Shown here: piece by piece, positions 1 to 64,000 of the stretch
Layout of the letters: the number at the start of each line of letters is the position of its first letter
Position numbering within the stretch: the stretch's first letter is position 1
Origin: Rhodopirellula bahusiensis
Lineage (GTDB): Bacteria; Planctomycetota; Planctomycetia; Pirellulales; Pirellulaceae
Reading direction: 5' to 3'
Assembly: GCF_002727185.1 (NCBI RefSeq)
Contig: NZ_NIZW01000007.1
Location: 1 to 64,000 of the forward strand
DNA: 64,000 nucleotides
Translations under genes and position numbers: made by a program
Notes under the pieces: generated by a model
Seen by the model: the letters and a program-made list of their open reading frames with translations, nothing else
What the model was told of the DNA's origin: nothing
Database searches by the model: none

Positions 1-81
1 GCTCAATCGCTTCCGAGCGATCCTAATACGATGGGATAAGAAAACTCAAAACCATCTTGCTGGGCTACACATCGCTCTGGC

Positions 82-672
82 CTATTTTGTCCACAGTAGA
101 ATCGGGGTTCTCGGATAGGTTCTTAGTGAGGTTCGGTGCTCCATCTCGTTGCCACAATGCGGGCAGTCCGTTGGAATGTTCTGAATCAAATTGCGGATCC
201 AATATATCAGCCATGAAACCGACTGTTCAAAGTCACCGATTGGCCCATCGGAAAAGGAAGCCCTTCGCTCCGGCCTGGCAATGTCGTTTAGCGCGTGCAA
301 CTCGCGGGTCCAGCTTAGTATTTGCGGATCACAAAACGTTGCAGCAGTGAGATCGTGTGCAAAACGATTACGAATCTTGCGTACGAAGTGCAGACTTGAT
401 TTCGTACCTGATGGAACCAGACCCATCCGGAAGGCGAGTTCGATTTTGGAGCTAAAAGTTCCAAGCGGAGCGTTGCCTCCAGAGAACAGGGGGTCATCCT
501 TCTTTGAGGCCGGTTTAAGCGTCACCGCAAGCAATTGATAGAGCAGTTCGTCGAGGTAACACGCAGATAGAATGACACGTGCCCGCACGCTTTCAGTTTT
601 TATTGAAGCGTCAAAATGATCAGACCATTGCCCCGCAATGTCATCATCCGTTTGGGCGAGTTCGTCAGTCAC
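82..672 (-). CDS. MltR-like small helical protein, function unknown
   Basis: This 196-residue protein has no signal peptide or membrane segment and is probably cytosolic. Residues about 26-110 resemble the MltR (mannitol operon repressor-like) fold: helical, with a Lys-Ile-Arg-Asn-Arg-Phe-Ala-His stretch at 99-106, the most conserved part of that family. Near the C-terminus a CPHC pair could bind metal but lacks a second pair. MltR relatives are often not sugar regulators, so a repressor role should not be assumed. No mannitol transport or dehydrogenase gene is nearby, and the only neighbour on this strand is the IF-1-like gene upstream, separated by 87 nt. The family call is moderately sure; the function is unknown. 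Confidence 0.6.
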   Translation of the reverse strand: MTDELAQTDDDIAGQWSDHFDASIKTESVRARVILSACYLDELLYQLLAVTLKPASKKDDPLFSGGNAPLGTFSSKIELAFRMGLVPSGTKSSLHFVRKIRNRFAHDLTAATFCDPQILSWTRELHALNDIARPERRASFSDGPIGDFEQSVSWLIYWIRNLIQNIPTDCPHCGNEMEHRTSLRTYPRTPILLWTK

Positions 673-759
673 GGTGCAGGCATAGGATCGTAGGGTATTT
701 GAGTCGGATAACGTTAACGATCACGTGGTCGCCGCGAACGATGCACCACTTCAATAAAC

Positions 760-1296
760 TCAGCTCGGCGACTCACGTGCATCGTCTGGTTCGCCGCCTT
801 CACTTCGATTGACGGCGAGGTTCGGTTTCCAGTTGTTGAGGAATTCAGACCGATCAATTGAGAAAGGTCCGTATTCATCAGCCTCCAGTGGGACGATCGA
901 TCGTCCGCCAAAGCTGTCCTCATCGCACGTTTCATCGTAGATTAGTAGCTCACCATTGTCGAATCGTTGGATCTGCCGAGCAACCCATCCGTCGGGATGG
1001 ACCTCGAATAGGAAGTGCGATCCACCCCAACCCGAACAAAGTCCGCCGGAGTCCTCATTCCAATAGCGTCGGTAGTACTGGCATGGCGAAAAGCCAACGA
1101 TGCAGTCCAATCGTGGTGGCGTAGATCGCTGGATCGCAACAGGATCGCCAGGGCCAATTCGGAAAACGTCGCGAGCGACAGTGTTGGGAACAGACGCGTC
1201 GCATTCGACACCGCAGTTCAATGCAACGCGAAATACGTTGTTGTTTTTGTGCTCAATCACATTGCCGTATAGGCCTTCACGTTGTGTTTGAGGCAT
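760..1296 (-). CDS. IF-1-like OB-fold protein with a C-terminal extra domain
   Basis: This 178-residue cytosolic protein starts with a region (about 7-72) that lines up with translation initiation factor IF-1: a Gly-x-Val-x-Glu strand, Asn then Phe-Arg-Val-x-Leu, and later Arg-Ile-x-x-Gly-Asp-x-Val. IF-1 itself is about 72 residues, so this protein carries roughly 100 more. The second half is rich in Trp, Tyr and acidic residues and looks a little like the DUF6881 beta-sheet domain (weak resemblance only). It is unlikely to be the housekeeping infA, because the basic IF-1 surface is not kept and the gene is far from the ribosomal cluster. It could be a nucleic-acid-binding protein or a recruited OB fold. 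The coding status is well supported; the function is unknown. Confidence 0.6.
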   Translation of the reverse strand: MPQTQREGLYGNVIEHKNNNVFRVALNCGVECDASVPNTVARDVFRIGPGDPVAIQRSTPPRLDCIVGFSPCQYYRRYWNEDSGGLCSGWGGSHFLFEVHPDGWVARQIQRFDNGELLIYDETCDEDSFGGRSIVPLEADEYGPFSIDRSEFLNNWKPNLAVNRSEGGEPDDARESPS

Positions 1297-1747
1297 GATG
1301 CAACGAGGGGCTTCGCATTCTCAGGTCGGCGAACTTGTTTCTCACCTGCTGGACAGGTGGGAATTGGTGTGGAGAGTTATTCTACACGGTTGATGTTTGG
1401 GAATCAGGCTCGGACTTCGGACTTGTTCTCATCGGTTGGCGCGGACCTCGCCAATGCTTCGCAACGCTGGTTGTAATTGGGTATCAACATCTGTTGGATC
1501 AAGCGTGCCTGAGCACTGCGATTCATTGACGACTGGGATTCGCATGCATGTCCGAAATCCGGACGAGGCCAATGGGCTCAGCCGACAGGATCGACTGGTG
1601 CAAATGCGGGAATTGGCCGAGGTCGATGCGAGGAGGGCGGAGTGGTGATGGAGAGAATCCCCAGGCGGCAAGCCTAGCCACTATTGAAGCATTGGCTCTC
1701 GCGTCAGGTGAGACCTGACCTACATTTAGCACTGCACCCATGCAGAG
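1297..1747. other. 451-bp stretch without a convincing gene
   Basis: Open frames of 64-83 codons exist here on both strands, but none has a recognisable domain, a good ribosome-binding site or consistent composition. The only clear structure is the short palindrome at 1703-1719. It separates the IF-1-like gene from the HEAT-type gene pair. Confidence 0.5.
1703..1719. repeat. REP-like short palindrome
   Basis: GTCAGGT and ACCTGAC form perfect 7-nt arms around a 3-nt GAG loop. From memory, short palindromes of this type (reading as 'gtaggtcaggt...') recur between genes in Rhodopirellula genomes, but only one copy was seen here. It lies about 30 nt beyond the 3' end of the small helical gene and could act as a weak transcript end. 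Confidence 0.45.
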
Positions 1748-1999
1748 TCAGACGGACGTTTCCTCGGGATCCTTCAGCACTCGATCGGCTTGATGGATGG
1801 CATCGACCAAGGTCTGAAGCGCCGATGAAACTCGATTGAGAGTCGGTGCCAGATCGGCCAAGCACTGTTCTTCGAACTGACGGGCCGGTTCGTCACGCCA
1901 CACCGATTTGGTCCGCTGCCACTGCTCCGCGAATTCGCTGAACTCGTGCCGCAGTTGATTCTGGGTCTCTTGGATCTGGCCGGTACCAAACGGTTTCAT
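1748..1999 (-). CDS. small helical protein, unknown
   Basis: This 83-residue protein is predicted to be almost all helix and has no signal or membrane segment. The open frame continues upstream to 2104, but the ATG at 1999 is preferred: it comes 7 nt after the stop of the HEAT-type gene, with a GGAG stretch at a suitable distance. A central Trp followed by two amphipathic helices recalls the WXG100 helical hairpin, but the WXG signature is absent, so this is only a resemblance. The tight spacing implies translation from the same transcript as the HEAT-type gene, possibly as a partner protein. Confidence 0.6.
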   Translation of the reverse strand: MKPFGTGQIQETQNQLRHEFSEFAEQWQRTKSVWRDEPARQFEEQCLADLAPTLNRVSSALQTLVDAIHQADRVLKDPEETSV

Positions 2000-2006
2000 C
2001 GTTGAT

Positions 2007-3551
2007 TCACTCCGAGATTCCGTTGGGATTGAAAGTCCGCAGCATCTTACGGCCCTTGTACAAGTGGAACAGATCTTCGGGCTGCGGCGGACGCAACCGT
2101 CCACCGGTGGGCAAATCGATCGTTTCCAAACCGTCGGTCACAACCACACATTCTTTCTCGTTTCGAACCGCGGTGAACACACCCGCCGTTTCGTCCAAGA
2201 AGAAGCCGAGCCGATCAATCTTCACTTCCTCGTACCCGACGCGTTCCAAGTACGTCTGCAACGGCTCAACGATTCGTCGCTGAGCTTCGTTGAATTCTTT
2301 GGAGGGCACCGTGAAAATGTCTTGGTGATCGGCATGCCATCCCGCATAAATCGCGTAGATGTCTTCCGGCGGAAAGTCCGCGACGTCGCATGAGATCGCA
2401 AAGATGGTTGGTCCGGTCAAACCAATGTTGCTGTATTGTCGTTCGCCAAAGTTGTATTCAAAGCGGACCAAGAACACGTCGACCGGATCTTCAAAGCTGG
2501 GCCACAGCATGCGGCGAGAGTCCACCACTTCGACTCCTGTCGGTGGCACTCCCATCTGCTGAGGCTGAGTCAACCACAATGCCATTTCGGCTTCCGCGAT
2601 TGCTCGTGGTTCACGATGTTCTTCATCGATCAACTCCTCCAGTCCCAACTCGTCCGCGTAGGCGATCGCTCGCAGTCGAGCGGCTGGTTCGCCCGCCAGT
2701 TCGGCCAGGCGTTCTTTACCAGTTTCTTCTCCCAACTTCGCCAGCGCGCCCGCTGCTTCGCATTGAACTCGGCGATGTTTCAAATCCAATGTCTTGTTCA
2801 GCTCGCCAATCGAACTTTCTTCGCCGATCAAACCAATCGCATCACAGAGCGACACGGCCAATGCCACCGCTTCACCCAAGACCGCTTGGACCTGTTCCAC
2901 CTCGGTACCAAAGCTGCGCGGGTCCTCTTCGAACTTCGCCAAACGTCCCGCAACATGACCGAGCAGGGCATTGAGCGAGCCAATGCGACCTTTGGCGGGA
3001 TGTTCGTTCACCAATCCGGTTCGAGTCACGTGGCCGGCCAAATCCAAGATGGGCGCCGCTAGGGATGGTTCCGAAATCGAATCCAACAAGGACGGGAACA
3101 CCGCGTCGATGGACCAATCGTTGTGCTGCATCAAAGGGCTGAGAATTTGAGCCGCCGCCATCCAACCCTTGGGTGGTGACTGAGCCAATTGAGTGACCAA
3201 GACCCGCAAAGAATCCGGTGTCCGCTGCATCGCCAACAATTGAAGCATCAAGTGCCGATTGGAGACTTCTGGTGAGAGCGATCCGATGATCTTCCCGAGG
3301 GTCGCGGGCTCGATCTTCGACAGAGGATCCCCTTCGCCTTTCAGGGTTTTCAGATGAATCAGGCGAAGCAATCCACCGGTGATCGCAGGATCCGCGTCCA
3401 TCAATCGAGCGGCATCTTCCGCGAGAGCAGCAACCAGCATGGGACCGTCCAAGTTGGGATCGTCCGCCAATTGCTTCAATGCCACGCCAGCTTGAACCGG
3501 GTCGGCACCGGCGGCAAGAATTGGGTCAAAGGAGATTTCCGACAAGGTCAC
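2007..3551 (-). CDS. HEAT-repeat-like protein
   Basis: This 514-residue soluble protein has two parts. Residues about 1-300 are Ala/Leu-rich helical pairs (patterns such as VQCEAAGALAKLG) typical of HEAT/armadillo solenoids that bind other proteins. Residues about 330-510 are mixed alpha/beta with several aromatic residues and no domain I can name. There is no signal peptide or transmembrane segment. The gene is followed after 7 nt by the 83-residue helical gene and probably forms an operon with it. The closest description is a scaffold or regulatory protein. The substrate or partner cannot be read from sequence. Confidence 0.65.
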   Translation of the reverse strand: MTLSEISFDPILAAGADPVQAGVALKQLADDPNLDGPMLVAALAEDAARLMDADPAITGGLLRLIHLKTLKGEGDPLSKIEPATLGKIIGSLSPEVSNRHLMLQLLAMQRTPDSLRVLVTQLAQSPPKGWMAAAQILSPLMQHNDWSIDAVFPSLLDSISEPSLAAPILDLAGHVTRTGLVNEHPAKGRIGSLNALLGHVAGRLAKFEEDPRSFGTEVEQVQAVLGEAVALAVSLCDAIGLIGEESSIGELNKTLDLKHRRVQCEAAGALAKLGEETGKERLAELAGEPAARLRAIAYADELGLEELIDEEHREPRAIAEAEMALWLTQPQQMGVPPTGVEVVDSRRMLWPSFEDPVDVFLVRFEYNFGERQYSNIGLTGPTIFAISCDVADFPPEDIYAIYAGWHADHQDIFTVPSKEFNEAQRRIVEPLQTYLERVGYEEVKIDRLGFFLDETAGVFTAVRNEKECVVVTDGLETIDLPTGGRLRPPQPEDLFHLYKGRKMLRTFNPNGISE

Positions 3552-3638
3552 GGTTCCAAAGTTTGAAGAGTAAGAATGGGGCAGGGGAGGGCAGGGCAGA
3601 GCAGGGTGGTAACGAGCAATGATGATTGCAACACCAGC

Positions 3639-4037
3639 TCAAGAGTCGTCCGACTCGGGTTCATACGTCAGATCGGGATTCACGGCGTCCGACCAACCCA
3701 AGCGATCGATATCTTCCAACGTCGCCCAACGGTTGTTGCCTTGGTAGAGCGGCGACTGATCGATGGGGCACTTCGGTGTTTCAGCATCCGCGTAAATATG
3801 CACGCCGTTCAAGTTCGGCTGCAACCAAATGGCTTCGCATTCATCGCAAACCACCAAGCCGTACTTAGGCTTGTTGTCGACCAAACCACAGGCACGGATC
3901 GAACACAAACCTTGCTCGCAAATCGGGCAAGAACCGACGCTGTATCGGACACCAGAATTTGAATTCAAGTTGGAACTCGAATTATCGGGAGGGACATCGG
4001 AGCTGGAATCAGGGTGAGTCACAGAATTGACTTCCAA
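3639..4037 (-). CDS. zinc-ribbon-like small protein
   Basis: This 132-residue protein has a Ser/Asn/Pro-rich, probably disordered N-terminus (1-30), then a Cys-rich part: CPIC near 37-40, a Cys about ten residues later, CDEC near 64, and a final CPI near 89. Two CxxC pairs suggest a zinc ribbon. The C-terminus is acidic (ends in EPESDDS). No catalytic motif is visible. It sits between the HEAT-type gene (88 nt) and the membrane-anchored gene (91 nt), all on the minus strand, so co-transcription is possible. The function is unknown; nucleic-acid or protein binding through the zinc site is a guess. Confidence 0.6.
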   Translation of the reverse strand: MEVNSVTHPDSSSDVPPDNSSSNLNSNSGVRYSVGSCPICEQGLCSIRACGLVDNKPKYGLVVCDECEAIWLQPNLNGVHIYADAETPKCPIDQSPLYQGNNRWATLEDIDRLGWSDAVNPDLTYEPESDDS

Positions 4038-4128
4038 ACAGAAACGGGATGATTCGGGAGGAGCATCGCTGAAGGTTCAACTTCAAAGCGATGCTTTCGC
4101 ATATCGAGCAATCAATGCGGAACAGGAA

Positions 4129-4935
4129 CTACAGCGGGAACGCGGTGATCAACCGATTGCCTTCCAATACCAAACGCACTCGGCGAGCCATCGGGTTGCG
4201 ACTGCGTTGACCATCGCGGCCGCCGACAAAGCCAACTCGTTTTCCCATGTCGACGGTGTAGATGGTTCGTTTCCCGTCGACTTCTTTGGTCGTTCGTTGG
4301 TTCGCCTGAGCTTTTTCGTACGCCTTGTCGATCGTCGCGAGGGCTCCCTCCATCTCGCCATCAAAAACCCCGTGTTTGCCTGAACGATTGGGTTGGTCTT
4401 TGGTATGACGGCGCAGGTGTTCGAGGCGATGACCTTCGGCACTGCCGGGCGTGTATAGCACGCCCGCCGGTGACATGAACCGGTCGGTGCCAATCTCTCT
4501 CAGCAACCCGTACTTCAGATCCGAAGTGTCCTGCGTGGCTTGAGCGGACGCTGAATCAGCACGCGAATCCGGATCTCCGCGGGTCATCTTCGACGCGAGC
4601 GGGCCGGGTGATTTGGCGGTCTCGTTCCGCTGCGGCTGCGTTTTGGCCTCACCCCGCGAAGGCGACGATTTCGACGACTCAGCCGGTTTGGGCACCGAAC
4701 GCGGGTTGGCGGTTTGGTCCGAGACGGGCGAGGGCGAGTTCTCTGCCACCGAGTCTTTGGCGACTTGCTTGCCGGGCAAAGCCGGCAAATTCCAGCCCGT
4801 TGCTTCGTTGATCGATGGCCGAAGCAGCGTGTAGCCGCCGATGACGACCGCGATGACGATCCCCGCCACCGTTGTCTGTTTGCCTTTTTTGCCGCCCGGC
4901 CGACGGGGCCCGGAGCGAGATTCAGCAGCGTTCAT
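4129..4935 (-). CDS. membrane-anchored protein with a possible EndoU/BECR-type nuclease tail
   Basis: The 268-residue product has a short basic N-terminus, one transmembrane helix (about 21-38), a long Ser/Pro/Lys-rich linker (about 60-140) and a compact C-terminal domain (about 140-268). The C-terminal domain contains histidines at 169, 173, 177 and 188 (the last within HGVF) and ends in a strand pattern, arginines then LITAFPL. This layout recalls the BECR-fold RNase tails (EndoU, CdiA-type) whose last strand carries a Thr-x-Phe/Tyr-Pro motif. With the N-terminus inside, the tail would face the periplasm. No immunity gene is seen nearby, so it may not be a toxin. The membrane topology is fairly certain; the nuclease assignment is inference. 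Confidence 0.5.
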   Translation of the reverse strand: MNAAESRSGPRRPGGKKGKQTTVAGIVIAVVIGGYTLLRPSINEATGWNLPALPGKQVAKDSVAENSPSPVSDQTANPRSVPKPAESSKSSPSRGEAKTQPQRNETAKSPGPLASKMTRGDPDSRADSASAQATQDTSDLKYGLLREIGTDRFMSPAGVLYTPGSAEGHRLEHLRRHTKDQPNRSGKHGVFDGEMEGALATIDKAYEKAQANQRTTKEVDGKRTIYTVDMGKRVGFVGGRDGQRSRNPMARRVRLVLEGNRLITAFPL

Positions 4936-5025
4936 TTCGGTTCAATCAAGCCAGCAAGTTCGAATTCGGTCGTCAATGACCGCCAACTTACCAGCCGATC
5001 CCAAAACTGGCCAACCAATGAAGGC

Positions 5026-6396
5026 TCAGGTCTCCAGGATTTCGCTCACCACTCGCCCGTGGACGTCCGTCAGACGAAAATCGCGACCAGCGTAGGGATA
5101 CGTCAAACGCTCGTGGTCGATTCCAAGTTGATGCAGCATGGTCGCGTGCAAATCGTGCATGTGAACGCGATCGCGAACCGCGTAGTAGCCATAGTCATCG
5201 GTCTCACCGTACGTGATTCCGCCGCGAATCCCGCCACCGCCCAGCACCATTGAGAATCCCTGCGGGTTGTGGTCGCGACCGTTGCTTCCCTGAACAACGG
5301 GCGTCCGTCCAAATTCGCCGCCCCATACGACCAATGTGTCTTCCCAGAGCCCGCGTTGCTTCAGATCCGCGAACAATCCTGCGATCGGCAAGTCCGTCTT
5401 GGCGGCATTTTTCTGGTGCCCGTTCTTCAAGTTGCCGTGCTGGTCCCACACTTGGCCGCTGCTGACGGTGATGAATCGAACACCGGATTCTGCCAACCGA
5501 CGCGCCATCAAACAACTGCGTCCAAACGAGTCGGTCGTCTTCTCACCGATCCCGTACAGTTTCTTGGTCGCTTCGGTTTCCTTCGACAAATCCATCACCT
5601 CCGGCGCGGTGCCTCGCATCCGATTGGCCAAGTCCACCGCCTCGATCGCACCATCGGTCGCTCGGTCTCGTCCGGCAGATTGAACATGGCCGCGGTTGAG
5701 CTGGTTGACCAAGTCAAACTGGTGTCCTTGAGCCGCATCGAGATAGGCAATTTTCCCTTCGCCGATTTGACCGTTCTTGCCGACCACGGTCGCTTGATGC
5801 TTGGCCGGCAAGAACGCGGCCCCGTAGTTGCGAGGTCCACCATGGGCCGTCGCGGGTGCGATCGCAACGTGAGCCGGCAAATCCGGATGCCCGGCCCCCA
5901 ATGCATAACTGATCCATGCACCAACACTGGGGCGAACAAAGTTGTCGCTGCCCGTGTTCACCATCCCGACCGCTTGGCCGTGCGATTGGCCGCGAGTGTG
6001 CATGGACCGAACAACGCACAGTGAATCCAGATGCTTGTTCATCTCCGGCAATAAATCGGTTGCCCATAACCCAGCCTCACCGTGTTGCGACCATTTCCAA
6101 GGGCTCGCAAGCAATGTCGGTTTGGCACTGATTTGAGGCGGCAACTCGAACGGCAAATCCTTTCCGTTGTCGGCGATCAACCGCGGCTTGTAATCAAACG
6201 TGTCGACATGCGACGGTCCGCCATGCATGAACAAGAAGATCACGCGTTTGGCCTTCGCCGGATGATGCTGCACGGGAGTCTGCTCACCCGCACTGTTCGA
6301 CCAAGCGTTGGAAGCAGGAACCGCAGAAGCAGTTACGGCCAACGCACCAGTCGTCCAAGTCGATTGGACCAAGCAATCTCGACGGTTCAGTTTCAT
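5026..6396 (-). CDS. DUF1501 family exported protein
   Basis: This 456-residue protein belongs to the DUF1501 family, which shares the alkaline phosphatase/sulfatase fold. The ATG at 6396 is chosen although the frame stays open to 6582: it begins MKLNRRDCL, a twin-arginine-like export signal, and lies 10 nt after the stop of the upstream gene. Family features are present: a [11 protein letters not shown] segment after the signal, GEFGRTP near the C-terminal third, and a late [10 protein letters not shown] segment. In planctomycetes this family almost always follows a DUF1549/DUF1553 cytochrome-type gene, as here. The biochemical role is not established; a part in degrading sulfated or other complex compounds is inferred from such pairings. 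Confidence 0.88.
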
Positions 6397-6406
6397 CAGT
6401 TTCGCC

Positions 6407-9367
6407 TCAATCCAAGAATCGAAATTCGGTGCTCGCAAACATCGCCGCGATCCATTCGCGATAACGTTCTTCGTCGCTCGACATGGCCTTCGCCACATCG
6501 CTTTCCAACCAAGCGTGCAAGATTTGTACGTCGACCGGTCGAGGGTCACGAGAGAACAACACGGCGCAGGCCCACCGGACACGCTGTGTGTCGTCGGTTG
6601 TCTCTTTCATCATTCGCTTCGTCGTTTGCATCGCCCATCGACGTACCTCGGGGCTGCCGATCAACGTCAACGCTTGCGCCGGCACGTTCGTTGTCGGTCG
6701 TTTCCCAACCAACAAATCCGGATCCGCGGCGTCCAGGTTCGCCAGCAACGGTGGCACTTCGGATCGAATCAATGGCAAGTAGATTGTTCGCTTCGGATCA
6801 TCCAGCCCAAACTTGGTGGTCGCTTTGGAGTTGGCGTTGTTTTGACTGACCAAGGTCGCGTAGCTGTCCATCAAGTTTTCACGACCGCTGGGGTCGAGCG
6901 TGCCGGCAGCAACCAACATCGCATCGCGAATCGCTTCCGCGGGAATGCGTCTGCGAACGGCCCGACCTCGCCATCTATTTTCAGGATCAAGTGAGACTCG
7001 CGGATCGTCATCCGAAACCATCGATCGTGAATACGCGTCGCTGCAAACGATGTTTCGAATCAAACGTTTCTGACGCCAACCGTTGCGTACAAAGTCGATC
7101 GTCAACGCATCCAGCAACTCGGGATGAGTCGGTTTCTCGCCCCGAACGCCGAAGTTGTCGACGGTCCGCACCAGTCCTTCGCCCATCAGGTGCATCCAGA
7201 TTCGGTTGACACTGACCCGCGCGGTCAGCGGGTGATCAGGATCGGTCAACCACTGTGCCAACTCCAACCGACCGCTTCCTTCCAAGGGTTCAAACGCGGT
7301 GGTGGATTCGCTGAAGACCTGCGGAATGCCTCTCGGGACGATGTCGCCCAGATTGCTGACCTCACCCCGAATATGAATCGGGCAATCCTCCTGCTCATCG
7401 CTCGGTAAATCGGCCAGCGCCATCGCGGTCGGAACGGGGGGCGGAGCATTGGCGACCAAATCGGCTCGTTGTGACTTCAGTTGCTTGAGTGTCTGAGTCA
7501 ACGTGGTTCGCATCGCGATGGTTTGTTCAATCGCCGCGTCTGATTCACCCGGGTCCTTTTCGCCATCGACCTGAACCCACTGCACGGCATCGGCGATCAC
7601 ATAACCATCCGTCCCACGGTTCGAAAGGGTGACCTGCGACTGAGTTTCCGCCTCGCACTCAAAATCCTTCAGCACGCTGTACGTGCCCGTCGTCGGAGGA
7701 ACCGTCTGATTCAAAACCAGATCGTGAGTCTCGTCGTTCAACTGCACCGTGACAGGCAGATTCGACGCCCGATTGCCGCTGGAGTTGTAGTGAACCCGAA
7801 GCTCATACCGTCCGGCATTGGGCAAGACTGCGGCAAACCGGATCGACGCCTCGCCTTTGTTTCGATTTTCGTCGTGCACATAACCTTTGCCAACAAACCC
7901 AGATTTGTACGTCGATTCAACCCAGTGACCTTCACGAACGGCATCGACATCATCGATCGTGATTCCTTCGAGTTCCGTCTTCTCTGCCAGAACCTTCAGT
8001 TCCGACTCGACTGCTTTGATCTCTTGATCGAGGTCTTGCAGCGATTTTTCGTGAGCACGAATGGACTCCTTGTGCTTCATTGAAATCGGAAGCGGAGTTT
8101 TCTTCCAAGTGCTGACGTATTGCTGCGACTCACCATGCAGTGTTCGCGTGCTGCGAAAGATCCCCGCCATCGCGTAGTAGTCTCGCGTGGTGATGGGATC
8201 AAACTTGTGATCGTGACAGCGAGCACAACCAAACGTCATGCCAAGAAAAGCACGTCCGACCGTGTCGAGTTGCTCGTCGACCACATCCATCCGCAACTTG
8301 GTTTTGTTGCGTTCACTCAGCATCTTGGTGCCGATCATCAAGAACGTGGTGGCGACCAACTTGTCACGTCGATCTTCATCGGAAGAGGCCGGCATCATAT
8401 CACCCGCGATCTGTTCGCGAATCATCCGGTCGATCGGCATGTCGTTGGCAAACGCCCGCACCAAGTAATCGCGATACCGCCAAGCGTCGTGATGGGTCGC
8501 ATTGAAATCGCTGCCGTTGCTGTCGGCATAGCGAGCCACGTCCATCCAGTGCCTCGCCCAATGTTCCGCGAACTGCGTGCTGGCCAGATAGCGATCCACC
8601 AATCTCCGCCAATGTGCGTCGCTGGGATCCGCTTGAAATTGCCGAAGCGTTTCAGGATCAGGTGGCAATCCTGTCAGATCAAACGCCAAACGTCGCAGCC
8701 GCACACTTGGGCTTGCGATCGGAGTCGCGGTCAAACCTTCCGCGTCCAAGCGTCGTTGCAGGTAGGCATCAATCGCGGAATCAGAATCAAACGCAACCGG
8801 CGACTCGCTCGCACGTGGAGGCTGAAACGCCCAAAACTGCCGAGCCTGCTCCCAGTCGAATGACTTTGGCTGAGAACTTGTGAGCTGTTCCTCTTCATCC
8901 ATCAATCTTGGATCAGCCGCACCATCGCGAATCCATTTTTCAAAATCTCGCACCACGTGGTCGGGCAGCTTTCCCGAGGGTGGCATCTCGGAGGACTCGT
9001 ACCGAATCGCCGCCATCAGTTCGCTTGCTGCGGGATCGCCAAGTCGGATGGCCGGCCCACTGTCACCGCCAACTTCCCATCCTTCCTTCACATCCAAACG
9101 CAACGAACCGCCCAGGTCTTCCGAATCCTCCGCATGGCATTCATAGCAATATTCGATCAGAACCGGACGAATGCGAGCTTCGAAGAAGTCAAAGGATTCT
9201 TCGTTCGATTCATCCGCGGAAACCATCGCCGCACAACCGATGGTTAGCCAAACAAAAGCCAGCATCCATCGAGCGGTCGGCCAACGATTGGCGATCGAAC
9301 AACATCGATCGCGGTTTGATTGAGCGATGTCGTAGTCAAACGAGGGCGGGGCGAACGGACTCTTCAT
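6407..9367 (-). CDS. PSCyt1-DUF1549-DUF1553 cytochrome-type protein
   Basis: This large exported protein (986 residues from the ATG at 9367; an ATG at 9385 is also possible, and a third at 9265 would give a shorter classical signal peptide) has the planctomycete layout. It starts with a PSCyt1 region with a CYECH haem-binding motif (about 74-78), then DUF1549 containing a second CxxCH within [11 protein letters not shown] (about 381), then DUF1553 in the last third. Between them, about residues 480-590 look like a golvesin/carbohydrate-binding-type beta sandwich. The haem motifs imply covalent haem c and a periplasmic redox role. It is followed after 10 nt by the DUF1501 gene, so the pair is an operon. 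The substrate is unknown. Confidence 0.9.
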
Positions 9368-9807
9368 TACAGAACCGTCGATCAAAAGGTGGGGGAGAGG
9401 CGGGCCCTATAGGGTACACCATTCCCAACAACCGTGTGCCGCGCGAGTCATCGCACCATCAATCAGTTGGAACCAGAGGTCAAAAGTCGACCATTCCGCT
9501 GCAAAATCGTTTCAACCGGCACGAGCGGGCGAACCACTGTCGCAGTCGCACAATTTGCAACCGGGGATGGCTCACAAAAGCCCACCTGCTCATTCGTGAC
9601 CTAGTGTTTGTGTTAGCGACGTTGTGGGCTTCCGATTCGACATTCAAGAAAACGGCAAACCACGTGTAAACGTGGGACGCAAAGTCATGGATCCATGTTG
9701 AAAAACTTGGACTGCCAGACCGCCCTGGATGCTTATCGACATCGCGAGAAGATGTGGTTGTCACATCGAGCGGGGGGGATTTCCTGCTCACACCGAAGGC
9801 GCACACC
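9368..9807. other. 440-bp divergent intergenic region
   Basis: The region lies between the divergently transcribed DUF1549-type gene and the secreted-protein gene, so it should hold promoters for both. A 10-bp palindrome, CCCTATAGGG, lies at 9405-9414, about 40 nt upstream of the DUF1549-type start, and may be an operator. The 131-codon open frame on the minus strand has no recognisable features. Confidence 0.4.
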
Positions 9808-10458
9808 ATGCGGAACGAACTTGCCCTTTCAAAGCTACTCCTCGCGAGCCTGCTGGCCTTATGGGGTTCACTCACTCCAAGCGACGTCTCTGCAGACGAT
9901 CGTAAATCGATCTACTTCATCGAAGAAAACTGGGAACTGACGCTGGGCGATCCTGAGCCTGACATCAATTCGCCACAAGTATCGTTTTTCGTCTTTCCGA
10001 ACCGAGACGACGAATCTCGCTACTTCGAGTTGCAACTGAACTATGCCGCGGATGCAACCTATTCAAGCGGAGGGTTCCGCGTCACGGCGGCGGTCAACGA
10101 CAAGGCGGTCGACCACGAACGCGGCGGGAACTTCCAAAACTGGTCCGCAAGCAACGATTGCATCCGATGGACAACCGTCATGGCCGTCAAGAACTCTCGC
10201 TATCTCTTTGCGATCAAAAATGGTGAGTCGGCTGATTGGGGAGCCTTTGGAGGCCCCGACTACTTGGTTGAGATGCCGCATGAAAGCGGTGATGGTCTGA
10301 TGAAATATCACCCCGATACAAGCCTCGCGAATGTCGACATCGGATTCGGAGCCAATCGTGTTCGTTCAATTCGATTGAAAAGTATCCGGGTCGTTTTTGA
10401 GGATGGCAGTGATCAAGTCATCACAATCAATCTGACACCGACGTCGATCAATTCGTGA
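9808..10458 (+). CDS. secreted protein, unknown
   Basis: The ATG at 9808 is preferred because it gives a clean signal peptide (basic start, Leu/Ala-rich core, cleavage near residue 28 after a Ser-Ala). The mature part (about 190 residues) is rich in beta-strand patterns, aromatic residues and Asp/Asn, with no cysteine pairs suggesting disulfides and no catalytic motif. It resembles a beta-sandwich extracytoplasmic protein. The TadG-like gene starts 108 nt downstream on the same strand, so it may be part of the same surface-structure locus, but that link is only positional. Confidence 0.6.
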   Translation: MRNELALSKLLLASLLALWGSLTPSDVSADDRKSIYFIEENWELTLGDPEPDINSPQVSFFVFPNRDDESRYFELQLNYAADATYSSGGFRVTAAVNDKAVDHERGGNFQNWSASNDCIRWTTVMAVKNSRYLFAIKNGESADWGAFGGPDYLVEMPHESGDGLMKYHPDTSLANVDIGFGANRVRSIRLKSIRVVFEDGSDQVITINLTPTSINS

Positions 10459-10566
10459 TCGAACGATCGGATCAACGTATCGTGCCCATGCACAGTGGAC
10501 GAATCTTCAGAAGATTATCCGTTCGTCTCCAACCATCGCGTTCTGCCATCATCCAGTTGAAATCAA

Positions 10567-11721
10567 ATGTCATCCAAATCGATCATCCAACTCCGCTATT
10601 GCATTCAAGAGCCTGAATCCCGACGCGGCGCCGCGGGAATCTTTGGCCTTATTCTCTGTGTCGCATTGTTCACCGTTCTGGCGGTCGTTTCAGAATTTGC
10701 CTACATCAACACCGCAAGAACAGAACTCTCCAGGTCCGCCGATTCTGCTGCACTCGCGGGAGCCTGGGCGTTGTATGACGCTCGCGTCAACGGGGACCAC
10801 GATGGCGTCAGCCAGGTAAAGTCTTCGGCAGACCTAATCAGCTCAGCCAATCACATCGGACAAGTCCAGGCTCATGTTGGCTCAGTCGATCACGCAGTCG
10901 AGATTGGGTCTTACGATCATGCGACTCTAGTCTTTGAGCCAATGAATGATTGGGCGTCGGCCAACGCGGTCCGCGTGAATCTCCATCTGACAAACTCGGC
11001 TCATGGCGAACTTCCGTTGCAGCTGGCTGGATTGACTGGACGAAAATCGCAATCTCTTCGTCAAAGCGTGACTGCAGCATTCCAACACAATATCAGCGGG
11101 TTCAAGCGTCCACCGAACAATGGAACCAAGATTGACATCTTGCCCATTGCTCTGGATGAGGAAACTTGGCAACTGGTCAGTGACAAACAAACTTCTGACG
11201 ACTTGATGTACTTCAACGGATCGGTCGTGGAAGGAAGCGACGGCTTCCACGAATGCTCACTCTATCCAACGGGAACCGGTGCTCCTGGTAATCGTGGCAC
11301 GGTCGACATTGGTTCATCCAACAACAGCACCAGCGATCTTCGCCGCCAGATTCTCTATGGAATCTCGCAAGATGATTTTGATGCTTTGGGACGTGAATTG
11401 GTCTTTGATGAACACGGCGAACTGTCCTTGAACGGCGACACGGGAATCAGTGCGGGAATCAAAGCCGAACTCAGCTCCATCATCGGTGAGAAAAGGATCA
11501 TTCCGATCTTCCGCAAGGTGCATGGCAACGGCAACAACGCCAATTACACGATCGTGCGGTGGGAAGGGGTGAGAATACTCAGCGTGAAGCTAACCGGCCC
11601 GATGAAGAAGAAGCACCTAACGATCCAGCCCACCCCGATGATTGCGAGAGGATGCGAATTCGACTTCGCAGGCAATGTCCACAGCGAGTTTTTGTACTCT
11701 CCTGCAATGTTGGTGGACTGA
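10567..11721 (+). CDS. TadG-like pilus-assembly protein
   Basis: This 384-residue protein has a single hydrophobic segment near the N-terminus (about 22-45), preceded by RRGAAGIFG and followed by ELSRSADSAALAGA. This is the usual N-terminal signature of TadG-like Flp pilus-assembly proteins, which anchor in the inner membrane with most of the chain outside. The remaining ~330 residues are beta-rich and without cysteine motifs. The TadE-like gene starts 4 nt after its stop, so the two are co-translated. No Tad ATPase, prepilin peptidase or secretin is nearby, so it must work with machinery encoded elsewhere or have a different role. Confidence 0.8.
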   Translation: MSSKSIIQLRYCIQEPESRRGAAGIFGLILCVALFTVLAVVSEFAYINTARTELSRSADSAALAGAWALYDARVNGDHDGVSQVKSSADLISSANHIGQVQAHVGSVDHAVEIGSYDHATLVFEPMNDWASANAVRVNLHLTNSAHGELPLQLAGLTGRKSQSLRQSVTAAFQHNISGFKRPPNNGTKIDILPIALDEETWQLVSDKQTSDDLMYFNGSVVEGSDGFHECSLYPTGTGAPGNRGTVDIGSSNNSTSDLRRQILYGISQDDFDALGRELVFDEHGELSLNGDTGISAGIKAELSSIIGEKRIIPIFRKVHGNGNNANYTIVRWEGVRILSVKLTGPMKKKHLTIQPTPMIARGCEFDFAGNVHSEFLYSPAMLVD

Positions 11722-11725
11722 TCTC

Positions 11726-12235
11726 ATGAAACGTTCATTGAAAGGAAGACCTGCCAGCCGGCGACCCGCCGAGTCTAGATTCTCTTGGGAACGAAGGTCT
11801 CGCAAGAAGACGGAATGCAATGCCAGCACATCTCGACGATCGTCTTTGTTGCGTCATGGGGCTGCGGCCGTCGAATTCGCATTCATCGCCCCGTTGATGA
11901 TCTTCTTGACCTTCGGGCTGATCGAACTTGGAAGACTCAGCATGCTTCGTGACAGTGCGATTCATGCCACCCGCGAGGGCGCTCGAGTTGCAATCAAGCC
12001 ATCGGCAACGACGAGCGAAATTTCCTCTCGAGTGGAGGAAGAACTTGGTTTGATGGGGATCAGTGGCGGCAGCTCAACCGTCGATTTCACGAGCGACGGT
12101 TCCACCGGAGTGGAATTGGTCACAGTCAACGTTTACATCCCAATTGGCGAAAACAGCTGGCTACCAAACACTCTCGCGATGGGACACACCAACATTGAAG
12201 GATCCACGACCATGCGGCGTGAGAGCAGCAACTGA
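11726..12235 (+). CDS. TadE-like pseudopilin protein
   Basis: The start chosen is the ATG at 11726, 4 nt beyond the TadG-like stop; the frame is open further upstream only by overlapping that gene. The 169-residue product has a basic N-terminus of about 45 residues, then the TadE signature: Gly-Ala-Ala-Ala-Val-Glu-Phe-Ala-Phe followed by a hydrophobic helix, then ELGRLSMLRDSAIHATREGA. The conserved Glu five residues into the helix region is typical of TadE/pilin processing sites. The C-terminal half is a beta-rich periplasmic domain. The gene ends about 50 nt before a strong hairpin. Confidence 0.82.
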   Translation: MKRSLKGRPASRRPAESRFSWERRSRKKTECNASTSRRSSLLRHGAAAVEFAFIAPLMIFLTFGLIELGRLSMLRDSAIHATREGARVAIKPSATTSEISSRVEEELGLMGISGGSSTVDFTSDGSTGVELVTVNVYIPIGENSWLPNTLAMGHTNIEGSTTMRRESSN

Positions 12236-12285
12236 TATTGAGTTGAATTCCCAGGAGCTCGCTCACACGACTACCGCTTGAATAT

Positions 12286-12322
12286 GAATGTTCGGCGTTG
12301 CGTCAACCAACGCCGAACATTC
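12286..12322. terminator. bidirectional hairpin terminator
   Basis: A perfect 15-bp stem (12286-12300 with 12308-12322) encloses a 7-nt loop. It lies between the convergent TadE-like gene and the coiled-coil gene and could end transcription from both sides. No long T run follows on either strand, so termination strength is uncertain. Confidence 0.65.
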
Positions 12323-12338
12323 CTTCAAAATCCAAACT

Positions 12339-13034
12339 TCAATCTTCTGATTTTGCAGCTTCCTCATCCGATGCGTCCGACGGTTCCTCTTCGTCCTTCG
12401 CACTCGCTGCAGCTTTCTGTTCTTGCTGGCGACGCTCTTCTTCACGTTGCTTGCGTTCTTCTTCCAAAGCCGCGTTGGCTTTGTCCAAGCTGGCCTTCGC
12501 GCTGGTGAGCTGCTGTTGCAATTCACCGGTTTGAGCTTCCATGTCCTTCTTCAACGTTGCGACTTCTTGCTGAAGCTTTTTGCGTTGTTGCTGAGCGATA
12601 AGCTGGGCTTGCTCGGCTAGCTCCCGAGCGGCGTCAGACTGTTTCTCAGCCTTCTTGGCTCGCTCAGTTTGGGCTGCGACATCGGCTTTCAAGGCAGCGA
12701 GCTGCTCTTCCAATGAAGCGACCTTCTCGTTTGCTTCCGCGATCGCAGCGTCTTTCTCTTCCAACGATTGATTGGCCGCCGCGACTTCATCTCGCAATGC
12801 AACCAACTCGGTCGTCAGTGCGACGTTCAACTCGCTGGGATTGTCCATTCCACCCATGTCGTGAGCGGTCATGCCACCGGCGACCGAGGAACATTTCGTC
12901 ACCTCGGTGGGACACGCGGGAGCGGTCACGCACTTGGGGGCACAGGTGGTTTTGCGAAAAAAATCGCCCGCGAAACTGGGTGCGGCGAATGAAAGGGCCA
13001 GCGTGAATGCGGCCGTCGAAGTCTTCTTCATCAT
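12339..13034 (-). CDS. secreted coiled-coil protein
   Basis: This 231-residue protein has a signal peptide (MMKKTSTAAF start, cleavage after about 22) and a short Cys-containing segment (four Cys between 31 and 48). From about 70 to 210 it has heptad repeats rich in Ala, Glu, Lys and Gln, a long parallel coiled coil. The last 25 residues are strongly acidic (SDASDEEAAKSED). No enzyme motif is seen. It is probably a periplasmic or envelope-associated structural protein. It is transcribed alone, convergent with the TadE-like gene, and the nearest upstream gene is a sulfatase 143 nt away on the same strand. Confidence 0.65.
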   Translation of the reverse strand: MMKKTSTAAFTLALSFAAPSFAGDFFRKTTCAPKCVTAPACPTEVTKCSSVAGGMTAHDMGGMDNPSELNVALTTELVALRDEVAAANQSLEEKDAAIAEANEKVASLEEQLAALKADVAAQTERAKKAEKQSDAARELAEQAQLIAQQQRKKLQQEVATLKKDMEAQTGELQQQLTSAKASLDKANAALEEERKQREEERRQQEQKAAASAKDEEEPSDASDEEAAKSED

Positions 13035-13177
13035 GGTGTCGATCTTCTAGGGTGGGTCAAAACAGGTGGGATCGGAGAAGGTCGCTGCTATTCGCGACGT
13101 CTCCGATTTCATCCTAGTTACGACCGCCGATCGCACAGCAAAAAATCCGCCGATCTCGGCTCAACGAGGGCATCCCC

Positions 13178-14683
13178 TCAAAACAGCCCGTCTTCGCGAG
13201 CCATTTCGACCATTCGTTTCAGCTCCTCGGGATGGTCTTTCGAAACATCGTTTTTCTCCCCCGGATCAGACGACAAATCAAACAGTTTCCAACCACCCTC
13301 GTTGACAACTGGCTTGCCATTTCCGCTACGTCGTTTCTTGGTTCCGCCGGGATAGTTCACCGCTTTCCATTTTTCTGAACGAAGCCCAACCGAGGTCGGG
13401 CCTTCGCTGCTGGCCCAGTACAAATAGCGATGCTTGGTTTGCTTCTCAGGTTGATTCAGCAAAGCGGGCAGGTAGGAAATCCCATCGATGTCTGCTGGAG
13501 GTTCCGCACCAGCTAACTCGCACGCGGTCGGCAAGAAGTCCCAAAACGCGGAAGGATGATCGCTGATCGAATTCGGTTCGATCGTCCCCTGCCATTTCGC
13601 AATGAAAGGCACGCGAATGCCTCCTTCGTGCATCGAACGCTTGCTGCCTTGAAGCGGACCGCTGCTGTTGAAGAACAAATCGCTGTGGCCTCCCTCATGA
13701 TGCGGCCCATTGTCGGACGTGAAGATTACCAGCGTCTTTTCGGTCAGATTGAGCTCCGCCAACAAAGCCATCATGCGGCCCATGTCTCGATCCATCCGAG
13801 TGATCATCGCCGCGAAACCTTTCTCTGGGTTGGGCCATCCTTCATTGGCGTAGATGCCATAGTCAGGCACCTCCATTCCGTCGCCGTTCAATCGACCGCC
13901 TTCGTTGTTGGCATGCGGGATTGTCCAGTGAACGTGTAACAGAAACGGATCGGACTGATGCTCGCGAATGAAATCAAACGCTGCATCCGTCATCACATCG
14001 TGCGAGTACGTTTCTCGTTTGACCGCAACGCGACCGCGAGCGATTGGATCGGTGCTGATGACGTTGCCGGGATAAAAACGCTGCTCGTAGTTTTGCCACA
14101 AGAACGGTGGGTAGTAGTTGTGGGCATTCGATTGATGCATGTAGCCCGTCCAAGCATCGAATCCATTGGCGAGCGGATGGCCCGGGTTCTCGATCTCTTC
14201 GGGAACATCCACGTTGCCGAGAGCCCATTTGCCGACTCCTCCAGTCGCGTACCCAGCTTCCGACAGCAACGAGGCCACGGTCGGTTGCTCTCCCGTCAAA
14301 TTGCGAGCCGCGTTGCCAATCAATCCGGTGCTGCCAACATGCTTGCCCGTCCACAGCGTCAAGCGAGAAGGGCGACACACGGTGTGGCCGGCGTAGTGAT
14401 CGGTGAATCGAATTCCATCTGCCGCCATTTGGTCCAGATGCGGCGTCTGAATCCGAGTTTGGCCGTAACACCCCAGGTCGCCGTATCCAAGGTCATCGGC
14501 CATCACATAAATGATGTTGGGCCGGAGTGCCTCGCCGCTGACGGACGAATCGGCTGTGTTCGACTCGTCCCCTGAGACGATTTGGCAACTCACGACGATC
14601 CAGCAAAACGCCCCAGCCCAACGCGGGAAAGACAGGAGGAATCGAGACGATGTTTGCATTTGGACCAGCCTCGCGAGGTTCAT
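13178..14683 (-). CDS. secreted sulfatase, type I
   Basis: This 501-residue enzyme is a formylglycine-dependent sulfatase. After an N-terminal hydrophobic signal (about 15-36; a second ATG at 14659 would shorten it), the family order is complete. VMADDLGYGDLGCYG carries the metal-binding Asp pair, VCRPSRLTLWTGK has the formylglycine cysteine at about residue 103 (C-x-P-x-R), then come GKWALG, VHWTIPHAN and IFTSDNGPHHEGG. It would hydrolyse sulfate esters outside the cytoplasm, probably on algal polysaccharides; the actual substrate cannot be told. It is divergent from a second sulfatase, with only about 70-110 nt between the starts, so they probably share regulation. A modifying enzyme must be encoded elsewhere. 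Confidence 0.92.
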   Translation of the reverse strand: MNLARLVQMQTSSRFLLSFPRWAGAFCWIVVSCQIVSGDESNTADSSVSGEALRPNIIYVMADDLGYGDLGCYGQTRIQTPHLDQMAADGIRFTDHYAGHTVCRPSRLTLWTGKHVGSTGLIGNAARNLTGEQPTVASLLSEAGYATGGVGKWALGNVDVPEEIENPGHPLANGFDAWTGYMHQSNAHNYYPPFLWQNYEQRFYPGNVISTDPIARGRVAVKRETYSHDVMTDAAFDFIREHQSDPFLLHVHWTIPHANNEGGRLNGDGMEVPDYGIYANEGWPNPEKGFAAMITRMDRDMGRMMALLAELNLTEKTLVIFTSDNGPHHEGGHSDLFFNSSGPLQGSKRSMHEGGIRVPFIAKWQGTIEPNSISDHPSAFWDFLPTACELAGAEPPADIDGISYLPALLNQPEKQTKHRYLYWASSEGPTSVGLRSEKWKAVNYPGGTKKRRSGNGKPVVNEGGWKLFDLSSDPGEKNDVSKDHPEELKRMVEMAREDGLF

Positions 14684-14792
14684 ATTTCGGTTCTAATCTT
14701 TGGGCATCAAGTGAGTTCGGCAGGGGTGCCACGATCCTTCTCAGATTAACATGCCGACGAAGACAATGAACGACGACCTAGGAAAACACGCA

Positions 14793-16871
14793 ATGAACGC
14801 TCGGCGAATCTCCTGCACCACACTCCTGATGCTCTGTTTCAGCGTTGCGAATTTCGCCCACGGTGCAGACGAGGACACTCCACCACAGCGTCCCAACGTG
14901 CTGTTGATCATGGTCGATGACCTTGGGTATTCCGATCTGGGGTGCTACGGCAGCGAGATCGAAACACCCAACTTGGATGCATTGGCAGCCAGCGGACTGC
15001 GTTTCTCGCAGTTCTACAACACCGCCAAGTGCCACTCCTCACGCGTGTCGTTGCTGACCGGACAATACTGCATCGCGGCGGGAGACACCTCGCTGGCCCA
15101 TGCCGTCACCAGCGCCGAAGTGTTGCAAGCCGATGGCTACTTCACCGCCATGTCCGGCAAATGGCACCTCGACAAACAGCCCACCGACTTCGGTTTCCAA
15201 CGCTACTTCGGTCACCTCAGCGGCGCCTGCAATTACTTCCGAGGCGACAACACGTTCCGTTTAAATGGCGAACCCTGGTCGGTTCCCGAGAAGGACTTTT
15301 ACACAACAGTCGCCGATGTCGATTACGCGATGCAGTTTCTCAACGAAGCGGAGGAGAACGTCGATCCGTGGTTCCTTTATCTCGCCTTCAACGCGCCGCA
15401 CGCACCCCTGCAAGCCTTGCCGGAAGACTACGCCAAATATAAAGGTCGCTACGACGAGGGATGGGACAAAATCCGTGAACAACGTGTCCAGCGTCAACAC
15501 GAACTGGGCCTGTTGCCAAAGACATCACAACCTAGCGAGCGACCCGCGCACATCCCGGCTTGGGAGACGTTGACAGAGAAACGCAAGGGGTTTGAAAACA
15601 AACGCATGACGGCGTTGGCGGGCATGATCGATCGCGTGGATCAAGAAGTCGGCCGGTTGATCGAACATCTCGATGAGACCGGCGAACTTGACAACACATT
15701 GATCTGGTTTGTTTCCGACAACGGTGCTTGTCCGTACGATCGAGTCAGCCAAAAGATCGAAGCGGAACCAACCAGTGGCGATGTCTCTTGGAGCGATTCC
15801 ACCGGATGGGCCTGGGCACGCAACTCACCGTTCCGCTTGTACAAACAAAATCAAACCGAAGGTGGCATCAGCACGCCCGCAATCGTCCACTGGCCCAAAG
15901 GTTTGAAAACAGAAGCCGGCAGCATCGAGCGCAACCCGGCTCACTTGATCGACATCTTACCAACGATCGCCGAGGCGGCAGGAAGCACGATTCCAACCAC
16001 GCATCCCAACCGTGAGTTGCGACCGGTTTCCGGCCAATCGTTGCTGCCGATTTTTCGAGGTCAAAGCATCGATCGAGAAGAACCGATTCACTTGTTGTTT
16101 TCATCGGATCGGGGCCTTCGCGATGGCGACTGGAAGATCGTGAGTTTCCGCCAAGAACCGTGGGAGCTCTACAACATCTCGACCGACCGGATGGAGCAAA
16201 ACAATCTTGCCCACCAACATCCTGAGCGTCTGTCTCGCATGGAGAGCAAGTGGAATCAAATGGCGGAGGATGTCCTGCACACGCAAACCTTCGAACCTAA
16301 ATCTAACGCTGAAGCGAAAGCTCCGAGTTCGATGACGGCCACTCACCCCGAGTGGACAGATTTCTCCGTCGATCCGAAGAACAACGTTCGCGGAAGTGCC
16401 GGTCGCAAGAAAAACGCTCGGTCGGCGTCCAAAGACAAACCGTCCGCAAGCGGTTCCATCCGAGCCCGCAAGAACACGCGGCTTGAACGACGCGAATCCG
16501 AATTGCATCTTACGTTCACTGGTGACGATCCAGGAATCGCGATCGATCACTTGCCGGCGAACCTTCCGCCGGGGCCCTATCAATTGGCGTTTGAACTGCT
16601 CAGCGAAGCCGAAGGAAACGGCGAAGTGTTCTACACAACGAGCGCAGACCGATCGCTTCCCAAGGGTTCGAACATCCCATTCAATGTCAAAACCGATGGC
16701 CAGTGGCATTCTCACACCATCCCGCTCGGCGACGCTTCCAAAATCTATCGATTGCGACTGGACGTCAGTGAAGGCAAAGGCTTGGCCCAGCTTCGGAATT
16801 TGCGGCTTCTGTCATCGCAAAACGATTCGGTGATTCGTTGGCCAAACACGAAAACCAAGGTTCTCAAGTGA
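14793..16871 (+). CDS. secreted sulfatase-family protein with CHSSR motif and C-terminal beta domain
   Basis: The ATG at 14793 is chosen because it gives a compact signal peptide; ATGs at 14751 and 14766 are alternatives. The 692-residue protein has the sulfatase fold signatures: MVDDLGYSDLGCYG, KWHLDKQ and WFVSDNGACPYD. At the active-site position (Cys about 80) the sequence is CHSSR, with Ser where C-x-P-x-R has Pro. Residues about 510-690 form an added region: a Lys/Ser/Arg-rich linker, then a beta-sandwich that resembles carbohydrate-binding modules. It is most likely a sulfatase of a planctomycete subfamily. Whether the cysteine is converted to formylglycine is open. Confidence 0.85.
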   Translation: MNARRISCTTLLMLCFSVANFAHGADEDTPPQRPNVLLIMVDDLGYSDLGCYGSEIETPNLDALAASGLRFSQFYNTAKCHSSRVSLLTGQYCIAAGDTSLAHAVTSAEVLQADGYFTAMSGKWHLDKQPTDFGFQRYFGHLSGACNYFRGDNTFRLNGEPWSVPEKDFYTTVADVDYAMQFLNEAEENVDPWFLYLAFNAPHAPLQALPEDYAKYKGRYDEGWDKIREQRVQRQHELGLLPKTSQPSERPAHIPAWETLTEKRKGFENKRMTALAGMIDRVDQEVGRLIEHLDETGELDNTLIWFVSDNGACPYDRVSQKIEAEPTSGDVSWSDSTGWAWARNSPFRLYKQNQTEGGISTPAIVHWPKGLKTEAGSIERNPAHLIDILPTIAEAAGSTIPTTHPNRELRPVSGQSLLPIFRGQSIDREEPIHLLFSSDRGLRDGDWKIVSFRQEPWELYNISTDRMEQNNLAHQHPERLSRMESKWNQMAEDVLHTQTFEPKSNAEAKAPSSMTATHPEWTDFSVDPKNNVRGSAGRKKNARSASKDKPSASGSIRARKNTRLERRESELHLTFTGDDPGIAIDHLPANLPPGPYQLAFELLSEAEGNGEVFYTTSADRSLPKGSNIPFNVKTDGQWHSHTIPLGDASKIYRLRLDVSEGKGLAQLRNLRLLSSQNDSVIRWPNTKTKVLK

Positions 16872-17004
16872 CGCCGAATGGTGCGTGAAATTTCTTTGTT
16901 GGCGGCATTGAAATGGACGAACCAGAAGAGTCCTTGGGCTATGCTATTGCGTTCCCCAATCCCACCTTGCGAATCCCACCCCACACCGAGAAACGATCCC
17001 TGGA

Positions 17005-19338
17005 ATGTTGCACCGCCAGAGCTTCCCGACATTGCTTTTAAACCGCCAAATGACCTCCGTTTGGCTTCGCATCGCGTTGATCACGATGACGACCGCGATG
17101 ATGCTAGCCAGTCCATCGCAAGCGGCCGATGTGTTTGTCGAGGCGGAAAGCTTTGACACCCACGGTGGATGGCAATTGGACACCCAGTTCATCCAGCAAA
17201 TGGGATCGCCGTACTTGATCGCTCATGGACTGGGGCAACCGGTCGATGATGCGACCACCAACGTTGCGATCCCCGAGTCCGACAAGTACCGGGTCTGGGT
17301 TCGCACGATTGACTGGGTTCGTCGCTGGGACGCGTCGCCTTCCCCGGGAAAATTCGAACTCCACGTCGACGGCAAAAAACTGGACACCACCTTTGGCACC
17401 CAGCATGCCAACTGGGATTGGCAAGACGGTGGCGTGGTCTCGTTGGACAAGGGTGACCACACGCTATCGCTGAAAGATCAAACCGGTTTTGATGGTCGCT
17501 GCGATTGCATCTATCTGACCACCGAACTAGACGAAACACCGCCTGCCGTGGACGACGTGTTGTCGCCGTGGCGTCGAAAGCAACTGGGCCTGCCAGAGCA
17601 ACCTGTCACCAAGGGTCCCTACGACTTGGTCGTCGTGGGCGGCGGCTACGCGGGAATGGCTTCGGCGATTTCAGCGGCTCGAATGGGATGCCGCGTGGCA
17701 TTGATTCAAGACCGCGGCGTGTTGGGCGGCAACGGTTCCAGCGAAGTGCGAGTGTGGGCGATGGGCAACATCCGTCGCGGCAAGTTCCCTCGCATCGGCG
17801 AGATCGTCGAAGAGTTCTCTGACGAAGCCACCAAATCGCCCGGCACCTACGAGGAGTTCGGTGACGAGCAAAAGGAAGAGATCGTCACAGCCGAACCGAA
17901 CATCGATTTGTTCCTGAATCATCACGCTTACGCGGTGAAGATGAAGGAAGGCAGCGAAACCAAACAGATCGAACATGTGCTGGCCTTGAACACCAAAACC
18001 GGCGAAGACCTGCGGGTTTCCGGCGACCGTTTCGTCGACTGCACCGGACATGGATGGATCGGCGAATGGGCCAACGCGGATTTGGACATCACCGACAAAG
18101 GCCGCATGGGCATGAGCAACATGTGGCGTTGGGACGAAGTCCAGCAGGCTCCTGAATTCCCCGCCACGCCTTGGGCGTTGCCACTGAACATGGACGACTT
18201 CCCGTACCCACGTGATCATCATGGTCAATGGTTCTGGGAAAGTGGTTTTGACATCGATCCACTCGGCGACGCCGAAGCGATCCGCGACTGGAACCTGCGA
18301 GCCGTCTACGGCGCGTTCAACGCGATGAAGAATGGTGACGGTGCCGCCGAACACCCCAACGCTCAATTGACCTGGGTGGCTTACATCGGTGGCCCTCGAG
18401 AAAGTCGCCGACTGCTTGGCGACGTGGTCTTGAACCAAGAAGACGTCGTCAGCAAGCGAGACTTCCCGGATGGCTGCGTCCCCAGCACTTGGTCGATCGA
18501 CTTGCACTACCCCAAAAAGGAATACGCCACCAAGTTCCCCGAAAACCCGTTCATCAGCATCGCAGTGCACGACCGCCGCGTGGATCGTTCTTACGGATAC
18601 CCCGTTCCGTATCGCTGCTTTTACAGCCGCAACGTCGACAACTTGTTCATGGCCGGTCGCTGCATCAGCGTCACCCACGAAGCCCTCGGCACCGTCCGCG
18701 TGATGAAGACGTGCGGCATGATGGGCGAGGTCGTTGGCAAAGCCGCCTCTCTTTGCACGCTGAACGATTGCACTCCTCGCGACATCTACGAAGAACACTT
18801 GGACGACCTGCTGGAACTGCTCGAACTGCCTGGCAAGGCTCGCCGAAGCACGCCTTCCGCGACGATCGTGATCCCGGATGACGCGATGGAAAAAGCCGGC
18901 CCGTACGGCCCCATGTCAGGCTTGGATCCCGATAAATTGCCCGGCATCGTGATCGATGATCGACAAGCCAAGACGACAGGCAAATGGGCCAAGGGACAAG
19001 GTCTCAAGGGCTACGTCGGCTGGGAATACCGCTACGCATCGGCCAACTCCGAAGCGACCGCCACCTTCCAAACCAAGTTGAAGGAAGCCGGTCAGTACGA
19101 GTTGCAGATCTACAGTGCCCCTCATGAAAATCGTGCCACGAAGCTAGCCATCACCGTGACCGCGCCCGGACAAGAACCGAAAACCGTTCGGATCAACCAA
19201 CGCGACACGCAAGGCGGTGCGATTCCGGCCGGCAAGTACTTCTTGCCCGCGGGAGCCGAAGTGACCGTTGACTTTTCCGCCAAAGACTCGGGCGGCACCG
19301 TGCACCTCGACGCGATCGGATGGGTCAAACAACCTTGA
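17005..19338 (+). CDS. secreted FAD-dependent oxidoreductase with flanking beta domains
   Basis: This 777-residue exported protein (the signal core lies near residue 20-40; a second start ATG at 17050 is possible) has three parts. Residues about 42-170 are a beta-sandwich of carbohydrate-binding type. About 205-600 is a FAD-dependent oxidoreductase of the PF12831-like type: the dinucleotide motif VVVGGGYAGMASAISAARMG, later GVLGGNGSSEVR, and a C-terminal RNVDNLFMAGRCISVTHEA segment that closes the FAD site. About 660-777 is a golvesin-like domain. Related planctomycete enzymes are thought to oxidise sugars or uronic acids. It follows the sulfatase on the same strand (133-nt gap), which fits a shared role in polysaccharide breakdown. 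Confidence 0.85.
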   Translation: MLHRQSFPTLLLNRQMTSVWLRIALITMTTAMMLASPSQAADVFVEAESFDTHGGWQLDTQFIQQMGSPYLIAHGLGQPVDDATTNVAIPESDKYRVWVRTIDWVRRWDASPSPGKFELHVDGKKLDTTFGTQHANWDWQDGGVVSLDKGDHTLSLKDQTGFDGRCDCIYLTTELDETPPAVDDVLSPWRRKQLGLPEQPVTKGPYDLVVVGGGYAGMASAISAARMGCRVALIQDRGVLGGNGSSEVRVWAMGNIRRGKFPRIGEIVEEFSDEATKSPGTYEEFGDEQKEEIVTAEPNIDLFLNHHAYAVKMKEGSETKQIEHVLALNTKTGEDLRVSGDRFVDCTGHGWIGEWANADLDITDKGRMGMSNMWRWDEVQQAPEFPATPWALPLNMDDFPYPRDHHGQWFWESGFDIDPLGDAEAIRDWNLRAVYGAFNAMKNGDGAAEHPNAQLTWVAYIGGPRESRRLLGDVVLNQEDVVSKRDFPDGCVPSTWSIDLHYPKKEYATKFPENPFISIAVHDRRVDRSYGYPVPYRCFYSRNVDNLFMAGRCISVTHEALGTVRVMKTCGMMGEVVGKAASLCTLNDCTPRDIYEEHLDDLLELLELPGKARRSTPSATIVIPDDAMEKAGPYGPMSGLDPDKLPGIVIDDRQAKTTGKWAKGQGLKGYVGWEYRYASANSEATATFQTKLKEAGQYELQIYSAPHENRATKLAITVTAPGQEPKTVRINQRDTQGGAIPAGKYFLPAGAEVTVDFSAKDSGGTVHLDAIGWVKQP

Positions 19339-19705
19339 GCCGAACCGAGGCTGATCAAACTCGATACCGACGCAGCGTTACGCTTTTACTGCGTTTCCGA
19401 TTCCTCGCCTGTCACCTCTCCCCCGACGAAGTTGGGGGAGAGGTCGGACCGAGCGTCCAGCGAGATCCGGGTGAGGGGGCCCGCTGCGTTCAAGACACAT
19501 GTTTTGTCGTATAGTCCCTCACGCGAACGGCACTTCCCAAAACCAACTTGAGAAAACGTGACTTGTTGATTCAAGCCAGAAATTAGCGGACATCAAAATC
19601 GCTGCCCCCTCAACACTCGAACACTCCGGGCGAAGCCTGCCCATCGCAGACGGCTCTCACGAACGAACCACGCCCGGGCAGCGGACCGCTTGGCGAGGAC
19701 GCGCG
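19339..19705. other. 367-bp intergenic region with a hairpin repeat
   Basis: Only the hairpin repeat near 19405-19480 stands out. Otherwise this gap between the oxidoreductase and the NosR-like gene, on the same strand, contains no supported gene. A promoter for the NosR-like gene is expected here but none was convincing. Confidence 0.4.
19405..19480. repeat. intergenic hairpin repeat (CCTCTCCCCC type)
   Basis: A perfect 11-bp stem (ACCTCTCCCCC at 19414-19424 with its complement at 19434-19444) encloses a 9-nt loop and is followed by GAGCGTCCAGCGAGATCCGG and a GTGAGGGGG tail. From memory, blocks of this form recur between genes in Rhodopirellula genomes. It is likely a short dispersed repeat, and it may also act as a terminator for the oxidoreductase gene. 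Confidence 0.55.
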
Positions 19706-21400
19706 GTGCATGCGATCCGGATTGGAATGCTGATCGGGTTGCTGGCCTGCCTACCGTCGCCGCATCAACGGATCGAAGTGGCGTCTCAACCATCGCTGGA
19801 TCAAATCCAACGTCTGGAACCCGCCACTCGCACCATCGCCGACACGACGGACCAGCGCGGTCGCTGGGCAATCTTGGATGCCGATCGAATCCCGCTTGGT
19901 TCGGTCGCCAGGACCTTGCCCGAAGCCAACGCATCGGTCGGCTACCGAGGACCAACAGAAGCGTTGTTGCTCTTCGACCAGCAAAACTTTGTTCGCTCGA
20001 TTGCCGTCCTGCAAAGCCATGACACCGATGAGCATGTCGACGCCGTCAAAAACTCTCCCGAGTTCTTGAAGCAATTCCAAGGCCTGACCTGGGGCGGCAA
20101 ACTCGCAGACGGAAGCGTACCCGAGATCGATGGCGTCTCCGGTGCAACGCTGACCAGTTTGGCGATGGCAGGTGGCATCCTCAGCCGACTGGGCGTCGCG
20201 ACTGGTTCGCTCGTCTTCCCAGAACCTCTGACACTGGCCGAGGCCCAAACCTTCTTTCCCACTGCCTCCCAAATCCAGGGCGATCGCATGGCCGTGGTGA
20301 AGGACGAAAGCGGAACGAAGCTTGGATACCTGATTCGAACCGGCGCGTTGGTCGATGACGAAATCGGTTACCAAGGTCCGACCAGCGTGTTGATCGGTTT
20401 GGACATGGAACATCGACTCTTGCGGCCCAAGATCCGGCACTCCTTCGACAACGAACCCTACGTCGATTACGTCCGCCAAGAACGTTCGTTTTGGAAACGA
20501 TTCGAAGGCCTGACGCTGGAAGAACTCGCCGCTTTCGATCCTCCCGCCGAAGAGGTCGAAGGCGTCTCCGGAGCCACCATGACCAGCATGGCCGTCGCCT
20601 ACACCTTGCCAAGATTCGCGACCGAATTGCTGGCGGATGAGGAATGGAAAACGCTCGGGCAAACGCCTTTTCAAAAGCAACTGCATGCCCTCCAAGAATC
20701 CATCCAAACGACTCGTCTGTCCGACGCTGACATCGCCACGCTCGTCGCGTTGGTCCTGTTGCCGCTGCTCATTCGCTTCGGAGCGATGCGGCAAACATGG
20801 CTACGTCGCTTGTGGCTTTTCGCCGTCTGGATGGTCCTCGGTCTGTACGCTGGCAATCTTTTGTCGCTCGCCCTGCTGGCCGGCTGGGCAACCTCGGGAG
20901 TCACCTGGCAACTCGCCTTGGGTTTGGTCGTTCTCGCGATCGTCGCCGTGGCGATCCCGCCAACGCGGCGGGGCAATCCGTACTGCAACCACCTTTGTCC
21001 TCACGGTGCGGCCCAACAATTGGTCCGCCCCAAAAGCAACTCACGTCGCAAGTGGAACCTCCCGTCGTGGCTGTCCAAGCCGTTGGGATTCTTGCCTGCG
21101 GTAACTCTGCTGTTGGTCTATCTCACTTTGCTCACTCGTCCCGCCACCGATGTCTCCTTTGTCGAGCCATTTCACGGCTACCTTTGGCACTTGGCATCGT
21201 GGTCAGCGATCGCCTGGACGATCAGCACGCTGGCAATCGCCTGCTTTGTTCCGATGGCCTACTGCCGACTAGGATGCCCAACCGGTCGTCTCCTCGACTG
21301 GTTGCGACTCAAGGGAACCAGCCACCAAATTTCGCGAATGGACCTCGCGGTCGCAGGGCTGCTGCTGTTTGCGTGCAGCTATCGAATTCTCATTCGTTAG
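19706..21400 (+). CDS. NosR-like membrane protein with two FMN-binding domains
   Basis: This 564-residue protein (GTG start at 19706; ATG at 19727 possible) has two FMN-binding domains, each with a flavinylation-type motif: DGVSGATLT at 142-150 and EGVSGATMT at 285-293, where ApbE-type enzymes attach FMN to a Thr. The second half has several membrane helices (from about 345 to the end) with two Cys pairs, YCNHLCPHG (427/431) and YCRLGCPTG (520/524). This is the NosR/NapH-type layout, except the usual longer ferredoxin Cys clusters are reduced. It probably moves electrons across the inner membrane. No nos or nap genes are present, so the partner is unknown. It converges with the cyclase gene, and their ends overlap by 11 nt. 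Confidence 0.75.
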   Translation: MHAIRIGMLIGLLACLPSPHQRIEVASQPSLDQIQRLEPATRTIADTTDQRGRWAILDADRIPLGSVARTLPEANASVGYRGPTEALLLFDQQNFVRSIAVLQSHDTDEHVDAVKNSPEFLKQFQGLTWGGKLADGSVPEIDGVSGATLTSLAMAGGILSRLGVATGSLVFPEPLTLAEAQTFFPTASQIQGDRMAVVKDESGTKLGYLIRTGALVDDEIGYQGPTSVLIGLDMEHRLLRPKIRHSFDNEPYVDYVRQERSFWKRFEGLTLEELAAFDPPAEEVEGVSGATMTSMAVAYTLPRFATELLADEEWKTLGQTPFQKQLHALQESIQTTRLSDADIATLVALVLLPLLIRFGAMRQTWLRRLWLFAVWMVLGLYAGNLLSLALLAGWATSGVTWQLALGLVVLAIVAVAIPPTRRGNPYCNHLCPHGAAQQLVRPKSNSRRKWNLPSWLSKPLGFLPAVTLLLVYLTLLTRPATDVSFVEPFHGYLWHLASWSAIAWTISTLAIACFVPMAYCRLGCPTGRLLDWLRLKGTSHQISRMDLAVAGLLLFACSYRILIR

Positions 21401-23360
21401 CCACGCTTTCGAAGCCAACCAATCGTGAGGTTGCCAATGACTCGGCGATTCCTTTGACTTGCATTGGCTCATTCGCTTCCAGCACAAACGAATCACTGAG
21501 TTGTTGCGAGACTTCGCCGGAAACCACGATTTCGCCCGCCAAGGCTCGATCGCACAACCGCGAAGCGACGTTCACTGTGTTCCCAATCGCGGTGTACTCC
21601 ATTCGCTGAGGCGTTCCCACGTTGCCGACGACGGCTTTGCCGGTATGGATTCCGATGCCGATCGACAATCCGCTCTCGTGCGATCGTAGTGCCTCCTGGA
21701 TTCGCCAGGCAACGCGACACGCTCGTTCCGCGTGATCGGTCTGGTCCAGTGGTGCGTTGAACAACACCAAAATTGCGTCGCCGATGAACTTGTCGACCGT
21801 GCCTTCTTCTTCGAACGTGCACCGAACCATGACTTCCAGTAGGCCATTGAGTTCTTCCAACACATCCTCCGGTTGCAGTCGCTCCGAGAACTGGGTGAAG
21901 CCGCGAATGTCGGCGAACATCACGGTCACCTCACGAGTCACACCACCCACAACGATTGCTTGCAACTCGGATTGTTGCACCAATTGGTTGACAACCGCCC
22001 GCGGCACATAACGACCAAACAAATCAGTGATTCGTTGCCGCCATCGGATCTCTTCGAAGTATCGAATGCCAACACCCAGCACTCCCGCCACCAAAATCGA
22101 AACTGGCGTGAAGGCCATGTCGAGAAACCATCCGCCGCGAAAGGCGAACGTGCAGATTGCAAGGTACGCGAGCAGCAGCACCCCAACGCCGAGCAGCGCC
22201 CAACGAGCCCGAAAACTGGCCGCGATCACGCAAGCGAAAATACTAAACCCGAACAACAAAGCGGGTGACACGTACCAAGCCGCCAAACGCATCGTGACTC
22301 CGTTCAACAACGTCTCGATCGCGACACCGGTGACCTCGAGTGCGTCGGCTTGCCGGTCGCGAATCGGGATGTCGTATCGGTCCGACGCGGGTACAAAAGA
22401 CAACTCCATGTCGATCAGAACCGCCTTGCCACGAACCAACTCGGGATCGAAATCACCATCGGCCAAATCGCCGTATTCCAACCGGGTCAGTTCGCCTGGA
22501 TTGAACCCGTAGTCCACCCAAACGCCCGCCGGTGACACCGTTGGAAATTCACTTCCAAAACCAATCCAGCTGACTTCCTGATCTCCAACTTGGTAGTCCG
22601 ATTGGATTGGATTGGGAGTGATTGCTTCCTCTCCGCTGGAGAGCTGCAACAAGTTTTCCATCTCGGGAAAAAAGTCCATCCACTGCTGAATCAAGCCTGC
22701 TCGATCGAGCCGTTGGTAGAACCCTACTTCGCCGCCGTTCGGTTGGTCCGTCAGCCGTTGCACTACCCAAAACGGAAACGTTTCGCGAAGTGCGAAGTAA
22801 TCATGCATGGCAATCGGAAAGATTCTCGAATGTCGATTCACCATCGTCGGGGAACGAAAACTCATTCCGTGGTGCACGATACAGTCGCGATAGCTGCCAA
22901 CAACTTCGTAATCGACATCCAAGGTCAGAAACACATCTCTGGCCAAGTTGCCGTTGGGGGCGACTTCTTGAATCAAGTCCAACGTCGGCCGAACGTTCGC
23001 TTCGAAGTCCGCCGGATCGGTGCAAACGAGATTGCGTAAATCGGCAACCACTTTTGCATCGGCATCGATCAGTTGTTGGTAAAGCTTCCGATCCGTTTCG
23101 ATATCGGGTTTCTTCCCCATCCGTTCCGCGCTGGCTTCTCCGAAAGACACCAAGACAACCTTGCCTGAAAGCTCTCGTGCCCCCAACCGTGGTCCGCCTT
23201 CTCGCAGCATCGCCGCGTCACTAACCATCCGAGAAAACTCAAACGCAGTTTGCCCACCCCAAATCATCGCCGTCAAAAAGAACAGCGAGCACAGCAGACC
23301 ACAGCCGATTGAAACCAACGGTCGCCACCATCGACGATTGGATTTGGAGATCGTTTTCAT
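21390..23360 (-). CDS. CHASE2 adenylate/guanylate cyclase
   Basis: This 656-residue membrane protein starts with a short cytoplasmic basic stretch and a transmembrane helix (about 15-40). A CHASE2 sensor domain follows (about 55-350), then a cluster of membrane helices (about 365-440) and a class III cyclase domain (about 465-635). Catalytic features seen: FADIRGFTQFS (first metal Asp), VDKFIGDAILVLF (substrate Lys and second Asp) and NTVNVASRLC (transition-state Asn and Arg). Both metal aspartates are kept, so it should make cAMP or cGMP; the Lys near the substrate supports ATP. Its C-terminus overlaps the convergent NosR-like gene. It lies 49 nt after the DUF2891 gene and could share a transcript with it. 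Confidence 0.9.
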   Translation of the reverse strand: MKTISKSNRRWWRPLVSIGCGLLCSLFFLTAMIWGGQTAFEFSRMVSDAAMLREGGPRLGARELSGKVVLVSFGEASAERMGKKPDIETDRKLYQQLIDADAKVVADLRNLVCTDPADFEANVRPTLDLIQEVAPNGNLARDVFLTLDVDYEVVGSYRDCIVHHGMSFRSPTMVNRHSRIFPIAMHDYFALRETFPFWVVQRLTDQPNGGEVGFYQRLDRAGLIQQWMDFFPEMENLLQLSSGEEAITPNPIQSDYQVGDQEVSWIGFGSEFPTVSPAGVWVDYGFNPGELTRLEYGDLADGDFDPELVRGKAVLIDMELSFVPASDRYDIPIRDRQADALEVTGVAIETLLNGVTMRLAAWYVSPALLFGFSIFACVIAASFRARWALLGVGVLLLAYLAICTFAFRGGWFLDMAFTPVSILVAGVLGVGIRYFEEIRWRQRITDLFGRYVPRAVVNQLVQQSELQAIVVGGVTREVTVMFADIRGFTQFSERLQPEDVLEELNGLLEVMVRCTFEEEGTVDKFIGDAILVLFNAPLDQTDHAERACRVAWRIQEALRSHESGLSIGIGIHTGKAVVGNVGTPQRMEYTAIGNTVNVASRLCDRALAGEIVVSGEVSQQLSDSFVLEANEPMQVKGIAESLATSRLVGFESVANE

Positions 23361-23409
23361 CGGTTCGCACTTGAGTGATAGCAGTGAAAAGGGAGGCGTT
23401 CACAGTGAC

Positions 23410-24561
23410 TCACATTCCGACGCCGCTGATCGCATACAGTCCAAACGTGGCCAGCCAATGGTCACCTTCGTAGTGACCGCTGTTGATGTAAGCCAATCCC
23501 GCGACCAAATGTTCTCTCGCGTTGGTTCGAATGGCGGCTACCAAAGGATGCTGCTCCGGCAAATGATTCGCGACTGATTGCAGACACCAGGCTCGATTGA
23601 GGTTCAGTCCGGCGAGGTGAACCAGTTTGCCGTCGGTGACATCGCTGACGCTGACCGGTGAGATCGTCCCATCGGTGAGTTGCTGCTTCAGCTTCGGAAC
23701 AAATTTGTCCAGCCACGCTGAAAACTCCTCCGGCGTTAGCACTCGCCGCATCAAGTCCGCCTCGTTCCACGCCGACGAGAAGAAGTCGTGACCGGACGGT
23801 TCGTACTGAACCGGGTAATCGATGTCGGTCAAATAGAACTCGCGAGCCCGCGAGATCACCAACTGTTCCAACTCACCCAGGTCACGAGACCTCGCGTAGT
23901 CCAACACTTGCCCCAACGCAAACCCGGTGTCGGGATGCTGGCCTGTTCGAATCGGGAACGTCAACAGCGGCAGGTAAGCCGTGATCCGCTCAACCAACAA
24001 CTGTTCGAGTGGCTCAAGAGCTCCGCGCCACTGAACGGCATCGTCATCGTCGAACGAATCCAACTCCATCGCCAAACGCAGAAACCAAGCCCAGCCATAC
24101 ATGCGTTCGAAAGACTTGTTCTCATCGCGAGCAAAGAATTCCGCTTCGCGTTTCAAGTTCTCAGCCGTCAAATGCCGAGACAACGTTTCGCGAATTTTGG
24201 TGGCCGCGGGCATCTCAGGAGATTGCTTCAGCAAACGCACCAACACCCAGTGACCGTGCACACTGCTGTGCCAATCAAAGCATCCATAGAACGCCGGGAA
24301 GTGTTCTTGGGGCGTGCCGATTTGATCAGGATTGGAATAGACCAGCGACAGTTTGTTTGGAAACTCCGTGTCGACACCATGCAGTACCAAATTCGCCCAC
24401 TGATCCGCCATATCAGGGGTCAACGCAACCGTGGCGGTTGAGTCCATTTCAACTGGCGGATTCCCGCTTGGCGACTGCGTCCACGCTGACGTTGTCATGA
24501 GCGAACAAAGCAACCAAGCGACGAACAATCGGCGAAAGAATGGATCTTTCCAGGCAAACAT
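23410..24561 (-). CDS. DUF2891 family secreted protein
   Basis: The 383-residue protein has a signal peptide (hydrophobic 12-28) and then the hallmark DUF2891 segment HFPAFYGCFDWHSSVHGHW at about 89-107, followed by a helical solenoid and a second conserved part, ending with HWLATFGLYAISGVGM. Related proteins are annotated only as DUF2891 and have an all-helical fold like glycoside hydrolases of the (alpha/alpha)6 type. The conserved His and Asp cluster could be a metal or catalytic site, but no activity has been shown that I know of. It starts about 200 nt away from the divergent TIGR04222-type gene. Confidence 0.85.
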   Translation of the reverse strand: MFAWKDPFFRRLFVAWLLCSLMTTSAWTQSPSGNPPVEMDSTATVALTPDMADQWANLVLHGVDTEFPNKLSLVYSNPDQIGTPQEHFPAFYGCFDWHSSVHGHWVLVRLLKQSPEMPAATKIRETLSRHLTAENLKREAEFFARDENKSFERMYGWAWFLRLAMELDSFDDDDAVQWRGALEPLEQLLVERITAYLPLLTFPIRTGQHPDTGFALGQVLDYARSRDLGELEQLVISRAREFYLTDIDYPVQYEPSGHDFFSSAWNEADLMRRVLTPEEFSAWLDKFVPKLKQQLTDGTISPVSVSDVTDGKLVHLAGLNLNRAWCLQSVANHLPEQHPLVAAIRTNAREHLVAGLAYINSGHYEGDHWLATFGLYAISGVGM

Positions 24562-24659
24562 GAGACTTCCTCGATTCGGCGGGGCAACTTGCGACCGGCA
24601 CCAAAAACACCTGTCAATCGCAATCCTTTTGCGGACATCTTAGCCGGTGTTTCCCATAT

Positions 24660-24675
24660 CGGTGAGCGTTCACCG
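24660..24675. promoter_or_regulatory. candidate operator palindrome
   Basis: CGGTGA and TCACCG form a perfect 6-bp inverted repeat around a 4-nt core in the 194-nt gap between divergent genes. It lies 81 nt before the TIGR04222-type ATG. Chance occurrence cannot be excluded. Confidence 0.3.
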
Positions 24676-24755
24676 TGCATTCCCAATCTGCAAAAATCGG
24701 TTCGGCAGCGCCTCGTTTGGTTTGGGTACGTGCCCTTCTGTGTTGGAGGAACTCA

Positions 24756-26318
24756 ATGATGAAAACAATGCATGAAAACGTCACGAATGACGCGTTGTGG
24801 CAGAAAATTCTTCATTTTCCGATTGGAGGCGAATCAGCGGATTGGACCGCAGATCCGCCCACTCGCGGTCTCTCGTTTTCGCAACGATTGGCCCGGGAAA
24901 ACGATTGGAGCATCCAACACGCCCGTCACTGCATCGACGAGTACCGAAGGTTTCTGTATCTGGCAGCCACCGCGGGTCACAGTGTGACTCCATCGGACGC
25001 GGTCGATCAAGTTTGGCATCAACACTTGGTCTACACCGAGAACTATTGGGTGGACTTGTGCCAAAAAATCCTGCCATCACCGCTTCACCACGGACCGACC
25101 AAAGGTGGCTCCCAAGAACGAGTTCGATACCAAGACCAATACGAACAAACTCTCGCATCTTATGAGCGGGCATTTGGCAAAGCCCCGGTGGAAATTTGGC
25201 CGCCGACGGAAGAACGATTCGCTCAATCGATCGCGTCGCTTCGCATTGATCGACGCAAGTTCTGGCTGATTCCAAAGCCGAACTTGACCGGCAAGTCATT
25301 GCAAGGGTCGCACCTCGCGATCGCGGGATTGGCAGCGACACCTTTCGCGGCGTTGTTCCCATTCAACCTGGATGGTCCCACCTTCCTTGCGTTGTACGGA
25401 GCGGCAATCGTCGTCGGCTTTGCCTACCTGTTGGTTTGGTTTCACATCAGCAACGGTTGGTCATCCAATCCTTCCGCTCTTCCCAAAGTTGGCTGGGGAC
25501 AACTGTCGATCCTGGCAGGAGGCAAGAAACGATTGCTGCAAACAACCTTGGTAGCGTTGCAAAAGCGAGGCATCGTCCAGTGCGATCAACACGGATTCAC
25601 GATCCTTGATCGTGGTGCATTGCAGGCCCAGCATGACGATGATCCGGTTGCTGCCGGTGCAATGAAGGTGACCACTGACTACCTGGCGTCCAGCAACGCT
25701 CCACAATCCTTCCAACGATTGCTGGTGGCAATCCACTCGACCGCGACCAACGCTGAATCACAGATGCGTGAATCGGGGTTGCTGAGATCATCCGAACAAC
25801 GCAAGCGTTTTCACGTGGGTGCGTTGGGGCTGGCGGGCATCTTGCTGGTCGTTGGTGGACTCAGGTGCATGCAGGGAATCCAAAACGATCGCCCGATTGG
25901 GTTTCTCGTTTTGGAAATGGTCATCGCGACCGTCGGGTTCGTGGTCGCGTTTCACATGGCGGGTCGCGAGCGGCTGACTTCCTTGGGCAAATCGGTCCAA
26001 GAACGATCGCAGCGAAGCTATCCTGAAACGGGGTTGAGGTCCGCTCACCAAACCGACGGCGGCGACTTAGATGAGTTGCCCTGTCTGGCGTGTTGGGGTC
26101 CCGCAGTGGCCGCCTACGTGCTCACCGATGCCTCGGAACTTTTCGCCAACGACATGTTGTACGGGGAAGAAATCCAGGCTGCCCAAAAAGCATCGAACTC
26201 GAACGGATGGATTGATTGGAGCAGCGGAGACGGCAGCAGCAGTTTCGACTTCAGCGGTGGCGGGGGCGATGCGGGCTGTGGAGGCGGGTGCGGAGGCTGT
26301 GGTGGTTGCGGAGGGTGA
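24756..26318 (+). CDS. TIGR04222 / glycine-rich-domain-like membrane protein
   Basis: The ATG at 24756 is chosen because GGAGGA lies 6 nt upstream; the open frame extends to 24675. The 520-residue protein begins with a GRDP-like region (about 45-140) containing DQVWHQHLVYTENYW, the signature of plant and bacterial glycine-rich-domain proteins. Two to four membrane helices (about 215-260 and 375-415) and a cytoplasmic or periplasmic part of the TIGR04222 type follow. The C-terminus is a Gly/Cys-rich tail (a run of GGG/CGG after residue 490). The ECF-kinase pair starts about 110 nt downstream on the same strand. Function is unknown in this family; metal or redox binding by the Cys tail is a possibility. 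Confidence 0.8.
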   Translation: MMKTMHENVTNDALWQKILHFPIGGESADWTADPPTRGLSFSQRLARENDWSIQHARHCIDEYRRFLYLAATAGHSVTPSDAVDQVWHQHLVYTENYWVDLCQKILPSPLHHGPTKGGSQERVRYQDQYEQTLASYERAFGKAPVEIWPPTEERFAQSIASLRIDRRKFWLIPKPNLTGKSLQGSHLAIAGLAATPFAALFPFNLDGPTFLALYGAAIVVGFAYLLVWFHISNGWSSNPSALPKVGWGQLSILAGGKKRLLQTTLVALQKRGIVQCDQHGFTILDRGALQAQHDDDPVAAGAMKVTTDYLASSNAPQSFQRLLVAIHSTATNAESQMRESGLLRSSEQRKRFHVGALGLAGILLVVGGLRCMQGIQNDRPIGFLVLEMVIATVGFVVAFHMAGRERLTSLGKSVQERSQRSYPETGLRSAHQTDGGDLDELPCLACWGPAVAAYVLTDASELFANDMLYGEEIQAAQKASNSNGWIDWSSGDGSSSFDFSGGGGDAGCGGGCGGCGGCGG

Positions 26319-26428
26319 GAAGGCTTCCACCACTTGCAGAGTGACCAGGCTGCTATCTTGGGAGGAACGCTTGCGGGATGCCGATTCGGCTCTCGCAAAC
26401 TCGTTCGCCCCATGCATCAGGCCACCTC

Positions 26429-27016
26429 ATGAACCCCGGCGCCGTCGAGGAACCATCGACTCATCCATCCTTGCTCGAACGGGCCCGGTACGGCGACGAT
26501 GAGGGCTGGCAGATGTTGGTCCAGGTCTACGGACCGATCGTCTACCGATGGATCCGCCGATGCGGGGCCCAGTCGGCCGACGCTGCGGACGTGATGCAAG
26601 AAACGTTTCTCGCGGTCGCCAAGGCTCTCCCGCGGTTCAACCTGGACCAAACGGGCGCCACTTTTCGCGGATGGCTGTGGACGATCGCTCGCAACAAACT
26701 TCGCGATCGCCAACGTGCCGACCAACGGTCTCCGCTCGTCCTCGACGGCGAAGCGTTGCAATGGGCCGAGCGAGAAAGCTCTGATCCGCCCAGCGAACTC
26801 GCCGATGATGTGCAGTCGATTCAGAACCGCATGCTGCAAGTCCTGAGGCAATCGACCGATCCCAAAACCTGGCAGATGTTTTGGCGGACCGCCGTCGAAG
26901 GCTGCGATCCCGCAACGGTGGCAGACGACCTGAACGTCAGTCGCTGGACGGTCTACAAGGCTCGCGCCCGGGTGCTGCAACGATTGCGAAAAGAATTGGA
27001 GGATTTTCATCGCTGA
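26429..27016 (+). CDS. ECF-type RNA polymerase sigma factor
   Basis: This 195-residue protein is an extracytoplasmic-function sigma factor. Region 2 spans about 20-85 (LVQVYGPIVYRWIRR, then a DVMQETFLAVAKAL helix) and region 4 spans about 140-190, with a DNA-binding helix-turn-helix (GCDPATVADDLNVSRWTVYKARA). The ATG at 26429 begins MNPGAVEEPS and fits the family length. The kinase gene starts 2-71 nt after its stop, depending on its start, so the two are co-transcribed. In planctomycetes many ECF factors are paired with Ser/Thr kinases that replace the usual anti-sigma factor. Its target promoters are not known. Confidence 0.9.
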   Translation: MNPGAVEEPSTHPSLLERARYGDDEGWQMLVQVYGPIVYRWIRRCGAQSADAADVMQETFLAVAKALPRFNLDQTGATFRGWLWTIARNKLRDRQRADQRSPLVLDGEALQWAERESSDPPSELADDVQSIQNRMLQVLRQSTDPKTWQMFWRTAVEGCDPATVADDLNVSRWTVYKARARVLQRLRKELEDFHR

Positions 27017-27086
27017 GGTGTCCAATCGCCGCCCAATCCAAGCGTTGTGTGGTCAACCAATCGATCCCTCGCACCGAAAGCCCGTC

Positions 27087-29858
27087 ATGATTGCCACCAG
27101 CACCGATTGCCTGAGTGTCGAAGAATTGAACCGCTTGCTCGACGGACAACTCTCCAGTAACGAGTTCGATTCAGCATCCAAGCATGTTGATCAGTGCGAG
27201 CAATGCCAGTCACGCATCCCGGAAAAGTGGGACGCGTTGTCTCCAATTGCCAATGCGGACTCAGAGGAAGATTCCGTGCTGGCTGAGTCCGCCTGCCAAT
27301 TCGCGGTCGCTCAATTGATGACCGCAGGCGCCAAGGTTGCCCACACCTCCGCTGATCTCCCGATCGACCAAATCGGTCCGTACGAGATCCTCGGGCAACT
27401 CGGGCAGGGCGGAATGGGGATGGTGTGCTTGGCTCGTCACAACCGACTGAAACGGCAATGCGCGATCAAGTTGCTGCCCCCTCACCGAGTGATGGAACCC
27501 GGTTGGCTGGATCGTTTCGATCGAGAAATGACAACCATCGCGGCGTTGGAACATCCTGGAATCGTCCGTGCCACCGATGCGGGAACACACTCCGACTGGC
27601 ACTACTTGGTGATGGAATACTTGGACGGAATGGACGTCGGCAAGATCGCTCATCGACTGGGATCATTGCCGGTCGCGGACGCCTGCGAGATCGCTCGCCA
27701 GTCCGCCGTGGCACTGATGCACGTGCATGAGACGGGTTTGATCCACCGCGATGTGAAGCCATCCAATTTGATGCTCACGCGAGACGGAACCGTCAAACTT
27801 TTGGACCTGGGTTTGGTACTGGCGGGCGACGATCCGCTTGCCACCGACGACCGACTGACCACAGTGGGACACCTGATGGGCACCTTGCCCGCGATGTCGC
27901 CCGAACAATTGCTCGACAGTCGAAAAGTCCAACCAGTGTCTGACATCTATTCGCTTGGTGCGACCCTGTACCGTCTGATCTCAGGCCGTTGGCCGCAAGC
28001 AAACGAAGGCGGCCTGGCAGCACGAGTGTTGGCGATCACGAGCGAGTCCAATCGATCGACTCCGCTTCCACTGAGCCGTTTGGAATCGTCGGTCAAATCG
28101 GAACTCGAATCGTTCGTCGGTCAGATGATGCACCGGCAACCCGACCAGCGTCCCAGCGGATCAATCGTTGCCGAGCGACTTGCGACCTGGTCCGGCGAAG
28201 CCAACTTAAAAGCGTTGCTCAAGCGAGCGGAATCGACACCTGCATCCGATGCACCGATCACACCATCGCTCCCGCTGGCAACGAATCCCGCTTCGCCGCC
28301 ACCGGGCAACGGCAAACACACCTGGACCGCATGGCTGGGGCCGTTGGGATGGTTCGCGGCAGCTATCTTGCTGGCAACGGTCGTGATTCAAATCAAAACC
28401 GACAAGGGTCTGGTGACGGTGACCACAGACGGGAAAGACACGCAGGTTGCGGTTGAAAAGAACGTCCAAGATTCAACGGAAGAAACCGTATCACCTTCCA
28501 CCGAGAAATCGCTGACCGCAGATATCGAATCACCTGACAGCGAGAAGATTTATCTAGGCGAAAATCTCGATTATTGGCTGGGAGTCTTCCGTCGCGAACA
28601 ACAGATCGAACGCATCGGCCAAGCCATGCGAGCGGTTGAGTTGCTGTCTCGCAACACGCCCAAACGCGAAGAAGCCGCTCGAATCACGTTGGAATTGGCG
28701 AATGAGTACGGGACTCAAATCATCGATGACACTCCCGACCAAAATGGAGGCGGCTTTGGGGGACAAAGCTCTCCGAACCAACGGTTCATGGGCTATCTGA
28801 CGCAAACCTTTGACAACTACCTTCCAACCCCTGGACTTCGACCACTCGGGGAAACGCTGGCGGATGGCAATGAGAGGGCCCAGATCACGGCTATTTTGCT
28901 GCTGAATCACTTCGTTACGGGGGTCCATGTGAATGCCGTCTACGAAGGAAGATTGGAGACAGCAAAGGCCTCGTTTGCAACTGAAGCACTGACACCTGAA
29001 GGGAGAGTAACCATCGAAACCCTTCTCAAACAGATTGGAATCGCATCCGGTGAACTCAAGCCACTCGCCGCTGACGCCACCGCGAAGGATCGATATGCTA
29101 TGACTCCTGCAAGAGAAGCAGTTTCGTCTCGTGAAACCGCTTGGGTAACTGCCGTTCGAATCATCGAGATGTCTGGCCCAAAGATCTCTCCTCCGAGCTG
29201 GATCGCCGATTACGTCCAAGAGCAGGTTGATGAGGCGGTAGCTGACTACGAACATCGTGAGATCGATCCCGAGACAGAGCAGACCAAGTGGGATTACAGC
29301 GATCCCAATGCACCCTACGGTTTTTCTTCGGGTGGATTTGGTGGTGGACCTCAAATGATTACCACCCCCACCGACCCTGACTGGCTTTTGTCACGAGAGC
29401 TCTTCCTTTCGGCAATCGAAATGCGAAGGGAAGGTCGACTCGATTTGCCTATCCAGTTCGCAGCGGAGACGCTGGCCCATCCGCGCTTCAACTGGTACTC
29501 GATGGACGGTTCGTCCCTCAACGACTTGGTCCAAGCCTTGGCGACGATCGATCCGGAGGCTCCTTCCCTGATCGCCTTTCATCTCGACCGAAGCTTCCAA
29601 GAAATGGATCGCCAATACCAAGCCAGCCAGAACGCCGAATGGCTTCATCCGTTGACCTATTTTGGCCAGCGTCTCAAAGAGGGTCTGGCATCCGTCTACA
29701 CCACTCACGTCGAACAGCCCGAACAGGCCCACGATCGACTCGAGCGTCTGGTCAAGTCATTGCCCAATCTGTCGATGTACCAACAATCAACCGAAGGCAA
29801 CAAAGACATCTGGAACGCCATGCTAAACGACCTCAAACAGCGATTCGAAAGCGAGTGA
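27087..29858 (+). CDS. membrane Ser/Thr protein kinase with anti-sigma-like zinc finger
   Basis: Starts considered are GTG 27018 and ATG 27087; the ATG is preferred (923 residues). Residues about 30-45 hold a HVDQCEQC zf-HC2-like motif, as in anti-sigma factors. The kinase domain (about 98-370) has a Gly-rich loop LGQGGMGMV, the ATP Lys near 128 (AIK), HRDVKPSN with the catalytic Asp near 222, and DLG (rather than DFG) near 240. A single transmembrane helix lies near 415-435. The ~480-residue C-terminal part is extracytoplasmic, mostly helical, with no domain I can name. It is co-transcribed with the ECF factor and probably senses an envelope signal. Confidence 0.88.
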   Translation: MIATSTDCLSVEELNRLLDGQLSSNEFDSASKHVDQCEQCQSRIPEKWDALSPIANADSEEDSVLAESACQFAVAQLMTAGAKVAHTSADLPIDQIGPYEILGQLGQGGMGMVCLARHNRLKRQCAIKLLPPHRVMEPGWLDRFDREMTTIAALEHPGIVRATDAGTHSDWHYLVMEYLDGMDVGKIAHRLGSLPVADACEIARQSAVALMHVHETGLIHRDVKPSNLMLTRDGTVKLLDLGLVLAGDDPLATDDRLTTVGHLMGTLPAMSPEQLLDSRKVQPVSDIYSLGATLYRLISGRWPQANEGGLAARVLAITSESNRSTPLPLSRLESSVKSELESFVGQMMHRQPDQRPSGSIVAERLATWSGEANLKALLKRAESTPASDAPITPSLPLATNPASPPPGNGKHTWTAWLGPLGWFAAAILLATVVIQIKTDKGLVTVTTDGKDTQVAVEKNVQDSTEETVSPSTEKSLTADIESPDSEKIYLGENLDYWLGVFRREQQIERIGQAMRAVELLSRNTPKREEAARITLELANEYGTQIIDDTPDQNGGGFGGQSSPNQRFMGYLTQTFDNYLPTPGLRPLGETLADGNERAQITAILLLNHFVTGVHVNAVYEGRLETAKASFATEALTPEGRVTIETLLKQIGIASGELKPLAADATAKDRYAMTPAREAVSSRETAWVTAVRIIEMSGPKISPPSWIADYVQEQVDEAVADYEHREIDPETEQTKWDYSDPNAPYGFSSGGFGGGPQMITTPTDPDWLLSRELFLSAIEMRREGRLDLPIQFAAETLAHPRFNWYSMDGSSLNDLVQALATIDPEAPSLIAFHLDRSFQEMDRQYQASQNAEWLHPLTYFGQRLKEGLASVYTTHVEQPEQAHDRLERLVKSLPNLSMYQQSTEGNKDIWNAMLNDLKQRFESE

Positions 29859-29896
29859 CGGCGTCAGTCTGGATCTCCCCGACGAAGACTGTTTCA

Positions 29897-30002
29897 GGAA
29901 CACTAATCGGCGCTAATCGTACACTAATCTTCGAGGCAATCACTCTCCAGCTCACAACGATTAGTGTGCGATTAGTGTGCGATCAGAGAAGATTAGTGTT
30001 CC
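29897..30002. repeat. GATTAGTGTTCC element, unit A
   Basis: The 106-bp unit begins GGAACACTAATC (29897-29908) and ends with its perfect complement GATTAGTGTTCC (29991-30002). Inside, further copies of CACTAATC and GATTAGTGTGC make a long imperfect hairpin. Compared with unit B, it has one additional GATTAGTGTGC copy (tandem). The start of unit B is 230 nt further, in the same orientation. Confidence 0.8.
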
Positions 30003-30126
30003 CCCGCCTCCACCATCTCTGCAACACGGAATCCAACACAAAGAGTTGTCGCGAAGTACAAAACGCAAACTGCCTCGCCTAGCGACCTACGATCTCGCTG
30101 CAGATTGCCTGCCGGACGAATTTGAA

Positions 30127-30218
30127 GAACACTAATCGACGCTAATCGCACACTAATCTCCGGGGCAATCCGCCCCAATTCACAACCATTAGTGTGCGAT
30201 GAGAGAAGATTAGTGTTC
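30127..30218. repeat. GATTAGTGTTC element, unit B
   Basis: The 92-bp unit has terminal inverted repeats GAACACTAATC (30127-30137) and GATTAGTGTTC (30208-30218). The interior is closely related to unit A in its first 33 nt and last 20 nt. It ends 19 nt before the stop codon of the GxxExxY gene, so on that gene's transcript it would be the 3' structure. Confidence 0.8.
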
Positions 30219-30237
30219 CCCCCCGGCGTCCATCACC

Positions 30238-30630
30238 TCAATGACTTCGTTGGGAATGCAAATCATCGACCACGAATCGCTTCCATTCCAAATCACCCTT
30301 CTTTCCAAAGTTAATGAGGTAACCAACTCGCTTGCGGGCGATTCGCATGTAATTGAACAACTGAGCTTCATGATCCGAGCAAAGTTCTTTCAAAGCCTTC
30401 AGTTCGACTACGATTTCACCGAAAACTAGCAAGTCTGGTCGATACTTCGGAGTCAAAAGATGCTCCTTGAAGTAGACACTCAATTCAGATTGGGCGACAA
30501 ATGCGATCCCTCTCAACCCGAGCTCGACTTCCAAAGCTGACTGATAAATTTCCTCAGCCATTCCATAGCCAAGTTGGTTGTAGACCTCGAACGCGGCCCC
30601 CATCAGGTCGTAGCCTTCTTGTCTGAACAT
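30238..30630 (-). CDS. GxxExxY protein (PD-(D/E)XK-like)
   Basis: The ATG at 30630 is preferred over GTG 30639 because a purine-rich AGGTGGGG stretch precedes it. The 130-residue protein carries the signature GMAEEIY (G-x-x-E-x-x-Y) near residue 23 and a nuclease-like core: YRPDLLVFG, then VVELKALKEL with an acidic-x-Lys pair, matching the PD-(D/E)XK layout. GxxExxY proteins are common in planctomycetes and their role is not established. The gene's 3' end borders units A and B of the GATTAGTG element, and the inside-out copy lies 4.5 kb away. A repeat-associated nuclease is plausible but unproven. Confidence 0.85.
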   Translation of the reverse strand: MFRQEGYDLMGAAFEVYNQLGYGMAEEIYQSALEVELGLRGIAFVAQSELSVYFKEHLLTPKYRPDLLVFGEIVVELKALKELCSDHEAQLFNYMRIARKRVGYLINFGKKGDLEWKRFVVDDLHSQRSH

Positions 30631-30680
30631 GAACCCCACCTGGAACTGCGGATTGTAAGAATCCCCTGGCCCTCGAACCT

Positions 30681-30715
30681 CAAGCGTTCGCTTGCAGGCC
30701 TTCGGTTCGAAGCCT
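30681..30715. repeat. two adjacent short hairpins
   Basis: CAAGCG and CGCTTG (30681-30694) form a 6-bp palindrome with a 2-nt loop. Directly next to it, arms at 30696-30704 and 30708-30715 pair around a 3-nt loop with one bulge. They lie in the 113-nt gap after the formylmethanofuran-type gene and may terminate it. Confidence 0.45.
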
Positions 30716-30743
30716 CCACGTCAATCTATCAAATCACCCGACT

Positions 30744-31793
30744 TTACTCTGTGAGCACCATTTTGAGTTGCTCGATGGCGGTGGGCGACTCGACTGGCAA
30801 TGCGTCCGGGACGTGGAGTGGCAGGGTCACGGATCCGTCGCCTCGGATGACCATGGAGTTTGTCCAGGGACTCGCGGGCAAGAACGCTTTGACAAGTTCC
30901 ACCCCAGGGTCATGCCCGCCAATTTGAAGATCGACCGAACGATCGCCGGACGTTCGATGGCCAATCCCCACCAACCGAATCACAGGAGTGGAATCGACCT
31001 CTGAATCAGACATCATCGGCGAAAGCGATTCATTGGTCCGCCATGCATGAACGCTTCGCAGCGTCGCGGCGGGGTCCAAGGTCACGCAAACACACCGAGC
31101 CGACTCGTTGCGGCGGCGAGTGATTCGCGCCACCATCGCGGCGGTCATCTCCGCTTCGTCCGTATCAAACGCTCCGGGGCCGATCACGATCGCCGCGTAC
31201 TGGCTATCACGAAAATGGTTGGCCCGCGTTTGAAACTCGGAACCTTCTTCGTTCGCCTCCGGGTGCTCGATCGCGTGATGCATCCGGCCAGCGAAATCGG
31301 CGGTCCATCGTTCCCAACGCTTCACCTGTCGCTTGCCAACCGATGCACTGGAACCCGCGGACTCCAGACGCAGCTTCTCTTCCAAACGAGGCCAAGCCGG
31401 ATCGACTTCGCCGATCAACCAAACCAAATCGGCATGCGTGACGACTTCGGACAGCGTCGCCGCAACAATTCCATCTCGACGTGTGACCGTTCCGATGGCC
31501 TGGACCGAAGGATCCGTTTCGATTTCGACTTCGATCGCACCGTCGGATTGCCACTGGACCAATTGTCGGGCTGCGACCAGATCCACACCCGAAGTGATCA
31601 CGCGTATGGGTTGTTCGCCCGCAGCGATTTGGGCCAACGTCGCCTTGTCCGCGCGAGCCACTCGGTTCATCAACGAACCGGTGGACTCAACGATCTCGCA
31701 CCCGTTTGCTTGAACCGATCCGTCCATGTTCACCACGACATCGTCGCAATGCAGCGGGCACAACGGGCAAACAACACGAGACGGTTCGCTCAC
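30744..31793 (-). CDS. formylmethanofuran dehydrogenase subunit B-like protein
   Basis: The 349-residue product (GTG start at 31793) begins with VCPLCPLHCDDVVV, a Cys-rich N-terminal motif like that in FwdB/FhcB-type molybdopterin proteins. The rest is a divergent molybdopterin oxidoreductase-like body with a Rossmann-type segment. In planctomycetes such genes belong to the tetrahydromethanopterin C1 pathway, where the formyltransferase/hydrolase complex handles formyl groups. It overlaps the stop of the upstream heme-fusion gene by 4 nt (GTGA), so it is translationally coupled to it. Other complex subunits are not in this window. The assignment is probable, not certain. Confidence 0.6.
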   Translation of the reverse strand: MSEPSRVVCPLCPLHCDDVVVNMDGSVQANGCEIVESTGSLMNRVARADKATLAQIAAGEQPIRVITSGVDLVAARQLVQWQSDGAIEVEIETDPSVQAIGTVTRRDGIVAATLSEVVTHADLVWLIGEVDPAWPRLEEKLRLESAGSSASVGKRQVKRWERWTADFAGRMHHAIEHPEANEEGSEFQTRANHFRDSQYAAIVIGPGAFDTDEAEMTAAMVARITRRRNESARCVCVTLDPAATLRSVHAWRTNESLSPMMSDSEVDSTPVIRLVGIGHRTSGDRSVDLQIGGHDPGVELVKAFLPASPWTNSMVIRGDGSVTLPLHVPDALPVESPTAIEQLKMVLTE

Positions 31794-33802
31794 GAATCCG
31801 TTCCACCATCCTCGGCAGAGAAATCATCTCGCACCGAAAGTTCTTTCACGGCTTTGACCAACTCAATGGCATTTTCGACCGGAGTTTCTTGCAGCACGCC
31901 ATGACCGAGATTGAAGATGTGTCCGGGTCGCCCGCCAGCCTTGTCCAAAACATCTTGCACAGCCGCGCGGATGGTCTTGGCATCGGTCAGCAACACCGAC
32001 GGGTCCAAGTTGCCTTGAACGGAGATGTCGTGCCCGACGCGTTTCCAAGCCACGTCCAGTTCGATCCGCCAATCCACGCCCACCACTGTGCGGCGATCGC
32101 CACGCAGCAAAGGAAGCAACTCCGGATTGCCGGTTGCAAAATTGATCAACGGCACGCCGGGAGTCACGCCTTCCAAGATGCGTTTCATCCATGGCAACAC
32201 GAATTCGCGGTAGTCGCCTGGCGACAAACAACCAGCCCAACTATCAAACAATTGCACACACTGGGCTCCCGCGGAGATCTGCTCATTCAGATAGACGATG
32301 ATCGCGTCAGTCAAACGATCCATCAGCGCGGCCCAGCCACCATCGGCAGCACGCATCAACGCTTTCGTGCTGCTGTATTGCCGGCTGCCACCGCCTTCGA
32401 TCGCGTAGCTGGCCAGCGTGAACGGAGCCCCGGCGAATCCGATCAACGGGATGCCTTCGGGCAGGTCCGCTCGCGTTTGCTTGACCGTCTCATAGACGAA
32501 GCCAAGGTCCTGCGGGTTGTCGAGGCCTTTGACTCGATCCACGTCCGCCGCCGAACGAACCGGGTTGTGGATGACTGGGCCGTCACCTTTGACGAACTCC
32601 AAATCGAATCCCATTGGGACCAAAATCGGCAACAAGTCCGAAAAGATGATCGCCGCGTCGACATCCAGCTTTTCGACCGCGGTGCACATCACTTCGCTGC
32701 ACAACTTGGGATTGGCGCAGAGTTCCAAAAACGTTTGCTGCGAACGAACTTCGCGGTACTCCTGCATGTAGCGACCGGCCTGCCGCATCATCCAAACCGG
32801 TGTGCGGGGCGTGGGCTCACCGCGACAAGCACGCATGAACAAACTAGATTGAGAGGGGTGATCGTCGATGGCGGGCATGGGTGTCTTGCTAGCAGAAATG
32901 AGATTGGAATCATCCGCCCGCACCGTGACAGAGGCAGACGATCCAGAAGTGGGCGATTTGGAACGGACTTCGTCGACCAAACGTTTGGCATCACGAGCTG
33001 ACTCGCTGACGAGGTGCCCCATTTTGGGATGCGATGGCTCCATCGCGATGGCCAGATCATGTTCTCGCAACATGTCGCTGGTCGTTGGTCCGATCGACAC
33101 GATCGCGGTCTTGGACAATCCATCGCGAAGAGAATCGCTGACACCAAGCTCCTCGGCCATGCGGAGCATGTTGACTACTTGATGAGCACTGGTGACCAGC
33201 AAGATGTCTCGTTCGCCTTCGGCCAGCGCCAGCGTGTTCGCCTTCAGCGGCTGAGTGTCTTCGGGGAATTCCCAGCCGTAGACTTTGACTGATTCGGCGA
33301 TTGCACCGCGAGCTTCCAAACCGGCGATGAGTTGTTTGTTGCTGACGCCGTACTCCTGAATGCCGATCGTTTGGTTCGCAACGGGAATCCCTGCGTCGAT
33401 CGTTTGCAACAACTCACGCCATGTGTTTGGTTCGGGCACACGGTGAGTCGGCTTCAGCCCAAACTCACGCATCACCGCCACCGGTTTCGGACCGCGACAG
33501 ATCGTCGTGATATCGCTGAGAGCATCGAGCAGTCGTTGCTGTTCGACATGCTTCTCGGTGGCTTTCAGCAGATACCGAAACCCAACGCCGGTCATCAGGA
33601 TCACGATGCCGATGTCACCGGTGATGATGCGATAGGCGAAGTCAATTGCCGCCCGGTTGGGCTCAATCGGAACTTCGCGCATCGAAGGGCTGACGAAAGC
33701 TTCGCCACCGAATTTGCAGATCAGCCGCGTCATGTCGTCGGCCCGTCGGCTCTCGAGAGCGGCCACGCGAAGGCCGTCAAAATTGTTAGTTGTCGCAGCC
33801 AT
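31790..33802 (-). CDS. hemDE: HemD-HemE fusion: uroporphyrinogen-III synthase / decarboxylase
   Basis: This 670-residue protein joins two consecutive heme-pathway enzymes. Residues about 1-285 match uroporphyrinogen-III synthase (low conservation, two-lobe Rossmann pattern, a late TSAHQVVNM segment and SIGPTTSDMLREHDL). Residues about 310-660 are uroporphyrinogen decarboxylase: RTPVWMMRQAGRYMQEYRE with the active-site Arg residues, then IIFSDLLPILVPMGFDL, FAGAPFTLASYAIEGG, QLFDSWAG and NLGHGVLQETPVENA. The decarboxylase half keeps its key Arg and Asp residues. The linker between them is about 25 residues. The fusion would bring the two steps into one chain. It is followed with a 4-nt overlap by the FwdB-like gene. 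Confidence 0.9.
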   Translation of the reverse strand: MAATTNNFDGLRVAALESRRADDMTRLICKFGGEAFVSPSMREVPIEPNRAAIDFAYRIITGDIGIVILMTGVGFRYLLKATEKHVEQQRLLDALSDITTICRGPKPVAVMREFGLKPTHRVPEPNTWRELLQTIDAGIPVANQTIGIQEYGVSNKQLIAGLEARGAIAESVKVYGWEFPEDTQPLKANTLALAEGERDILLVTSAHQVVNMLRMAEELGVSDSLRDGLSKTAIVSIGPTTSDMLREHDLAIAMEPSHPKMGHLVSESARDAKRLVDEVRSKSPTSGSSASVTVRADDSNLISASKTPMPAIDDHPSQSSLFMRACRGEPTPRTPVWMMRQAGRYMQEYREVRSQQTFLELCANPKLCSEVMCTAVEKLDVDAAIIFSDLLPILVPMGFDLEFVKGDGPVIHNPVRSAADVDRVKGLDNPQDLGFVYETVKQTRADLPEGIPLIGFAGAPFTLASYAIEGGGSRQYSSTKALMRAADGGWAALMDRLTDAIIVYLNEQISAGAQCVQLFDSWAGCLSPGDYREFVLPWMKRILEGVTPGVPLINFATGNPELLPLLRGDRRTVVGVDWRIELDVAWKRVGHDISVQGNLDPSVLLTDAKTIRAAVQDVLDKAGGRPGHIFNLGHGVLQETPVENAIELVKAVKELSVRDDFSAEDGGTDS

Positions 33803-33935
33803 GCGGGCTTGGAATCCGAAAGGGGGTGGGGCAAATCGAGTCGGCAGAAAGCGGGAAGGGAAGATTGTAGAGATTTTGCGTCGCGTTACGATGACGGCAC
33901 ACCGTCTTTCGCCTTTCCCTCAACAGCTTCTTTGC

Positions 33936-34598
33936 ATGCCTCGCGCCGCCCTCCGAAAACCCAACCCCGCATTGGACCTGGATTCTTGGCTGAAAACGCC
34001 CGAGGATTTACCGGCGACAATCAACAGCCAAACGCTGTTCGGCAACGACCAGCCGCTAGAAATTGAGGTCGGCAGCGGCAAGGGTTTGTTCATTCAAACC
34101 GAATCCGATCGTCGCCCCGAACACAATTACTTCGGGATCGAAATCGCTCGCAAATACGCCGCTCACGCTGCCGCGAGACTGGCCAAACGCGAACGAGCCA
34201 ACGCGAAAATGCTGGCGGGCGACGCAACGCCGCTGTTCGCGGTCACCGACGAAGGCAAACGAATCGAAGATGGATCACTCGATGGAGTGCACGTCTATTT
34301 CCCGGATCCCTGGTGGAAAAAACGACATCGCAAACGCCGCGTTCTCAGCCATGACAACATTCTCAACTTCAGCCGCTGCCTTCGCGTCGGCGGGCGATTG
34401 CACTTCTGGACCGATGTGCTGGATTACTTTGAACTGACCGTGGAATTGATCGCGGAAATCGCACCGGAACTGGGTGTGCCATTGCCGGAAACGCAGCGAG
34501 AATCCACGCATGACTTGGACTTCCACACCCACTTTGAACGCCGCAGCCGCAAGATGGGCATCCCGGTCTACCGAGTCTGCTACCGCAAACGTTCGTAG
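33936..34598 (+). CDS. trmB: tRNA (guanine-N7-)-methyltransferase
   Basis: The chosen ATG at 33936 starts MPRAALRKPNPALD; an ATG at 33894 would add 14 residues. The 220-residue protein has the SAM-binding region EIEVGSGKGLFI (about 45-56), an ARKYAAHAAARLAK stretch, and the TrmB hallmark HVYFPDPWWKKRHRKRR (around 115-131). It forms m7G46 in tRNA. It is divergent from the heme-fusion gene (133-nt gap), which suggests a shared promoter region. Its 3' flank is a repeat island. Confidence 0.93.
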   Translation: MPRAALRKPNPALDLDSWLKTPEDLPATINSQTLFGNDQPLEIEVGSGKGLFIQTESDRRPEHNYFGIEIARKYAAHAAARLAKRERANAKMLAGDATPLFAVTDEGKRIEDGSLDGVHVYFPDPWWKKRHRKRRVLSHDNILNFSRCLRVGGRLHFWTDVLDYFELTVELIAEIAPELGVPLPETQRESTHDLDFHTHFERRSRKMGIPVYRVCYRKRS

Positions 34599-34621
34599 CT
34601 TGCACGCTGAATTTGTACGTT

Positions 34622-34839
34622 GGGCTTCCAAGCCTTTTTGTACCCCACATCTTTTGAGAGCCGCTTGCGTTGGGAATACAAGCGGTTTAAGACCAAACAT
34701 CCCTTGCCGAGGAATCATTAGTGTTTGATTAGCGGCGATTAGTGTTCCCTTGACCGCTCTGGTGGAACACTAATCCACTCTGATCGGACACTAATCTTTG
34801 GTGTTTCGAGATGTGGGGTATAAAAAGGCTTCCAAGCCC
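34622..34839. repeat. nested 30-bp inverted repeat (GGCTTCCAAGCC type)
   Basis: A 30-nt sequence at 34622-34651 matches the reverse complement of 34810-34839 at 27 of 30 positions. Right of it, near 34860-34880, another GGGCTTGGAAGCCC copy followed by AGCGTACG pairs with TTGTACGTTGGGCTTCC at the left end. The centre encloses the GATTAGTG element, so it looks like one repeat inserted into another. Confidence 0.75.
34727..34795. repeat. inside-out GATTAGTGTTCC element
   Basis: GATTAGTGTTCC (34737-34748) and GGAACACTAATC (34764-34775) form a perfect 12-bp inverted repeat with a 15-nt loop. Flanking copies (CATTAGTGTTTGATTAGC... left, ...TGATCGGACACTAATC right) extend the pairing imperfectly. 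The arms point inward, opposite to units A and B. Confidence 0.75.
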
Positions 34840-34898
34840 GACGGAAGAGACGATTTCGCCGGGCTTGGAAGCCCAGCGTACGCTTCGAAAGACATCAG

Positions 34899-35687
34899 CT
34901 ACGGCCAGCTCGGCTTGCGTTTTTCAAGGAACGCGGAAACACCCTCGGCGGCCGATTCGGTCGTGCAAGCCGAGGCACTGTCGGCCGCCGCTGCTGAAAT
35001 CTGAGTCAGCAACGCTTCGCCGACGCTTTCGTTCAGCAATCGTTTGGACGCTTGCACCGCTTCGGCGGGACCTTCACTGCACCGAGCCGCCCATTCGCTT
35101 GCCACCACCCAAACTTGGTCGGAAGTCACCGGCGATTGGCACAGCAGGTTCAAACGCTGGGCCTCATCCGCGTCGATGGTCTCTCCCGCCAAAGTCAGCC
35201 TGGCAGCCGAGGCCGCACCAATCCGAAATGAAAGCAACGCGGTCGTCACGCCTCCGACCAAACCACGACGCGCCGCATCGGCGGCAAAGGTCGCTCGTTT
35301 GCTGGCCACGCACAAATCCGACGCCAGCATCAAAGCGAAACCGGCTCCGATCGCCGATCCATCGACGGCGGCGATGATCGGCTTGGGGAATCGCAGCATC
35401 TTCTCGCAGGTTTCCGAAACCGCTCGCCAATATTCGAACCATTGCTGCATCCGTTCCGATTCAGGCAAATCTGCGATCTGCTGAAAAACTTGCAGGTCGA
35501 CTCCCGAGCAAAAATGATCGCCTCGCGATGACAGAACGACCGCCCGTGCTCGTTTTTCTTGGTGCACATCGCCGAGAGCTTCGTTGAGATCAAACAACAA
35601 TCCGGGACTGAGAGCACCATGCTTTTCCGGCCGGTCAATCAAGATAGTTGCCACATTGTCGTGAATTCGAACATCCAAATGTTGCAT
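34899..35687 (-). CDS. enoyl-CoA hydratase/isomerase family protein
   Basis: The 262-residue protein has the crotonase fold. SSRGDHFCSGVDLQ (about 53-66) is the first oxyanion-hole loop and AAVDGSAIGAGFALMLASD (about 108-126) the second. It usually acts on acyl-CoA thioesters (hydration, isomerisation or cleavage). The Glu found at the second catalytic position in true enoyl-CoA hydratases is not obvious, so the exact reaction cannot be called. No beta-oxidation partner genes are adjacent. It ends 11 nt after the repeat island and is followed on the same strand by nothing; the DUF72 gene lies upstream (51-nt gap). Confidence 0.85.
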   Translation of the reverse strand: MQHLDVRIHDNVATILIDRPEKHGALSPGLLFDLNEALGDVHQEKRARAVVLSSRGDHFCSGVDLQVFQQIADLPESERMQQWFEYWRAVSETCEKMLRFPKPIIAAVDGSAIGAGFALMLASDLCVASKRATFAADAARRGLVGGVTTALLSFRIGAASAARLTLAGETIDADEAQRLNLLCQSPVTSDQVWVVASEWAARCSEGPAEAVQASKRLLNESVGEALLTQISAAAADSASACTTESAAEGVSAFLEKRKPSWP

Positions 35688-35738
35688 GGGAAAAGCCTGC
35701 GGGGAGAAGCCAGTTGGGGAGACGTCGTACGGATCGAT

Positions 35739-36641
35739 TCAATCCAGCAACGACAATTGTTCGGGAGATTGTGGAGGGCGAGGCAGGGTGAAGTCCACAC
35801 CCGGCATGGCACCGGCCAATTTCGCTAGCAACAATTCGGCAAACTGCGGTGCCAAGCGATCATCAGGCGTGTGCGTGAACACGATCGGTCGCAAACCCGT
35901 CTCCAGCCAACCAATCAAGATCGGCAACCACTGATCCAAGAATGTATCGGCAAGCTCGACCCGATTGCGTCCCACGATTCGCAATATTGGCCGCTGGGCC
36001 GTGACCGTTTGTCGGACTGGCGTTCGCGGCTTCCTCGCCTGCGACTTTTCTTCAATCGCATCTTCAGGCGGTGATTGAAACAGAGGGCGGCTATCAAACG
36101 TGACCTTGTCGATCTGAAGGTCTCGCAGCAGATCGTTCACGCGAGCTTCGTTGTCCGCGGAGTCGAACCAATCGTGATGCCGCAACTCAACTGCCCAAGG
36201 CAACTCACGTGGCAAACGGCGAAGAAACCGGGCCAGCACGGGCAATCGATCGGGACCAAAGTTCGGCCCGAGCTGCAAAAACGTCGGGCCCAAACGGTCG
36301 GCTTTCGCAATCACTCGCAACCGAGCCAGAAACTCTCGCACCTCGTCGTCGCAGTGCTGGAGCATGCTGTCGTGCGAAACCTGCTTCGGAAATTTGAAGC
36401 AAAACTCGAACCCGTCGGCGGCTTGCTCAGCCCATCCGCGGAACGTGGACTCACCGGGAACCGCATAAAACGTGCTGTTTCCCTCGACGGTGTTGAAAGT
36501 CCGTGTGTACCACGCAAGCCAGTCCTTTCGCGGCGTTTTGGACGGATAGACCACGCCAGCCCAACCATCGCAGGACCAAACTGGAGTACCGATCGAAACC
36601 GGCCACGAAGGAGACGAATGAGTTTCGTGAGATTGTTTCAC
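35739..36641 (-). CDS. DUF72 (YecE-like) protein
   Basis: I choose the GTG at 36641 because the family's conserved start, ...SIGTPVWSCDGWAGVVYP..., begins about 15 residues later; the frame is open to 36752 with no family features. The product is about 300 residues and shows the DUF72 pattern: FEFCFKFPKQVSHD, GPTFLQLGPNFGPDR, ELPWAVELRHHDWF. The fold is a TIM barrel, and no catalytic activity is established that I know of. A middle segment (about residues 205-240) is charged and less conserved. It sits upstream of the crotonase gene on the same strand. Confidence 0.85.
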   Translation of the reverse strand: MKQSHETHSSPSWPVSIGTPVWSCDGWAGVVYPSKTPRKDWLAWYTRTFNTVEGNSTFYAVPGESTFRGWAEQAADGFEFCFKFPKQVSHDSMLQHCDDEVREFLARLRVIAKADRLGPTFLQLGPNFGPDRLPVLARFLRRLPRELPWAVELRHHDWFDSADNEARVNDLLRDLQIDKVTFDSRPLFQSPPEDAIEEKSQARKPRTPVRQTVTAQRPILRIVGRNRVELADTFLDQWLPILIGWLETGLRPIVFTHTPDDRLAPQFAELLLAKLAGAMPGVDFTLPRPPQSPEQLSLLD

Positions 36642-37003
36642 GCGGCGAATATTCCGGCGACGCGGTGCAAGATGAGTGAGAAAAAAGAGGGAACCACAGT
36701 AGAGCAATCGTCCGGCAACCTTGCTGCTTTCCATGTGAAATCGGATTGCCACGACGAAGAAAACTGGGGAACATTTCGCAGCCAGACGAAAAGAGATCTT
36801 TCAGAAGCGACGCATTTCGCGAAACTTTGTCGTCGGCCTCGGGACTGGGGAGTGGTTGCAAACGCCCCGGAATGCCAACCGAATGCATTTCACCCGCAAT
36901 TCGGCCTTGACAGGAATGGCTTAGCCGCCATACTTCGCCGCTTGCAAAAATCTCGGCCCAAGTTGCGTGCCGCGACACATCACCGTCCAATTGCATTGTT
37001 TTC
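36642..37003. other. 362-bp divergent region before rpsL
   Basis: The region separates the DUF72 gene (minus) from the ribosomal cluster (plus). It holds a sigma-70-like promoter candidate at 36907-36934. If the DUF72 start is the upstream ATG (36752), its first 37 codons fall here. Nothing else was seen. Confidence 0.4.
36907..36934 (+). promoter_or_regulatory. candidate promoter of rpsL operon
   Basis: TTGACA at 36907-36912 is a perfect -35 box, and CATACT at 36929-36934 matches the -10 box at four of six positions, with 16 nt between. The rpsL start is 69 nt further. Planctomycete promoters are less well defined, so this is a candidate. Confidence 0.45.
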
Positions 37004-37369
37004 ATGCCAACGATCAATCAACTCGTCCGTAAAAACCGGAAGCAGAAAAAGAGCCAGAGCAAGTCGCCGGTTCTCGAGAAATGCCCTCAAAAACAGGGTG
37101 TTTGCCTGCAAGTCCGGACCATGACCCCCAAGAAGCCAAACTCGGCTTTGCGGAAGATCACCCGGGTTCGATTGAGCAACGGCAAAGAAGTCACCGTTTA
37201 CATCCCCGGCGAAGGCCACAACCTGCAAGAGCACTCGATCGTACTCGTTCGCGGTGGTCGTGTTCGCGATTTGCCCGGTGTTCGATACCAAGTTGTCCGC
37301 GGTTCACGCGACGCATTGGGTGTTGACGGCCGCAAGCAATCCCGCAGCCGTTACGGAGCCAAGAAGTAA
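37004..37369 (+). CDS. rpsL: 30S ribosomal protein S12
   Basis: The 121-residue protein has the full S12 pattern: [12 protein letters not shown] start, KKPNSALRK and [12 protein letters not shown] near the decoding site. The PNSALRK and GRVKDLPG-type loops are where streptomycin resistance changes arise; here GRVRDLPG is seen, so the equivalent of the usual Lys is Arg. It is the first gene of the str-type cluster, followed by rpsG after 74 nt. Confidence 0.97.
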
Positions 37370-37443
37370 GGCCCAGCCCTTCACTTCTCGGCATCTGTCG
37401 TTTCCAAATCATTCACTTCCCTTCGTAGCTCGATCAGACATTC

Positions 37444-37917
37444 ATGGGACGCATCACTTCCAGCCGCTCGCAACTCATCGGCGACCCGCGGCACCACTCG
37501 TTGCTGGCTAGCAAATTCATCAACTGCTTGATGCTGGACGGAAAGAAGACCACCGCACAGCGAGTCTTCTACGATGCCCTGGAAGAGATCGGCAAACGCC
37601 ACGAAGGTGAAGAGACTCCTATCGAAGTCTTCGAAGCGGCCTTGGAAAACATCAAGCCATACATCGAAGTTCGCAGCAAGCGAGTCGGTGGTGCTAGCTA
37701 CCAAGTCCCAATGCAGGTCAACAAAGCTCGCCAACAAAGTCTCGCGATCCGCTGGATCCTGGCTGCCGTTCGCGACAAAAAGGGCCGCCCAATGGCCTTG
37801 AAACTGGCCGACGAATTGCTGGCTGGCTTCAAGAAGGAAGGCGCCGCCTACACCAAACGCGAAAACACGCACCGCATGGCTGACGCCAACAAGGCATTCG
37901 CTCACTTCGCATGGTGA
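37444..37917 (+). CDS. rpsG: 30S ribosomal protein S7
   Basis: This 157-residue protein is S7, the primary binding protein of the 3' domain of 16S rRNA. It shows [16 protein letters not shown] early, then [25 protein letters not shown] in the middle (with a SxRVGGA core) and KREDTHRMA-like [15 protein letters not shown] at the end. The length matches the family. It lies between rpsL and fusA, spaced 74 and 143 nt. Confidence 0.97.
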
Positions 37918-38060
37918 TCCGCCGCGAACGACTGAATTGATTTTCAGCCGCTACGCGCGATGCCCTCTAACGTTCACAATTGGTCGCGATTCGGTTCTGC
38001 CGGATCGCGATTTTTCTTTGCGCACCCGCCCCAAAACGCTTCCCAACGCACCGACCCGCC

Positions 38061-40154
38061 ATGGCCGCCGACATATCCAAGATTCGCAACATCGGGATCA
38101 TCGCCCACATCGACGCTGGCAAAACCACCGTCACCGAGCGAATGCTCTACCTCAGCGGCGCAAAACACCGAGTTGGACGAGTCGACCACGGCACCACCGA
38201 CACCGACGATGACCCCGAAGAACAAGAACGCGGCATCACGATCTTCAGCGCCTGTGTGAAGTACGGCTGGGGCGACTACAACATCAACCTGCTGGACACC
38301 CCCGGCCACGTTGACTTCACCGCCGAAGTCGAACGCTGCCTCCGAGTCCTCGACGGAGCGGTCGTGGTGTTCTCCGCACGCGAAGGCGTCGAGGCCCAAA
38401 GCGAAACCGTGTGGCGACAAGCTGATCGCTATGAGGTCCCTCGTATCGTGTTCATCAACAAGATGGATCGCGAAGGCGCAAGCTTCGAGACCGTCTTCAA
38501 CGACATCGGACCTCGACTGGGCGGCCGACCAGTCGCGGTCGAACTTCCGGTCGGTGAAGGCCCCGCGCACGTCGACAACCCGTTCCGCGGCGTGATTGAC
38601 CTGGTCAACATGAAACTCTTGCAATTCGACCCAGAAACGGAAGGCAAGCAAGTCACCGAGACCGATCTACCGGAGGAACTGGCCGACGACGCCGCGATCT
38701 GGCGAGAGCAGATGCTGGAAGCGGTCTACGAGATCAGCGAAGACGCAATGACACTGGCGATGGAAGACAAGGAAATCCCTCGCGATGTGATCCTGGCAGC
38801 TCTGCGAAAAGGCTGCCTCGACCGCACCATCCAACCCGTCTTCTGCGGCTCCGCTCTCCACGGAATCGGCGTGCAGCCACTGATGACCGGCGTCGGAAAC
38901 TTTCTCCCCAGCCCGCTGGATCGCCCAGCGGTCGAAGGCCACGACCCAAAGAAACCCGACAAAACACTCTCCCGAAACCCAGACCCGAAAGAGCCATTCT
39001 GCGGCCTCGTTTTCAAGATTTTGCCCGCGAAAACGGGCGACAATTATTGGATCCGGATCTACAGCGGCGAGCTAAAACAAAACTCTCGCGTGCAGTGCCC
39101 CAACCGAGACAAAAAGGAGAATGTCGCCCAAATTTGGCAAATCCACGCCTCGAAAAAGGAACGCGACGGGCAAGTCGATTCCGTCGGCGCCGGCGATATC
39201 TGCTGCGTGATCGGACCGCGATTCGCCATCACCGGCGACACGGTTTGCGACACTAAAGAAGCGATCGAACTGCCCAGCATCAAATTCGCCGAAACAGTGC
39301 TCTCGATGGCGATCGAACCAGAAAGCACGGCAGACCGAAAGAAGCTGGAAGAAACCCTCGACATGCTCCGCCGCCAAGACCCGACGTTCCGGGCGGTCGA
39401 CAACGAAGAGATCGGCCAGACGATCATCAGCGGCATGGGCGAACTGCACCTCGAAGTCATCCAGCACCGCCTGACTCGCGACTTTGGACTGAACGTCAAG
39501 TTCTACAAGCCTCGCGTGAACTACCGCGAAACCATCGGCGGCAACGCCGAACTGGTCGGCCAATGCAACCGCGTGGTTGGCTCGACGCAGATGTTTGCTC
39601 GGCTGAAAGTGAAGATCAGCCCAACCGAAAACCCGTCTGACCCCGTCGTTGTGTTCGACCGACTTTCGCCTGATGCCGGCCTCCCCAATGCGATCCGAAG
39701 TGCGGCCATCGACGAACTTCGCGACCGAGCGGAAGGCGGCGGCATGATCGCCGGATTCCCGCTATCCGGCGTCCGAATCGATGTCCTGGACGCGGAAATG
39801 GCTGAAGAAGGCAGCGATGAAGTCGCATTCCGAATTGCCGCTGGCGATGCATTCGAAAGCGGCCTGCAAGCCGCCGGCCCCGTGCTCCTCGAACCCGTCA
39901 TGCGAGTCGAGGTCACCACACCGGAAGACTACATGGGCGAGATCGTGGGCGACCTTCAACAACGCCGCGCGATCATTGCGTCGACCGAAAGCCGCGGGGC
40001 CATGACCGTGATCACAGCTCACGCTCCACTGAAAGAAATGTTCGGCTACTCAGGAGCGGTTCGCAGCCTTAGCCAAGGCCGAGCCGGAAGCAGCATGGAA
40101 CCCTACGGCTACCAAGCGGCACCCAAAGAAGACGCCGATAGCTTCCAGTACTAG
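38061..40154 (+). CDS. fusA: translation elongation factor G
   Basis: The ATG at 38061 starts MAADISKIRNIGIIAHIDAG. The frame is open to 37980 but that part has no EF-G features. The 697-residue GTPase drives ribosomal translocation. Seen: G1 AHIDAGKTT (15-23), a switch I region DHGTTDTDDDPEEQERGITI, DTPGHVDFT, NKMD, and domains III-V ending in GYSGAVRSLSQGRAGSS. The switch I sequence differs from common EF-Gs and has an acidic DTDDDPEEQ run, as in the spirochaete/planctomycete/delta-proteobacteria EF-G types. It is third in the str cluster. Confidence 0.95.
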   Translation: MAADISKIRNIGIIAHIDAGKTTVTERMLYLSGAKHRVGRVDHGTTDTDDDPEEQERGITIFSACVKYGWGDYNINLLDTPGHVDFTAEVERCLRVLDGAVVVFSAREGVEAQSETVWRQADRYEVPRIVFINKMDREGASFETVFNDIGPRLGGRPVAVELPVGEGPAHVDNPFRGVIDLVNMKLLQFDPETEGKQVTETDLPEELADDAAIWREQMLEAVYEISEDAMTLAMEDKEIPRDVILAALRKGCLDRTIQPVFCGSALHGIGVQPLMTGVGNFLPSPLDRPAVEGHDPKKPDKTLSRNPDPKEPFCGLVFKILPAKTGDNYWIRIYSGELKQNSRVQCPNRDKKENVAQIWQIHASKKERDGQVDSVGAGDICCVIGPRFAITGDTVCDTKEAIELPSIKFAETVLSMAIEPESTADRKKLEETLDMLRRQDPTFRAVDNEEIGQTIISGMGELHLEVIQHRLTRDFGLNVKFYKPRVNYRETIGGNAELVGQCNRVVGSTQMFARLKVKISPTENPSDPVVVFDRLSPDAGLPNAIRSAAIDELRDRAEGGGMIAGFPLSGVRIDVLDAEMAEEGSDEVAFRIAAGDAFESGLQAAGPVLLEPVMRVEVTTPEDYMGEIVGDLQQRRAIIASTESRGAMTVITAHAPLKEMFGYSGAVRSLSQGRAGSSMEPYGYQAAPKEDADSFQY

Positions 40155-40186
40155 GAACGCCTCCCGCACGAAGAACACCTAGTCAA

Positions 40187-40735
40187 TCACGAAGCCTGGA
40201 CCTGCGTCGGGGCGATGACCATCGCGTCACCTTCACTCCCTGACCAAGCTGGCAATTGGACCTGCGAAGCCTGCCAACCGGCGTGCACAACCTTGCCCTC
40301 CGTTGCCCCAGCAGACTCGCCCACCCAGCGCACCCGAGCCGAAGACGCGGCCGCGTCGACCGGAATCGATTGCCCCTCAGCCGCTTCAACCAATGGCTTG
40401 ATCACCAACAATCGATCCAGCGTTTGACGACACTGCTTCAAACAGGGCCGGGCCGCGGCACCAACCTGGTCGTCGCCGTACTGATCCAAATCCTCGTGGA
40501 TCAAATCCACCAAACGAGCGTCCCGCTGAAGCGCGGCCAGCAGCGTGACCGCGTCGCTCTGCAGCGACTTCGGCTTGACCGGCTCCGCCGGCTTCTGCTC
40601 CGCAATTACGGGCGAAAAAGTGACTGAATTCGGCGTGACCGGATCAGTTCCATCGAGCGCCAACGCCACTCGCTCGGCGACCCGAGGATCAAACATTGCC
40701 CGCCAAAACGCTCTCAGAGCCAAACCCAAACGCAT
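40187..40735 (-). CDS. DUF2760 family protein
   Basis: This 182-residue protein fits DUF2760: a short amphipathic N-terminus (MRLGLALRAFWRAMFDP) followed by a long helical-plus-strand body, with VTLLAALQRDARLVDLIHEDL in the centre and an Asp/Gln-rich end. No catalytic residues stand out. It converges with fusA (32-nt gap) and is followed by no gene on its own strand. Function is unknown; its place between fusA and the S10 cluster is noted because such strand switches are unusual there. Confidence 0.8.
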   Translation of the reverse strand: MRLGLALRAFWRAMFDPRVAERVALALDGTDPVTPNSVTFSPVIAEQKPAEPVKPKSLQSDAVTLLAALQRDARLVDLIHEDLDQYGDDQVGAAARPCLKQCRQTLDRLLVIKPLVEAAEGQSIPVDAAASSARVRWVGESAGATEGKVVHAGWQASQVQLPAWSGSEGDAMVIAPTQVQAS

Positions 40736-40826
40736 CTCGATGTCACCTCAAGAACCAATCACAGCCACGGAAAAGCCAACCAAACAGGCTGACCTCCCAC
40801 CAGAACAAACTCAAAGACACGAACGA

Positions 40827-42131
40827 CTAAGTCGCTGAAGAAGCAACCGACCCCAGATCAGCTTCCTTGGATGCCAAACACTTGCCGATTTGACGAACCG
40901 CTTGCCGCAGCCGATGCTCGTTCTCAACCAACGACATCCGCAAATAACCCTCACCCGCAGCACCAAAACCGCTCCCCGGACTGACCGCGACATTGCCTTC
41001 TTCAAGCAACATCATGGCGAAATCCATCGTGCTCATCTGGCTCTTCCAAGGCTCTGGCACCTCCGCCCAAACAAACATCCCAGCCTTCGGCGGATTGACA
41101 TTCCAACCCAATCGACGCAGACCGCTTACCAACACATCACGCCGGCCCTGGTAGACCTCCGACTGCTTCAAAACGGTCGCTTCCGTTTCGCGAAGCGCGA
41201 CGATCGCGGCAATTTGAATTGCCTGGAACATGCCGTAGTCGTAGTAGCCCTTGATCGTGCCCAAACCGCGAACCATATCCGCGTTTCCGGCACAGAATCC
41301 AACACGCCAACCGGCCATGTTGTACCCCTTGCTCATCGTCGTGAACTCGACACCCACATCCTTGGCACCGGGAGCTGACAGGAAGCTCGGCGGAACATAG
41401 CCATCAAAGGCGACATCGGCGTAAGCAAAGTCGTGAATCACCATCAGGCCATACTTCTTGGCCAAACGAACCACCTCGACAAAGAAGTCCGCCTCGATCA
41501 CAGCCGACGATGGATTGTGCGGGTAATTAACGATCAAAACCTTCGGACGAGGCGTCAAATTCTCGCAGGTGTAAGCCACATTGCTCAGGAACTTGTCCGG
41601 ATCTGCGACATCCAGCGCGACCACGTTGCCAGACGCCAAAATCACTCCGTACATATGAACCGGGAAGTAGGGCGAAGGAATGATCGCCGTGTCGCCGGGC
41701 CCCATCAGAGCCAAACACATATGCGAGAACCCCTCTTTGCTTCCCAAGCAAGCGATGATCTCGCCCTCAGGATCCAAACGCACGCCATATTTGCGGTGAT
41801 ATTTGCTGGCGACTTCGCGACGCAGGTTCGTGATCCCGTTCGACTTGCTGTAACCGTGATTGCCAATGTCAGCAGCGGCGTCATTCAGCTTTTGAACAAC
41901 CACTGGATCCGGCGGATCCGATGGATTCCCCATCCCCAGATCAATCACATCGTCCCCGGCACGCCGCTTCTGATACAGCAAATTGTTGATGCGGCCGAAC
42001 ATATAAGGCGGCAAACGGTCGACCCGCGAGGCCATCTTCACTTCGAATTCCGCTGGCTCAGGATCCGTCGTGGGCGAATCAATTGCAGGTGCGTCGATGT
42101 TGGGCGTGTCGGGATTAAAGGTGTCACTCAT
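40827..42131 (-). CDS. PLP-dependent aminotransferase, class I/II
   Basis: The ATG at 42131 is chosen; the extra 64 codons upstream look non-coding. The 434-residue protein matches fold-type I aminotransferases of the AlaC/LL-diaminopimelate aminotransferase group. YPHNPSSAV and [13 protein letters not shown] bind the cofactor, and [16 protein letters not shown] carries the PLP Lys. [17 protein letters not shown]-type residues (here [11 protein letters not shown]) give substrate contact. It probably transaminates alanine, glutamate or a related amino acid; the exact donor is not readable. An Asp/Pro-rich, non-conserved N-terminus of about 30 residues precedes the body. Confidence 0.9.
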
Positions 42132-42261
42132 TTTGACGCCGAGGTGAAAATTGCCAGGAAACAAACGAAATCGGCCAGCCCCTTCGAGACCGGCCCGAGC
42201 CGCATTCTCACACGCACCCGCCACATTCGTGTAGGGGGAATCAAACTTTTGGCCCGAAATT

Positions 42262-42795
42262 TCAATCGAACTGCAATCGAACCAGCCATTCGGCCGCGCT
42301 GAGAACACCGATGAACACGACACCGAACCCCATCCACCAGTTCGCTTTGCCCGACGAACTCCGGCCGAACCACGCCACCCTCACGGCAACGACCACCAAC
42401 GCCAAAACAAATAACCCCAGCAGCATCCCAGCAAAACTCGCCTGGGCAGAAGCAACCAAATCACCACGAGTCAACCAACTCCAAGAAGTCGTCATCCCAC
42501 ACGCTGGACACCGAATCCCAAACAACATCCGCATCGAACACGGCGGCAAACCCAACTGCTGATGCGTCCCCAATCCCGCTGAAGCCGGCGACAAAGAACG
42601 AGCCACACCCAGCAACCCTCCGCCGACCAACGCACCCGTGATCATCAGCAAACGAAACCACCAAGCACACCGATTCGCGGACAAACCAACCGGCGCGGGC
42701 ACCGACTGCCTTCCCAAATCCCCCGCTTTGACTCCACTCGAGAGCGAAGCCGAACCCTCTTCCACAGAACCCACCAAACGAACACCTACACGCAC
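42262..42795 (-). CDS. DUF2752 membrane protein
   Basis: The family core is clear: [34 protein letters not shown], with CPACG and a Gly-Asp pair, flanked by hydrophobic helices (about 45-65, 125-150 and 155-175). The start is uncertain: the open frame reaches 43026 with a TTG, but the first ~75 residues look unlike a real protein. I use GTG 42795 (177 residues). DUF2752 proteins are small multi-pass membrane proteins, with CPxCG suggesting a metal site or disulfide. The function is unknown. It lies upstream of the aminotransferase on the same strand. Confidence 0.7.
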
Positions 42796-43057
42796 AAAAC
42801 AATCCAAGAACAAAAACCAAAACAGCCCGCTCAACCCAACCTGCCTCGACGAATCAAAACAAGCCAACCAACACCGACTCAAGGCCACGATCAATCGCGT
42901 CGATGACCATTGCCTTGGCGAATCCAATTCTCCAAAGACAGAGTGCTTCACGGAGACGTTCTCAGGCTTCCTAGCACGAATTGAACCTTCGCTCACCAAT
43001 GCCAAGGTCAATCCCGGCAAAATCAACGGCTTTTTTTAATCAATTGTTCAAAAGCCG

Positions 43058-43086
43058 TTGACGCTCAAAGACGCCAACCGTACATT
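43058..43086 (+). promoter_or_regulatory. candidate promoter of S10 cluster
   Basis: TTGACG at 43058-43063 and TACATT at 43081-43086 are separated by 17 nt, the ideal spacing. The rpsJ start is 70 nt downstream. This supports the S10 cluster being transcribed on its own, separately from the rpsL-fusA unit. Confidence 0.55.
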
Positions 43087-43155
43087 CTCGCCTCCCCACA
43101 GCAAAGTTGCCGTGAGGAATGGACTCGTTTCTCGTTCCCGACTTGGAAGTAAGCA

Positions 43156-43482
43156 GTGTCAACCGGCCCCAGCGAAGTCATCCGCATTCGAATGGAAGCG
43201 TACGACCATGCCGTGCTGGACCAGAGTGCCCGCGACATTGTCGACACAGTCAAAGCGACAGCCAGCATTGTGCATGGCCCCATCCCTTTGCCAACCCGAA
43301 TCGAGCGATACACGGTCCTGTCGAGCCCCTTCGTCAACAAGAAGGCTCGTCAACAATATGAAATCCGAACGCACAAGCGTTTGGTGGACATCGTTCAGGC
43401 ATCCGCCAAGACGATCGAAGCACTCAACAAGCTAAGCCTGCCGGCTGGTGTCGATATCAAGATCAAGGCGTCCGCCCGCTGA
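43156..43482 (+). CDS. rpsJ: 30S ribosomal protein S10
   Basis: The 108-residue product begins at GTG 43156. It has the S10 signature in the middle, [39 protein letters not shown], which includes the PLPT loop, and a C-terminal DIKIKA strand. S10 also joins transcription antitermination via NusB. It opens the S10 cluster but is separated from rplC by 335 nt, more than usual. Confidence 0.96.
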
Positions 43483-43817
43483 TCGGTCGACAATCGCACT
43501 CCGCAACCCCGGCATTCAACTGACAAAGAGCCCTCACTGATTGAGCTGACGCGAATCACTTCGCCGGCAACATCAGTCTTCAAACGGCCTCCCAGTCAGA
43601 ACAAGATCGGACCCCACGGCGACAAGCCACCTCAGAGGGGACCGACTCAAGTTAACCCCATCACACACACGAATTGGTCACGGTTTTCCGCATGGACGGA
43701 AGTCGCGACGAAATCACTTGGGCTCGGCGTCCGCCGACCACCTGAGCCGATCGTCACGAAAGTCTCGGAACTCCTATCGAATCGCACATCGCTCGCTGAC
43801 CGCGAGCAGGAACTGTT
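43483..43817. other. 335-bp gap between rpsJ and rplC
   Basis: No gene, hairpin or promoter was convincing here. The gap could hold an L4-type or other leader control of the downstream genes, but no such structure was recognised. It splits what is normally a tight rpsJ-rplC junction. Confidence 0.4.
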
Positions 43818-44504
43818 ATGTCACCATCTATCCTTGGCCGTAAAATCGGGATGACTCAGATCTTCCTGGAAGACGGAACCGCTGTTCCCGTCACGGTCGT
43901 GCAAGCTGGCCCTTGCCACGTGCTGCAAGTACGCAGCAAAGATCGCGACGGCTACGAAGCTGTTCAAATGGGTTTCGAAGACAAGCCACGCCGCTTGGCA
44001 AAACGCAGTGAGCGTGGCCAGGTTGCCACCATCGAGAGCAAACGCTCCAAGAAGCGTTCTGCCGCTGGTATCGAAGCCCCGACCAAAGCAGATTGTGAAC
44101 CACAGCGATTCGTTCGCGAATTCCGCGGACCATCCGAAGCAAACGTCGGCGACACCCTTACCGTTGAACAGTTCAACGATGTCAAAAAGGTTGATGTCAC
44201 CGGAAACAGCAAAGGCCGCGGATTCGCGGGTGTCATGAAACGACACAACTTCGCTGGACAACGTGCCACCCACGGTGTCAAGAAGTGTCACCGTCACGCC
44301 GGTGGTACCGGGATGAGTGCATCGCCGAGCCGCACGTTCAAAGGCAAGCGAATGGCTGGCCAGTACGGCAACGCCAAAGTCACCACCCGCAACCTTGAAG
44401 TCGTTCGCGTCGACGCAGAAAACAACCTGCTGATGATTCGCGGTGCGGTTCCTGGACCTAACGGCGGCTTTGTCTCGATTCGTCAAACCAACAAAGTCGG
44501 CTGA
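43818..44504 (+). CDS. rplC: 50S ribosomal protein L3
   Basis: This 228-residue protein is L3, which sits near the peptidyl transferase centre. It has GRKIGMTQIFLEDGTAVPVTV at the N-terminus, and the family motif near the C-terminal third: HNFAGQRATHGVKKCHRHAGG, then SPSRTFKGKRMAGQYG. The length is slightly above the usual 205-215. It is followed after 11 nt by rplD. Confidence 0.97.
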   Translation: MSPSILGRKIGMTQIFLEDGTAVPVTVVQAGPCHVLQVRSKDRDGYEAVQMGFEDKPRRLAKRSERGQVATIESKRSKKRSAAGIEAPTKADCEPQRFVREFRGPSEANVGDTLTVEQFNDVKKVDVTGNSKGRGFAGVMKRHNFAGQRATHGVKKCHRHAGGTGMSASPSRTFKGKRMAGQYGNAKVTTRNLEVVRVDAENNLLMIRGAVPGPNGGFVSIRQTNKVG

Positions 44505-44515
44505 GGAATACAATC

Positions 44516-45184
44516 ATGGCAAACCTACCTATCCTCGACGCATCCGGCAAAGAAGTCGGCCAGTACGAGATCGACACCGAACAAATCGCCAACCGAGTCA
44601 GCAAACAATTGCTGCACGACGTGGTGGTCATGTACCAAGCCAATAAACGCCAAGGTTCGCACAACACACGAACCCGCGGCCAAGTCAGCGGTACGAACAA
44701 AAAAATGTATCGCCAAAAAGGCACGGGCAACGCTCGTGCCGGCTCCAAGCGAACCAATGTTCGCCGTGGTGGTGGCGTTGCACGAACGGTCAAACCTCGC
44801 GACTACAGCTACCGACTGCCAAAGAAGGCGATCAAGACCGCCACTCGCATGGCGATCCGATCACGCATCGACGATGGCGAAATCGTAGTCATCAACGAAC
44901 TGAAGCTGGACGCACCAAAGACCAGCCAAATCGCCCAGATCCTGAAGAACCTCGGACTGGCCGACACAACCACGCTGATCGCGACCGCCGGTGACGACCA
45001 AATCATCTACAAGAGCGGTCGCAACATCAGCGGCGTGACGGTTGAACCCGTTCGCCAACTGAACGCACTGACTCTGCTGACTCCGAAACGAGTGCTCTTC
45101 ACCCAAGAAGCACTGGACCGAGTCAAAGACGGCACATTCGCCGGTTCCACTCAGAACACCAACGAAGCGGAGGCAGCGGCCTGA
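44516..45184 (+). CDS. rplD: 50S ribosomal protein L4
   Basis: The 222-residue protein is L4: the long arm sequence MYRQKGTGNARAGSKRTNVRRGGG (with the conserved KGTGxARxGS core) lines the exit tunnel. The C-terminal part is less conserved with an acidic end. In gamma-proteobacteria L4 represses its own operon; that is not shown here. It ends 1 nt before the rplW start, so the two are coupled. Confidence 0.97.
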   Translation: MANLPILDASGKEVGQYEIDTEQIANRVSKQLLHDVVVMYQANKRQGSHNTRTRGQVSGTNKKMYRQKGTGNARAGSKRTNVRRGGGVARTVKPRDYSYRLPKKAIKTATRMAIRSRIDDGEIVVINELKLDAPKTSQIAQILKNLGLADTTTLIATAGDDQIIYKSGRNISGVTVEPVRQLNALTLLTPKRVLFTQEALDRVKDGTFAGSTQNTNEAEAAA

Positions 45185-45185
45185 T

Positions 45186-45509
45186 ATGTCTGCGATCCAA
45201 CCACCCAAACCTGTTGAACGCAAGATCGAACTGGAACCCCACCAGGTCTTGCTGAAACCACTCGTGACCGAAAAAGGCGTGCACCGCGCGACACGGAACA
45301 ACCAATACGCGTTCCAAATTCACCGCGACGCCACCAAACTGGACGTCAAAAAGGCTGTTGAACATTTGTTCGACGTCAAGGTCCTCAAAGTCCGCACCCA
45401 AACCCGCAAAGGGAAAGCTCGCCGGTTCAAGTACAAGATTGGACGAACCAGCGATTGGAAGAAGGCGATTGTCTCGCTGCACGAAGATCATCGGATCGAC
45501 TTCTTCTAA
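45186..45509 (+). CDS. rplW: 50S ribosomal protein L23
   Basis: This 107-residue protein is L23, found at the tunnel exit where SRP and trigger factor dock. The motif LVTEKGVHRATRNNQYAFQI... and a late GRTSDWKKAIVSL fit. It has an extra 20-residue N-terminus relative to the smallest L23 proteins. It starts 1 nt after rplD and is separated by 97 nt from rplB. Confidence 0.95.
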   Translation: MSAIQPPKPVERKIELEPHQVLLKPLVTEKGVHRATRNNQYAFQIHRDATKLDVKKAVEHLFDVKVLKVRTQTRKGKARRFKYKIGRTSDWKKAIVSLHEDHRIDFF

Positions 45510-45606
45510 GACACTGTGACGAGCCGCAGGTTCACCAACGCTCGAACATCAATCTCAACCAAATACTTTTCCGCACAGAAACAGCTCGCAAGATAAAGCG
45601 ATACTC

Positions 45607-46467
45607 ATGGGCATCCGAATCTACAAGCCGACCAGCGCCGGCCGACGCAACGCGTCGGTCAGCGACTTCAAGGAACTGACGCCTGGCTACACGCCAGAAC
45701 GTTCCTTGCTGCGTCCAAAGACCAAAACCGGCGGACGGAACAACCAGGGCAAAATCACTTCGCGTCACCGTGGTGGCGGACACAAGCAAAAATATCGCGT
45801 CATTGACTTCCGTCGCGTCAAAGACGGTCTCGTTGCAACGGTCGACTCGGTTCAGTACGACCCGAACCGCACCGCACGCATCGCATTGCTGAAGTACCCC
45901 GACGGCGAAAAGCATTACGTCATTGCTCCTTCGGGAGTTGCCGCGGGCGACAAACTACAAAACGGACCAGAAGCACCTCCAGTTGTTGGCAACTGCCTTC
46001 CACTGAAAAACATTCCGTTGGGAACCTCGGTTTGCTGCATTGAAATGCGTGCTGGCCGCGGTGCTGTGATGTGCCGCTCAGCTGGCACACAAGCAACACT
46101 TCAAGCCCGCGAAGCAGACTGGGCTCAGTTGTTGCTTCCTTCCGGTGAAGTTCGTCGAGTGCCAAGTGCTTGCCGAGCAACCATTGGACAAGTCGGCAAC
46201 AGCGATCACATGAACGTTGTTCTTGGCAAAGCGGGTCGCTCACGTTGGCTCGGTCGTCGACCTCACGTTCGCGGTACTGCCATGAACCCGATCGATCACC
46301 CGCACGGTGGTGGTGAAGGTCGAACCAAAGGTGGACGTCACCCAGTCAGCCCATCGGGCAAGAGTGCAAAGGGCGGCCGTACCCGTCAAAAACGTAAACC
46401 AAGCAACTCGTCGATCGTTCGCCGACGCAAGAGTCGTCGCTACGGTCAGTTGAAACTCCACAAGTAG
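45607..46467 (+). CDS. rplB: 50S ribosomal protein L2
   Basis: This 286-residue protein is L2, essential for the peptidyl transferase centre. It has [17 protein letters not shown] early and [23 protein letters not shown] near the C-terminus, where the conserved His lies. The tail [19 protein letters not shown] is basic. It is longer than the usual 273-277 residues. It lies 34 nt before rpsS. Confidence 0.97.
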
Positions 46468-46501
46468 GCCACCCTTTCAGCGGCAACTCCGGTAAAAAAT
46501 C

Positions 46502-46771
46502 ATGAGTCGAAGCAGTAAGAAGGGTCCCTTTGTTGACCCGAAAGTCTTTTTCAAAGTTCAGAAGGCAGCCGAAACAGGCTCGAAAGAACCGATCAAGACA
46601 TGGGCACGATCTTGCACGATCGTTCCAGAATTCGTGAACGTCACGTTCATGGTTCACAACGGACGCCAGCACATCAAAGTGTTGGTGACCGAAGACATGG
46701 TGGGTCACAAACTCGGTGAGTTTGCTCCCACGCGGACCTTCAAGGGTCACGGCGGCAAGGGCAAACGCTAA
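46502..46771 (+). CDS. rpsS: 30S ribosomal protein S19
   Basis: The 89-residue S19 has the family motif [11 protein letters not shown] and, near the middle, the [20 protein letters not shown] stretch, then [18 protein letters not shown]. It binds S13 and the head of the 30S subunit. It is separated from rplV by 60 nt. Confidence 0.96.
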
Positions 46772-46831
46772 TCACTAGCGTCCCACCACACGGTTGGTGA
46801 ATTTCACGAGTCAAACGATTTAGCGACAGAC

Positions 46832-47191
46832 ATGTCTCAATTCAACGCATATCATAAGAACGCCCGCATCAGCGCCCAAAAGGTGCGTCTGGTTGCCGAT
46901 TTGGTTCGTGGCATGTTTGCCGACGAAGCATTGGACACCCTGAAGTATCAGCCCCAACGTGGTGCTCGTATGCTTGAGAAGGTGATCAAAAGTGCTGTCG
47001 GAAACGCACAGGACCCAGATCAGAACAGCGGACGCAGCCATCGCATCGAAGAACTGGTCATCACCGACGTTCGTGTCGACGGCGGCCCCATGTTCAAACG
47101 CATTCAGCCTCGTGCTCGTGGCATGGCGTTCATGATCAAAAAACGCTCCAGCCACATTCGTGTGGGCCTGACACATATCGAAAATGTTTAG
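46832..47191 (+). CDS. rplV: 50S ribosomal protein L22
   Basis: The 119-residue L22 begins MSQFNAYHKNARISAQKVRL, has a middle KVIKSAVGNAQ segment and ends with GRAHRIxKRxSHIxV-type residues: RPRARGMAFMIKKRSSHIRV here is close to that hairpin end. The hairpin lines the exit tunnel. It is followed by rpsC after 95 nt. Confidence 0.95.
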   Translation: MSQFNAYHKNARISAQKVRLVADLVRGMFADEALDTLKYQPQRGARMLEKVIKSAVGNAQDPDQNSGRSHRIEELVITDVRVDGGPMFKRIQPRARGMAFMIKKRSSHIRVGLTHIENV

Positions 47192-47286
47192 TTGATGATC
47201 GCCTGAGGGAATCCTCAAGCATCCAAACGACACCAAACACAACACCGTTTATTTAACTCCCTGCCTTCAGCACTCAGCACTCTCCC

Positions 47287-47997
47287 ATGGGTCAAAAAGT
47301 CAATCCGATTGCGTTTCGTACCGGCGTCACCCGTGGTTGGGGAAGTCGTTGGTATGCCTCGAAGCAGGATTTTGCGGACCTGCTGGTGGAAGATCGCAAG
47401 ATTCGCGAATTCATCACCAAGCACCCCAAGAAGTCACAATACAAGAGCGCGGGAATCGATCGTATCGAGATCGAACGTACTCGCGATGAAGTTCGGGTGA
47501 TGCTTTACGTTGCTCGCCCAGGTTTGATCATCGGCAAGAAGGGACAGGAAATTGAGATCCTGCAAGCCGAACTGCAGAACCTGGTTGGACGTCGCATCAA
47601 CCTGAAAGTGGAAGAAGTTGGACGCCCTGAATTGCAAGCTCAATTGGTTGCTGAGGACATCTCGCAGCAATTGGCAAAGCGATCCAGCTTCCGCCGCACA
47701 ATGAAACGAATGCTCGAACAGACGATGGACGCTGGTGCAAAGGGCATCAAAATCCAAATGGCCGGTCGACTGGGCGGTGCCGAAATGGCCCGTCGCGAAA
47801 AGCAAAGTGCTGGCTCGATTCCATTGAGCACGCTACAAGCCAAGATTGATTACGGATTCACCGAAGCGATGACGCCACAGGGGCACATCGGGATTCAAGT
47901 GTGGATTAACCAAGGTACTTACGGAGACGACAACGATGGCGCTGATGCCCAAACGGGTCAAGCATCGAAAAAGCCAAAGAGGTCGTATAAAAGGTAA
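47287..47997 (+). CDS. rpsC: 30S ribosomal protein S3
   Basis: The 236-residue S3 has GQKVNPIAFRTGVTRGWGSRW near the start, a KH-type motif VARPGLIIGKKGQEI (the GxxG loop) and a C-terminal half with GLGGAEMARREKQ-type residues (here GRLGGAEMARREKQSAGSIPL). The last 20 codons overlap the rplP start in another reading frame. S3 is in the mRNA-entry channel and has helicase activity. Confidence 0.96.
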   Translation: MGQKVNPIAFRTGVTRGWGSRWYASKQDFADLLVEDRKIREFITKHPKKSQYKSAGIDRIEIERTRDEVRVMLYVARPGLIIGKKGQEIEILQAELQNLVGRRINLKVEEVGRPELQAQLVAEDISQQLAKRSSFRRTMKRMLEQTMDAGAKGIKIQMAGRLGGAEMARREKQSAGSIPLSTLQAKIDYGFTEAMTPQGHIGIQVWINQGTYGDDNDGADAQTGQASKKPKRSYKR

Positions 47998-48352
47998 CGC
48001 GACTCGCGGCAATACGGTCGTCTTTGGTGACTACGGTATCCAATCACTGGATGCTGGCTGGATCAAAGCTACGACGATCGAAGCCGGACGGATCGCTGCC
48101 CAGCAATACGTTCGCGGCCAAGGCAAGCTCTATATCCGAATCTTTCCCGACAAGTCTGTGACTAGCACACCGCTGGAAACACGGATGGGTAAAGGTAAAG
48201 GGGAGCCTGACTTTTGGGCCGCGGTTGTTAAGCCGGGAACCATTTTATACGAACTCAGTGGCGTGACCGAACAACAAGCCAAGGTGTGCTTTGCACGTCT
48301 GGCGAGCAAGATGCCGGTCAAAGTCCGATTTGTTGAACGCCGCTCAGCGTGA
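47936..48352 (+). CDS. rplP: 50S ribosomal protein L16
   Basis: This 138-residue protein is L16, with MALMPKRVKHRKSQRGR at the start and the KPDKPVTxKPxETRMGKGKG-type motif in the centre (here SVTSTPLETRMGKGKGEPDFW). The ATG at 47936 is used because the family N-terminus MxxPKRVKHRK must be included, so the gene overlaps rpsC by 62 nt in a different frame. It helps hold the CCA end of A-site tRNA. Confidence 0.95.
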   Translation: MALMPKRVKHRKSQRGRIKGNATRGNTVVFGDYGIQSLDAGWIKATTIEAGRIAAQQYVRGQGKLYIRIFPDKSVTSTPLETRMGKGKGEPDFWAAVVKPGTILYELSGVTEQQAKVCFARLASKMPVKVRFVERRSA

Positions 48353-48541
48353 TCGCTTTGCGGTCCGACAGATTGGCGGGTCGATGAGAAGGGTTGTCCG
48401 AGAGACTTCACCATACATGAGCAACGTGAATGATCGAAACATCGATTGTTCCGTTGATCGGGGTTACGAAGTCAAACGGTTCGCAACCCAAAGCATTCTG
48501 GCCTTTGAACAATTCATCCCCTTTGACCTTTGTCTAATTCG

Positions 48542-48748
48542 ATGACCAAACTGACCGAACTTCGCGAAATGAGCGACGAACAGCTCGACGCGACTGCGAA
48601 GGAAGCCGCCGAAACCCTGTTTCGCTTGCGTTTCCAATCTCAGTCCGAGCGTTTGAACACGCCCAGCGAAATCAAGAAAAACCGAAAAACGATCGCTCGT
48701 GTTAAGACGATCCAAACCGAACGTCAACTTGCTCAACCGCAAGCATAG
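48542..48748 (+). CDS. rpmC: 50S ribosomal protein L29
   Basis: The ATG at 48542 gives 68 residues: MTKLTELREMSDEQL at the start and a two-helix bundle ending in IARVKTIQTERQ. The usual L29 motif (KELxxxS.EEL, then LRFQ..x.Q.) is visible as LFRLRFQSQSERL. It is separated from rplP by 189 nt, a larger gap than usual. It binds near the tunnel exit and SRP. Confidence 0.93.
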   Translation: MTKLTELREMSDEQLDATAKEAAETLFRLRFQSQSERLNTPSEIKKNRKTIARVKTIQTERQLAQPQA

Positions 48749-48797
48749 TTGACGCCACTACCTCACCCATTCATTCACTGCACGTCCAACTAGCACC

Positions 48798-49151
48798 ATG
48801 CCCAAACGCGTCGTAGCCGGAATTGTGACCAGCGACAAAATGAGCAAGACGCGTCGCGTCGAGATCGCTCGTTTGGTCAAGCATCCAAAATACAAGAAGT
48901 ACATTCGCCGCCGCACGGTGTGTCACGTTCACGACGAGAACAATGATTCGGGTGTGGGCGACAAGGTCGAAATCATTGAGTCGGAACCATTGAGCAAACT
49001 GAAACGCTGGCGTTTGGTTCGCGTGCTTGAAAAAAGCACCGCGGTCGACGTTGTTGCGTTGCGTGCTGCTCGCAAGAACGCCGAAGCCGAAGGCTTGGCT
49101 GCAGCTCACGCTGGTGAACCCGAAGCAGAATCGACCGCCTCGGACGCTTAA
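48798..49151 (+). CDS. rpsQ: 30S ribosomal protein S17
   Basis: S17 is recognised by [19 protein letters not shown] and by the middle [21 protein letters not shown], then [21 protein letters not shown]. At 117 residues it is about 30 longer than typical, with a C-terminal Ala/Glu-rich extension (after residue 88) whose function is unknown. It lies 49 nt after rpmC. Confidence 0.95.
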
Positions 49152-49205
49152 TCGCAACCTCCTCCACACAATCGTCCAACGTTTTTGTCGTTGAAGTAAA
49201 CAGAT

Positions 49206-49574
49206 ATGATCCAACAAGAATCCCGCCTCGATGTCGCCGACAACACCGGTGCTCGAGAAGTCATGTGCATCAAGGTGCTCGGCGGCAGTCGGCGTCGTTT
49301 CGCCACCGTTGGCGACGTGATCGTATGCAGCGTCAAGAGTGTGATTCCAGGCAGCGAAGTGAAGAAGAAGGCCGTTGTGCGTGCCGTGATCGTTCGCGTG
49401 AAGCAGCCCACCCGTCGTCCAGACGGAAGCTACATCCGGTTCGATTCCAACGCAGTGGTTTTGGTCGACAAAGACCGTAACCCACGCGGAACTCGTATCT
49501 TTGGTGCCGTTGCACGAGAGCTGCGTGAAAACAACTTCATGAAAATTGTCAGCCTGGCCAACGAAGTGGTCTGA
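49206..49574 (+). CDS. rplN: 50S ribosomal protein L14
   Basis: The 122-residue L14 is highly conserved: [19 protein letters not shown] start, then [15 protein letters not shown], a basic middle, and [24 protein letters not shown] at the end. It contacts 16S rRNA at the inter-subunit bridge B8. It is separated by 77 nt from rplX. Confidence 0.97.
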
Positions 49575-49651
49575 TTCGTTCGCCCAGCCAAGTTGCTGAG
49601 CGTCCGTCACCAAAACCATTTGAAAACAAATTACCGATCAAAGTTACTACC

Positions 49652-49999
49652 ATGAAATTTCGCGTTGACGATGAAGTCATAGTGATTGCCGGAGCTGACA
49701 AAGGTCACCGTGGCAAAATCCTGAAAGTCGATCGCGACAAAGACAAGGTTGTCGTTGAAGGCGCCGCTCGCGTGTGGAAGCACGTGCGTCAAAGCCAAAA
49801 GAACCCACAGGGCGGTCGCTTGAACAAAGAGATGCCCATGAGTGCGAGCAACGTGATGTTGGTCGATCCATCGACCGGCAAACCGACCCGCATCGGTGTT
49901 CGTTTCCTGGACGACGGAAGCAAAGAGCGTTTCGCGAAGGCCAGCGGCGACAGCCTTGGTCAAATCGCTCCAGCCAAGGCTTCCAAAGCATCCAGCTGA
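49652..49999 (+). CDS. rplX: 50S ribosomal protein L24
   Basis: The 115-residue L24 has a KOW motif: VIVIAGADKGHRGKILKV at the N-terminus. It starts 50S assembly near the 5' end of 23S rRNA. The C-terminus is Ser/Ala/Lys-rich. It lies 67 nt before rplE. Confidence 0.95.
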   Translation: MKFRVDDEVIVIAGADKGHRGKILKVDRDKDKVVVEGAARVWKHVRQSQKNPQGGRLNKEMPMSASNVMLVDPSTGKPTRIGVRFLDDGSKERFAKASGDSLGQIAPAKASKASS

Positions 50000-50066
50000 T
50001 TGACGACCACCACCACACAAACCTTACCCTATTGGCCGTTTTTTCCTCGGCGGCTCAGTGCCTAAC

Positions 50067-50648
50067 ATGTCCAGCAACATTCCACGAATGCAACAGCGAT
50101 ACGACGAATCCGTTCGTGCCGCTTTGACAGAAACATACGGCTACAAAAACGTGCACCAAGTGCCGCGTCTGCTGAAGATCAGCATGAACATGGGCGTTGG
50201 TGCTGCGGTTGGCGACAAGAAGGTCCTTGACTTGGCCATCGATTCGATGACCCAGATCACTGGCCAAAAGCCTGTCACCACCATCGCTCGTAAATCGATC
50301 GCCGGCTTCCGCCTGCGTGAAGGAATGCCAATCGGCTGCATGGTGACCATGCGTCGCCAACGCATGTTCGAGTTCCTGGACCGTTTGGTCTCGGTCGTTC
50401 TTCCTCGTGTCCGTGACTTTCGCGGTATCAGCCGAAAAGCCTTCGATGGCAACGGCAACTACACACTAGGACTGAACGAGCAACTGGTTTTCCCAGAACT
50501 GAACCCAGACAAATTCGTTCGTCCTCAAGGGATGAACATCAGCTTTGTGACCTCGGCCAAGACCGACGACGAAGCACGTGAGTTGTTGCGATTGTTCGGC
50601 ATGCCGTTCAAGCAACCCAAAGAAAAAGAGCAGGCCGGCGCGGCCTGA
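50067..50648 (+). CDS. rplE: 50S ribosomal protein L5
   Basis: The start is taken at ATG 50067; a GTG at 50058 would add three residues. The 193-residue L5 has MNMGVGxA (here [15 protein letters not shown]), [18 protein letters not shown]-type residues, and RVRDFRGIS. It binds 5S rRNA and helps form the central protuberance. It is followed by rpsN after 98 nt. Confidence 0.95.
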
Positions 50649-50746
50649 TTCGGTTCCCCTCCCGGAACCAACCAATCGTTATATTTCAATTCGTCACATG
50701 TCTCTCGCTTGAGACGCTCCCCGATCCGTACACCGCAGGTCCTTTC

Positions 50747-50932
50747 GTGGCAAGCAAATCCAAGGTCGCCAAGGCGCTTCGCACGCCTAAATTTTCAACT
50801 CGAAAAGAAAACCGTTGCAAGTTTTGCGGTCGTCCTCGTTCGGTGTATCGCAAGTTCGGCTTGTGCCGGATTTGCTTCCGTGAGAATGCCAATGCGGGAT
50901 TGATCCCTGGCGTTCGTAAGAGCAGCTGGTGA
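50747..50932 (+). CDS. rpsN: 30S ribosomal protein S14, zinc-binding type
   Basis: The 61-residue protein starts at GTG 50747. It is the short, zinc-binding form: [20 protein letters not shown] holds the two CxxC pairs. Such forms differ from the longer zinc-free S14, and the choice reflects zinc supply. It lies 29 nt before rpsH. Confidence 0.95.
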
Positions 50933-50961
50933 GCTTGGATAATTAAAGGGAAACCACAGCC

Positions 50962-51363
50962 ATGATGACCGACCCCATTGCCGACATGCTCACCCGAATC
51001 CGCAACGCCGTACGCGTCGAGCGTCCGTTCGTTGACATCCCTGCCAGCCGCGTAAAACGTGGTTTGGCGGATGTTCTCAAACGAGAAGGATTCATTTGGG
51101 ACTGGAAGGAAGAGAAGCTGGAAGAAGAACCAGTCGGCTACCTTCGTTTGGAACTGAAATACGGTCCCAACGGAGAACGAGTGATCCAGTCGATTCGCCG
51201 AATCAGCAAGCCAGGCCGTCGTTTGTACAGCCGCAGCAAAGAACTCAAGCCTGTGTTGGGCGGTTTGGGAATCCGAATCATCAGCACCAGCAAAGGTGTG
51301 ATCAGCGATCGCGAAGCACGCCGCGACAAAATTGGCGGCGAAGTCCTCTGCGAAGTGTCGTGA
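50962..51363 (+). CDS. rpsH: 30S ribosomal protein S8
   Basis: This 133-residue S8 has MMTDPIADMLTRIRNA at the start, a conserved middle IxRISKPGRRLYS, and the late GLGIRIISTSKGVISDREARR. In enteric bacteria S8 represses the spc operon; no such leader is shown here. It lies 65 nt before rplF. Confidence 0.95.
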   Translation: MMTDPIADMLTRIRNAVRVERPFVDIPASRVKRGLADVLKREGFIWDWKEEKLEEEPVGYLRLELKYGPNGERVIQSIRRISKPGRRLYSRSKELKPVLGGLGIRIISTSKGVISDREARRDKIGGEVLCEVS

Positions 51364-51428
51364 TCGACCGTCGCTGACGCCCCCATTTGCCAAACCATTT
51401 AAATTCCCCCGTACATTTGTAATCAGCC

Positions 51429-51974
51429 ATGAGCCGCATTGGTAACAAGCCAGTCGCGATCCCCGCCGGTGTGAAAGTCAGCATTGCTGATCGCAACATC
51501 GATGTGGAAGGTCCCAAGGGCAAACTGTCGTTCAAGCATCGCCCTGAAGTGAAGGTCGCTGTCGATAGCGATACCAACCAAGTGATCATTTCACGTGATG
51601 GTGACGATCGTCCCTCCCGCGAATTTCATGGCCTGACTCGTGCGATCATCGCGAACATGATGGTTGGCGTGAAAGACGGTTACGAAAAGAAGTTGGAAAT
51701 CGTCGGTGTCGGTTACCTCGCATCGATCAGTGGTGACACGCTTCAGCTTCGCGTTGGTTATGCCAACGAACTGCACCGCAAGATCCCAACCGATTTGACC
51801 GTCACTTGCCCCGACCAGACTCACGTTGTGATTCAAGGTTGCGACAAACAAAGCGTTGGCCAATTCGCTGCAGAAATTCGTTCGCTTCGTAAACCTGAGC
51901 CATACAAGGGCAAAGGCATTCGATACCAAGGCGAACAAGTCAAAATCAAACCAGGTAAGTCGGCCACCAAGTAG
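51429..51974 (+). CDS. rplF: 50S ribosomal protein L6
   Basis: The 181-residue L6 has SRIGNKPVAIPAGVKVSI start, a family duplication, and the C-terminal block KPEPYKGKGIRYQGEQVKIKPGK. It binds near the sarcin-ricin loop. It lies 83 nt before rplR. Confidence 0.96.
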   Translation: MSRIGNKPVAIPAGVKVSIADRNIDVEGPKGKLSFKHRPEVKVAVDSDTNQVIISRDGDDRPSREFHGLTRAIIANMMVGVKDGYEKKLEIVGVGYLASISGDTLQLRVGYANELHRKIPTDLTVTCPDQTHVVIQGCDKQSVGQFAAEIRSLRKPEPYKGKGIRYQGEQVKIKPGKSATK

Positions 51975-52057
51975 GTTTGCCGTCGCAATTGGCGGAGCGT
52001 TGCTTCGCCGTTTCCATTCATTTCATCCGTTCACAACGATCATCGTGGGTCGTCACT

Positions 52058-52426
52058 ATGGACAAGAACAAAAAACTCCAAAGCAAACGCCTGCGACGCC
52101 GGCGCCATGTTCGCAACAAGTTGCGAGGCAGTGCCGACCAGCCGCGTTTGTGCATTCAGCGCACGCTGAAGCACTTTGCTTGCCAGGTCGTTGACGACCA
52201 AGCTGGCAAGACCATTTTCAGTGCGAGCACGCGTGACAAAACTGTCCGCGACCAAGTGAAAGCCGGCGGCAACTGTGACGCTGCTGCATTGGTTGGTAAG
52301 CTGGTCGCAGAAAAAGCTGCTGAGGCGGGTGTTAAAACCGTCAAGCTCGATCGTGGTCACAACAAGTACCACGGCCGAGTCAAAGCATTCGCAGACGCCG
52401 CTCGCGAAGCTGGCTTGCAGTTTTAA
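52058..52426 (+). CDS. rplR: 50S ribosomal protein L18
   Basis: The ATG at 52058 gives 122 residues, beginning MDKNKKLQSKRLRRRRHVR; the frame is open upstream but not family-like. L18 binds 5S rRNA. Seen: RGSADQPRLCIQRTLKHFACQVVDD and a late LDRGHNKYHGRVKAFADAAREAG. It lies 47 nt before rpsE. Confidence 0.95.
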   Translation: MDKNKKLQSKRLRRRRHVRNKLRGSADQPRLCIQRTLKHFACQVVDDQAGKTIFSASTRDKTVRDQVKAGGNCDAAALVGKLVAEKAAEAGVKTVKLDRGHNKYHGRVKAFADAAREAGLQF

Positions 52427-52473
52427 TTTTCCCATCCCGCGACATTCATCGCAACGAATCAACATAGTCCGCC

Positions 52474-53007
52474 ATGAGCAACGCACGAAACAAACGCAAC
52501 AACAAGAACGAAGAGCAAGGTTTGGAAGCCGGTCTTCTGGACCGTGTCGTCAAGATCAAACGTTGTGCGGCTGTCGTCAAAGGCGGTCGCCGTTTTAGCT
52601 TCGCTGCGATGGTCGTTGTCGGTAACGGCAGCGGACAGGTTGGCTGGGGCTATGGCAAAGCGAACGAAGTTCCGCCAAGCGTGCAAAAGGCACAAAAGCA
52701 AGCTTCACGCAGCATGATTCACGTTCCATTGGTTGAAGGAAGCATTCCTCACCAAGTTTGGGGCCGCTACGGTGCTGCTCGTGTGGTCCTGATTCCAGCC
52801 GGTGCTGGTACGGGTATCATCGCTGGCCAAGCTGTTCGTTCAGTTTGCGAAGCATGTGGAATCCACGACATTCTGACCAAATCGTACGGGACCAATAACC
52901 CTGTCACCTTGGTCAAAGCGACCCTCGACGCGATGAGCAAGTTGCGAACTCGTGAGCAAATCGCTGCTCTGCGTGGTCTGAACCCAGACGATTTGATCGA
53001 AGCCTAA
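52474..53007 (+). CDS. rpsE: 30S ribosomal protein S5
   Basis: The 177-residue S5 has a double-stranded RNA-binding part (VVKGGRRFSFAAMVVVGN) and the GKANEVPxxVxKAxxxA region, then GAARVVLIPAGAGTGIIAG. It has an extended N-terminus. S5 is in the mRNA entry pore and influences fidelity. It is followed by a 163-nt gap before rplO, where rpmD would usually be. Confidence 0.95.
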   Translation: MSNARNKRNNKNEEQGLEAGLLDRVVKIKRCAAVVKGGRRFSFAAMVVVGNGSGQVGWGYGKANEVPPSVQKAQKQASRSMIHVPLVEGSIPHQVWGRYGAARVVLIPAGAGTGIIAGQAVRSVCEACGIHDILTKSYGTNNPVTLVKATLDAMSKLRTREQIAALRGLNPDDLIEA

Positions 53008-53012
53008 TCTCC

Positions 53013-53033
53013 CCGGCGGTTTTCATCCGCCGG
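53013..53033 (+). repeat. short hairpin after rpsE
   Basis: CCGGCGG and CCGCCGG form a perfect 7-bp stem with a 7-nt loop just after the rpsE stop. It is not followed by a T run, so it may only reduce transcription or protect the 3' end. It lies in the gap where rpmD is absent. Confidence 0.4.
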
Positions 53034-53170
53034 AATGACATTGCTTGGTTCCCAACGCTTCACCGCGACAAACCTTGGATTCCATTGGCAAAGACACTCA
53101 ATCTAACACTCGGGCAGCATGACTGACGCTCAGCGCTCAGCATCCGGCCCCCAGCCTTTCCATCACTACT

Positions 53171-53665
53171 ATGCAACTCAACGACGTTCATCGCGGTATC
53201 ACGAAAAACCGCCCTCGAAAACGCATCGGTCGTGGTCCTGGTAGCGGCACCGGCAAAACGTCGGGTCGTGGGCACAAGGGACACAAGAGCCGCAGCGGCT
53301 ACAGCCGCAAGCCCAACTTCCAGGGCGGTGCGATGCCAATGTTCCGTCGAGTTCCAAAACGTGGTTTCAACAACCGCTGGGCTTTGACAATTTTCGCTGT
53401 CAATGTTGGCAAGTTGAATGACGCTTTCAACGAAGGCGAAACAGTGACGCTTGAAGCACTCGCTGCCAAGAACCTCGCCAAAGGCAACTTTGACGAACTA
53501 AAGGTTTTGGGCGATGGCGAGTTGACCAAAAAACTCACCATTCAGGCTCACCGCTTCAGCAAGTCGGCCGAAGAGAAAATCTCGGCAGCTGGCGGAACGG
53601 CAGAGAAGTTGGCTCCTAAACGTACACCTGACGAGCGCGTTGAAGCACTCAAGAGCGAAAAGTAG
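53171..53665 (+). CDS. rplO: 50S ribosomal protein L15
   Basis: The 164-residue L15 has the family start [20 protein letters not shown], then [37 protein letters not shown] and, later, a less conserved part with a Lys/Glu-rich C-terminal extension. It assembles late in 50S biogenesis. A terminator follows 55 nt after it. Confidence 0.95.
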
Positions 53666-53720
53666 ACGGCTGAGCCGCTGACCGCCCGCGGTCATGACTT
53701 TTCACCCAACCGACAAAACA

Positions 53721-53756
53721 ACGGGCCTTGGCGATTTCGTCGGGCCTGTTTTTTTT
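53721..53756 (+). terminator. rho-independent terminator
   Basis: An imperfect stem (ACGGGCCT paired with GGGCCTGT, two G-T pairs, and an inner GGCGA/TCGTC stem) is followed directly by a run of eight T. It lies 56 nt after rplO and 188 nt before secY and would end the ribosomal transcript. Confidence 0.75.
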
Positions 53757-53845
53757 GAACTGGCAGCTGTTCATCATCCTTCGTCGCAATCGTTCTTCCG
53801 CGAATCGGCTTTGGTTGCTAGTTTGATTGCCTAGGCGATGGTACT

Positions 53846-53874
53846 TTGCCGACGCCTAGTCCAGAACATTTATT
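53846..53874 (+). promoter_or_regulatory. candidate promoter of secY-adk
   Basis: TTGCCG at 53846-53851 and TTTATT at 53869-53874 have 17 nt between them and each matches the consensus at four of six positions. The secY start is 70 nt downstream. Its position after the terminator fits a separate secY unit. A CTAGGCG/CGCCTAG repeat (53831-53859) overlaps it. Confidence 0.35.
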
Positions 53875-53943
53875 GCGTGCTCACCATTCTTGCTTGGTGA
53901 GACGACACGAATTCACCCTGCACGATCGACGACGGACGGATCG

Positions 53944-55338
53944 ATGTTTGAAAAGCTGCGAATCATTTTCTCGATCCCTGAGCTTCGTAAGAAGGTCATG
54001 CTTACGATCGGATTGCTTGCCATTTACCGGATCGGGTTCCACATCCCGTTGCCGATGATCGCGACGAACCTGGACAGTGGCGCCGGTGGCGGTGCTGCTG
54101 ACTTCTTCGAAAAGGTCAGTGTTTTCGCGGCCAGCGATCTGCGTCAAGCGACGATCTTCGGCCTCGGAATCATGCCGTACATCTCGGCATCGATCATTTT
54201 CCAGTTGCTCGGGAGCGTTTACAAGCCGCTGGAAGAACTGAAGAAGGAAGGCGAAGCGGGACGGAAGAAGCTCAACGAATACACACGTTACTTGACCGTA
54301 GTGATCTGCTTGGTGCAGAGCTACATGTACCTGAAGTTCATGCTGATGGCTGGCTCCAATGGCCAAAGCAGCATCAACCCGAACTTCATGAATGCAAACG
54401 AACAACTGTTCTTTGGCTGGCAGATCGTCGCCGTGTTGGTGATGACAACGGGAACCGTGTTCCTGATGTGGCTCGGGGAGCAGATCGATGAATACGGAAT
54501 TGGCAACGGGATCAGTTTGCTGATCATGGCCGGCATTCTGGCTCAGATGCCAAAGGCATTATACGAGCTCGTCCTGGGCATGAAGACCGAGTTGACTGGT
54601 TTGGCCAAGGGCCAGGTCGGGATTGAAACACTGATCATCCTCGTCGTGCTGTTTGTTGTTGTCGTCTTCGGTGTGGTGTTCATCACACTGGGGCAACGCA
54701 AGATCCCAACTCAATCAGCCAAGTTCACCCGTGGCCGTCGTGTTTATGGTGGTACTCGTCAGCACTTGCCGCTTCGAATCAACCAAGCCGGCGTGATGCC
54801 CATCATTTTCGCAAGCTCACTGTTGATGATTCCTGGTGTCTTGTTCGGCTTCCTCGCCGGCCAGTTCGCAACCGACAGTTCGTTGTTCCGCGGATTTGAC
54901 TTGATCGGCTCAACGATGAGCGATCAAACCTCGTACTTCTTCAACCTGCTGTACGTCGGTTTGATCTTCTTCTTCTGCTACTTCTGGACGGCCATCACGT
55001 TCAATCCGAAAGAAATGAGCGACAACCTGCGTGATTCGGGAACGTTCATTCCCGGTTACCGACCGGGTCGCCGTACAACGGACTACCTCGAAAAGGTGAT
55101 GGTCCGAATCACTTATGTTGGTGCTGCTTTCTTGGGTCTGATCGCGATTGTCCCAACGATCGTCTACGGATCGCTGGGTGTTCCTTACTCGATCGCCGGT
55201 TTCTATGGTGGTACGGGTCTGTTGATTGCTGTCAGCGTCGCATTCGACTTGGTGCAAAAGATCGACAGCCACTTGGTCATGCGAAACTACCGAGGATTGC
55301 TGGAAGGTGCCGGCGGCGGCACTTCACCCGTCGTTTGA
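53944..55338 (+). CDS. secY: preprotein translocase subunit SecY
   Basis: The ATG at 53944 starts MFEKLRIIFSIPELRKKVM. The 464-residue protein has ten membrane helices and family motifs such as ADLRQATIFGLGIMPYISASIIFQL-like residues and a late NLRDSGTFIPGYRPGRRT. It forms the SecYEG channel. It is separated from rplO by a terminator and precedes adk by 13 nt. Confidence 0.95.
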   Translation: MFEKLRIIFSIPELRKKVMLTIGLLAIYRIGFHIPLPMIATNLDSGAGGGAADFFEKVSVFAASDLRQATIFGLGIMPYISASIIFQLLGSVYKPLEELKKEGEAGRKKLNEYTRYLTVVICLVQSYMYLKFMLMAGSNGQSSINPNFMNANEQLFFGWQIVAVLVMTTGTVFLMWLGEQIDEYGIGNGISLLIMAGILAQMPKALYELVLGMKTELTGLAKGQVGIETLIILVVLFVVVVFGVVFITLGQRKIPTQSAKFTRGRRVYGGTRQHLPLRINQAGVMPIIFASSLLMIPGVLFGFLAGQFATDSSLFRGFDLIGSTMSDQTSYFFNLLYVGLIFFFCYFWTAITFNPKEMSDNLRDSGTFIPGYRPGRRTTDYLEKVMVRITYVGAAFLGLIAIVPTIVYGSLGVPYSIAGFYGGTGLLIAVSVAFDLVQKIDSHLVMRNYRGLLEGAGGGTSPVV

Positions 55339-55351
55339 ATTTGGCAGTTTT

Positions 55352-55939
55352 GTGCGAATTGTCTTCATCGGTCCGCCTGGTGCGGGCAAGGGCACTCAAT
55401 GTGAACTGCTTAGCAAAGCTCTGAACGTGCCACACATTGGCACGGGCGGAATGCTGAGGGCTCTGGAGCCCGAGAGTGGCGAGCAGATCCATGTTCGAAT
55501 TGACCGAGGGCACTTCGCTCCGGATGAATTCGTGCTGCAGATGGTTGCCGAGCGGTTGGCTCAATCAGACAGCCAAATGGGCTACCTACTCGATGGTTTC
55601 CCGCGGACTCAAGTTCAAGCCAGTGCATTCGACGATCAACTGATGGCCGCTTCTCTGAAGCTGGACCACGTGTTGCACTTGCAGGTTTCCGCAGACGTAC
55701 TCATTGAACGTCTTCGCAAACGGGGCGAAGAAGGGAATCGCGCCGACGATGCGGAAGAGTTCATTCGAGAACGTTTCCGAATCTACGAGGCCCGCACCGC
55801 ACCGTTGCTGGATCACTATCGAAGCCAGGAACTCGTTCGTGACATTGACGCCTCTGATTCAGAGTCGTTGGTCCACGCTTCGATCTGCGAATGCTTGAAT
55901 TTCAATCCGATGCTGAGCAAACCAGTCGCCAACGACTGA
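55352..55939 (+). CDS. adk: adenylate kinase, short form
   Basis: The GTG at 55352 gives 195 residues beginning MRIVFIGPPGAGKGTQ, the P-loop. Other motifs: GYLLDGFPRTQVQA and LRKRGEEGNRADD. The region after that is only short, so the LID zinc-type insertion of long adenylate kinases is missing. It converts ATP + AMP to two ADP. It follows secY after 13 nt and is probably in the same transcript. Confidence 0.93.
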   Translation: MRIVFIGPPGAGKGTQCELLSKALNVPHIGTGGMLRALEPESGEQIHVRIDRGHFAPDEFVLQMVAERLAQSDSQMGYLLDGFPRTQVQASAFDDQLMAASLKLDHVLHLQVSADVLIERLRKRGEEGNRADDAEEFIRERFRIYEARTAPLLDHYRSQELVRDIDASDSESLVHASICECLNFNPMLSKPVAND

Positions 55940-55982
55940 ATAGCTGGCCCGGACTTCAAAGTATCCGCTTCAGTTCACGAAT

Positions 55983-56621
55983 CTAGCGCTGACGACGAGA
56001 GCGACGTTGACGCTCCATCCGGATCCGACAACCAACTGGAACCGTTTCAGAAAGTGTCACGGGTTCACCTGCAAGTACTTCGTCGATCGCATTGCGGAGG
56101 TGGGGCTGAGTCACTTTTTGGCCATCAGGACTGTCATCCATCGCGCCCATGTAGGCGATCTTTCGATCGGCATCGAGCAAAAAGAACTGAGGCGTGTACT
56201 TGGCCCCATAGTCGCGAGCGATCTGCTGGGACTCGTCATACAAGTACGCGAATGGGAACGACTTTTCCGCGGCCTTCACCTTCATGGCCGGCATCGCATC
56301 GTCTTCGATCGTGTTGACGTTGACCGCGATCACCGAGACCGATTTCTCAGCGTAGTCCTTGGTCAGTGAGATCAAGCGTTTTTCCGCATCGACCGCATAC
56401 GGGCAACTGTTGCAGGTGAATGCCAGAACCACGAATTTCGAATCCGATAGATCTTTCAGGGAGGAAGTCTCACCCGCGGTCGTCGGCAACTCACTCCATT
56501 CAGGTGCCGGATCGCCAATGTCCAGCACGGTGTTGAATTCACCTGCCGCAACCTGGCCGGCAATACCAACCAGGCCCCAAGTCGCAGCCAAACTCACCAG
56601 GACAAAACAACAAAACTTCAT
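55983..56621 (-). CDS. exported redoxin/peroxiredoxin-like protein
   Basis: The ATG at 56621 gives a 212-residue protein with a signal peptide (cleavage near 26). The mature part is thioredoxin-like: DIGDPAPEW, then FTCNSCPYAVDAEKR (two Cys three apart, near 70-73), YGAKYTPQFFLLDADRKIAYMGAMDD and an Arg-rich end. It is probably a thiol-disulfide redox protein of the redoxin family in the periplasm. The basic tail (last 14 residues, mostly Arg) is unusual. It converges with adk (43-nt gap) and is divergent from the ceramidase-like gene. Confidence 0.85.
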   Translation of the reverse strand: MKFCCFVLVSLAATWGLVGIAGQVAAGEFNTVLDIGDPAPEWSELPTTAGETSSLKDLSDSKFVVLAFTCNSCPYAVDAEKRLISLTKDYAEKSVSVIAVNVNTIEDDAMPAMKVKAAEKSFPFAYLYDESQQIARDYGAKYTPQFFLLDADRKIAYMGAMDDSPDGQKVTQPHLRNAIDEVLAGEPVTLSETVPVGCRIRMERQRRSRRQR

Positions 56622-56979
56622 TGAGACTCTCTCGGACAAGGCAAAGGTACCATCGCGAATCAGTTTAACGGATCCCAACGCCGCAAGCGTGATTTCCACC
56701 GACTCGCTATGGATCCATTTCATGAGGTTGCTGTTCGCGTTTTCGAACGCTTTCCCCTCCACAGAACAACGATGAAACCGTTCAGGTACAATGCGCTCGT
56801 TTGAATGTCGGTTCAGGGGCACAGACGCAACGTGCGCTCCCATAACCATCGTGCCCTATTGAATCCATTTCAAATCCCCCTCCAACTGCTGGCAATCGGT
56901 TGTGCGAACGAGGAACGACACTCAGCTCTCCAACTCGCATCCTTCCCCAGCCCCTCCCTCAGCCCCAAAGGATCGAAGC
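56622..56979. other. 358-bp divergent region
   Basis: The region lies between the redoxin (minus) and the ceramidase-like gene (plus) and should contain both promoters. No clear box pair was seen. The open frames in it are not supported. Confidence 0.4.
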
Positions 56980-58446
56980 ATGCTCCGTCCTGCGTCCCAG
57001 AGAATGACTCTCGCTTTGGTTCTTCTTGGTCTTCTCATTGGCAAAGTGTCCCCAGTACATGGCGAAGATTCCAACCCGGTCTTTCGGGCTGGAGCTGCCA
57101 CCAGCAACATCACGCCGCCACTGGGTGAGCTGATTGTTGGCGGTTGGAAACCAATTCCGGCCACCAACGTGCACGATGAACTTCACGCTCGCTGCCTCGT
57201 GTTGGATGATGGCATGACCAAACTGGCCATCGTCCTCTGCGACAACGTTGGCATCCCCGTGGAAGTCTTCGATCTCGCCAAACAGCAAGCATCCGATGCG
57301 ACCGGGTTGCCAGTCTTCAACATGCTGTTGGCATCCACGCACACCCATTCGGCAACCACCGCTCGCGGGGACCTGAAAACCGCCAACGAAACCAAACTGA
57401 CGGATTACCAAACCTTCGTTGCCCATCGGATCTCGGACGGAATCCGTCGTGCGATGGCGAATCTGGAACCGGCCAAGATTGGTTGGGGAAGCGCGGATGA
57501 ACCGTCGGAAGTCTTCAACCGTCGCTGGTTTGTCACCGACGCCAGCTTGTTGGGCCACCCATTCGGTGGCACCGATCAAGTCCGGATGAATCCACCTCGC
57601 GGCAGCTCCAAACTGGATCGCCCCGCGGGTCCGACCGATCCCGAAATCAGCTTCGTCTCAGTACAGAGCCCCGACGGCCGGCCGATCGCCCTGCTGGCAA
57701 ATTATTCGCTGCACTACGTCGGCGGCGTTCGATCCGGCGAAGTCTCGGCGGACTACTTTGGATACTTCGCGAAATTCATCGAAGAGAAACTGGGGGCAAC
57801 CAATCAATCGCCACCGTTTGTCGGCATCCTTGCCAATGGCACCAGCGGCGACGTGAACAACATCAACTTCGCTGATAAATCGCCCCGAAAGTACGATCCC
57901 TACGAGAAGATGCAGGAGGTTGCAGAGAAAGTTGCCAGCCGCGTGTTCGAAGCCCACCAGCAGATTGATTTCCACGATTGGGTGCCACTCTCCGCCGAGC
58001 ACACGACGTTGGCGCTGAAGACCAGACAGCCGACACCGGAGATGATCGCGCACTTTGATCAACTCAAACTTAGCGACGACAACAATCCGAGAAGCGGTCA
58101 TCGCCGCGAAGAGATCTATGCCGATCGAATCGCGAAAATTTTGGCGGGGCCCAAGGAAGTGGAGATCCAACTGCAGGCTCTTCGCATTGGCGATTTGGGA
58201 ATCGCCGCGATCCCGTTTGAAACGTTCACCGAAACGGGGCTGGAACTGAAAGACCGCAGCCCCTTCCAAGACACCTTCACAATCGAGCTCGCCAACGGCT
58301 CCTTCGGGTACCTGCCGACACCGCCGCAACATCGTTTGGGCGGCTATGAAACGTGGCTCGGGACCAACTACGTCGAGAAGGAAGCAACCACCAAAATCGT
58401 CGCAGCGTTGCTGGAGATGTTTCAACGCCAACTAGAGGACAACTGA
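56980..58446 (+). CDS. neutral/alkaline ceramidase-like exported hydrolase
   Basis: The ATG at 56980 follows an AAGGA stretch and gives a signal peptide. The 488-residue protein matches the N-terminal catalytic part of neutral ceramidases: RAGAATSNITPP near the start, LLASTHTHSATTARGD (zinc His near 121 and 123), NYSLHYVGG and GTSGDVNNIN. Bacterial ceramidases are about 640-670 residues, so the C-terminal domain is missing. In planctomycetes this family may act on other amides or esters. It overlaps the following sulfatase start by 1 nt (TGATG), so translation is coupled. Confidence 0.85.
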   Translation: MLRPASQRMTLALVLLGLLIGKVSPVHGEDSNPVFRAGAATSNITPPLGELIVGGWKPIPATNVHDELHARCLVLDDGMTKLAIVLCDNVGIPVEVFDLAKQQASDATGLPVFNMLLASTHTHSATTARGDLKTANETKLTDYQTFVAHRISDGIRRAMANLEPAKIGWGSADEPSEVFNRRWFVTDASLLGHPFGGTDQVRMNPPRGSSKLDRPAGPTDPEISFVSVQSPDGRPIALLANYSLHYVGGVRSGEVSADYFGYFAKFIEEKLGATNQSPPFVGILANGTSGDVNNINFADKSPRKYDPYEKMQEVAEKVASRVFEAHQQIDFHDWVPLSAEHTTLALKTRQPTPEMIAHFDQLKLSDDNNPRSGHRREEIYADRIAKILAGPKEVEIQLQALRIGDLGIAAIPFETFTETGLELKDRSPFQDTFTIELANGSFGYLPTPPQHRLGGYETWLGTNYVEKEATTKIVAALLEMFQRQLEDN

Positions 58447-59924
58447 TGCGTTGGCTTGTTGGATGGATCGTGACGCTGCTTACAACGTCACCGTTGCTCG
58501 GCATCGGAACGGCAGCCGAGCCAACCAAACCGAATTTCATCATCGTCTACTGTGACAACCTTGGTTACGGCGACATCGAACCCTTCGGATCGACGTTGCA
58601 TCGAACGCCCAACTTGAATCGCATGGCAAGGGAAGGGCGAACGTTTACCCATTTCTGCGTCACGGCCGGCGTCTGCACCCCATCGCGTGCCAGCATCATG
58701 ACCGGATGCTATGCGCAACGAGTCGGAATGCATTTGAACGATCGCGATGGTGCGGTTCTGCGACCTGTCTCTGCTTATGGTTTGCATCCCGATGAGATCA
58801 CCATCGCGGAGATTCTTAAGCAACAGGACTACTCCACCGCATTGGTTGGAAAATGGCATCTGGGTGATCAACCGGAATTCCTGCCGACCCGTCAGGGGTT
58901 TGATTGGTTCTTTGGAGTGCCTTACTCCGACGACATGACCAAGCGGGTTTGGCAGCGAGATGGATCGCACTGGCCACCTCTGCCTCTCATGGAAAACGAG
59001 ACCGTCATCGAAGCCCCGTGCAACCGAGACGGATTGACCAATCGTTACACAGAAGGGGCGATGCAGTGGATCGCCGAGCACAAGGAGGAACCGTTCTTCC
59101 TGTACTTCCCACAAGCCATGCCTGGCAGCACCAAGACACCGTTTTCCAGCGACGCTTTTCGCGGCAAAAGCCAGAACGGTCCTTGGGGAGACGCGGTCGA
59201 AGAATTGGATTGGTCGATCGGTCAGATGCTGGACCAGCTCGTCGAACTGGGCATCGCAGAAAACACCTTCGTGATCTGGACCTCCGACAACGGTGCCCCC
59301 ATCAACCGCGATCCTGATGACTTGAGCCGAGGTTCCAACTTGCCGCTTCACGGTCGCGGGTACACGACCAGCGAAGGTGCCTTTCGTGTTCCCACGATCG
59401 TCTGGCAACCCGGCAAAGTACCCGCCGGGACTCAATGTGACGAACTGGCGACCACGATGGATTTATTGCCTACGTTTGCGAATCTAGCCGGATGTGAACT
59501 GCCGTCGGATCGCAAACTCGATGGCCACGACATCGCTCCGCTGCTGTTTGGTGAACCCAACGCCAAGACGCCGTACGAAGCGTTCTACTACTACCACCAA
59601 GATCAACTGCAAGCCATCCGCTCCGGTCCCTGGAAAATGTTCTTGCCCGTCGACACATCCCCCGGACACCCGCACTTCAACGCTTCGCAAAAACCAACAA
59701 CGCTTCTGTTCAACGTTGTGGATGACATCGTTTGCCAACACAACGTTGCCGAGACGCGTCCTGAGATCGTTGCTCAACTGACTGCGTTGGCCGAACAAGC
59801 TCGTCAGGACTTGGGTGACAAAGATCGCCCCGGCCAGGGCCAACGACTGATCGGAAAGGCCGCGGACGTTTCGCCTCGACGCTTGGAAACGCTGCCGAGC
59901 GAATCCGTCCAACCGGGTTCGTGA
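58446..59924 (+). CDS. secreted sulfatase, type I
   Basis: The ATG at 58446 overlaps the stop of the ceramidase-like gene (TGATG). The 492-residue protein has a signal peptide (cleavage near 24), VCTPSRASIMTGCY with the formylglycine Cys near 77, GKWHLGDQPEF and WTSDNGAP. In the first metal-binding motif it has YCDNLGYGDI rather than DDLGYGD, so the second Asp is Asn. It should be active on sulfate esters; the substrate is unknown. It is likely co-expressed with the ceramidase-like enzyme. Confidence 0.92.
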   Translation: MRWLVGWIVTLLTTSPLLGIGTAAEPTKPNFIIVYCDNLGYGDIEPFGSTLHRTPNLNRMAREGRTFTHFCVTAGVCTPSRASIMTGCYAQRVGMHLNDRDGAVLRPVSAYGLHPDEITIAEILKQQDYSTALVGKWHLGDQPEFLPTRQGFDWFFGVPYSDDMTKRVWQRDGSHWPPLPLMENETVIEAPCNRDGLTNRYTEGAMQWIAEHKEEPFFLYFPQAMPGSTKTPFSSDAFRGKSQNGPWGDAVEELDWSIGQMLDQLVELGIAENTFVIWTSDNGAPINRDPDDLSRGSNLPLHGRGYTTSEGAFRVPTIVWQPGKVPAGTQCDELATTMDLLPTFANLAGCELPSDRKLDGHDIAPLLFGEPNAKTPYEAFYYYHQDQLQAIRSGPWKMFLPVDTSPGHPHFNASQKPTTLLFNVVDDIVCQHNVAETRPEIVAQLTALAEQARQDLGDKDRPGQGQRLIGKAADVSPRRLETLPSESVQPGS

Positions 59925-59949
59925 TCTCGAACAATTGGGGTCCATCTCG

Positions 59950-60011
59950 TGAGCCGTTTGGGCATTAGCCCCGGCTGTACTTGGAAACCGTGGCTACCGC
60001 CAAACGGCTCA
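59950..60011. repeat. 62-bp intergenic inverted-repeat element
   Basis: TGAGCCGTTTGG (59950-59961) and CCAAACGGCTCA (60000-60011) form a perfect 12-bp stem; within, TAGCC and GGCTA (59966-59970, 59992-59996) make a second stem around a 21-nt core. The gap is 136 nt between two sulfatase genes on the same strand. From memory, similar elements recur in Rhodopirellula genomes. Confidence 0.65.
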
Positions 60012-60060
60012 GATACCCGATGACACCTGCCTACCTGTTTGACTCCCTTAAGGCTCCAAC

Positions 60061-61515
60061 ATGTCTCCCATCCATATCAATCCACGGGTCGTCCCACTCA
60101 CCGTTTGGGTAATGGCTGCTCTGTGCTTTCATGCCTGCGTCCCCACTTCGCTGAGAGCCGATTCCAGCGACCGTCCGAACATTGTGCTGATCCTTGCGGA
60201 CGACCTCGGCTACGGAGACCTGGGTTGTTATGGCAACGACGAGCAAGCAACGCCGGCCTTGGATCGGCTAGCCAGGCAAGGTGTTCGCTGGACGGAGGCC
60301 TATGCCAACGGCCCAGAATGCTCGCCCACTCGAGCGGCGCTCTTAACAGGTCGCTATCAACAACATGTGGGCGGTTTGGAATGTGCAATCGGAGTCGGCA
60401 ATGTTGGACGCTATGACGATGCGATTCGTTTGCACTTGGTCAACGAACTGGGTTTGCCCGCCGACAGGCCAACGTTGGCGAAGCGTCTGTCCGACGTCGG
60501 TTATGAAACGGCATTGTTCGGAAAATGGCACCTGGGTTACGAAGCCCAATTCTCACCGATGCAACATGGATTTGAGGAAGCGTTGTACTGCATCGGCGGT
60601 GCGATGGATTACTACCACTACCTCGATTCGGTCGCCACGTACAACCTGTTCCGCAACGGCAGGCCGATCAGCGGCGAAGGCTACTTCACGGACACGATCA
60701 CCGATCACGCCGTGCAATATGTTCGCGACCGGAACGACAGTGAGCAGCCTTTCTTTCTGTACTTGCCCTACACCGCACCACACACGCCTTATCAACCGCC
60801 AGGCCAGTCTCCCGTCGATCCGCTGCCGCTTGATTCACCACTTTGGAAACAGAGCGACGATCCGCCCGGTGTCTACCGATCGATGGTGCGTCACATGGAC
60901 GAAGGCATCGGGAAGGTGCTGCACGCGATCGAGGAATCTGGAATGACCGATCGCACGCTGGTGATTTTCGCCAGCGACAATGGTGGCACGTCGGCGAGTC
61001 GCAACGAACCACTGCGAGGAATCAAAGGCCAGACGTTTGAGGGAGGAATCCGTGTTCCCTTGATCGCTCGTTGGCCCGGCCATTTGCCAGAAGACACAGT
61101 CAGCCAGCAAGTCACGATCACATTCGATCTGACCGCATCGATGCTGGCCGCCGCTGGGATCACTCCCGCCCAAGAAGACGCGATGGAAGGGATCGACGTC
61201 CTGTCGCTGGCCGCTTCGGGTGAACCGCCTCAACCCCGCACGCTGCATTGGCGAAAACCCCGCGACCCTCAAGTCTGGGGCGGCATCCGGGACGGGAACC
61301 TGAAGTATGTCCGTCAAGAAAAAGCCACCACCGACGGCCGAACAACGATCCGGGAATGGCTCTTCAATCTGGCCGATGACATCGGCGAACAGAATGATTT
61401 GGCCTCGCAAAACCCTGGTGAGCTGGACCGCCTGAGAGGAGAGCACCTGGCCTGGGAACAAGCGGTGAGAAACAATCGCCGAGGCAGGCCAGGGTGGAAA
61501 CCGTCGACAGACTGA
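60061..61515 (+). CDS. secreted sulfatase, type I
   Basis: This 484-residue enzyme has a signal peptide (hydrophobic 11-26) and the complete sulfatase set: LILADDLGYGDLGCYGND, ECSPTRAALLTGRY with the formylglycine Cys near 87, FGKWHLGYEAQF and VIFASDNGGTSASRNEPLRG. It is probably exported and modified by a formylglycine-generating enzyme. It follows the previous sulfatase on the same strand but with a repeat element between, so it may be in a separate transcript. The substrate is unknown. Confidence 0.93.
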   Translation: MSPIHINPRVVPLTVWVMAALCFHACVPTSLRADSSDRPNIVLILADDLGYGDLGCYGNDEQATPALDRLARQGVRWTEAYANGPECSPTRAALLTGRYQQHVGGLECAIGVGNVGRYDDAIRLHLVNELGLPADRPTLAKRLSDVGYETALFGKWHLGYEAQFSPMQHGFEEALYCIGGAMDYYHYLDSVATYNLFRNGRPISGEGYFTDTITDHAVQYVRDRNDSEQPFFLYLPYTAPHTPYQPPGQSPVDPLPLDSPLWKQSDDPPGVYRSMVRHMDEGIGKVLHAIEESGMTDRTLVIFASDNGGTSASRNEPLRGIKGQTFEGGIRVPLIARWPGHLPEDTVSQQVTITFDLTASMLAAAGITPAQEDAMEGIDVLSLAASGEPPQPRTLHWRKPRDPQVWGGIRDGNLKYVRQEKATTDGRTTIREWLFNLADDIGEQNDLASQNPGELDRLRGEHLAWEQAVRNNRRGRPGWKPSTD

Positions 61516-61755
61516 CGGCTCTCCTAGCCCACCAATGTGGCATAGGCTTCCAGACCACGTTCCTCGACCACAGACTGGAATCCTATGCCGCAAACGGGCA
61601 GTCAAAACGCCGCGGTTCTGGCAACGCTGCCGGTTGCGAGGGATTTTCCGGCCGTTTCGGCGAATCGTTTCCTCCATGGCGAGAACCGGTCAATCTGCTT
61701 CTTCGCCGAACGATGATCCTGGTGCGATCTGGGCCTGGCGCGGTAAGTTGTGGCC

Positions 61756-63873
61756 ATGAACACGCCCACCGCCACGACCGCCAAGCCACCTCGCATCATC
61801 CGCCAATTGCCGGCCCATCTGGTCAATCAAATCGCCGCTGGCGAGGTGATTGAACGGCCCGCCTCGGTGGTCAAAGAATTGCTCGAGAACAGCATCGATG
61901 CCGGTTCGACTCGGATTGAACTGAGCCTCGAGGGTGGCGGCGTCGAGCTGATCCGAATCAGCGACGATGGCTGCGGGATGACCGCCGAGCAATTGCCGCT
62001 GGCCGTGACCAGCCACGCGACCAGCAAGCTGCCCGACGACGAATCGCTGTTCCACGTCGGCACCCTCGGTTTTCGCGGCGAAGCCCTGGCATCAATCGCC
62101 AGCGTTTCTCAAATGACCATCCGAAGCCGAGCCGAAGGCGAAGAGGGCGGTTGCCAGATCGACATTCGCGGCGGAGTGATCGAGACGCCGGGACCTTGCG
62201 GTTGCCCGGTCGGCACCGTGATCGAAGTCCGGAACCTGTTCTTCAACACCCCGGTTCGCCGCAAGTTCCTGAAGACCCCGCAAACCGAACGCGGGCACAT
62301 CGTCGAAGCCTTCACGCGTTTGGCCCTTGCCAACCCGAAGGTTCACTTTGTCCTTCGCAACGGCGACAAGGAGATGTTCGACCTCTTGCCGACGCCTCGT
62401 TGGGCAGACCGCATTGAGTCTTTCTTTGGAACTGAAATCTCCGAAGGGTTGATTCCGATCGAGAACCAAGATGAAACCGTTCAGATCACCGGTTACGCTT
62501 GCGATCCGTCGGTCAGTCGCGGCAACAACCGAATGCAGTATTTGTTTCTCAACGGCCGTCACATTCGCGACCGCGCGCTGCAACATGCTTTGGGGGAAGC
62601 CTACCGCGGCATGTTGATGGTCGGTCGACATCCGGTTTGTTTCCTACGAATGCGGATGCCCGCGGACATGATCGATGTCAACGTGCACCCCGCCAAACTC
62701 GAGGTTCGCTTCACCGACAGCGGACGTGTGTACAGCCGGTTATTGCAAACGCTTCGCCAGCGTTTCCTTTCGACCGACATGACTCAACGTGTGGGATCCA
62801 ATCCGGTTCCGGCTCCGATGAGCGAAGAGGAGCAACGCCAGACCGCTCCCGAATCGGTCATGGGCATGCGTCCCAACGAAGTCGACCAGCAACGCCAGTC
62901 GGTGATCGAATGGGCCCGAACCGGTGGACCTCCGTCGGGATCATCCGCGACGTCGAACACTCAAATGCTGGGTGGAGCCAGCGGCACGCCGGACTTTCGA
63001 CCGTTCGGCGAATCCAATTCAATCGGCCACGGATCACAATCCGCCACGGACATGACTGGCCAATCCGCTCCGCTCGCTTCGCCGAACACCTGGTCACCGG
63101 GATCCGCTGCCGGTGTCGATTCGCCTCGCCCATCGACAGCCGCCGAAGGCATTGAGATGACGCCGTGGGATGGCGACAACTCGGGTAGCTTCAACGCGAA
63201 TGATCCGGGAACAGCCGGCTCGTCGCACGACGCAGCTCTGGCCGCCGGCGTTCCCACACCGAGCGTGAGTCACCTTGGGTTCCAAGTGCACCAGCGCTAT
63301 CTCGTCACGCAAGACGAGAAAGGCATGGTTGTGATCGATCAGCACGCTCTGCACGAACGTGTGCTCTACGAACGTGTCTGCCAAAAAGTGCTTCATGAAG
63401 ACGCTTCTTTGGAAGCCCAACAGTTGCTGGTTCCGGAACCCGTTTCGCTGACTCCTGCCGAGCGAGCTGCGGCTCTCGAGGTGAAGGACACGCTCAGCCG
63501 AATCGGTTTGGAAATCGAGGACTTCGGTGGCGAAACGATTCTGATTCAGTCGTACCCAGCGATGCTGCCAAACAAGCCGCCTGCGGACATGTTGCGAACC
63601 GTTTTGGAATCGGTGATGGGCGCCGGCCGAGATCCCAACCCGAAGGATTTGCTGAATCACTTGCTCAGCACCGTCGCTTGCAAAGCCGCCGTGAAAGCGG
63701 GCGATCCACTGTCTCCGGAAGAGATCACCAGCCTGCTGGAACAGAAGGACTTGTACCAAGAAACGCACCATTGCCCACACGGTCGGCCAACCGCTTTGTT
63801 CTTCAGTCGTGATGAACTCGATCGCATGTTCGGTCGACTGGGACCACGTGGCCGAGCCTCGGTGTCGCCATGA
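61756..63873 (+). CDS. mutL: DNA mismatch repair protein MutL, endonuclease type
   Basis: A GTG at 61750 is possible; the ATG at 61756 gives 705 residues. The N-terminal GHKL ATPase (about 10-330) has [19 protein letters not shown], and [13 protein letters not shown] long, Ser/Gly/Pro-rich linker (about 340-500) follows. The C-terminal dimerisation domain has the metal site [12 protein letters not shown] (DQHAx2Ex4E) near residue 528 and CPHGRP near 673, so it nicks DNA itself, as in bacteria without MutH. It overlaps pdxA by 4 nt (ATGA). Confidence 0.95.
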
Positions 63874-64000
63874 CGGACGCGAATCAATCGCGCCCCAAGC
63901 TGGCCATCACGATGGGGGACGCCGCCGGAATCGGCCCCGAAATCGCTCTTCGAGTCTGGAATTCACCGGAGGTTCAGTCACTGGGTTACCCGCTGCTGTT
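63870..64000 (+). CDS. pdxA: 4-hydroxythreonine-4-phosphate dehydrogenase, N-terminal part
   Basis: Only the first 43 codons are inside the window. They read [20 protein letters not shown], then [10 protein letters not shown], which is the PdxA N-terminus (MGDPxGIGPE motif, with Ala where Pro is common). PdxA acts in vitamin B6 synthesis. The start overlaps the mutL stop (ATGA), so the two genes are likely translated together. The gene is cut by the window edge. Confidence 0.85.

Follow-up and report, generated by a model that had tools for sequence, protein, structure and literature searches.

A GxxExxY gene with a Cas4-like nuclease fold and its cognate palindromic units: a possible minimal repeat-propagating system in Rhodopirellula

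The GxxExxY gene, its two units and a nearby MITE

The window, that is, the whole stretch of 64,000 nucleotides analysed here, lies at the start of contig 7; the genome comprises 7.78 Mb in 63 contigs. Between a protein kinase gene and a gene with a weak enzyme match it holds a GxxExxY gene and, 3′ of this gene, two related palindromic units (Table 1). The neighbours scanned by profile include the kinase, an enzyme-like gene, HemE/uroporphyrinogen synthase, TrmB and enoyl-CoA hydratase; no cas gene was found among the six scanned.

Table 1. Features at and near the GxxExxY site, in window coordinates
Feature	Position	Strand	Remarks
Protein kinase gene	27018..29858	+	left border of the site; profile match and species comparison
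Unit A	29897..30002		106 bp; <<< CTAATC-type heptads, interior, >>> GATTAG-type heptads
Unit B	30127..30218/30219		92 bp; design of unit A; 11-bp perfect ends
GxxExxY gene, putative Cas4-like PD-(D/E)XK nuclease	30238..30639	-	130-133 aa; PF13366, TIGR04256, structure model
Candidate catalytic residues of the window protein	E29, D69, E79-x-K81, Q93xxxY97		numbering of the 133-aa reading
Weak formylmethanofuran-dehydrogenase-B match	30744..31793	-	right border of the site; 27.6 bits, cut-off 327.8
MITE	34632..34829		about 200 bp; terminal repeats GCCTTTTTGTACCCCACATCT / AGATGTGGGGTATAAAAAGGC
Inside-out GATTAG core (>>> N15 <<<)	34716..34796		inside the MITE

The earlier note on this DNA had described units of 106 and 92 bp with perfect 12- and 11-bp terminal inverted repeats, and re-deriving coordinates and arms returned the same elements. 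The perfect arms of unit A are GGAACACTAATC/GATTAGTGTTCC; longer arms span 33 nt in unit A (85% complementary) and 31 nt in unit B (87%). The spacing of about 230 nt and the position 3′ of the gene are likewise as first described: the two units begin 229-230 nt from one another, and some 19 nt separate the end of unit B from the stop codon of the gene, which lies on the minus strand. Folding into long hairpins, also claimed for both units, stood up to shuffling, with DNA fold z-scores of -5.8 for unit A and -8.6 for unit B, and -6.6 for the copy at 34716-34796; none of 200 shuffles was as good. By a weaker measure, the best inverted repeat in 29881-30235 scores 20, which 1 of 300 shuffles reached; window tiles with an inverted repeat of at least 20 number 4 of 180, two of them containing these elements. 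Allowing up to one mismatch, GATTAGTGT has 16 occurrences in the window where 6.5 are expected, a count that none of 100 shuffles reached. Read by eye, both units are bounded by GGAAC/GTTCC and built of GATTAGTG-type heptads, and the GTAG tag of REP repeats is absent from them. Further strong palindromes of the window, at 12286-12322 (37 nt) and 19414-19444 (31 nt), are possibly terminators.

In profile searches at E 0.001, the window protein matched PF13366 (PDDEXK_3; 136.3 bits, cut-off 22) and TIGR04256 (GxxExxY; 128.5 bits, cut-off 35) only, with no match to HUH tyrosine transposases (Y1_Tnp, NF047646); a PADLOC match to Cas4 was weak (E 0.01). Among 44 aligned sequences E29, Y32, E79, K81, Q93 and Y97 are invariant and D69 nearly so, and G24, G26, E29, Y32, D69, E79, K81, Q93 and Y97 are kept in all eight members compared from different repeat classes. 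The resulting E...D...ExK...QxxxY is what we take to be the residue pattern of the Cas4 and lambda exonuclease families. Foldseek placed the AlphaFold2 model (pLDDT 92.3, pTM 0.86) closest, among PDB entries, to Cas4 SSO0001 (4ic1) and then to lambda exonuclease; the match to 4ic1 had E 3.6e-4 and TM 0.54 by query length, with a large alignment rmsd (12.5 for the top chain, 3.9 for chain G). The window protein resembles these two enzymes in fold and residue pattern and is smaller (133 aa against 202-228). Judged by residue pattern and modelled core fold, it is a Cas4/RecB-like member of the PD-(D/E)XK nuclease superfamily, which bears out the nuclease-like core that had been read from the sequence (profile matches, kept residues and Cas4-like model agree). 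A solved homologue by sequence was rejected, the best PDB match having E 0.28 and the profile search giving none, and a phage origin was rejected because tblastn against 50,697 phage records returned no match at 1e-5.

Instead of the GTG at 30639, the gene may use the ATG at 30630 as its start codon; in weak support of this, the ATG is the start chosen by the script, and relatives such as L043 begin with M[FY]K.EGY. Its dN/dS was 0.08-0.10 against the copies in genomes G061 and G063, two of seven pairs being computable (dS was not computable in four, and one was impossible to align), and by these two pairs the gene is under purifying selection. The open-access literature names GxxExxY in passing. 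We found no report of activity for any member in open-access (PMC) literature and no description there of the gene-repeat system.

A related inside-out copy had furthermore been noted 4.5 kb away. The core is present at 34716-34796, but it sits inside a separate MITE of about 200 bp. MITEs are short, palindromic, non-autonomous dispersed copies, some of which arise via internal deletion. This inside-out form is the commonest one in the genome, where GATTAGTGTTCC has 43 exact copies against none for a reversed-pattern control. Among 20 cores of the form GATTAGTGTTC[CT]-N13-17-GGAACACTAATC in fetched stretches, 18 sit in a 177-178-bp repeat with ends of its own (ACCC.ACATC / GATGTGGG.T, extended by GCCTTTTTrT; the 177-178-bp core lies between ACCCCACATC-type ends), and cores with inner GTTCC..GGAAC are mostly within this MITE (18/20). 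Taking the 43 sites for about 20 copies of the gene's own unit was therefore rejected, as they are mostly MITE. Inside-out GATTAG cores with a similar, AAAACAGGCTGCGC-like spacer also occur in G066 (L227-L231), carried by other dispersed repeats and not by the MITE, as well as at L245 (G062) and L102 (G000), apparently one site. Recording how far the 12-bp arms lie from GxxExxY genes, a check that the earlier note had proposed, would mislead because most arms of this genome sit in a MITE with other ends; the opposite direction, from gene to repeat, works.

Repeats of GxxExxY genes across genomes

This genome holds four full GxxExxY genes and one fragment. Each full paralogue has a different flanking repeat, namely GATTAGTG in the window and CACGAAG, CACAGAG and CGCGGAG at the others, the latter three in tandem units of 214, 365 and 464 bp. 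Beyond this genome, 55 relatives of the window protein were gathered by protein similarity alone. At least two ATTAGYG lie within 700 nt of 51 of these 55 (shuffled flanks: mean 1.2 loci, maximum 3), the relatives not being independent and some loci being counted twice through one genome in two collections; the density is 5.19 per kb near the genes against 0.29 per kb far from them. The 51 loci span Planctomycetota, Verrucomicrobiota and Sumerlaeota. As to the four misses, L065 lies at a contig end, L090 shows none of the class, L084 has one ATTAGYG match and a GATCAG variant as its best inverted repeat, and L081 carries, by eye, GATCAGCG-type heptads. A frequent map is <<< >>> gene <<< >>>, in which the steps measure 10-11 or 20-21 nt; other loci show <<< gene >>> or repeats at one flank only, and long tandem arrays occur at L044, L073 and L077.

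The gene was placed by motif at 136 loci, placement having failed at 11 of 147. An initial short-window hairpin scan gave a modest contrast (means 10.6-10.8 near, 7.9-8.0 far and 7.2-7.3 shuffled) and was replaced by a scan over both flanks together. Near and far windows were both available at 120 of the 136 loci; among these, the best inverted repeat reaches a score of at least 14 in 93 loci within 300 nt and in 21 at 800-1100 nt (Wilcoxon 3e-16). At the level of genomes, 199 members of the taxonomic family were scanned, 31 of which carry the clade (protein match with E no higher than 1e-38). At least four ATTAGYGN{2,3}GATYAGYG pairs were found in 24 of these carriers, seven having fewer, and in 19 of the 168 other genomes (Fisher 1.7e-13, kinship uncorrected). 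Of 60 genomes of the taxonomic family, 41 have a TIGR04256 match above the cut-off, and across Planctomycetota the GxxExxY family is patchy, with a match at E 1e-25 or better in 102 of 246 genomes and none in 144.

The repeat classes share one build: a heptad of CRC plus 4 nt, about three per arm, in steps of 8-11 bp and arranged as palindromes. Phased heptads (score at least 2, steps 8-11, CRT allowed besides CRC) were scored near the gene at 92 of 136 loci, against 8 in far sequence and 22 in reversed near sequence; the form had been noticed by eye on loci that were later scored, and the scoring is therefore not an independent test. A heptad label could be given to all but 44 of the 136 loci, the unlabelled ones including the CGCGGAG paralogue of this genome (L011), and the cognate heptad stands on both sides within 350 nt at 73 of 87 labelled loci. 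The protein tree comprises 87 rows, 80 of them different, as some are one genome in two collections; the 44 unlabelled loci, four single odd labels and L162 (the same gene as L012) were left out. On this tree the variable 4 nt follow the protein: nine labels require 19 changes against a shuffled mean of 38.5, and none of 200 shuffles is as low. Rooted at the midpoint, the tree splits into the ..AG classes (with AGAT) on one side and TAAT, TGAT, GAAT and GAAA on the other, and just 10 of its 77 inner branches are starred. Clustering is pronounced for TAAT (5 changes against 28.8 shuffled) and present for GAAG (3 against 7.8), weak for AGAG (8 against 11.4), and absent for the small classes AAAG, GAAT and GAAA. 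GxxExxY genes are associated with, mostly bracketed by and co-vary with their repeats. The suggested link between nuclease gene and repeats is thus strongly supported, across phyla, by four paralogues with four repeats and by co-variation with the protein tree.

Outside the phylum, eight plasmid-annotated records contain GxxExxY relatives, and in five of them the flanking repeats exceed all 60 mononucleotide shuffles; these are inverted in Bacteroides, Sphingomonas and Bernardetia and direct in Fusobacteria and Prevotella, the Sphingomonas flank having been set by hand inside the annotated CDS end and the CDS ends of two unannotated records guessed. No flanking repeat above shuffles was found in the remaining three (Treponema, Persicobacter, Gemmatirosa). 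A motif-pair scan limited to C[AG][CT] heptads gave a score of at least 2 in two of the eight (Bacteroides, Gemmatirosa). The Bacteroides and Sphingomonas records hold compact arm-gene-arm units: in Bacteroides finegoldii the gene lies between two inverted CACAGAG-type arms, with radA 59 nt and the next gene 44 nt away, and in Sphingomonas parapaucimobilis (L223, 1480-1908) it has CGCGAAG-type arms and stands between fabD and fabG. The direct-repeat records are L274 (Fusobacteria pZRK30-1) and L275 (Prevotella).

Other enzymes or host recombination might move and amplify the repeats, with the GxxExxY gene as their chance cargo. Unequal crossing-over can produce tandem arrays, and 18 of the 20 cores examined in this genome lie in a MITE with unrelated ends, both in keeping with a passenger gene. 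Chance cargo does not sit well, however, with a repeat class that tracks the protein tree and holds across phyla, with four paralogues bearing four different repeats, or with the compact units of Bacteroides and Sphingomonas, and we consider this explanation unlikely.

Variation among sites and incomplete gene copies

Sites with and without units were compared in a genus sample of 13 genomes. The window site, from the kinase to the next gene, holds two units in G000 and G061, three in G064 and one in G063. In G062 and G070 a RAYT-like gene with tandem palindromes stands in place of the units; its products match the REP-associated tyrosine transposase profile with 63 and 61 bits, below the cut-off of 80, and Y1_Tnp with 25.8 bits (G062) and 23 bits (G070) at a cut-off of 23. 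At these two loci (L138, L139) the RAYT/TIRYT-like gene and its AGAGTAGAACATTTGTCCCCAAATGTTC... palindromes follow the kinase, whose last codons are altered. Genes of the GATTAG class occupy three sites among the six carriers of the genus, those of G062 and G066 lying at other places.

The sites of the other paralogues vary as well. At the CACAGAG site this genome has a row of units, three deleted gene copies, the gene and a last unit, the deleted copies having lost 158 nt, a length measured on one of them, and with it the D, ExK and Q positions; G062 has a single solo unit there, G061 an apparently decayed unit, and other sequence is found in G064 and G070. The CACGAAG site of G062 holds one unit and no gene. 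The two halves of the CACGAAG-class locus match two distant places in G061 (L156, 91 kb; L157, 433 kb) with the break inside the gene, and a rearrangement between or at such elements therefore seems indicated. Unit number and gene content vary among species. For autonomous copies the comparison yielded no clean empty site with a target duplication; in its place stand solo units or other sequence, and gain is indistinguishable from loss. Insertion sequences carry a transposase gene between terminal inverted repeats and duplicate their target; the GxxExxY loci have inverted ends and only the nuclease gene inside, with no duplication found.

In the relative G037, contigs C13, C6 (twice) and C4 carry elements that contain a 3′ fragment of the gene; these elements are 94-96% alike, and the ExK motif is still present on all three contigs. 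Contig C1 carries two arrays about 425 kb apart and 97% alike, one with a full gene of 131 codons and the other with two copies of 68 codons, which share an in-frame deletion of 63 codons that removes E, D and ExK. Two borders fall exactly at the heptad array, namely the left one of the 68-codon site and the right one of L256 as compared with L254; in the few copies read, further borders of these copies lie away from heptads. The two 68-codon copies, L259 633 and 1074 (G037), have identical translations and could encode a short, binding-only protein.

Such variation bears on the idea that the system is domesticated, the phased heptads being operators or processing sites of a regulatory or chromosome-maintenance system and not mobile units; the protein would bind them so as to regulate its own gene or to organise or process DNA. 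Helical phasing would make the heptads iteron-like, unit B lies immediately 3′ of the gene, and the gene is under purifying selection. Against this, species of one genus differ at the site, where between one and three units are found; there are also dispersed fragments and copies without catalytic residues, and the family is patchy (102 of 246 genomes of the phylum with a match at E 1e-25). We regard domestication as unlikely too, slightly more so than a passenger gene.

Homing enzymes of the PD-(D/E)XK type are known, and the nuclease might instead cut unit-free or partial sites and be copied in by double-strand-break repair, leaving the repeats as scars or recognition sites. One intergenic site that is occupied or not, depending on the species, would agree with this, but carriers of the genus show three different sites among six. 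Recognition-like heptads moreover flank the gene itself, and a homing enzyme would therefore be expected to cut its own locus, which leaves homing-type drive improbable. A defence or CRISPR-adaptation-like role of a solo Cas4-like nuclease is the least probable of all, in spite of the Cas4 fold match and the weak PADLOC hit, given that no cas gene is among the identified neighbours and that array interiors are, by eye, homologous copies and not unrelated, variable spacers, on which ground a CRISPR-like array was rejected.

A possible repeat-propagating element

We favour, with a probability of roughly 0.6, a minimal selfish repeat-propagating system in which a Cas4-like GxxExxY nuclease and its cognate palindromic units work in the manner of REPtrons or TIRtrons with an unrelated enzyme. 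Several protein subunits would bind the helically phased heptads of the two half-sites, and cutting of the unit would take place where the heptad array ends or close by (GGAAC/GTTCC in this class), with hairpin or single-stranded DNA as the probable substrate. Repair of the break from another copy could then add tandem units and seed solo units elsewhere; a gene between two units would be carried along, and dead copies might be mobilised in trans. The occurrence of units both in tandem arrays and as solo copies supports such a scheme, although host recombination between repeats could also yield tandem arrays and some dispersed copies. A repeat-moving system, as the earlier note had suggested, fits the dispersed, truncated and internally deleted copies, while cleavage and movement of the units by the GxxExxY protein are what we infer.

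The papers on REP/RAYT systems describe inverted repeats that flank the gene and co-evolve with it, modular arrays in one third of cases, a correlation of gene presence with repeat number, and fast-evolving rayt genes (PMC2817692, PMC3116915). The likeness comprises a single small gene, inverted palindromic flanks, gene-repeat co-variation, modular tandem arrays and the correlation of number with gene. Two inverted flanking repeats that co-evolve with the gene are indeed what we find (both sides at 73 of 87 loci; 19 against 38.5 changes). By contrast, the enzyme here is a predicted Cas4-like PD-(D/E)XK nuclease and not a tyrosine transposase, the repeats are triads of phased heptads, and purifying selection acts on the GxxExxY gene in two pairs, unlike the reportedly fast evolution of rayt genes. 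The system is not a REPtron, because the enzyme differs and the GTAG tag is absent.

The paper on TIRtrons and TIRYT names R. baltica with regard to flanking repeats (PMC3733652). TIRtrons are similar in having a single gene between terminal inverted repeats that form dispersed families, and different in their enzyme, which is unrelated, and in the design of the repeats; in two sister species the window's own intergenic site is taken by a RAYT-like element. Casposons and Cas4 genes of mobile elements also tie a Cas4-family nuclease to mobile DNA (PMC4046053, PMC5704561), but no Cas1 lies beside the window gene (six neighbours scanned) and the unit is far smaller. MITEs share the short, palindromic dispersed copies; here no transposase is recognised, and the presumed helper is the nuclease. 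The novelty would lie in the enzyme and the repeat design, the mode of working being closest to REPtrons and TIRtrons.

More tentatively, at a shade below even chances in our view, GxxExxY elements might form a separate class of minimal mobile DNA with a modular code of CRC plus 4 nt, in about three phased copies per half-site, protein and code changing together. This class, with arm-flanked relatives in Bacteroidota, Pseudomonadota, Verrucomicrobiota and Sumerlaeota, might have seeded many of the anonymous repeats of CACAGAG, CACGAAG and CGCGGAG type in environmental genomes.

To our knowledge, bacterial repeat-spreading systems have so far been attributed to tyrosine (HUH), DDE or Cas1 enzymes. 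If the favoured reading is true, selfish DNA would have a different kind of engine in a Cas4-fold nuclease that co-varies with its own repeats, and a function could be given to a large family of proteins of unknown role. The co-varying 4-nt code provides many natural pairs of protein and target, and recognition is therefore directly testable. Repeat propagation by GxxExxY proteins could also explain much of the anonymous repetitive DNA in planctomycetes.
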